From: Flavobacteriales bacterium | GTDB lineage: Bacteria > Bacteroidota > Bacteroidia > Flavobacteriales_D > Crocinitomicaceae | Direction of reading: 5' to 3' | NCBI GenBank assembly: GCA_947453715.1 | Contig: CANGHX010000010.1 | Span: forward strand, 1 to 33,843 | DNA: 33,843 bases | Shown here: piece after piece, positions 1-33,843 of the stretch | How the letters are laid out: every line of letters starts with the position of its first letter | Numbering within the stretch: the first letter of the stretch is position 1 | Notes under the pieces: model-generated | Told to the model about the DNA's origin: nothing | Database searches by the model: none | Seen by the model: only the letters and a program-made list of their open reading frames with translations | Program-made: the position numbers and the translations under genes

Positions 1-128
1 AACATTGATATTAGTTTTATTCGGGCTTTATTGAAATAAGAACCAAAATGTTCATCTAAAACTGAAAATAACGATGTATCTTCGTAACTAACCTTGGAAA
101 TCGGACTTGAATGACTGCTTCGAAACAT
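1..128 (-). mobile_element. N-terminal fragment of a probable IS4-like transposase (runs off window edge)
   Basis: Reverse strand from ATG at 126-128 reads MFRSSHSSPISKVSYEDTSLFSVLDEHFGSYFNKARIKLISM, open to the window edge. The 'FG..xNxARIKxxxM' segment resembles the N-terminus of Bacteroidota IS4-family transposases (recalled, not searched). Confidence 0.5.
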
Positions 129-213
129 CGTCTAAGATACTGATTTCTAAGGTCTTAAACAAATATTTTCCGATTTAATTTATTGATAATCAATTGTTTA
201 TATTTTTTGTCAT

Positions 214-1071
214 GTAGTTAGTTCTAATTTAGAAAATAGTCGACAAAATTTTACAATCAATGCTTCAAATGGTGGAGTCATTATTGGCTCAAAAGGAACT
301 CGCGTATATATTCAACCAAATGTATTGTTGAATAGTAATAACCAAGTTATCTCCGGAAATGTAACTGTTGAACTTGTAGAGATTTACGACCGTTCTTCTA
401 TGCTTTTCTTAAATAAACCGACCATGGGAGTTTTACCTAATGGGAAACATGCTGCTTTGATTTCTGGTGGAGAATACTTTCTAAAAATAACTCAAAATGG
501 AGGTTTACTGCATTCTGATAATGGTGTGAATGTATTGTTGCCTGCTTCTAATACCGGTGGTTTACAAAATGGGATGAACCTATTTAATGGTGTGTTAAAT
601 GATCAACAAAATTTAGAATGGAATTTGTTAACTGACACAGTAAATGTTGTGCAAGATACAACTGGAACTGGTGGTGGAACATTTACTACGTCTTATTCGA
701 TTTTAGATGGGAATTGGGGTTGGACAAATGTTGATCGTTTTTATTCTGATCCTCGTCCAAAAACAACTCTAAAAGTAAAAGTGCCGACTGGTTTTGATAA
801 CACAAATTGTGAAGTTTACTTGACGTATGATGGTGAACAAACTGCTTTAGCTTCATTAGATACATATACTTCAGATGGATTTTTCTCTGAACATTATGGT
901 CAAATTCCAATTGGATTAAATGTACATTTCATTGCTGTTACAATGATTAATGGTCAATTAAATTATGCTATTCAAGCAGCTACAATTACTGATAATTACA
1001 TTGAATACATAAATTCTTTCACTCCAATTTCGCAAAGTGATTTAGCAACTCTGATTAATAATTTGCCTTAA
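214..1071 (+). pseudogene. 5'-truncated gene for a secreted/surface protein of unknown function
   Basis: ORF track starts at a TTG (325), but the frame is open back to 190 and reads convincingly as protein (..RQNFTINASNGGVIIGSKGTRVYIQPNVLLNSNNQVISGNVTVELVEIYDRSSMLFLNKPTMG..). There is no ATG or signal peptide upstream. The likely transposase lies just upstream. Confidence 0.5.
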
Positions 1072-1089
1072 AGGATTCAAATAATAATA

Positions 1090-1120
1090 CTGAAACTTCA
1101 AGTTCGCTTGGTGTTTTTTG
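1090..1120 (+). terminator. weak hairpin plus T-run after the 325-1071 ORF
   Basis: AAACTTCAAG-TTCG-CTTGGTGTTTTTT: imperfect stem (two mismatches) with TTCG loop and T-run. Confidence 0.45.
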
Positions 1121-1162
1121 TTATATGATATATTCTTAGTATAATTGGAAAAAATCTATATT

Positions 1163-1690
1163 ATGAAGAATGTAATCCTGACTATTTTTATCATCACTTC
1201 ACATAGTTTTCTTTTTTCACAAGATTATAATCTTAGAGATACTACTATTAATTATGACTTAGAATATAGTTTTATTTATTTTCATAGTGGATACAATATG
1301 AAAAATCGAAAAAAGAAAAAACTTATTAGAAATTATGAAAATCAAATAGCAAACAATGAAAAGGGGTATGATTTAATGATATATAAATTTTTAAAACAAA
1401 ATAATCGAATTAATTGTCCTTATGTTATTATCAGCACAAGAAATAATCATGGTAAAATAAAATTTTATGATGAAATTCTATATATTGATTCTAGCAATTA
1501 TCAGAAATTAAAATGCTACAAATACGAAGATTTAAAAAAGCAAAAACAAAAAATTGAAATTACTTGCAAAGTCAAATATTCATTCGATAATGTATACCTT
1601 TTTGAAGAATTTTTAGAAATTAAAAAAGTTGACGATAATACGTATTCTGAAGAAGAAGATCCTGAATTTAAAGTATTAAATTATGAATAA
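1163..1690 (+). CDS. exported hypothetical protein (signal peptide)
   Basis: ORF; preferred start at ATG 1163 gives MKNVILTIFIITSHSFLFSQDYN.., a typical signal peptide. Confidence 0.6.
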   Translation: MKNVILTIFIITSHSFLFSQDYNLRDTTINYDLEYSFIYFHSGYNMKNRKKKKLIRNYENQIANNEKGYDLMIYKFLKQNNRINCPYVIISTRNNHGKIKFYDEILYIDSSNYQKLKCYKYEDLKKQKQKIEITCKVKYSFDNVYLFEEFLEIKKVDDNTYSEEEDPEFKVLNYE

Positions 1691-2348
1691 AATAATCTAT
1701 TTATCTCTTTCGTTATTTCTAACAAGTTGTTATTGTTTTAATAAAGTATCGAAACCTGATGTTCGATTTTTATCACAAGGTCCTAAAATAGATTTATGTA
1801 ATATGCACGATAAAGGTGGAAATGCAATTCAGATAAATCCCTATTTTGGTTTTCCATTACAAGAAAAAATGATCATAAATTCACATTACAAACAATTTAC
1901 TAATTTTCAATTTCAACAAATAGGTCAGTTCGGAATTAAAGCTGAAAAGTATATTCATTTTATTTCTGTGCCTTTCAAAACTTTAGGTTTAGGAATAGAC
2001 GTTTCGGAATCATTCATTTCTTTTAAATATCAAGAAGTTCCAATAGCACCAATTTCGAATTTCATAAAAGTAAACCAAACAAGATTAATGTTAAGTGCTA
2101 GTTTTATTTCACTTGTTCAGAAAAATCTAATAGGTTATTTTAGTTTACAAGGAGGTAAAAACATTACAAATTATCACAATTCAAACTCAACTTCTAGTTA
2201 TAATAATTCTCAAAATATTCTGCCAAATATTTCATATAGAATTGGTTATGGTATGCATTATTATATTAAGAATTTATATGCTTTTAATTTAGAAGTTGGA
2301 TATGGAAATGCTGGATATGTCAGAATGGGCATAGTAAAATGGTTTTAA
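1683..2348 (+). CDS. putative lipoprotein of unknown function
   Basis: MNKIIYLSLSLFLTSCYC with a lipobox-like LTSC; overlaps the upstream ORF by 8 nt; C-terminus looks like beta-strand-rich sequence. Confidence 0.6.
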   Translation: MNKIIYLSLSLFLTSCYCFNKVSKPDVRFLSQGPKIDLCNMHDKGGNAIQINPYFGFPLQEKMIINSHYKQFTNFQFQQIGQFGIKAEKYIHFISVPFKTLGLGIDVSESFISFKYQEVPIAPISNFIKVNQTRLMLSASFISLVQKNLIGYFSLQGGKNITNYHNSNSTSSYNNSQNILPNISYRIGYGMHYYIKNLYAFNLEVGYGNAGYVRMGIVKWF

Positions 2349-2394
2349 GTTAAAGTTTTGAAAGGAAATTTTTATTCATACTCACAAAAAACCT

Positions 2395-2402
2395 TACCTT
2401 TG
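2395..2402 (+). promoter_or_regulatory. possible -7 box (TACCTTTG) upstream of fabV
   Basis: Matches the Bacteroidota -7 consensus TAnnTTTG; no convincing -33 TTTG at standard spacing. Confidence 0.3.
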
Positions 2403-2481
2403 ATCTCAAATTGAAATGATACTAAGAACGACTATTTAAGAATTTATCTTTTAGAAATTCCAGTATATAAAAAAATAAAGT

Positions 2482-3672
2482 ATGATTATTGAACCAAGAA
2501 TGCGCGGATTTATCTGCTTAACAGCTCACCCAAAAGGTTGTGAGCAAAATGTAATCAATCAAATTAATTATGTGAAATCTAAAGGCGCAATCAATGGCCC
2601 TAAAAAAGTACTCGTTATTGGTGCTTCTACAGGATTTGGTTTGGCTTCTAGAATTACGAGTGCTTTTGGATCAGATGCAGCTACAATTGGTGTATTTTTT
2701 GAAAAACCTGCTGCTGAAGGTAAACCAGCTTCTCCAGGATTTTATAACTCAGCTGCTTTTGAAAAACAAGCTCATGCTGCTGGACTTTATGCTAAAAGTA
2801 TCAATGGCGATGCATTCTCAAACGAAATTAAAGATAAAACAATCGATTTAATCAAAGCTGATTTAGGTCAAGTTGACTTAATAATTTACAGTTTGGCTTC
2901 TCCTGTTAGAACAAATCCTAACACAGGAATTACACACAAATCTGTTTTGAAACCTATAGGTCAAAACTTTACAAATAAAACAGTTGATTTTCATACTGGT
3001 AATGTAACTCAAGTTTCTATCGACCCTTGTAACGAGGAAGATATTGAAAACACTGTTGCTGTAATGGGTGGTGAAGACTGGGCAATGTGGATCGAAGCAA
3101 TGAAAAAAGCGGGTGTTTTAGCTCCAAATGCTCAAACAGTTGCTTACTCTTATATAGGTCCTTCTTTAACTGAACCTGTTTACCGTAAAGGGACAATCGG
3201 TCGTGCAAAAGATCATTTAGAAGCTACTGCATTCGAAATTACTAAATCATTGGCTGATTTGAATGGTAAAGCATTTGTTTCTGTTAATAAAGCATTGGTA
3301 ACACAAGCGAGTTCTGCAATTCCAGTAATTCCATTGTACATTTCTTTATTGTACAAAGTAATGAAGGCAGAAGGGATTCACGAAGGTTGTATCGAGCAAA
3401 TTCAACGTTTATTTGCTGAAAGATTATACACAGGTGCTGCAGCTCCAATCGATGAGGCAGGACGTATTCGTATCGATGACTGGGAAATGCGTGCTGATGT
3501 TCAAGCAAAAGTTGCTGAATTATGGGAACAAGCGACAACTGAATCTTTACCAACACTTGGTGATTTAGCTGGATATAGCGATGATTTCTACAATTTATTC
3601 GGTTTCAAAGTTGCTGGTGTAAATTACACAGATGATGTAAACGAAATGGTAGAAGTACCAGGATTAGTTTAA
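2482..3672 (+). CDS. fabV: trans-2-enoyl-CoA/enoyl-ACP reductase FabV
   Basis: MIIEPRMRGFICLTAHPKGCEQNV.. start, VLVIGASTGFGLASRI nucleotide-binding motif, 396 aa; recognised FabV/TER family. Confidence 0.93.
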   Translation: MIIEPRMRGFICLTAHPKGCEQNVINQINYVKSKGAINGPKKVLVIGASTGFGLASRITSAFGSDAATIGVFFEKPAAEGKPASPGFYNSAAFEKQAHAAGLYAKSINGDAFSNEIKDKTIDLIKADLGQVDLIIYSLASPVRTNPNTGITHKSVLKPIGQNFTNKTVDFHTGNVTQVSIDPCNEEDIENTVAVMGGEDWAMWIEAMKKAGVLAPNAQTVAYSYIGPSLTEPVYRKGTIGRAKDHLEATAFEITKSLADLNGKAFVSVNKALVTQASSAIPVIPLYISLLYKVMKAEGIHEGCIEQIQRLFAERLYTGAAAPIDEAGRIRIDDWEMRADVQAKVAELWEQATTESLPTLGDLAGYSDDFYNLFGFKVAGVNYTDDVNEMVEVPGLV

Positions 3673-3692
3673 TCGAATTATATAATTGATTG

Positions 3693-3725
3693 AATGGGCT
3701 TGCAGTTTTGTGAGCCCATTTTTAT
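3693..3725 (+). terminator. rho-independent terminator after fabV
   Basis: AATGGGCT..AGCCCATT stem followed by TTTTTA. Confidence 0.75.
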
Positions 3726-6700
3726 TGAAAGCAAACCTTCCATCCCCTATTTTCTAAAACGCGTTGTAACGTAACTAATTCATTCACATTACTCAATTGC
3801 TGAACAATAGATTGAAATGTTACGGTGTTATTTCCAAAATCAACGATTGGTTTTAAATGATGTGGGAACATCGGAATTGATTTCTCTTCCTGAGTTTCAA
3901 TTTGAGCTAAAAACAATTTCAGTAAACGAATAGATTCATTCTCCGTTAATTTAAAATCAGACGATTTTACAGAACTTACAAAATGAATGGTTTCTTTCGC
4001 TCTTGTCAATAAAACATTCAATCGTTTATTCCCATTTTTTTGATTCAACGGACCAAAGCGCATATGAAAATCTCCTTCTTCATTTCTAGCATATCCTAAA
4101 CTGATAATCAATTCATCGCATTCTTCTCCTTGCACATTTTCTAAGGACTTAAAGAATGTTAAATTCTGATCAATCTTATCTTGAAGTAGCAATTGTTGTT
4201 CGGTCGGCAATGCTTTCCAAATGGCAGCTAATTGACTTTCAGAAAAGGCAACAATCCCAATCGAATTTTCTTTTAAACTGCTTTTTAATCTTGACTCAAT
4301 TATTCCTGCAACAACTTTTGCCTCCTCCAAATTTTGGTTGTCTTTGTAAATTCCTTTTTCACAATAATACCAATTCAATGGCTGATGATTTTGTTTTGCT
4401 GAAGGATAAGCAATCAAAGAATTTGAATAAAAATGAGTATTCGAAAATTGAATTAATGAAGGAAATTGACTTCGATAATGATGCTGCAATGAAATCGTTT
4501 TCCAATAAAAATTGGATTGGTGCAACAAATCTACAACATCAGTAGAACCAACTTTGAAAAATGAACTTGGTCCCATTTGTTGATCATCACCTGCAACGAT
4601 TATTCGCTTCCCTCGATGAATTGAACCCAACGCATTTGTTAGCGGAATTTGACTCGCTTCATCAAATAAAACGATATCAAATAAATTTGCTTTTAGAGGA
4701 AAACATGTTGAAACCTGAACGGGATTACTCAGCCAAATTGGCTTTAAAATTTTGATCCATTCTACTGCTTCTGTTTTTAATAATTCGCGAATCGAAGGAT
4801 GATTTCTTGTTTTAGAAAATTCCTTTACTAAAATTGATTTACCTTTTTTTAAGCGTTTTTTAAATGCCTTTTCTTCTTCAGAAAGTCGAACGGTTGAACT
4901 CTGTAATAGGGTATGATATTTTTGAAATTGATCTTGAATTTTTTGGATTATTTGCTCCCCAAAAAGTTTATTTTCTTCCTCTTCTAATTGAATAATTTCA
5001 GAAATTTTTGTGCCGATTTTTTGAAAATTAAACTGTGCTAATTCAGGAAAATATCGTTCGAAATTAATCCAATTTCCTTTGAAAAGAACTTGCTCATATT
5101 CTGGAAAATTTTCACATTTTGAAAGTAACTTATAGCTTCTTTCTGAAAGCAATTCTAACTTTTTTTGTAGTCGAATTACTTCTGAAAAATAGGTTTCAAT
5201 GGATTCAAAAACGAAGCTGATTGATTGCGTTTCTGAAAGTGAAAAATACGTTTTCAAGTTCGATTTTAATTGACCTAAAGAAACATGATAATCACTCAAA
5301 CGTTTACGTTCAATTTCAGGAATTGTTAAATATAATTCCCAATCATTCGCCTTGATTTGCAAGATTAATAAATCAATAATAGTAAGGTCAATTTCTGGTT
5401 CATTTATTTCTATTTCGCAAAATTCATTCTTTATTAACGATAATGAATTGTTTTTGTCTAAATATTCTTTCCAATTTCGAAGTGCAATTTGGTGATCAAT
5501 AAATGAACTATTTGCTAATTGGTTGATCCTTTTTCGTGCTTTTCGTTTGTTCCAAAAAGAACCATTTTCAAGATTGGAAAGTAAATATTCTGTTTCATTT
5601 TGTGATGGAAATTCTTTCCAATTTTGCTTTTCATTTTCAATTAAATCAACTTCATTTTTTAATTTCAAATAACGTTTTCGAAGGCTCTTATATTTTTTTT
5701 GTTGAGGTGAATTTGGAATCAATAATTTAAAATAATTCTTCTTTGATTCATTCTCTATCAATTGACAAATTGCCGCTTTTTTGATTACCTCATCCAATGA
5801 AAAAAGTGTGTCAAACGAATAAATGTTTTGCAATAATTCAAACATCTTTTTCCACTCAATAACGAGCTGATCAAAGGTCAAAAATTGAGCTGATTTTACA
5901 ACGTGAAATGGAAGAAATTGTAAGGCTAAATTTGACTTGTTTGTATAGATTTCTTGGATGCTTTTTTGATCCACTAACCATTCAGATACAAATGGAACAT
6001 CACTAAAATAATTTGCATTTGTAAAATCAATTTCCTTTGAGAGTTGATGAAATTCATCGAATGTTACACCTCCTACCAATTCCTTTTTGGAAAGTAAATC
6101 CAACTGTAATTGCAAGTAATCTTTATACTGTTCAGAAAGCAATAAATTATTCGTTCGTCTTGGAAAGATTGTATCCATCTTATACCAAGTTTGCTCAAGC
6201 GATTTTAAAAAATCAGATGCATTTGTTTCGCTTGTTGTTACAAACGTAAAATCATCTAAGCCAAATTTAGAAAGCTTTTTTTGAAGTACTTCTAAAGCAA
6301 CTCGCTTCTCTGAAATGACCAAAGTAGAAAGTCCTTGATTTAGAGATTTACCCAAAATATTGGTTAAAACTTGCGATTTACCTGTTCCCGGTGGACCTTG
6401 AATAACACAGTTCTCCTGTTGAATAGTTTCCAAAACATCCAAATGATCATTATCTGAAGCGTATAATAGTTGACGATCAAACTCAAAGAAATAGTCCGAT
6501 TTTACATCTTCTTTTCCTAAAAGTTGCTGAACATTTTCGTTGAGATCATCGACTAAAGATAACTCTTCTAAATCCCTTAAAATTTGAAAGCGATGGTGAT
6601 GAAAATTTCCAATCGTATATTTTTCTGTGAACTGAAAATCTAAATTTAATGATTGAACCCATGTTTCAAACTGGTGAATAATATCAATTGAAAAATCAAT

Positions 6701-7108
6701 TTCAGGAAGTTCTAATTCATAAATTTCTTTGAAAGTATTTACTAAAAACGGATTGAAAATAAAACCTGAATCCGATAATGTAAACGTTAAATCTTCCTCA
6801 ATTTTTGATTTCTTAAAATCCAATGGAATTAAAAAAATGGGCGTTTCAACAAGTTTTGATTTTACCAACCAACTCATCGCTCCAACACTCAAACAAAGAG
6901 GCGAAATTCCTGTTTCTTTGAAATGATTTTCTGCTGATTTTAAGATCGTTTTTAATTCCGCTGTTGGTGTGATTTTGAATTCTTCCGACTTCTGAGTATC
7001 ACATTCAAAAACGGAAGATTTGTTTGAAATATCAACCAATAAATCATTCATCGCAAATTGAGTAATTTCACGAATATGATTTTCTATATGATTTCTTACC
7101 GATTCCAA
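3722..7108 (-). CDS. SF1 DNA/RNA helicase, AAA_11/AAA_12 type with DUF4011-like N-terminus
   Basis: Walker A CVIQGPPGTGKSQVL; DEAS box (VLFDEASQIP); GDDQQMGPSSFF; C-terminal helicase motifs VQGEECDELIISLGYA and RLNVLLTRAKE. Start codon is TTG in the ORF track, so the exact start is uncertain. Confidence 0.85.
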   Translation of the reverse strand: MESVRNHIENHIREITQFAMNDLLVDISNKSSVFECDTQKSEEFKITPTAELKTILKSAENHFKETGISPLCLSVGAMSWLVKSKLVETPIFLIPLDFKKSKIEEDLTFTLSDSGFIFNPFLVNTFKEIYELELPEIDFSIDIIHQFETWVQSLNLDFQFTEKYTIGNFHHHRFQILRDLEELSLVDDLNENVQQLLGKEDVKSDYFFEFDRQLLYASDNDHLDVLETIQQENCVIQGPPGTGKSQVLTNILGKSLNQGLSTLVISEKRVALEVLQKKLSKFGLDDFTFVTTSETNASDFLKSLEQTWYKMDTIFPRRTNNLLLSEQYKDYLQLQLDLLSKKELVGGVTFDEFHQLSKEIDFTNANYFSDVPFVSEWLVDQKSIQEIYTNKSNLALQFLPFHVVKSAQFLTFDQLVIEWKKMFELLQNIYSFDTLFSLDEVIKKAAICQLIENESKKNYFKLLIPNSPQQKKYKSLRKRYLKLKNEVDLIENEKQNWKEFPSQNETEYLLSNLENGSFWNKRKARKRINQLANSSFIDHQIALRNWKEYLDKNNSLSLIKNEFCEIEINEPEIDLTIIDLLILQIKANDWELYLTIPEIERKRLSDYHVSLGQLKSNLKTYFSLSETQSISFVFESIETYFSEVIRLQKKLELLSERSYKLLSKCENFPEYEQVLFKGNWINFERYFPELAQFNFQKIGTKISEIIQLEEEENKLFGEQIIQKIQDQFQKYHTLLQSSTVRLSEEEKAFKKRLKKGKSILVKEFSKTRNHPSIRELLKTEAVEWIKILKPIWLSNPVQVSTCFPLKANLFDIVLFDEASQIPLTNALGSIHRGKRIIVAGDDQQMGPSSFFKVGSTDVVDLLHQSNFYWKTISLQHHYRSQFPSLIQFSNTHFYSNSLIAYPSAKQNHQPLNWYYCEKGIYKDNQNLEEAKVVAGIIESRLKSSLKENSIGIVAFSESQLAAIWKALPTEQQLLLQDKIDQNLTFFKSLENVQGEECDELIISLGYARNEEGDFHMRFGPLNQKNGNKRLNVLLTRAKETIHFVSSVKSSDFKLTENESIRLLKLFLAQIETQEEKSIPMFPHHLKPIVDFGNNTVTFQSIVQQLSNVNELVTLQRVLENRGWKVCFQ

Positions 7109-7145
7109 TATGTTAAAATTATAAAAAAGTCTTGGTAATTGGCAT

Positions 7146-7153
7146 TAATTTTG
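7146..7153 (+). promoter_or_regulatory. -7 box TAATTTTG upstream of the mini T9SS protein
   Basis: Exact match to TAnnTTTG, about 28 nt before ATG 7181; no clear -33 element at standard spacing. Confidence 0.35.
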
Positions 7154-7180
7154 TATTTTAGAGCTAAGTATTTAAATACT

Positions 7181-7555
7181 ATGTGTATGAAAAAAATTAT
7201 ACTTCTTATTATAGCTTTGGTTTCAATAGTTGAATTGAATGCAAAATCTCCTCTAATGTATTCGGATGATGAATATAACTCTGAGCTTTTTTCTAGCATC
7301 GATCCAACTATTTCGATTTTCCCAAATCCTACAAATTCAGATGCAACTCTAAATATTACGTTACCAAAAGCAGCTGCAGTTTCATACTCAGTTTCAAATT
7401 CATTAGGACAACAAATAGAAGCTGATAATTTAGGAACATTAAAAGACGGATCTTATTCTATAAAATTAAATTCTACTGATTATTCAAATGGTATTTACTT
7501 CATTAAAGTAAGAATTGGTGATTCAATGATTACTCAAAAATTAATTGTGAAATAA
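7181..7555 (+). CDS. small T9SS type A sorting-domain protein (signal peptide plus sorting tail)
   Basis: MCMKKIILLIIALVSIVELNA signal peptide; ISIFPNPTNSDATLNITLP...GIYFIKVRIGDSMITQKLIVK is a classic Por secretion tail. ATG 7181 or 7187 preferred to TTG 7139. Confidence 0.8.
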   Translation: MCMKKIILLIIALVSIVELNAKSPLMYSDDEYNSELFSSIDPTISIFPNPTNSDATLNITLPKAAAVSYSVSNSLGQQIEADNLGTLKDGSYSIKLNSTDYSNGIYFIKVRIGDSMITQKLIVK

Positions 7556-7570
7556 TCTATATAAACTATT

Positions 7571-7605
7571 TTTAAAGGGGATTCTTAATGAGTCCCCTTT
7601 TTATT
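7571..7605 (+). terminator. rho-independent terminator
   Basis: AAAGGGGATTC-TTAAT-GAGTCCCCTTT followed by T-run. Confidence 0.8.
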
Positions 7606-7666
7606 TCCAAGCATATTCAATTAGGTTTACATCTCTTATTATTAAACATAAACATATTACATATTT

Positions 7667-8809
7667 ATGAAATTCGGTACTAAAGCTATACATGCTGGTG
7701 TTCACCCAGATCCTGCTACTGGTGCAATCATGACGCCCATTTATCAAACTTCAACATATGTTCAAGAGGGTATTGGAAATCATAAAGGTTATGAATATTC
7801 TAGGACATTGAATCCAACGCGTGATGCTTTAGAAAAAAATATCGCTGCAATTGAAAATGGAAAATATGGTGCTTGTTTTGGTTCTGGTTTAGCTGCAATT
7901 GATTGTATCATCAAAATGCTAAATCCAGGTGATGAAGTAATTTCAACAAACGATTTATATGGTGGCTCATACCGTTTATTTAAAACGATTTTTGAAAAAT
8001 ATGGAATTGTATTTCATTTTGTTGATATGAATAATGTTCAAAATGTAGAAGCGGAAGTTAATTCGAAAACAAAATTAATTTGGGTCGAAACGCCAACGAA
8101 CCCAATGATGAATATAGTAGACATTGAAGAAATGGCAAAAGTTGCAAAAAAAGCAAATGCAATGTTAGCTGTAGATAATACGTTTGCAACTCCTTATTTA
8201 CAAAATCCTTTAGATTTAGGTGCTGATATCGTGATGCATTCAGCAACAAAATACCTAGGCGGCCATTCAGATGTTGTTATGGGAGCTTTAGTAACGTCAA
8301 ATAATGAGATTGCTAAAGAAATGTATCGCATCCAAAATTCATCAGGAGCTGTCACTGCACCAATGGATTCTTTCTTGGTATTAAGAGGTATCAAAACTTT
8401 ACATATTCGTATGCAACGTCATTGCGAAAATGGAGAAAAAATTGCTCGTTTTTTGAAAACTCATCCAAAAGTAGACAATGTTTATTGGCCTGGATTTGAA
8501 ACACATCCAAATCATACAGTTGCTAAAAAACAAATGAGAGGTTTTGGTGGTATGATTTCCTTTTCATTAAAAGGAAATAAATTAGAAGACGCTCATAAAG
8601 TTGTAAAAAATGTAGAATTGTTCGCTTTAGCTGAATCATTAGGAGGTGTAGAATCATTAATTGGTCATCCAGCAACGATGACGCATGCTTCTATTCCGAA
8701 GGAAGAAAGAGAAAAATTGGGAATTGTTGATTCATTGATTCGCTTGAGTGTTGGTATCGAAGATGTCGAAGATTTAATAGCTGATTTGAAGCAAGCTTTA
8801 TCTTTATAA
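7667..8809 (+). CDS. metB: cystathionine gamma-synthase / Cys-Met metabolism PLP-dependent enzyme
   Basis: MKFGTKAIHAGVHPDPATGAIMTPIYQTSTYVQ..; YEYSRTLNPTR; PLP-lysine motif HSATKYLGGHSD; 380 aa. Gamma-synthase versus gamma-lyase cannot be resolved here. Confidence 0.9.
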   Translation: MKFGTKAIHAGVHPDPATGAIMTPIYQTSTYVQEGIGNHKGYEYSRTLNPTRDALEKNIAAIENGKYGACFGSGLAAIDCIIKMLNPGDEVISTNDLYGGSYRLFKTIFEKYGIVFHFVDMNNVQNVEAEVNSKTKLIWVETPTNPMMNIVDIEEMAKVAKKANAMLAVDNTFATPYLQNPLDLGADIVMHSATKYLGGHSDVVMGALVTSNNEIAKEMYRIQNSSGAVTAPMDSFLVLRGIKTLHIRMQRHCENGEKIARFLKTHPKVDNVYWPGFETHPNHTVAKKQMRGFGGMISFSLKGNKLEDAHKVVKNVELFALAESLGGVESLIGHPATMTHASIPKEEREKLGIVDSLIRLSVGIEDVEDLIADLKQALSL

Positions 8810-8813
8810 AATT

Positions 8814-8850
8814 AAAATCCCCATTAAGAATTTCTCAATGGGGATTTTTT
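8814..8850. terminator. bidirectional terminator between metB-like gene and yceI
   Basis: AAAATCCCCATT-AAGAATTTCTC-AATGGGGATTTT perfect 12-bp stem, T-run on both strands; genes converge here. Confidence 0.85.
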
Positions 8851-8869
8851 ATTTGTTTGTTGTTTGTTC

Positions 8870-9394
8870 TTAGTTTACTTTCGCAAATTGTGCATTTACT
8901 AATAATTTAACTTCGTCAGAAACCACTACATTTCCAGCTTCAGTAACTGCATGGAATTCCAAACCAAATTCTTTACGGCTGATTTTTCCAGAGATTTCAA
9001 AACCATGTTTTTCATTTCCATAAGGATCAACTGCACTTCCAGAATACTCTGCTGTCAAAGTAACTTGTTTCGTATTTCCTCTTAATGTAAAATCTCCTAC
9101 TAATTCAAAATCATCACCTTTTTTAGTAAAACCAGTTGATTTGAAAGATAATTTTGGATGATTTGCAGCATCAAAGAAATCTGGACTTTTTAAATGACCA
9201 TCTCTTTGTTCGTTGTTTGTGTTAATGCTATCAATTTCTGCTTCAAAAGAAAATACTGCATCAGATAAATCTGCATTGTTTGCATTGATTTCTCCATCAA
9301 ATTTTGTGAAGTTTCCAGAAACAGTTGAAATCATTAAATGTTTGATTTTAAAAGTTACTTCTGAGTGCGCTGCGTCAATTTTGTATGTTGCCAT
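8870..9394 (-). CDS. YceI family protein
   Basis: MATYKIDAAHSEVTFKIKHLMISTVSGNFTKFDGEI.., 174 aa; typical YceI lipocalin-like domain without signal peptide. Confidence 0.92.
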   Translation of the reverse strand: MATYKIDAAHSEVTFKIKHLMISTVSGNFTKFDGEINANNADLSDAVFSFEAEIDSINTNNEQRDGHLKSPDFFDAANHPKLSFKSTGFTKKGDDFELVGDFTLRGNTKQVTLTAEYSGSAVDPYGNEKHGFEISGKISRKEFGLEFHAVTEAGNVVVSDEVKLLVNAQFAKVN

Positions 9395-9420
9395 TTTGTA
9401 TTTTTTTAATGTTTAAAGTA

Positions 9421-9453
9421 CAAATATACATTAAATTTATTTACCTAGGCAAA
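9421..9453 (-). promoter_or_regulatory. Bacteroidota-type promoter of yceI (TTTG-N21-TATATTTG)
   Basis: On the minus strand, TTTG (9453-9450) and TATATTTG (9428-9421) separated by 21 nt, about 27 nt before the start codon. Confidence 0.65.
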
Positions 9454-9455
9454 TA
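9438..9455. promoter_or_regulatory. palindromic operator candidate overlapping yceI -33
   Basis: TATTTACCTAGGCAAATA: 8 of 9 base pairs symmetric about CCTAGG; resembles MarR-type operators. Confidence 0.5.
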
Positions 9456-9488
9456 TTTTATATAAATAAATTATTATTCGATTAAAAA

Positions 9489-9524
9489 CAAAAAAATTCC
9501 TTTCCAACTAATTGAAAAGGAATT
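9489..9524 (-). terminator. terminator of rnr
   Basis: Minus strand AATTCCTTTTCAATTAGTTGGAAAGGAATT followed by TTTTTT; 9-bp stem. Confidence 0.75.
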
Positions 9525-9545
9525 AATTAAGGCAATAATTATTTT

Positions 9546-11675
9546 TTAAATAAGTTCTAAATCTATTTGTCTTTTAGCAAAATGAACTTCATAAATACGC
9601 ACTCTGACTTTATCACCAAAGTTGTATTCTTTCTTCGTTTTACCTCCAACTACAGCAAATTTTTCTTGATCAAAATAGAATCGATCTCCTGGAATATCTT
9701 TCATAGCAACCAAGCCTTCACATTGATTTTCTGTCATTTTCACAAATAAACCATGTTCTGTCAATCCTGAAACTATTCCATCAAACTCCTCTCCTATTTT
9801 ATCTTGAACAAATAATACTTGGAAGTATTTCGTTGAATCACGTTCCGCATCAACTGCTTTTCGTTCGTTTCTAGAAATACGCTTACAAACATCATCTAAC
9901 TCTTTACCGTATCTGTGTTTTTGAGTCGTCAACTCTTCTAGTAATATTCGATGCACCATTAAATCGGCATAACGTCTAATAGGAGAAGTAAAGTGCGTAT
10001 AATGTTGAAATGCCAATCCATAGTGACCAATATTTTTCGTTTCATAAGTCGCTTTTGCCATTGAACGAATCGCCATTGTTTGAATAATCGAATATTCATT
10101 CGTCAAACGTATATCATCTAATAATCGGTTTATACTTTTCGCAATTTGATCTGGATGAGTGAAGTCTAATTTATAACCAAATTTATCAATGAAAATATTG
10201 AAAACACCGATTTTCGTTTCATCTGGTTTATCGTGTACACGATAGATAAATGGAATGTGATCTCTATTCTTTTTAGGAATTCCAATAAATTCAGCTACTT
10301 TGCGATTAGCCAAAAGCATGAACTCTTCAATTAATTTGTGAGCATCTTTCGACGTTTTAATCATCACTTCAATTGGCATTCCTTCTTCATCCAATTTAAA
10401 GCGCATCTCTTCAGATTCAATACTTAATGCGCCACTTTTTATTCTTCTTCCTCTATAAATCTTCGCTAACTTATCAAGTTTTAAAATTTCGTCTTTGTAA
10501 TCTCCATCTTTCCCCTCAATAATTTCTTGAGCCTCCTCGTATGAAAAACGTCTGTTTGAATGGATCACTGTTTTACCAAACCATTCGTTGTGAATTTCAC
10601 CATCCTCACTGATTTCAAAAACAGCTGAAAAACTAAATTTATCTTCATGTGGACGAAGTGAACAAGCCATATTTGAAAGTTGTTCTGGCAACATTGGTAC
10701 GACTCTATCTACTAAATAAACAGAATTTGAACGCTTCAATGCTTCCACATCCATAGGACTTCCTGCAGTAACGTAATGACTCACATCGGCAATATGAACG
10801 CCCACTTCAATATTCCCATTCGGTAATTCTTTGTAAGAAAGTGCGTCATCAAAATCTTTTGCATCTACAGGGTCAATTGTAAAAGTGGTAATATCTCTAA
10901 AATCTCTTCGTTTAGCAACTTCTTCAGGATCTAAATCCATACCAACCATTTCAGCTTGAGAAAGCACTTCGTCAGGAAATTTAAATTCAATCCCATTGTT
11001 ACATAAAATGCTCATCATTTCAGTATCATTGGTCGATTTTTTTCCTAAACACTCTATAACTTCTCCATAAGGATTTCCAGCAGATTTAGGCCAAACTGTA
11101 ATTTTTACCAAACACTTTTCGCCATCTTTTGCCCCATTCAATTTCTCTTTTGGAATAAAAATATCCGTTCCCGCTTTAGAATTATCAGGTATTAAAAAAG
11201 CAAAATTTTCATGCATTTGAATAACCCCCACAAATTGAGTTCGTTCACGTTCAACTACTGATACGATTCTACCTTCAACTCGCGTTGTTCCCTTCTTAAT
11301 AATTTGAACTTTTACAATGTCTCCATTCAATGATTGATTCAAATTATCAGGAGAAATATAAATATCTTTTTCAGCTTTAGAAGTTGAAACGAAACCTGCG
11401 CCACGAGCAGACAACATCAACGAACCTTCAACCAAATTTTCTAATTCTCTCAACGTATATTCACCATGAGATAATGTTTTTAAGTATTGTTCTTTAGATA
11501 ATTCTTCTAAGATTGTGTATACCAATTTTCGCAAAGCAGCTTCACGAACATCCACCATTTCACAAACTTGTTTATGCGTCAATTTTGCTCCAGGATTTTT
11601 TTCAAATAATCTTCGAATTACATGCAATAAACTTTGTTTAAGTTTATTTGGTTTTTTCCCTTTTTCTCTTCGCAT
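9546..11675 (-). CDS. rnr: ribonuclease R
   Basis: 709 aa; RNB domain (TIDPVDAKDFDDALSY, HIADVSHYV, FTSPIRRYADLMVHR), cold-shock and S1 domains at C-terminus. Confidence 0.95.
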   Translation of the reverse strand: MRREKGKKPNKLKQSLLHVIRRLFEKNPGAKLTHKQVCEMVDVREAALRKLVYTILEELSKEQYLKTLSHGEYTLRELENLVEGSLMLSARGAGFVSTSKAEKDIYISPDNLNQSLNGDIVKVQIIKKGTTRVEGRIVSVVERERTQFVGVIQMHENFAFLIPDNSKAGTDIFIPKEKLNGAKDGEKCLVKITVWPKSAGNPYGEVIECLGKKSTNDTEMMSILCNNGIEFKFPDEVLSQAEMVGMDLDPEEVAKRRDFRDITTFTIDPVDAKDFDDALSYKELPNGNIEVGVHIADVSHYVTAGSPMDVEALKRSNSVYLVDRVVPMLPEQLSNMACSLRPHEDKFSFSAVFEISEDGEIHNEWFGKTVIHSNRRFSYEEAQEIIEGKDGDYKDEILKLDKLAKIYRGRRIKSGALSIESEEMRFKLDEEGMPIEVMIKTSKDAHKLIEEFMLLANRKVAEFIGIPKKNRDHIPFIYRVHDKPDETKIGVFNIFIDKFGYKLDFTHPDQIAKSINRLLDDIRLTNEYSIIQTMAIRSMAKATYETKNIGHYGLAFQHYTHFTSPIRRYADLMVHRILLEELTTQKHRYGKELDDVCKRISRNERKAVDAERDSTKYFQVLFVQDKIGEEFDGIVSGLTEHGLFVKMTENQCEGLVAMKDIPGDRFYFDQEKFAVVGGKTKKEYNFGDKVRVRIYEVHFAKRQIDLELI

Positions 11676-11770
11676 ATTTTTTTGTGATTGAATTGCTAAA
11701 TTAGTATTAAATATATGAAATAATACGCTATATTTAAAGTTTAAAAGTATTTTTAAAGTTAAGTTGAATT

Positions 11771-11789
11771 TTAAAAAGTGACTTTTTAA
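11771..11789. promoter_or_regulatory. 19-nt perfect inverted repeat upstream of ferritin
   Basis: TTAAAAAGT-G-ACTTTTTAA: 9-bp arms around one central nt, 36 nt before the ferritin ATG. Confidence 0.4.
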
Positions 11790-11825
11790 CTAAAATAATA
11801 AATTAACAGATATAAAATATATTCT

Positions 11826-12341
11826 ATGAACGCACGTGTTGAAGCAGCATTAAATGATCAAATTCAAAAAGAAGGTTCTTCTTCTCAGTTTTACTTAGCA
11901 ATGGCATCTTGGGCAGAAAATAATGGCCTAAATGGAACTTCAAAATTTTTATATACTCATTCTGACGAAGAGCGTTTTCATATGCTTAAATTAATCAAGT
12001 TTGTAAACGAAAGAGGTGGGAAAGCTTTGGTTCCTGCAATCAATCAACCACCAGTTGAGTACAAAGGTTTAGAGGATGTTTTTGAACAGTTATTGAACCA
12101 TGAATTAATGGTGACTGACAGTATCAATAATTTGGTAGACATCTGTTTACAAGAGAAAGATTATTCTACACACAACTTCGTTCAATGGTATGTTTCTGAG
12201 CAATTAGAAGAAGAAGCATTAGCGAGAACGATTCTTGATAAATTAAAATTAATTGATGGAGATAAAGGTGGAATGTACATGTTTGATAGAGATTTAGAAA
12301 ACATCGTAAGCCAGACAGCTACTCCACCAGTAAAAGCATAA
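11826..12341 (+). CDS. ftnA: non-heme ferritin
   Basis: MNARVEAALNDQIQKEGSSSQFYLAMASWAENNGLNGTSKFLYTHSDEERFHMLKLI..; ferroxidase residues of the bacterial ferritin family; 171 aa. Confidence 0.93.
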   Translation: MNARVEAALNDQIQKEGSSSQFYLAMASWAENNGLNGTSKFLYTHSDEERFHMLKLIKFVNERGGKALVPAINQPPVEYKGLEDVFEQLLNHELMVTDSINNLVDICLQEKDYSTHNFVQWYVSEQLEEEALARTILDKLKLIDGDKGGMYMFDRDLENIVSQTATPPVKA

Positions 12342-12366
12342 TTAAGAAATAAGCTTTCTAAAATTT

Positions 12367-15300
12367 ATGAAGAAACTTTCCTTAATAATCGTTTGTGCAT
12401 TTTTCCTTTGTTATGGATTTTCACAAACGTCCTATCGCTTTAGTAATTTTACGATAAGTGATGGTTTATCACAAAGTTCTGTTACAAATATCATTCAAGA
12501 TCATTCGAATGCACTTTGGATTGGAACTCAAGATGGGTTAAATCGTTATGATGGAAAGAGTTTTGAAATTTTTAATTCCGATAATACTCCTGGAATAGAA
12601 AGTGAATACATTAAATGTTCTGCAAAAACTCCAAATGGAAATCTATGGTTTGGAACCGCAAATGGGCTGACTGAATACGATATAGAATCAGAATCATTTA
12701 AAACATATTCGATTACTCAGAATTCAGTTTTACAAATAGAAAATATATCTGTTGATGAAATTGGAGACTTATGGTTAGCTTCTTTATCAAGTGGTCTTCT
12801 TCGTTTTTCTAGTGTAGATAAAAAATTTGTTCCCTACACTTCCTATTTACCAAGTAAAAAAATTCAAACTATTTTATACCTTTCAAAAGGAAATGTATTA
12901 GTTAATACTGAAGATGCTGGAATTTATTTGTTTAATAGTCTAAAAAAAGAAGCTACTAAAATTAAAATTCCATACAAAAAAGGAACCATTGGAATCGTAA
13001 CTAAATTGGTTAAACCTTCTGATGATATTGTATTATTTTGCACAACAGAAGGGATTTTTCAATATCAAATATCAACTGGAAAAACAACACCAAAATTCCA
13101 AAAATTATTTAAAGAATATGGTGCTATCAGCGTAACAGATATTCACATCACTGATGAGAAAAATTGGATTTTAACAAGTAATGAAGGCCTATTTACCATT
13201 TTAACAGATGGAACAATCCTTCATAACACTGAAGATATTTTTCAAAAACATGCTTTACTAAATAATAAATTAAGTGTTCTATTTATTGATAACTCAGGAA
13301 CATATTGGATTGGTTCTGAAAGAGGAGTCAGTAGTTTCAATCCAAAAAAACAAGACTTTTTAGGTGTTGGACCAAGTGGTAATTTAAAACAAGGATTACC
13401 AAGTGCAACCATTTGGTGTTTTGGAGAAGATGAAAAAGCAGAGTTTCTATACATTGGTACAGATTCGGGTATTTCAGTTTACAATCGCAAAAAAAGAAAT
13501 TATACCCATTGTTTCAGAAATGTAGAAAATCAAGTTGTTTCTGTAAGAAGTTTATATGTTTTAAAACAAGGAAATCTATTAGTTGGATGTGATGATGGAT
13601 TGTTTGAATTATCCATCTACGGAGAAAAAGATTATCAATTCAAGAAAATAGAGTTTGCTAAAGGAATTCAAAGTTTAACACATAATCGTATTTATTCAAT
13701 TGTTCATTGGAAAGAGGACAAATATTTTTTAGGAACAAAAGGTGGTGTGATTTTATATGATCGAAAAACTAAAAAAAGTACCATTTTTGAACACAGTGAG
13801 AAATCAAAAAGTATTAGTGTAGGATTGTGTAGATTAGTATTTAAATCAAAACAAGGGGATGTGTTTTTTGCTACAAGTACTGGTGGGCTAAATGTGTTAA
13901 TAGACAAAAAAGACAATCCTCAAATCGTTCCATATAAATGGAATACCGAACTTAAAAATCTTTCAAAAGATTATATTACTTCCGTTTTTCAACTAAATGA
14001 TCATGAATTTTTATTTGGAACTTTAGGTTCAGGGATCATTCACTGGAATGAAAACAGTAAAAATGGAAAGGTATATAATAAATCTAATGGCTTACCAAAC
14101 AATGTAGTATATAGTGTTCTGAAAGATAAGAGTAATAATATCTGGTTAAGTACTAATAAAGGTGTAAGCAGGTTTAATTTAGAGAATAAAAGCATTACCA
14201 ACTACGAGGAAATTCATGGTCTTATGAGTAATGAGTTTAACTTAGGTGCTTATTTAAGTTCTAAAACTGGATATTTATATTTCGGTTCTATCTACGGATA
14301 TAACTTCTTCAATCCTTTAAATGTTGGAAAACATTCAGGGAAAATCTCAGTTATTTTTTCTCGTTTTAGATTAGACAAATCATGGTTGAAACCAAATGAA
14401 AAAGGATCACCGCTTAAAAAACCAATTACAAATACCAAACAAATTGAACTAAGCTACAAACAAAGAAGTTTTACCATTCAATTTATACCAACAGATATTA
14501 GTAATCCTGAATTAACTAATTATAAATATGTTCTTGAAGGTTCCGATGAAGGAGAGGTTTATCTTAATAATTCGAATGAAATTCATTTCCCATCTTTATC
14601 ATTTGGTGAATATAGATTAAAGGTTTACGCAAGAATTGGTCAAGGTGAATGGAATTCAAATCCAAGCACTATTAATATAGTGATAGCTGCTCCATTTTGG
14701 TGGACATGGTGGTTCTGGTTAATTATTGGTCTTGTGATTTTTGGTTTAATTCGAGTGTTTATTCGTCAGAAAATTGAGTTAGAAAGAAGAAAATTAGTCA
14801 GATTAGAAATGAAAATTGCTGAACGAACTAGAGAAATTAGAGCTAAAAATGCTCAAATTGAAACTCAAAACGAAGTAATTGAAAAAGAAAAAAATAAAGT
14901 ACTTGAACAATCACGATTATTACAAATTGAAAAAGATAAAACAGAACGTTTAATTCGTAAGATTATCCCAGAATCGACCGTAGAAAATTTAAAAAAACAC
15001 GGAAAATTAGGAGCTAGATTGTATAAAGAAGTTTCTGTTTTATTTACTGATTTTGTTGGTTTTACAAGAAAATCAGAAGCCATGAATCCACAAGATTTAG
15101 TGAATAAATTAGACTTCTATTTCCAAAAATTTGATGAGATAATCGTTGCTAATAATCTTGAAAAAATCAAAACAATTGGTGACGCATACATGTGTGCAGG
15201 TGGTGTTCCTGTTAGAAATAAAACGAATGCTGTCGATTCATGTATTGCAGCCCTGAAAATTCAAGAATTTATAGAGAATACCAACAACGATCTAATAAAA

Positions 15301-16257
15301 GAAGGAAAAGCTGAAGAGGTTTGGGAACTTAGATTAGGAATTAATACCGGTGAAGTTACAGCTGGTATGATTGGAAATGAACGATTGGCATATGACATAT
15401 GGGGTTCTACAGTAAATAGAGCTCAACAAATGGAAATGTTGTGCGCTCCTGGTAAAGTGACTGTCACACAAAGTACTTATAACTATATCAAACCATTTTT
15501 TGAATGTGATTTCATAGGTGAAACACTTTCTAAAAGTAAGCGTGAAAAAATAGAAATGTATGTTGTTAAAAGAATTAAACACCAATTATCTTCAGATGAT
15601 AAAGGTTTAGTTCCAAACGAACGATTCTTTCAAATATTAAATTTATACTTATATAGCTCTATCAATTATAACAAGGCTGAACGACATATTACAAAAGTAT
15701 TGAGTGAAGGACTTTCTGATAAATTACATTATCACAGTTTGGAACACATGAAAGATGTAGTTAGAGCCGTAGAAAGCATTGCATTGACTGAAAATGTTAC
15801 TGATGAAGGATTGTTTTTATTAAAATCCGCAGCTTCCTATCATGATGCTGGATTTATTGAACAATATGACAAAAACGAACCAATTGGTGCACGATTGGCA
15901 GAAGAAATTTTACCTAAATATGGATACACTGAAAACCATATAAAACAGATAAAAGAATTAATATATGTCACTCAAATTCCGCATGCTCCAAAAAATAAAT
16001 TAGAAGAAATTATTTGTGATGCTGATTTAGATTACTTAGGAAGAGATGATTTCCATGAAATAGCTGATCGCCTACGAATTGAATTAAGAGAACATGGGAA
16101 AATTGACAGTGATCGAAAATGGGATGAAATACAAGTGCAATTTTTGACAAATCATAAATACTTTACTCAAACTGCTATTAATACGAGAAGAGCAAAAAAA
16201 TTACAGCATTTAGAAGAAATTAAAAAAAGATTAGAAGAGAATAATTATAAAGATTAG
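12367..16257 (+). CDS. sensor protein: Reg_prop beta-propeller, Y_Y_Y, TM, coiled coil, class III nucleotide cyclase, HD phosphohydrolase
   Basis: Signal peptide; about 11 visible propeller repeats (WIGTQDGLNRYD, WFGTANGLTEYD, WIGSERGVSSFN, WLSTNKGVSRFN etc.); Y_Y_Y-like region; TM WWTWWFWLIIGLVIFGLIRVF; cyclase LFTDFVGFT / KIKTIGDAYM / AYDIWGSTVNRAQQM; HD motifs YHSLEHMKDVV / YHDAGF / CDADLD. Confidence 0.9.
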   Translation: MKKLSLIIVCAFFLCYGFSQTSYRFSNFTISDGLSQSSVTNIIQDHSNALWIGTQDGLNRYDGKSFEIFNSDNTPGIESEYIKCSAKTPNGNLWFGTANGLTEYDIESESFKTYSITQNSVLQIENISVDEIGDLWLASLSSGLLRFSSVDKKFVPYTSYLPSKKIQTILYLSKGNVLVNTEDAGIYLFNSLKKEATKIKIPYKKGTIGIVTKLVKPSDDIVLFCTTEGIFQYQISTGKTTPKFQKLFKEYGAISVTDIHITDEKNWILTSNEGLFTILTDGTILHNTEDIFQKHALLNNKLSVLFIDNSGTYWIGSERGVSSFNPKKQDFLGVGPSGNLKQGLPSATIWCFGEDEKAEFLYIGTDSGISVYNRKKRNYTHCFRNVENQVVSVRSLYVLKQGNLLVGCDDGLFELSIYGEKDYQFKKIEFAKGIQSLTHNRIYSIVHWKEDKYFLGTKGGVILYDRKTKKSTIFEHSEKSKSISVGLCRLVFKSKQGDVFFATSTGGLNVLIDKKDNPQIVPYKWNTELKNLSKDYITSVFQLNDHEFLFGTLGSGIIHWNENSKNGKVYNKSNGLPNNVVYSVLKDKSNNIWLSTNKGVSRFNLENKSITNYEEIHGLMSNEFNLGAYLSSKTGYLYFGSIYGYNFFNPLNVGKHSGKISVIFSRFRLDKSWLKPNEKGSPLKKPITNTKQIELSYKQRSFTIQFIPTDISNPELTNYKYVLEGSDEGEVYLNNSNEIHFPSLSFGEYRLKVYARIGQGEWNSNPSTINIVIAAPFWWTWWFWLIIGLVIFGLIRVFIRQKIELERRKLVRLEMKIAERTREIRAKNAQIETQNEVIEKEKNKVLEQSRLLQIEKDKTERLIRKIIPESTVENLKKHGKLGARLYKEVSVLFTDFVGFTRKSEAMNPQDLVNKLDFYFQKFDEIIVANNLEKIKTIGDAYMCAGGVPVRNKTNAVDSCIAALKIQEFIENTNNDLIKEGKAEEVWELRLGINTGEVTAGMIGNERLAYDIWGSTVNRAQQMEMLCAPGKVTVTQSTYNYIKPFFECDFIGETLSKSKREKIEMYVVKRIKHQLSSDDKGLVPNERFFQILNLYLYSSINYNKAERHITKVLSEGLSDKLHYHSLEHMKDVVRAVESIALTENVTDEGLFLLKSAASYHDAGFIEQYDKNEPIGARLAEEILPKYGYTENHIKQIKELIYVTQIPHAPKNKLEEIICDADLDYLGRDDFHEIADRLRIELREHGKIDSDRKWDEIQVQFLTNHKYFTQTAINTRRAKKLQHLEEIKKRLEENNYKD

Positions 16258-16360
16258 CAAAATATTATAAAATGTTAATCAAATTATTATTTTTAAAAAA
16301 AATATTAACTTTAAAAAAAAGAAAGAACAATTTTACAATGTTATTCTTTTGGTTTATTAT

Positions 16361-16368
16361 TAACTTTG
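16361..16368 (+). promoter_or_regulatory. -7 box TAACTTTG upstream of universal stress protein
   Basis: Exact TAnnTTTG match 31 nt upstream of the ATG; -33 not clear. Confidence 0.45.
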
Positions 16369-16399
16369 CACTTTAACTTACAAGAAAAATACTTTTACT

Positions 16400-17218
16400 A
16401 TGGAAACAAAAACATTTATTGTACCTCATGATTTCTCATCTGTAGCAGATAATGCTTTAAGTCATGCCATTTCTACAGCTAAATCTGTTGACGCACAAAT
16501 TTTTGTTTTACACGTTGTGCCTAAAGAAAAAAGCATCGAAGAAGCTGAAATTAAATTAAATGAAATTCTTGGAAAATTTGACACAAGTGTTAAGATTATT
16601 CCTAAAGTAAGAGTAGGAAATATTTTCGATGATATAGGGGATTTTGCTGCTGAACATCATGCTGAACTAATTTTCATGGGAACTCATGGAACTCATGGAT
16701 GGCAACATCTTACAGGAAGTAATGCTTTAAAAGTAATTACTCATTCAGAAGTTCCTTTTATTATCGTTCAAGATCGTAAAATCAGAGAGAATGGATATAG
16801 AGATATTGTTGTTCCATTAGATTTAAATAAAGAAACAAAACAAAAATTAGCAATGGTTGCTAATTTAGCTACTTACTTAAAATCTAGAGTTCACGTAATT
16901 ACCCCAGACGAATCTGATGAATTTTTGAAACATAAAGTAAAAGCAAATATTCAATTTGCCAATAAATTTTTCAAAGAAAGGGGAATTGAAATAACTGCAA
17001 CGTTAGCTCCAAGTGGTAACTTTGATAAAGAAGTAGTTAAGCATGCTGTTGCAATAGATGCAGATTTAATTGCAATCATGAACTTAAATAAAAATAATAT
17101 TTTCGGTGCAGTTGTTGCAAATAATGAGACTTATGTAATTACGAATGATGCACAAATTCCAACATTAGTTGTAAATCCAGTTGATTCTCCTTATGGAACT
17201 GGTGTAATGTACAGTTAA
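16400..17218 (+). CDS. tandem universal stress protein (two UspA domains)
   Basis: METKTFIVPHDFSSVADNALSHAISTAKSVDAQIFVLHVV..; FMGTHGTHGWQHLTGSNALKVITHSEVPFIIVQ; second Usp-like half follows. Confidence 0.92.
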   Translation: METKTFIVPHDFSSVADNALSHAISTAKSVDAQIFVLHVVPKEKSIEEAEIKLNEILGKFDTSVKIIPKVRVGNIFDDIGDFAAEHHAELIFMGTHGTHGWQHLTGSNALKVITHSEVPFIIVQDRKIRENGYRDIVVPLDLNKETKQKLAMVANLATYLKSRVHVITPDESDEFLKHKVKANIQFANKFFKERGIEITATLAPSGNFDKEVVKHAVAIDADLIAIMNLNKNNIFGAVVANNETYVITNDAQIPTLVVNPVDSPYGTGVMYS

Positions 17219-17235
17219 AATAATTTAAACGTTTG

Positions 17236-17269
17236 AAAAAACCGCTTAGTTTTCCTAGCGGTTTTTTTT
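17236..17269 (+). terminator. rho-independent terminator after usp
   Basis: AAAAAACCGCTTAG-TTTTC-CTAGCGGTTTTTTT. Confidence 0.85.
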
Positions 17270-17306
17270 AATATACCCCAACAATAGAAGTTATAAGGTA
17301 ATAGAT

Positions 17307-18827
17307 ATGCCAATAATTGGAAAGCTAATTAAAAAGACATCTGAGATTGCATACAACAGAAACCTGAATAAAGGTATTGAATATGTCAATCAGTTAAAAA
17401 CGCTTTCTTGGCTTTTAAACAGAGCTAGAAGAACAGATTTTGGTAAACATTACCACTTTAATATATCACTTAAAAGTGTAGATATTGTTAGTGAATATCA
17501 ACAAACTGTTCCTATTACCAATTATGAAGAATTCTATGAAGATTGGCTAAAAAAATCAATCGAGGGAGAAAAACACCACACTTGGCCTGGTAAAATTTCT
17601 TATTATGCTCTGTCATCAGGGACAACTGGATCTCCAAGTAAACGAATTCCCGTTACAAGACAAATGATTCGTTCTTTTCAAAAAACAAGTATTAAGCAAT
17701 TATCTACTCTTCATAATTTAAATTTACCAAATACCCTTTTTAGCGCAAATTTTTTAGTAGTAGGGGGATCATCAAACTTGACAGAGATTGGAACACACTA
17801 TGAAGGTGATTTAAGTGGTATTCTCAAAAAACATACATCAATCGTTGCAAGTCCTTTTACAAAACCTGAAAATGATATTGCAAAAATTAAAGATTGGAGT
17901 AAAAAGCTTGAAAAACTAGTTGAAAAAGCTCCTTCATGGAATATAGGAATAATGGCTGGTGTTCCGAGTTGGTGCATCATGTTACTAGAAAGAATTATCG
18001 AAAAATATGAATTAAATTCAATTCATGATATTTGGCCAAATTTTGAAGTATACGTTCATGGTGGTGTTTTCATGCAACCATACATTCCAAGACTAGAAAA
18101 AGTAATTGGTAAAAAGGTTCACTTATTAGATACATATTTGGCAAGTGAAGGATATTTTGCCTACCAAACTTCTCCCGACAGAGAAGGAATGAAACTGTTA
18201 TTAAATAATGGTATTTTCTATGAATTTGTGCCTTTTAACAGTGACTTTTTTGATGAATTCGGTAATGTAAAAGATAAACATAATGCATTCTCTTTATCAC
18301 AAGTTCAAGAAGGTATAGATTATGCACTTGTAATTTCAACAAATGCTGGACTTTGGAGATACATGATCGGTGATTTAGTTCGATTTGTAAATGTCGATCA
18401 AAGAGAAATTAAAATCACAGGACGTATTAAACAATTTTTAAGTTTAAGCGGCGAACACTTATCTTTAGATAATATCAATTCTGCAATTCAACATGTTTCT
18501 GAAAAAATGAACGTTGAAATACCAGAATTTTGTATTTATGCAGACCTAGAAAACCAACGTCATAGTTGGTATATTGGTTCTAATTCTTCTTTTGATTCTA
18601 AACTATTTATCGAAAATTTAGACAAACAATTAGGTGAAATTAACGATGATTATAAATCTTGTAGAAAATACAATTTAAATAATCCAACTATTGAGGTGAT
18701 TGATCCAAATCAATTTTATTTATTCATGGAAAAAATTGGGAAAGCAGGATCTCAAAATAAATTTCCTCGTGTTTTAAATACAGATCAATCCCTAAATTGG
18801 ATTTCATTTCTTTCAGGAAAATTATAA
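17307..18827 (+). CDS. GH3 auxin-responsive promoter family protein (acyl-adenylating, amido-synthetase-like)
   Basis: 506 aa; WLLNRARRTDFGKHYHF; YYALSSGTTGSPSKRIPVT adenylation motif; YLASEGYFAYQ; GLWRYMIGDLVRF; ITGRIKQFLSLSGEHLS. Confidence 0.9.
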   Translation: MPIIGKLIKKTSEIAYNRNLNKGIEYVNQLKTLSWLLNRARRTDFGKHYHFNISLKSVDIVSEYQQTVPITNYEEFYEDWLKKSIEGEKHHTWPGKISYYALSSGTTGSPSKRIPVTRQMIRSFQKTSIKQLSTLHNLNLPNTLFSANFLVVGGSSNLTEIGTHYEGDLSGILKKHTSIVASPFTKPENDIAKIKDWSKKLEKLVEKAPSWNIGIMAGVPSWCIMLLERIIEKYELNSIHDIWPNFEVYVHGGVFMQPYIPRLEKVIGKKVHLLDTYLASEGYFAYQTSPDREGMKLLLNNGIFYEFVPFNSDFFDEFGNVKDKHNAFSLSQVQEGIDYALVISTNAGLWRYMIGDLVRFVNVDQREIKITGRIKQFLSLSGEHLSLDNINSAIQHVSEKMNVEIPEFCIYADLENQRHSWYIGSNSSFDSKLFIENLDKQLGEINDDYKSCRKYNLNNPTIEVIDPNQFYLFMEKIGKAGSQNKFPRVLNTDQSLNWISFLSGKL

Positions 18828-18829
18828 AA

Positions 18830-20269
18830 TTATTTTACTTCATAAATAAATACTCCTTCCGTTTCATTGTATGAATCTTCTTTTTGTTCACCGGAAATAA
18901 ACTTTCGAATGCAATGTAATTTAGTTGATTTGATAATTGATTCTCTTGATAATCTTTGCTCTTGAGGTCCAAATTGACTATCTCGAACAATTAAATCTCC
19001 AGCTTTCATTTTTGTTGTAATATCGTTTTCTAAATCATCGCAATAATAAAAAACACAAGCTTGATTTTTTTTAAATGGATTATTTCCAAATTCAAAGCAA
19101 AACAATGGATGGTGGTAAAATAACATTTGACCAGGTTTAATAGTCCTTTTTAATGTATTTGCTGCATTTATAACTTGTAACTCTAACGCATTAGCTTTTA
19201 TAGGGAAATGCTTCGTTAAAACTGAATTAAGTGCAATCAATAAACTAATACTACAAATAAGATAACTTGAAAATTTGTATTGTCCAAATCGACTCTTTTC
19301 TAAGAAAATCAAATTCAATAAAACAAATGCTGGCATTGCTTGTGTAGTGATTCTAGTTAAGCCTAAAGATGCATTTTGACCAGTTGCCCAGAAATATGAA
19401 TGCAAAACTACAATGCCTACAAAAGTTCCATAGATATAAAATAAATTAGTAAACTCAATCGTTTTCCAACTTCTTTTGAGAATCTGTAAAATCAGGTAAA
19501 TAAACGCACTTATAAAAACAAATAAACCTGGATTTCCCAAATAATTCTTGTAGCTCAACAGATAATGATTCCAATTTCCATGCTGATATATTCCATTATT
19601 CATTACATAAGGACTTTTTGTGAAATACCACCAAAAATCTTTTAATGCAAAAAAACCTACAACCGAATAAAGAACAAATCCAACTAACAAAAAAGGGATG
19701 TGTTTATATTGCTTAAAATAAAGAAGGATAAAGAAAATTAATACGATAGGCAATTGTCCTTCACTCCTTAAAAAAGGCAAAAACGATGTTATTATTGCTA
19801 ACCAAAACCATTTTTTTGTGACCAATAACCAAAAGGTTAATAGAAAGAATAAATTGAATAAAGGTTCTGTTAATCCACCTAAAATGGTGATGCTATAATC
19901 TTGAATATTAATTAGTAGAACTGGAAAAAGGATTTTGAGCCAAATACTCATTTCAAATTTTGAAGCAATTTTCCATGCAATCAAGATGGTTGCTGTAAAT
20001 ACAAGAATATTAAACATTACTATTCCGCCAAAACCAAACTGAGAAAAAGGCGAGGACAATAAAATAAAAAGAGGTTTACCCCAATGATGTAAAAGTAAAA
20101 TTGGATTTTCCCAAGATGCATTTGAAATGAAATAATGCATAATTCCATCACCGGAATCTGCCGGAACTTCACTTTTAATAAATTGAAAACTGTACCAAGA
20201 AATACAAAAAAAAAGGGTTAATACTTTTAATAAAGTATCAACCCAAATCTTATGATTGATTGTTTTCAA
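18830..20269 (-). CDS. polytopic membrane protein, GT-C glycosyltransferase-like
   Basis: 479 aa with many TM segments; first periplasmic loop contains acidic SGDGIMHYFIS..HHWGKPLF typical of GT-C/PMT-like proteins. Confidence 0.6.
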   Translation of the reverse strand: MKTINHKIWVDTLLKVLTLFFCISWYSFQFIKSEVPADSGDGIMHYFISNASWENPILLLHHWGKPLFILLSSPFSQFGFGGIVMFNILVFTATILIAWKIASKFEMSIWLKILFPVLLINIQDYSITILGGLTEPLFNLFFLLTFWLLVTKKWFWLAIITSFLPFLRSEGQLPIVLIFFILLYFKQYKHIPFLLVGFVLYSVVGFFALKDFWWYFTKSPYVMNNGIYQHGNWNHYLLSYKNYLGNPGLFVFISAFIYLILQILKRSWKTIEFTNLFYIYGTFVGIVVLHSYFWATGQNASLGLTRITTQAMPAFVLLNLIFLEKSRFGQYKFSSYLICSISLLIALNSVLTKHFPIKANALELQVINAANTLKRTIKPGQMLFYHHPLFCFEFGNNPFKKNQACVFYYCDDLENDITTKMKAGDLIVRDSQFGPQEQRLSRESIIKSTKLHCIRKFISGEQKEDSYNETEGVFIYEVK

Positions 20270-20272
20270 AAA

Positions 20273-20929
20273 TTATAAAACCATTTCTGGTACAAATTCA
20301 GGAACAACTAAATCTCCTTCTGTTTTTGAGATAATTTCTTCTACTGAAACGCCCGGTGCTCTTTCTAATAAATGAAATTTACCTTGTTTTATTTCCAAAA
20401 CAGCTAACTCTGTTACGACCTTTTTTACACATCCAACACCTGTTAATGGTAAAGTGCATTTTTTCAAAATCTTAGATTCACCCGCTTTGTTTGAATGCAT
20501 CATTGCAACAATGATATTATCAGCTGAAGCTACTAAATCCATGGCGCCGCCCATTCCTTTTACCATTTTTCCTGGAATTTTCCAGTTAGCAATGTCTCCA
20601 TCTTGTGAAACTTCCATTGCCCCTAAAACAGTTAATTGAACATGTTGACCGCGAATCATTGCAAAAGAAGTTGCTGAATCAAAAAATGAAGCTCCTTTTC
20701 TTGCTGTAATTGTTTGCTTTCCTGCATTGATTAAATCGGCATCTTCCTCTCCTTCGAATGGAAATGCTCCCATACCAAGAATACCATTTTCAGATTGAAA
20801 TTCAACTTCTATACCTTCTGGTATGTAATTAGCGACTAAAGTTGGAATACCTATTCCTAAGTTCACATACCAACCATCTTGTAATTCTTGTGCAATTCGT
20901 TTTGCAATTCCAACCTTATCAAGAGCCAT
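20273..20929 (-). CDS. scoB: 3-oxoacid CoA-transferase subunit B
   Basis: MALDKVGIAKRIAQELQDGWYVNLGIGIPTLVANYIPEGIEVEFQSENGILGMGAFP..; classic beta-subunit SENG motif. Confidence 0.93.
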   Translation of the reverse strand: MALDKVGIAKRIAQELQDGWYVNLGIGIPTLVANYIPEGIEVEFQSENGILGMGAFPFEGEEDADLINAGKQTITARKGASFFDSATSFAMIRGQHVQLTVLGAMEVSQDGDIANWKIPGKMVKGMGGAMDLVASADNIIVAMMHSNKAGESKILKKCTLPLTGVGCVKKVVTELAVLEIKQGKFHLLERAPGVSVEEIISKTEGDLVVPEFVPEMVL

Positions 20930-20966
20930 AATCGTTCAATTAAATTTAGTTCATTTTTTAACTACT

Positions 20967-20974
20967 CAAAAGTA
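20967..20974 (-). promoter_or_regulatory. possible -7 box (TACTTTTG) upstream of scoB
   Basis: Minus-strand TAnnTTTG match in the gap between scoB and the upstream membrane gene. Confidence 0.35.
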
Positions 20975-21014
20975 AAGCATATTTTACAAAAAGCTATCTT
21001 TTTGAGCTATCTTT

Positions 21015-22826
21015 TTACTTATTATTGACTTTTGGATTCTTAATTTCATAAAATTTACAATTCGCATTCGTCAATTTAACGCTTTCAACTTTTCGATCCC
21101 ATAAATACACTTTCAGTAATACATCTTCTTTCGTTATTTTTTCAAAAATAAAATGATGTAAAAAAGTATCATTGATCAATTGTCCTTGAAATGCAGTCTC
21201 AAAGGAATAATAGGAATTATTAGTAACTTGATTTTCTTTGTTAAACGTTTGTAGAACCAATTGAATTTTGTTTTTAGGCTGGTATGTTTCTAATTTCCCT
21301 GCAACACTAATCTGTAATGCTTTTCCAAAAAAACGGTTCAAGGAATCTTCTTCTAATATAGTAATGAACTCTTGTGCTAAATTCCTATATGAAACTGGTG
21401 AAGATGTATAAAGTAATTCTTTTTTCAACGGAACTTTTCGTTTAAAAGCAATATAAGTGTTCGCTTGATCATAAACGAGTGTATCGTAATAATCCAAAAT
21501 ATTCTTATTTGTGAATTTATCTGTATTTGTGATAATATAATCTGTCAAAATTGCATCTGGATTTGAAATATTATAAGCACTTGCCTTTACTTTTTGAAAT
21601 GATTCTCTAAAAGGCCAATTCCAAGCCATTGTTTGATAAATCATCAAACTTTCAGAAGGTTTAATACGTGATTTTACTTTATTGTAAACCAAATCTGTCA
21701 TTCGTTGTTCTGGTGAAAATGCAGATGAATGAATGTTCATGTGAAACACAAATATAACTGGGAAAATTAAAAATAAGTATTGAGTTTTCTGAGTTAATTT
21801 AAATTGATCAATAAAATAAAATAGCATTAATAAAAATGGTATGACTAAATAAAATGCCGTACGATCCTCAGGGTAATTTACTTTTAAAAAGTTCGCTAAA
21901 AATAAAATAGCAACAATGTTACCAAAAAATAGTACTGAATAAATTAGAAATTGATTCGTGAAATAATCTTTTAATTTTGAATTAAAAATGAGTTTGACCA
22001 AAAAGTAAATGAACAAGATAAATAACCCCAAATAAATATACATCAAAGAATCATCTTTCAAGAAAATAATATATTCATTCAATGTTTTTCCTGTAACATC
22101 CCATATTCCTTCCAATGAACCATAATACAACGCCCCGTGTTCCTTTAACTCAAAACTAAATTTGATAAAAGGAAAAAGCAGTAACAAAAATGCCAGATGA
22201 ATAACTAATCGGATAAAATGTTGTCGCTTTTCTAATGAATTAAAATGAATCAATTGATCTAAACATACGATTCCAAAAATTATTAAACTAGTTACTATAA
22301 AAGTCAAATTAGCTGAAATAGCCAGAATTAATAGCAAATAGGTTAATACGATTGAACTTAATTGATAATTTTTTAAATAATTTCTCAAATACACTAAAGC
22401 GCAGATAATAAATCCTAGAGACAATCCGTATCCTCGACAAAGAGCGAAATATTCAATAATTATCGTTAAAGAACAAAATGTAATTAATGCGATTAATCTT
22501 AAATTTTTCGTCTTTAACTCTTTCAATAATTCTCTTAATCCAAAAAAATAAAGGACGAAAGCGAATAGGTTTGGAAGTCGATAAAGACTAATATTATCCT
22601 TGAAAATTGGATATAATTTATTGCCAATAAAAGAGTTCAATAAATGATTATTTGCATCCCAAACAATCGATTCTCCTTTAAAATCTCCTTGATAAATATA
22701 AAACATATAGGTTGCTATCTCATCATGAAGAGTTTCATTATAAAAAACACGAATGAGTAGATAAGAAAAAACAAAAAGGAATAGCGAGATCGTTATTCCT
22801 TTTTCAAATTTTGATTGTTGAATCAC
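21015..22826 (-). CDS. polytopic membrane protein, GT-C glycosyltransferase-like
   Basis: 603 aa; many TM segments; first loop HDEIATYMFYIYQGDF..DANNHLLNSFIGNKLY..YRLPNL resembles ArnT/PMT-type GT-C enzymes. Confidence 0.6.
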   Translation of the reverse strand: MIQQSKFEKGITISLFLFVFSYLLIRVFYNETLHDEIATYMFYIYQGDFKGESIVWDANNHLLNSFIGNKLYPIFKDNISLYRLPNLFAFVLYFFGLRELLKELKTKNLRLIALITFCSLTIIIEYFALCRGYGLSLGFIICALVYLRNYLKNYQLSSIVLTYLLLILAISANLTFIVTSLIIFGIVCLDQLIHFNSLEKRQHFIRLVIHLAFLLLLFPFIKFSFELKEHGALYYGSLEGIWDVTGKTLNEYIIFLKDDSLMYIYLGLFILFIYFLVKLIFNSKLKDYFTNQFLIYSVLFFGNIVAILFLANFLKVNYPEDRTAFYLVIPFLLMLFYFIDQFKLTQKTQYLFLIFPVIFVFHMNIHSSAFSPEQRMTDLVYNKVKSRIKPSESLMIYQTMAWNWPFRESFQKVKASAYNISNPDAILTDYIITNTDKFTNKNILDYYDTLVYDQANTYIAFKRKVPLKKELLYTSSPVSYRNLAQEFITILEEDSLNRFFGKALQISVAGKLETYQPKNKIQLVLQTFNKENQVTNNSYYSFETAFQGQLINDTFLHHFIFEKITKEDVLLKVYLWDRKVESVKLTNANCKFYEIKNPKVNNK

Positions 22827-22828
22827 AC

Positions 22829-23527
22829 TTATTTTTTTGATTGAACTGTTCTTTGTTCTATTCGTTTTTCAAATTTTTCTCCTTTAAAAATACGCTGAAC
22901 ATAAATTCCAGGAGTATGAATATCATTAGGATTTAATTCACCTGCTTCAACCAATTCTTCCACTTCTGCAACTGTAATTTTTCCAGCTGTTGCCATCATT
23001 GGATTAAAGTTTCTAGCTGTTGCTTTGTAAATAAGATTTCCTTCCGTATCACCTTTCCAAGCTTTCACTATTGCAAAATCAGCAGTTAAGGCTGTTTCTA
23101 AAATATGTGGTTTCCCGTTGTAAACTCTTACTTCCTTTCCTTCTGCCACTTCAGTTCCATAACCAGCTGGCGTGAAGAAAGCTGGTATTCCAGCACCTCC
23201 AGCACGACATCTTTCTGCTAAAGAACCTTGTGGGATTAAATCTACTTCTAATTCTCCAGAAAGCATTTGTCTCTCAAACTCATCGTTCTCACCTACGTAA
23301 GAACTAATCATTTTTTTAACCTGTTTATTTTGAAGTAATAATCCCAAGCCAAAGTCATCTACTCCTGCATTGTTTGAAATACACGTTAAATTTTTCTTAC
23401 CCATTTTTACTAACTGAGCAATCGAATTTTCTGGAATTCCGCATAAACCAAAACCTCCTACCATTAGAGTCATGTTGTCTTCGATTCCTTTTAAAGCTTC
23501 TTCAACGTTATTTACTACTTTATTCAT
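22829..23527 (-). CDS. scoA: 3-oxoacid CoA-transferase subunit A
   Basis: [40 protein letters not shown]..; start at the second Met is more likely than 23545. Confidence 0.92.
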
Positions 23528-23554
23528 CGTATTATTTTTAATCAATTTTAGGAA

Positions 23555-26074
23555 TTATATTCCAAATGTATCTGTTAATGAATCTTGTTGAACATCATCT
23601 GCAGCCGGTGGTAATATTTGCCCGCTGCATGAAAATTCACTTTCATCAATACCTTCTGGTTTCTCGAATGCTGTTGTAGAAATGCCAATTTTAGGATCTT
23701 TATAAACTTTCTGCATATAATAACCATAAATTGGTAAAGCCATTCTTGCACCTTGACCCCAATTCATAGATCTAAAACGAACTGAACGGTCTTCTGCTCC
23801 AACCCAAACACCAGTTGCTAATTCAGGAGTTAAACCTATAAACCAACCATCAGAGTTATTTTGTGTTGTACCTGTTTTACCAGCTGTAGGTGCTGTAACA
23901 TTCCCCCAAGATTGTCCACCTCGCAAACTTCCAGCAGTTCCAAAACGAACTACGCCTTCCATCATTCTTAAAGTTTCATATGCAACTGTTTCATTCAGGA
24001 CTTCTTTAGAATAAGGTTTTGCATTGTAAATAACATTCCCATTTCTATCTTCAATTCTCAAAATAGTTGTCGGACGATTATAAATTCCATGATTTACAAA
24101 TGTTGCTTGAGCTGCTACCATTTCATACAAAGATAAATCCATTGAACCTAAACACATCGCAGGAACAACATCATTTGGATGTAACTTAATATCCATATTC
24201 TCTAACAATTTCGCAATTGTTCTTGGACCTGCTACACCACCCATTTTTTGCATTACACCAACAGTAATATTATTTTTAGATTGTGCTAATCCATTTGCAA
24301 CTGAGCACATTCCTCCCGACATTCCGCTGGCATTTTTTGGGCACCAACGATCATCAATTACTCCATCAGCATTTCTTAAATCAACACAATGAGCAATATC
24401 TGGAATCATGGTACAAGGTTTCACAACTCCCATTGCTAAAGCAGATGCATAAACGAAAGGTTTTATTGTTGATCCTACTTGTCTTCTTCCTTGGCGCACG
24501 TGATCGTAAGCAAAGTGATCAATATTTACACCCCCAACCCAAGCTTTAACAAAACCTGTTTGTGGTTCAATAGAAACCAAACCTGCATGTAAAAAAGATT
24601 TATAATAACGTATTGAATCATCCGGTGTTAAAGTAGTATCTTTTTCACCTTTATAAGTAAATACTCTCATTGTGACAGGCGTATTAAACGCTTTTCTTAC
24701 TTCTTCATTTGAAGCACCTCTAGCCTCCATTTGCAGATAACGTGGAGAATTTAAACGAGCTGAACGCATTATACCATCTACTTCTTCATTCGTCGCATCG
24801 TTCGAAAATGGAAAATGTTTCAAATGCCTGTTGTTATCATCAAAAGCTGGTTGAAGATTTTCTTTTAAATGACGTTCCATAGCATCTTCAGCATGTTCTT
24901 GCATGTCAATGTTGATCGTTGTATAAATTTTTAAACCATCGCCATAAATATCCCAAGGTGCACCATCTTCTCTTTTATATTTTAATGTTCCATCTGGTTT
25001 TTTCTCCATTAAAATATTAGTCAACTCTTTGCGTAGTCCTTCTCTAAAATATGGAGCCATACCACGTTTGTGATCAACTTCTTGGAAATTACATTTCAAA
25101 GGTTTTTTGCAAAGTCTTTCGTACTCTTCCTGCGTTAATTCAACTCGTAAAGCTTTGTTTTTTGATTTACTATTTTTTAACCATTGAAATAATACTTGAT
25201 TTCTTCTGTTTACAGCTCTTAAACTATCTTCACCTCTTTTCTCTGCTATTTCAGCTGTAGTTACTTTACTTTCTGCAACTTCATTTTCCTCTGCTAAATA
25301 TGCTCTATAATTTTTAATCTGAAATGAATGAGGATTATAAAGTGTAGGATTTTTACACATCCCAATTAACATTGCAGCCTCATCTTTTGTTAAGTCTTTT
25401 GGCTTTTTATTAAAGTACACTTTTGCAGCATTTTCAATTCCAACGGCATTGTACAAGAAATCAAATTGATTTAAATACATGGTAATGATTTCCTCTTTCG
25501 TATATCTTTTTTCTAAACGAGTAGCAATGATGTTTTCTCTTGCTTTTTCTCCAACTCGACTAAATATTCTACCAATTTTCGTAGAAGAATTACCCGTGTA
25601 AGCTACACCATTTGCACGTGCAATATTTTCTTTATCACGTTGTTGAAGTGTAAATAGTAATTTTGCTAACTGCTGAGAAATAGTCGAAGCTCCTCCTGCT
25701 CCACCAACACTTACAACTGCACGACCAATTGCTTTGAAATCTACCCCAGAGTGATCCACAAAACGCTCATCTTCTGTTGAAATTAACGCATCTGTTACAT
25801 ATGGTGAAATGGCTTTATAAGGAACACTCGTTCTATTGATTTTCCAATATCTTCCCAATTCTGATTCGCCATCATCTGCGTAAACTACTGAAGCAAGCAA
25901 TTCTGGTGGATTTGCTAACATTGCTACAGGTGGAAGATCATCCTCCGATTGAAATAATAACAAGCATGAAACCAATAACAATGGAAACGTAGCTATAAAC
26001 CAAAACAAATAAGTTGCTTTCTTTTTCTGTTTATCATTGAAAACAAATTGTTTAGAGTTATTTTTGTTGCTCAT
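23555..26074 (-). CDS. class A penicillin-binding protein 1A (transglycosylase/transpeptidase)
   Basis: GGASTISQQLAKLLF transglycosylase motif; GSTIKPFVYASAL (SxxK), SKNN (SxN), GKTGTTQNNSDGWFIG (KTG). Confidence 0.93.
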   Translation of the reverse strand: MSNKNNSKQFVFNDKQKKKATYLFWFIATFPLLLVSCLLLFQSEDDLPPVAMLANPPELLASVVYADDGESELGRYWKINRTSVPYKAISPYVTDALISTEDERFVDHSGVDFKAIGRAVVSVGGAGGASTISQQLAKLLFTLQQRDKENIARANGVAYTGNSSTKIGRIFSRVGEKARENIIATRLEKRYTKEEIITMYLNQFDFLYNAVGIENAAKVYFNKKPKDLTKDEAAMLIGMCKNPTLYNPHSFQIKNYRAYLAEENEVAESKVTTAEIAEKRGEDSLRAVNRRNQVLFQWLKNSKSKNKALRVELTQEEYERLCKKPLKCNFQEVDHKRGMAPYFREGLRKELTNILMEKKPDGTLKYKREDGAPWDIYGDGLKIYTTINIDMQEHAEDAMERHLKENLQPAFDDNNRHLKHFPFSNDATNEEVDGIMRSARLNSPRYLQMEARGASNEEVRKAFNTPVTMRVFTYKGEKDTTLTPDDSIRYYKSFLHAGLVSIEPQTGFVKAWVGGVNIDHFAYDHVRQGRRQVGSTIKPFVYASALAMGVVKPCTMIPDIAHCVDLRNADGVIDDRWCPKNASGMSGGMCSVANGLAQSKNNITVGVMQKMGGVAGPRTIAKLLENMDIKLHPNDVVPAMCLGSMDLSLYEMVAAQATFVNHGIYNRPTTILRIEDRNGNVIYNAKPYSKEVLNETVAYETLRMMEGVVRFGTAGSLRGGQSWGNVTAPTAGKTGTTQNNSDGWFIGLTPELATGVWVGAEDRSVRFRSMNWGQGARMALPIYGYYMQKVYKDPKIGISTTAFEKPEGIDESEFSCSGQILPPAADDVQQDSLTDTFGI

Positions 26075-26145
26075 TTTTTATAAATCTAATTTTATGTAAA
26101 AATAAAGAAATCTTTGATTCAATCGCCAATTCTTTTTAACTGATT

Positions 26146-27543
26146 TTATTGTAAAACATGGCTTCGCTGACTGTCTAATTTTAATAAAATAAACATCAAC
26201 ATTGAAAACGACATCATTGAAGAACCACCATAGCTGAAAAATGGAAGCGGAATACCAATAACTGGAGCAAATCCAATGTTCATTCCTATATTAACAGCAA
26301 GATGGTAAAATAAAATCATTACTACTGAATATGCATAAACTCGATTAAATCTTGATCGTTGTCGTTCGGCTATCATGATGATCCTAAGAAACATAAACAT
26401 GTATAAAACGATTAAAATAAAAGTCCCTATGAATCCCCATTCTTCAGCAAAAGGACAAAATATAAAATCGGTCTCACTTTCTGGAACGTGATTACTTTCA
26501 ATTGTTGCAACCGAAGCATTTGTGTAACCTTTACCTAATAATCCACCTGATCCAACAGCTGCCATTGCACGATTTCTATTGTAATCTTCCCCATTTGGAT
26601 CTTCACGTAATCCTAAAAATAATTCAATACGATCTTTTTGATGCTTTTTTAAACCTTGGAATAAATAATTTACGCTTGAAGCTATTGATGCAGAAAGCAC
26701 AAATGCAATAATAATAACGGTTGTAATTCTTCTTCTTTCTCGCTTAGTTGAAATAAATCTTAGAAAAATAAAAGCAATTAAACAGAAAACTACTAACGAA
26801 AGAATTACTCCAAAAAATCCAGGAATTGAAACCCCTGGTAAAAAACTAAATGTAATTGTATTATTACTTAATAACAGTGTTACAATACACAAAAAAACGA
26901 TCGCAAACATGATGGGTATAAAGTGGGTTCCTACCCATGTTTGTTTGAATTTAATTCCGGGAATCATATTCACTAACTTCAAAACCAAAGGATCATAAGT
27001 CAAACCTTCTCTATACATTACAAATAAAAAAGAGGTAAAAACAACAAATGTTCCAGCATCTGGTTGCAATAAAATCAAAATCATCGGAACAACCATGATA
27101 GCATTGGCTACCAAAACAGAATTTAAATTTTGCTGTTTGATATTTAATGAACTGATGTATCTTGCTAATAATAAAGCTGTTCCTGTTTTAGCAAACTCAG
27201 CTGGTTGAATACCAAAGCCACCCAATTGTAACCATGCCCTAGCTCCATTGATTGGAGGCATAAATAACACGATTATCAATAGTACTAATGTTGATAGATA
27301 AATTGGAACTGCAAATTTTCTGTAAATTGTGGAATCAATCAAAAACACCATTAATCCTAAAAAAAGTGAAACTCCCAACCAAACTACCTGCTTTCCATAT
27401 TTTTGAGAATAGTCAAATAAGTTTGGATGATCTGGATCTAGAGCAGTAGAATAAACAGTCGCCATTCCCATTATCAAAAATAGAAAATACGTAATTAATA
27501 ATGGCCAATCTAAATGGCTTGTTAATTTTTCCCCCTGTCTCAT
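26146..27543 (-). CDS. rodA: rod shape-determining SEDS glycosyltransferase RodA
   Basis: SEDS protein; LLQPDAGTFVVF, AVGSGGLLGKGYTN, HVPESETDFIFCPFAEEWGFIG, PLPFFSYGGSSMMSF. Confidence 0.94.
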   Translation of the reverse strand: MRQGEKLTSHLDWPLLITYFLFLIMGMATVYSTALDPDHPNLFDYSQKYGKQVVWLGVSLFLGLMVFLIDSTIYRKFAVPIYLSTLVLLIIVLFMPPINGARAWLQLGGFGIQPAEFAKTGTALLLARYISSLNIKQQNLNSVLVANAIMVVPMILILLQPDAGTFVVFTSFLFVMYREGLTYDPLVLKLVNMIPGIKFKQTWVGTHFIPIMFAIVFLCIVTLLLSNNTITFSFLPGVSIPGFFGVILSLVVFCLIAFIFLRFISTKRERRRITTVIIIAFVLSASIASSVNYLFQGLKKHQKDRIELFLGLREDPNGEDYNRNRAMAAVGSGGLLGKGYTNASVATIESNHVPESETDFIFCPFAEEWGFIGTFILIVLYMFMFLRIIMIAERQRSRFNRVYAYSVVMILFYHLAVNIGMNIGFAPVIGIPLPFFSYGGSSMMSFSMLMFILLKLDSQRSHVLQ

Positions 27544-27546
27544 TCA

Positions 27547-29412
27547 CTAATTTTTAAAAGACGCTTCTAGAATTCGTTTCTCTTTTTCTTTGTCTTTAAC
27601 TTTTCGAGTTAAATATTTTTCAATCATTAAACTAGCAGTTGGTGCAGCCCATGTTCCTCCAAATCCTGCATTTTCAATAAAAACTACAATCGCTATTTTT
27701 GGCTTGTCCATCGGAGCAAAACAAGTAAAAACAGCGTGATCCTCGCCTTGTGGATTTTGAACTGTTCCAGTTTTACCACAAACAATTATTTTTTCTTCAT
27801 TGTTAATTTTAGCTCTACCTCCAGTTCCACCTGAAACATAGACTACTCGTCTCATTCCTTCAATGATAGGTTCATAATGTTTTGAATCAATCATTGATTT
27901 ATGTTTTACCTTAAATTGAGGAAGTGAACCTTTATTTCCAATTGATTTTACAAAATGTGGTGTATAATACCAACCTTTATTTGCTATAATACATGCAATA
28001 TTAGCCATTTGAAGCGGTGTTAATTTTACCTCTCCTTGACCAATTGAAATAGATCGAATAGTAGAAAAAGCCCATCTCAAATGACCATACCATTTATCAT
28101 AATAAGCAGAATTTGGAATCAAACCTGGACGTAAACCTGTTGCATCTGCATCAAATTTTTGACCTAACCCAAAACTCATCATGTACTGATGCCATTTATT
28201 CAAACCAATTTCAGCATCTGCAAAAACACTTTTCTTTTTACCTTGCTGTAAAATGCGTCTTGTAACTGCATAATAATATGGATTACACGAAAATTTAATT
28301 GCATCCATTAAATTCCCTGCACTTGGATGATTATGACATCCCACCAAACCTTTATTACAAGGAAAACCTGATTCAGGTGTTATTACTCCCTCTTGAAGTC
28401 CAATTAATGATTGTAGTAATTTGAATATTGATCCAGGAGGATATTCTGCTGCTAAAGGCCTAGGAAATAATGGCATGTCTTTATCCAGTATTAATTTTGG
28501 ATAATTTTTAGCAATGTTTCTATTCCCTACCATTAAATTTGGATCATAAGTTGGAGATGATACTAAGGCTAAAATTTCACCTGTTGAAGGTTCAATAGCA
28601 ACGATACAACCCCTTTTTCCATTCATCAATCTCTCACCATATTCTTGCAGTAAAATATCAATTCCTAACCTAAAATTTGGCCCTTGCTTAGCAATTGTGT
28701 CGTAAATTCCATCCATGTACGGTTTCAACTCATTGTTTCTAGCTGAAGTTACAATGTATCGAATTCCTTTTTGACCTCTTAATTCCTTTTCATAAAAACG
28801 TTCAATACCTGCACGCCCAATATTATCGCCTCTCCTATAAAAATGATCTTCTTTTATTTCCTCTTCATTGACTTCTGATAGGTAACCAAAAATATTTGCG
28901 CCATTTGGATAAGTATAACTTCTCATACTTGTAATTTCCTCATAAAATCCAGGAAATTTATCTAAATGCGGTGCAATGGTTGCTATTTCTTCCAAGGTCA
29001 TTTCCTTGATAAATGCATAAGGTCGGTCACTTTGATAATTTGGTTTTTTCCTATAATTATCGTTTTTATCTCGATATGTTCCTTGTTCTTTAACGATAGC
29101 TTTAAAACGAATAGCAACTGAATCTCTAGACCAACCTAATACTTTTGCGAATGCAGCTGTATCTAAATGTTTAATCTCATCTTCGATAAACATTAAGTTA
29201 TAATATGTTCGATTAGATACAACTTTCACCCCTTTTCTATCAAAAATAGCTCCTCTTGGCGGTACAATTTGTTTCCTTTTTTCAGCAATTTCTTGTGCTC
29301 TTAATGTCCAAGAATCATCTATGACCTGCATGAAAAATAATCGGACAATATAGATTAATCCAACTGTAATGATAAAAACAATGATTACATACTTTCTTGC
29401 GTCGAAATTCAT
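27547..29412 (-). CDS. mrdA: penicillin-binding protein 2
   Basis: PBP dimer domain; PPGSIFKLLQSLIGLQ (SxxK); CGKTGTVQNPQGEDHAVF (KTG); adjacent to rodA and mreD. Confidence 0.93.
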   Translation of the reverse strand: MNFDARKYVIIVFIITVGLIYIVRLFFMQVIDDSWTLRAQEIAEKRKQIVPPRGAIFDRKGVKVVSNRTYYNLMFIEDEIKHLDTAAFAKVLGWSRDSVAIRFKAIVKEQGTYRDKNDNYRKKPNYQSDRPYAFIKEMTLEEIATIAPHLDKFPGFYEEITSMRSYTYPNGANIFGYLSEVNEEEIKEDHFYRRGDNIGRAGIERFYEKELRGQKGIRYIVTSARNNELKPYMDGIYDTIAKQGPNFRLGIDILLQEYGERLMNGKRGCIVAIEPSTGEILALVSSPTYDPNLMVGNRNIAKNYPKLILDKDMPLFPRPLAAEYPPGSIFKLLQSLIGLQEGVITPESGFPCNKGLVGCHNHPSAGNLMDAIKFSCNPYYYAVTRRILQQGKKKSVFADAEIGLNKWHQYMMSFGLGQKFDADATGLRPGLIPNSAYYDKWYGHLRWAFSTIRSISIGQGEVKLTPLQMANIACIIANKGWYYTPHFVKSIGNKGSLPQFKVKHKSMIDSKHYEPIIEGMRRVVYVSGGTGGRAKINNEEKIIVCGKTGTVQNPQGEDHAVFTCFAPMDKPKIAIVVFIENAGFGGTWAAPTASLMIEKYLTRKVKDKEKEKRILEASFKN

Positions 29413-29924
29413 CTTTCTTTTGGCTTACTAACGAATACTACTTGTAAAAGTATACAAAGAAGATAGGATATTGGTAAACTTAAGATAGTTTTTTGGAAAA
29501 TAAATAATATTTCATTCCACTTAAACATTTCGAACATGAAGAACCAGAAATGATGAATAAGTAGAAGTATACCGAAAACATAAATAAACCATCTCTGACC
29601 CATTTCAGATATAGATCCTTCTTTATTTGAATCATATCCATCACGTGGAGCGAAAATCTTGAAAATAAATGGTCTCATATAAGCAAGAACTAAAAGGGAT
29701 GAAGTATGAAGTCCATATGTATTAGATAATGCATCTATGCTTAGTCCCATAATACAAGCGATGACCAACAATAACATCGCATTGATTTCAAAAGGAAGTA
29801 ACACAATAAACAAAGGATAAATCATCGGATGAATACCAAGACCTACTTCCAACTGATTGAAAATCAATGATTGCGCTAACACAAAAAATAAAAATCTAAA
29901 TAATTGTACTAAGATTAATCTCAT
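29409..29924 (-). CDS. mreD: rod shape-determining protein MreD
   Basis: 171-aa polytopic protein between mreC and mrdA; 4-nt overlaps on both sides. Confidence 0.82.
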   Translation of the reverse strand: MRLILVQLFRFLFFVLAQSLIFNQLEVGLGIHPMIYPLFIVLLPFEINAMLLLVIACIMGLSIDALSNTYGLHTSSLLVLAYMRPFIFKIFAPRDGYDSNKEGSISEMGQRWFIYVFGILLLIHHFWFFMFEMFKWNEILFIFQKTILSLPISYLLCILLQVVFVSKPKER

Positions 29925-30760
29925 TCTTCTTTATCTTCTGGTATTGTTTCCTCTAATTTACTTTGCTCTTCTTGAAATAAATTCTTTACGATGTAAACAT
30001 TTTGAATTTTTCTGTAATCTTCTGAATAAACTAAAGATACATCCCAAAGTGGTTTTCCTTCAACTGTTCCCAATTTTAAGATTCTTCCTACCATTATTCC
30101 TCTTGGGAAAATACCAGAACCACCTCTTGTTACAACTTTAGACCATTTTTTTATTTTAATATCGTTAGAAATACCATCTATTGAACCAATACGGGCACTT
30201 CTTCCGTTCCATTTTAATAATCCAAATGCTCCTGAATTTTCAATCATTACATCTAAATTAATATCAGCAGTAAGGACCGATTTGACAACTGCATAATTGG
30301 CACTTGTGTTGTGTATGACCCCTACAATTCCTTTATCTGAAAATACACCATCTCCTCTTTTTACACCTTTTGCACTTCCAATATTTAATGTAAAGTAATT
30401 GTTTCGTTTATCAAATGTAGAGTTGATGACTACTGCTGGAATGTAATCGTATTGTTGTTTGAATAATGTATCGTTTATTTTTACGATTCCATTGCTCAAT
30501 CGAATAAATGTATTTGGATTCTTTTTTCTTAAACGAATATTCTCTTTTTGTAATTTTTCGTTATTAGAACTTAAGTTCCAATGCTTTGTAAACTCATATT
30601 CAACACTTAAAAATGAACCTGCAACTGCAGATGCTGTGGTAAGATATTGAGAACGAGGAAAATTTAATGAAGAAAAATAATTTGACAAGGCAAAAACTTG
30701 CAACAGAACGAACAATAAGAATACTCGAAAACGTCGAAAAAAAGCCCTTAAATTATGCAT
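29921..30760 (-). CDS. mreC: rod shape-determining protein MreC
   Basis: N-terminal TM, coiled coil, GSAKGVKRGDGVFSDKGIVGVIHN; position after mreB. Confidence 0.92.
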   Translation of the reverse strand: MHNLRAFFRRFRVFLLFVLLQVFALSNYFSSLNFPRSQYLTTASAVAGSFLSVEYEFTKHWNLSSNNEKLQKENIRLRKKNPNTFIRLSNGIVKINDTLFKQQYDYIPAVVINSTFDKRNNYFTLNIGSAKGVKRGDGVFSDKGIVGVIHNTSANYAVVKSVLTADINLDVMIENSGAFGLLKWNGRSARIGSIDGISNDIKIKKWSKVVTRGGSGIFPRGIMVGRILKLGTVEGKPLWDVSLVYSEDYRKIQNVYIVKNLFQEEQSKLEETIPEDKEE

Positions 30761-30770
30761 TATATAAACG

Positions 30771-30798
30771 AAAAAAGTCCCGAGAATTTCCCGGGACT
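30771..30798 (-). terminator. terminator/attenuator between mreB and mreC
   Basis: Minus strand AGTCCCGGGAAATTCTCGGGACT followed by TTTTTT. Confidence 0.75.
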
Positions 30799-30818
30799 AC
30801 AAATATAATTGAAATATA

Positions 30819-31844
30819 TTAATCTTTAATCAAGAATTGGTAACGTTCTACATTTTTCAATGCGATACTTGTTCCTCTTGCTACCGCTCTAAGTGGATCT
30901 TCAGCAATATGAACAGGTAACTTTGTTTTTGCAGAGATACGTTTATCTAAACCTCTCAACATTGAACCACCACCTGCTAAGTAAATACCTGTCTTGTAAA
31001 TATCCGCAGATAATTCTGGTGGAGTCATCTCCAATGCACTTAAAATCGCCTCTTCAATTTTACAAATTGTTTTATCTAAAGCATGAGCAATCTCCGTATA
31101 ACTAACAACAATCTCTTTTGGAATACCTGTCATTAAATCTCGTCCACGAACAGCAAAATCTTCTGGTGGAGTATCTAATTCTGGTAATGCAGCACCTACT
31201 TGAATTTTGATTTGCTCTGCAGTACGTTCACCAACTAAAATATTGTGTTGGCGACGCATGTACTCTTCAATATCATTTGTAAAATCATCACCCGCAATAC
31301 GAATTGATTTATCACAAACAATACCTCCTAAAGCGATGACAGCAATTTCTGATGTACCACCACCTATATCAATAATCATGTTACCCATTGGTTCTTCCAC
31401 ATCAATACCGATACCGATTGCAGCAGCCATTGGCTCATGAATTAAATATACTTCTTTTGCTCCTGCATGTTCAGCAGAATCACGTACAGCACGTTTCTCT
31501 ACCTCAGTAATACCTGAAGGAATACAAATTACCATTCGAAGAGCAGGATTAAACAAACTTCTACCTGGATTAATCATTTTGATCATTCCACGAATCATTT
31601 GTTCTGCACTTTGGAAATCCGCAATTACACCATCTTTTAACGGACGAACCGTTTCAATCAGTTTGTGCGTTTTACCGTGCATTTGTTGTGCTTTCTTCCC
31701 AATGGCAACAATTTTACCACTTTGAATGTCTCTTGCAACAATAGACGGCTCATCTACCACTACTTTATCATTCATGATAATTAGTGTATTCGCTGTCCCT
31801 AAGTCGATCGCAATTTCTTGCGTTAAAAAGCTAAATAATCCCAT
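30819..31844 (-). CDS. mreB: rod shape-determining protein MreB
   Basis: MGLFSFLTQEIAIDLGTANTLIIMNDKVVVDEPSIVA..; actin-fold motifs; 341 aa. Confidence 0.96.
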   Translation of the reverse strand: MGLFSFLTQEIAIDLGTANTLIIMNDKVVVDEPSIVARDIQSGKIVAIGKKAQQMHGKTHKLIETVRPLKDGVIADFQSAEQMIRGMIKMINPGRSLFNPALRMVICIPSGITEVEKRAVRDSAEHAGAKEVYLIHEPMAAAIGIGIDVEEPMGNMIIDIGGGTSEIAVIALGGIVCDKSIRIAGDDFTNDIEEYMRRQHNILVGERTAEQIKIQVGAALPELDTPPEDFAVRGRDLMTGIPKEIVVSYTEIAHALDKTICKIEEAILSALEMTPPELSADIYKTGIYLAGGGSMLRGLDKRISAKTKLPVHIAEDPLRAVARGTSIALKNVERYQFLIKD

Positions 31845-31938
31845 TTTCTCTTGGTGCTTTTTTTAGAAGCTTGAATTGTTACATAGTTTCTTCGTAAAAA
31901 CTGAAATTTTGTTACACTTTTTGTGAAAAAAATTTCAA

Positions 31939-33468
31939 TTAATGTTTGAAGTGTCTATTTCCTGTGAACACCATTGCAATATTATGCTCGTTACAGTAAT
32001 CAATTGAAAGATCATCTTTAATAGATCCTCCTGGTTGAATAACTGCTTTAATCCCTTCATTTCCTGCGATTTCAACACAGTCTGGGAAAGGGAAAAATGC
32101 ATCAGATGACATAACTGAACCATTCAAATCAAAACCAAATGATTTTGCTTTATGAATTGCTTGTGTTAATGCATCAACACGTGAAGTTTGACCCGTACCA
32201 CATGCTAATAATTGATTTCCTTTCGCTAAAACTATTGTGTTTGATTTCACGTGTTTCACAATTTTATTCGCAAACAATAAATCTTTCACTTCTTGTTCAG
32301 AAGGCGTTAATTTTGTTCTTGTTTCTAATTGTGCAGCAGTTTCAGTAACTAAATCTTTATCTTGTTCCAATACACCATTCAAAATAGTTCTGAATTGACG
32401 TTTTGGTAAAGTAATATCTTTTTGTGCTAAGATGATACGATTCTTTTTGCTTTTCAATAATTCTAAAGCTTCTGCATTGTAAGAAGGTGCTATAACTACT
32501 TCACAAAATAATTCATTGATTTCAACAGCAGTCTCCAAATCAATTTCTTTGTTTGCTATTAAAATTCCTCCAAACGCACTCACTGGATCACCTGCCAATG
32601 TATCAATGTAAGCTTGTTTTAAAGTCGAACGAATTGCTAAACCACATGGATTATTGTGTTTTAAAATAGCAAACGTTGGATCTTCATTTTTAAATTCATT
32701 CATTAAATTTACAGCAGCATCAACATCTAACAAGTTATTGTAAGACAATTCTTTACCATGTAATTTATCAAATATAGCATCTAAATCTCCATGGAAAATT
32801 CCTTTTTGATGAGGGTTTTCTCCGTAACGTAAAACTTGTGCTTGTTGAATACTTTGTTTAAACGCTTCTGTTTCTCCTTGATTAAAATAATTAAAGATGT
32901 GCGTGTCATAATGAGAAGATACGTTAAATGCATCTCTTGCAAAAGTATATCGCTCTTCTAATGTAGTTGAACCTGCACCGTTAGTTAGAATTTCTTCGAA
33001 TCTTGCATATTGGGCTTGACTTGGAATAATCACAACATCTTTATGATTTTTTGCTGCTGCACGAATTAAAGAAATACCACCGATATCAATTTTTTCAATA
33101 ATTGCGTCATGCGCTGCACCTGAAGCTACAGTTGCTTCAAAAGGATATAAATCTACGATTACTAAATCCAAATTTGGAATTTCGTACTCTGCAATTTGTG
33201 CTTGATCTTCTTGTAAATCTCTTCTGTTTAAGATACCACCAAAAATTTTTGGGTGTAATGTTTTGACACGTCCTCCTAAAATTGAAGGATAAGAAGTTAA
33301 ATCTTCCACTCTTTCAACTGGAATACCTAATTCTTCTATAAATGATTGTGTACCACCTGTTGAATAGATAGTAACATTGTAGGCATGTAATTTACGAACA
33401 ATCGGCTCTAAACCCGTTTTGTCATATACTGAAATTAATGCAGATGTAATTTTTTTTGATGTACTCAT
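31939..33468 (-). CDS. purH: bifunctional AICAR formyltransferase/IMP cyclohydrolase
   Basis: ALISVYDKTGLEPIVRKLHAYNVTIYSTGGT; RYGENPHQKG; KHNNPCGLA; SDAFFPFPD. Confidence 0.96.
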   Translation of the reverse strand: MSTSKKITSALISVYDKTGLEPIVRKLHAYNVTIYSTGGTQSFIEELGIPVERVEDLTSYPSILGGRVKTLHPKIFGGILNRRDLQEDQAQIAEYEIPNLDLVIVDLYPFEATVASGAAHDAIIEKIDIGGISLIRAAAKNHKDVVIIPSQAQYARFEEILTNGAGSTTLEERYTFARDAFNVSSHYDTHIFNYFNQGETEAFKQSIQQAQVLRYGENPHQKGIFHGDLDAIFDKLHGKELSYNNLLDVDAAVNLMNEFKNEDPTFAILKHNNPCGLAIRSTLKQAYIDTLAGDPVSAFGGILIANKEIDLETAVEINELFCEVVIAPSYNAEALELLKSKKNRIILAQKDITLPKRQFRTILNGVLEQDKDLVTETAAQLETRTKLTPSEQEVKDLLFANKIVKHVKSNTIVLAKGNQLLACGTGQTSRVDALTQAIHKAKSFGFDLNGSVMSSDAFFPFPDCVEIAGNEGIKAVIQPGGSIKDDLSIDYCNEHNIAMVFTGNRHFKH

Positions 33469-33490
33469 CTTTAAACTTAAAAAGGAAGTG

Positions 33491-33498
33491 CAAAATTA
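33491..33498 (-). promoter_or_regulatory. -7 box TAATTTTG upstream of purH
   Basis: Minus-strand exact TAnnTTTG match 22 nt before the purH start codon. Confidence 0.5.
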
Positions 33499-33502
33499 GT
33501 CT

Positions 33503-33527
33503 AAATTTCTCAGAAAATGAGAATTTC
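33503..33527. promoter_or_regulatory. inverted repeat upstream of purH -7 box
   Basis: AAATTTCTCA-gaaaaa-type centre-TGAGAATTT, about 9-bp arms with one bulge; lies where the -33 region should be. Confidence 0.35.
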
Positions 33528-33529
33528 AA

Positions 33530-33562
33530 GCAAAAAAAAAGGTTAGTGAAAAACCAACCTTT
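33530..33562 (-). terminator. terminator of the downstream-edge T9SS cargo gene
   Basis: Minus strand AAAGGTTGGTTTTTCACTAACCTTT followed by a T-run. Confidence 0.75.
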
Positions 33563-33601
33563 AATTATCTAATTGAACAAATTCTTTTAAGTTTTTCTTA
33601 T

Positions 33602-33843
33602 CTACTCTATTATGATTTTTTTAACTTCAACATTTCCATTAGAATCAACTATTTTACAATAATAAATTCCCGTATTTAGCTCACTAGAGTCTACATTATA
33701 GTTTCTATCTGAAAACGCTTTTTCTAATAACATTTTACCGTCATTACCGTATAGTACAATTCTCTCACTTTGGTTCTCAGTCTGAATTATAAATTCACCA
33801 TTTGTAGGATTTGGGAAAATTTGAAATGCTTCATTTTCTTCTT
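33602..33843 (-). CDS. C-terminal fragment of a T9SS type A sorting-domain protein
   Basis: Reverse strand reads EENEAFQIFPNPTNGEFIIQTENQSERIVLYGNDGKMLLEKAFSDRNYNVDSSELNTGIYYCKIVDSNGNVEVKKIIIE*; not in the ORF track because it is truncated. Confidence 0.85.
   Translation of the reverse strand, partial: EENEAFQIFPNPTNGEFIIQTENQSERIVLYGNDGKMLLEKAFSDRNYNVDSSELNTGIYYCKIVDSNGNVEVKKIIIE

Follow-up and report, generated by a model that had tools for sequence, protein, structure and literature searches.

A conserved, uncharacterised sensor-cyclase-HD protein of Crocinitomicaceae with a repeated arginine-to-glutamine change in its cyclase domain

The window (the whole stretch of 33,843 nucleotides that was analysed) carries a gene for a sensor-cyclase-HD protein and, directly upstream, a gene for a ferritin-like protein, with the following features.

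11826..12341, + strand: ferritin-like protein gene (Pfam Ferritin, 6e-40), 25 nt upstream of the sensor-cyclase-HD gene
12367..16257, + strand: sensor-cyclase-HD gene, intact ORF, 1296 aa
12367..12423, + strand: probable signal peptide, aa 1-19, read off the sequence MKKLSLIIVCAFFLCYGFS
12433..14331, + strand: Reg_prop beta-propeller ectodomain, ~aa 23-655 (Pfam Reg_prop, 2e-21; alignment with 4a2l and 3v9f)
14500..14685, + strand: Y_Y_Y domain, aa 712-773 (Pfam, 2e-11)
14701..14766, + strand: transmembrane segment, ~aa 779-800, read off the sequence WWTWWFWLIIGLVIFGLIRVFI
14767..14964, + strand: long signalling helix or coiled coil, aa 801-866 (AlphaFold2, helix 2-66 of the cytosolic model)
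15019..15570, + strand: class III nucleotide cyclase domain, aa 885-1068 (Pfam, 5e-43; Foldseek matches 5o5l, 5oyh and 4p2f; conservation)
15427..15429, + strand: codon CAA, Q1021 at the transition-state Arg position (homologue alignments)
15619..16239, + strand: HD-fold domain, ~aa 1085-1291 (family profiles, AlphaFold2, Foldseek)
15730..15747, + strand: YHxxxH motif, aa 1122-1127, invariant in two homologue sets
15841..15846, + strand: HD pair H1159-D1160, invariant in two homologue sets
16018..16020, + strand: distal metal ligand D1218, invariant in two homologue sets
16132..16143, + strand: QxxF motif, Q1256/F1259 (Q in 80/80, F in 80/80)

Residues 1-779 of the window protein align piecewise with the solved HTCS ectodomain 4a2l (E 2e-81), and the Pfam matches together with the 4a2l and 3v9f alignments identify an input module of the HTCS type, made of Reg_prop propellers and Y_Y_Y. 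The signal peptide and the transmembrane segment would place both on the periplasmic side. One hydrophobic segment (~779-800) and a long helix connect this ectodomain to the cyclase, and the AlphaFold2 model of the cytosolic part reaches an overall pLDDT of 91.5. Pfam and the predicted structure bear out the order of domains that the initial annotation had read from the letters (Reg_prop, Y_Y_Y, transmembrane segment, helix, cyclase, HD), and its proposal that an HTCS-type input is wired to a cyclase proved right at the level of anatomy (Pfam, 4a2l alignment). The Bacteroides HTCS sensors (4a2l, 3v9f) share the signal peptide, the Reg_prop propellers, Y_Y_Y and the single transmembrane segment with the window protein, whereas a class III cyclase and an HD domain here take the place of their histidine kinase-receiver-AraC output. 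The Pfam list of the window protein contains neither a histidine kinase nor a receiver, so it is not a hybrid two-component protein.

The HD domain proposed for the C terminus escaped Pfam in the window protein, and searches of Pfam or PDB with that HD by itself brought up nothing beyond chance matches, but relatives match PF01966 with 42.9, 34.9, 29.9 and 28.1 bits, over the cut-off of 22. Family profiles were therefore used in place of the window HD alone. At E<=1, PF01966 picks up 28 of the 35 homologous HD segments, the best of them at 1e-10, and the HD family profile finds the HD hydrolase 2pq7 in PDB at 3e-8. Because the matches that Foldseek listed for the whole cytosolic model were all cyclases, we folded the HD separately. 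AlphaFold2 gave an HD fold with a pLDDT of 96.6, whose top PDB neighbours were an HD-superfamily hydrolase, YpgQ and PDE4/PDE5 (Foldseek prob 1.00, best E ~1e-3, TMq 0.51-0.70). The predicted metal ligands H1123/H1127, H1159-D1160 and D1218, all of which had been put forward as candidates from the sequence, are invariant in 41 homologues and in 80 named-record loci, two sets that may overlap in part.

Membership of the class I phosphodiesterases (PDEs) was ruled out by profile, since PF00233 had no match above its cut-off across 297 Bacteroidota genomes; the best matches scored 20-24 bits and mostly spanned ~45 positions. The H(X3)H(X25-35)D metal motif of class I PDEs is present in the HD, whose YHxxxH...HD...D arrangement resembles that of these enzymes, and the invariant Q1256xxF1259 resembles their purine-binding Gln and Phe clamp, a putative equivalence judged from the motif. 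YpgQ and other HD-superfamily hydrolases (5dqv, 2pq7) have the HD fold and its ligands in common with the window HD, although they are single-domain proteins with 16-19% identity to it.

The genetic setting of the HD domain links it to cyclases. Among 12 HD loci from other Bacteroidota, picked by their HD match and sharing ancestry, 7 place a class III cyclase gene 14 nt to 2.9 kb from the HD gene, and at six of those seven it encodes a receiver-cyclase of ~345 aa. With about ten cyclase candidates per 4-5 Mb genome in the phylum-wide sample, chance would rarely produce such a proportion by our informal estimate, though the loci are related by descent. In L208, picked since its match spanned both genes, two cyclase genes, the HD gene and a YitT-DUF2179 gene lie in succession, separated by 6-39 nt (L208:2313-7810), the cyclase and HD genes being 39 nt apart, in an apparent operon. 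Given the 7 of 12 neighbourhoods, the HD and the cyclase probably function as a pair, and the fused proteins look like the joined version of a pair that cooperates elsewhere. Across L196-L207, the receiver-cyclase gene that recurs beside the HD gene is accompanied by an adjoining ORF of ~124 aa.

These observations bear on the substrate of the HD domain, which is likely to hydrolyse cAMP, judging by its motifs and partners. Hydrolysis of cAMP or cGMP is the activity that we favour, with NTP hydrolysis of the YpgQ kind as the main rival; YpgQ acts on NTPs. An NTP or another nucleotide is a possible substrate because the PDEase_I profile falls below its cut-off and the structural matches are distant (E 1e-3, TMq ~0.5-0.7). 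In its wider form, this alternative holds that the HD acts on an NTP or dNTP like YpgQ, on (p)ppGpp or on a cyclic dinucleotide, that the cyclase is a separate or regulatory output, and that two signalling systems are coupled by the fusion in place of one closed cycle. In its favour, the fold and profile matches are headed by YpgQ and a generic HD hydrolase, PF00233 is not reached, and some other Bacteroidota carry this HD on YitT-DUF2179 membrane proteins or on a TPR protein, fusions that may have nothing to do with cAMP. We nevertheless regard it as somewhat unlikely, since the repeated fusion to, or proximity with, class III cyclases is best explained by a shared nucleotide and the invariant QxxF is a feature of class I PDE type.

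The window genome is not alone in this architecture, which is conserved as a trait of the family. Of 149 related genomes searched, 140 have a match to the cytosolic part, and full-length versions of ~1300 aa occur in most members of Crocinitomicaceae; named records (Fluviicola, Brumimicrobium, Lishizhenia) set the family there as well. Some related genomes have sensor-less versions of ~520 aa, and a second group of ~570 aa is a receiver-cyclase-HD paralogue (for example L062). Outside the order, a complete cyclase-HD match is almost absent among the matches listed for 396 genomes sampled across the phylum. In the rest of Bacteroidota, this HD stands alone, is fused to YitT-DUF2179 (one protein in L196, L199 and L200) or sits on a TPR protein. 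Several metagenome-assembled genomes with titles such as Kuenenia, Chryseobacterium, Planktophila and Chitinophaga hold clear copies of the Crocinitomicaceae type (L079, L080, L096 and others), and from these copies their titles look mislabelled. In the literature searched, we found no description of a Reg_prop or propeller protein with an adenylate cyclase or of a cyclase-HD fusion of such architecture, and no biochemistry for the sensor-cyclase-HD architecture.

The sensor-cyclase-HD protein is conserved and uncharacterised, and its most unusual part is the repeated Arg-to-Gln change in the cyclase. The cyclase profile was recovered in the window protein, with Guanylate_cyc (PF00211) matching residues 885-1068 at E 5e-43 and 147 bits against a cut-off of 21.9. 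Both metal Asps, D895 and D939, are present and conserved in homologue alignments, as are the transition-state Asn (N1017) and the adenine-specifying pair K935/D1010, which aligns with AC9 C2. Rv1625c-type membrane class III adenylyl cyclases resemble the window protein in their helix and class III cyclase domain; unlike it, they have no propeller input and no HD, and they have the transition-state Arg. In the window cyclase, this Arg is replaced by Q1021 even though the PF00211 profile and the fold fit, a substitution that had escaped the first reading of the sequence.

The same Gln is found in the three nearest genomes (G010, G003 and G009), and all 47 other compared sequences have Arg. Among the 80 named-record loci, the position is Arg in 73, Gln in 6 and a gap in 1; Gln is the sole substitute, and every row with Gln is a full-length sensor-bearing protein. 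On a tree built without the Q1021 column, Gln needs four changes, three of them forced by well-supported branches, and an HD-only tree gives three changes to Gln. The Arg-to-Gln change arose at least three times within the family, and a single origin was rejected, one Gln clade having a p-AU of 5e-9. Sequencing error was ruled out by the presence of Gln in the three near genomes and in other lineages. Inside the Q clade, dN/dS of the cyclase is 0.00-0.04, which shows that this domain is retained and not decaying; together with the intact ORF, these values rule out gene decay. Between the Q clade and its neighbours, dN is 0.21-0.22 for the cyclase and 0.07-0.09 for the HD, while cyclase dN for other genus pairs is 0.04-0.13. 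High divergence between clades and low dN/dS within the Q clade point to one fast change that has been fixed since.

The Asn-Arg pair occurs in most class III cyclases (PMC4215837), and the mammalian enzyme reportedly cannot do without it (Yan et al. 1997, as related in PMC4215837). Loss of activity is likely but uncertain, because Ma1120, with Ala in place of the Asn, still works (PMC4215837) and thus tolerates change at another transition-state residue. By its residues, the Q1021 cyclase is probably much weakened or retuned. Full activity, with Gln supporting the reaction or shifting specificity so that the protein makes and destroys its nucleotide like its Arg relatives, strikes us as unlikely: all other catalytic residues are retained, Gln alone ever replaces Arg and strong purifying selection on the cyclase persists, but such activity would run against the reported need for the pair and against the faster cyclase on the Q-clade branch (dN 0.21 vs 0.08 for the HD), unlike most genus pairs. 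It is very improbable that the Q1021 subunit forms a heterodimer with the receiver-cyclase-HD paralogue, which would supply the Arg as in mammalian C1/C2 halves; the Q-clade genomes G010 and G009 keep the paralogue (in G000 it is cut by a contig end), that of G010 keeps its Arg, and the C1 half of AC9 has the metal Asps and no Arg at the same place (alignment), but the N-terminal halves of the putative partners differ, one a membrane sensor and the other a soluble receiver.

From the observed domains, residues, predicted fold, conservation, repeated Arg-to-Gln change and cyclase-HD genetic linkage, we propose a sensor-controlled protein of cyclic-nucleotide turnover in which, in the window lineage, the cyclase half is impaired or retuned and output comes mainly from the HD half, a tentative reading to which we give slightly less than an even chance. 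The protein would work as a one-piece dimer, in which periplasmic HTCS-type propellers and Y_Y_Y bind a ligand, the signal then running via the transmembrane segment and the long helix into a dimer of class III cyclase domains to which an HD phosphohydrolase is appended. Across most of the family, the cyclase would make cAMP, as suggested by K935/D1010-type specificity, the HD would most likely hydrolyse the same cyclic nucleotide, and the ligand would set the balance between making and destroying. In the window lineage, Gln in place of the transition-state Arg would leave the cyclase much weakened or retuned, and its retained metal- and nucleotide-binding residues would probably serve to regulate the HD. 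The suggestion that one chain both makes and destroys its messenger is thus plausible for the family, since the cyclase and the HD occur across Bacteroidota either in one protein or as neighbours, and doubtful for the window protein, because its catalytic Arg is Gln. By eye, none of the five Crp/Fnr-like ORFs in the genome, which is 93% complete, has the phosphate-cassette Arg for cAMP, so no cAMP effector was identified.

In GGDEF-EAL and GGDEF-HD-GYP composites, a single sensor protein both makes and breaks one second messenger, and maker domains that have degenerated can turn into sensors of nucleotides. Compared with the window protein, they use cyclic di-GMP chemistry and different breaker domains. 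CAPE (combined adenylyl cyclase with PDE) of Marchantia, in which both activities were measured (PMC5159850), joins a class III cyclase to an HD-superfamily PDE in one chain as the window protein does, but it is eukaryotic, its PDE is N-terminal and of class I (PF00233), and it has no propeller sensor. By analogy, the window protein may work like GGDEF-EAL proteins and CAPE with an HTCS input. A bolder version, which we consider possible but rather doubtful, is that sensor-bearing cyclase-HD proteins repeatedly become sensor-gated phosphodiesterases, in which the cyclase, its transition-state Arg always replaced by Gln, still binds ATP and metal and regulates the HD as a sensor of energy or nucleotides, and that they represent a new bacterial family of HD-type cAMP PDEs; they would then parallel, on the cAMP side, the degenerate GGDEF-EAL proteins.

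Little has been described of cyclic-nucleotide signalling in Bacteroidota, and a sensor-cyclase-HD protein present throughout a family, together with a linked HD that stands alone elsewhere, would define a cAMP off-switch for the phylum. It would also give a simple test system for maker/breaker fusions, with the repeated Arg-to-Gln changes as natural mutants for asking whether cyclase halves turn into regulators as degenerate GGDEF domains do.

Elsewhere in the window, a 603-aa ORF between the two CoA-transferase subunit genes (21015-22826, - strand) is without a Pfam or NCBIfam match, and 17307-18827 (+ strand) encodes a GH3-family protein related, far below cut-off, to the OlsH (lyso-ornithine lipid synthetase) model. 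The ferritin gene upstream of the sensor-cyclase-HD gene was also missed by the initial annotation. Among the 56 orthologues with room for one, 31 have a ferritin ORF immediately upstream in the same direction, making it a probable operon partner and hinting at a link to iron or oxidative stress.
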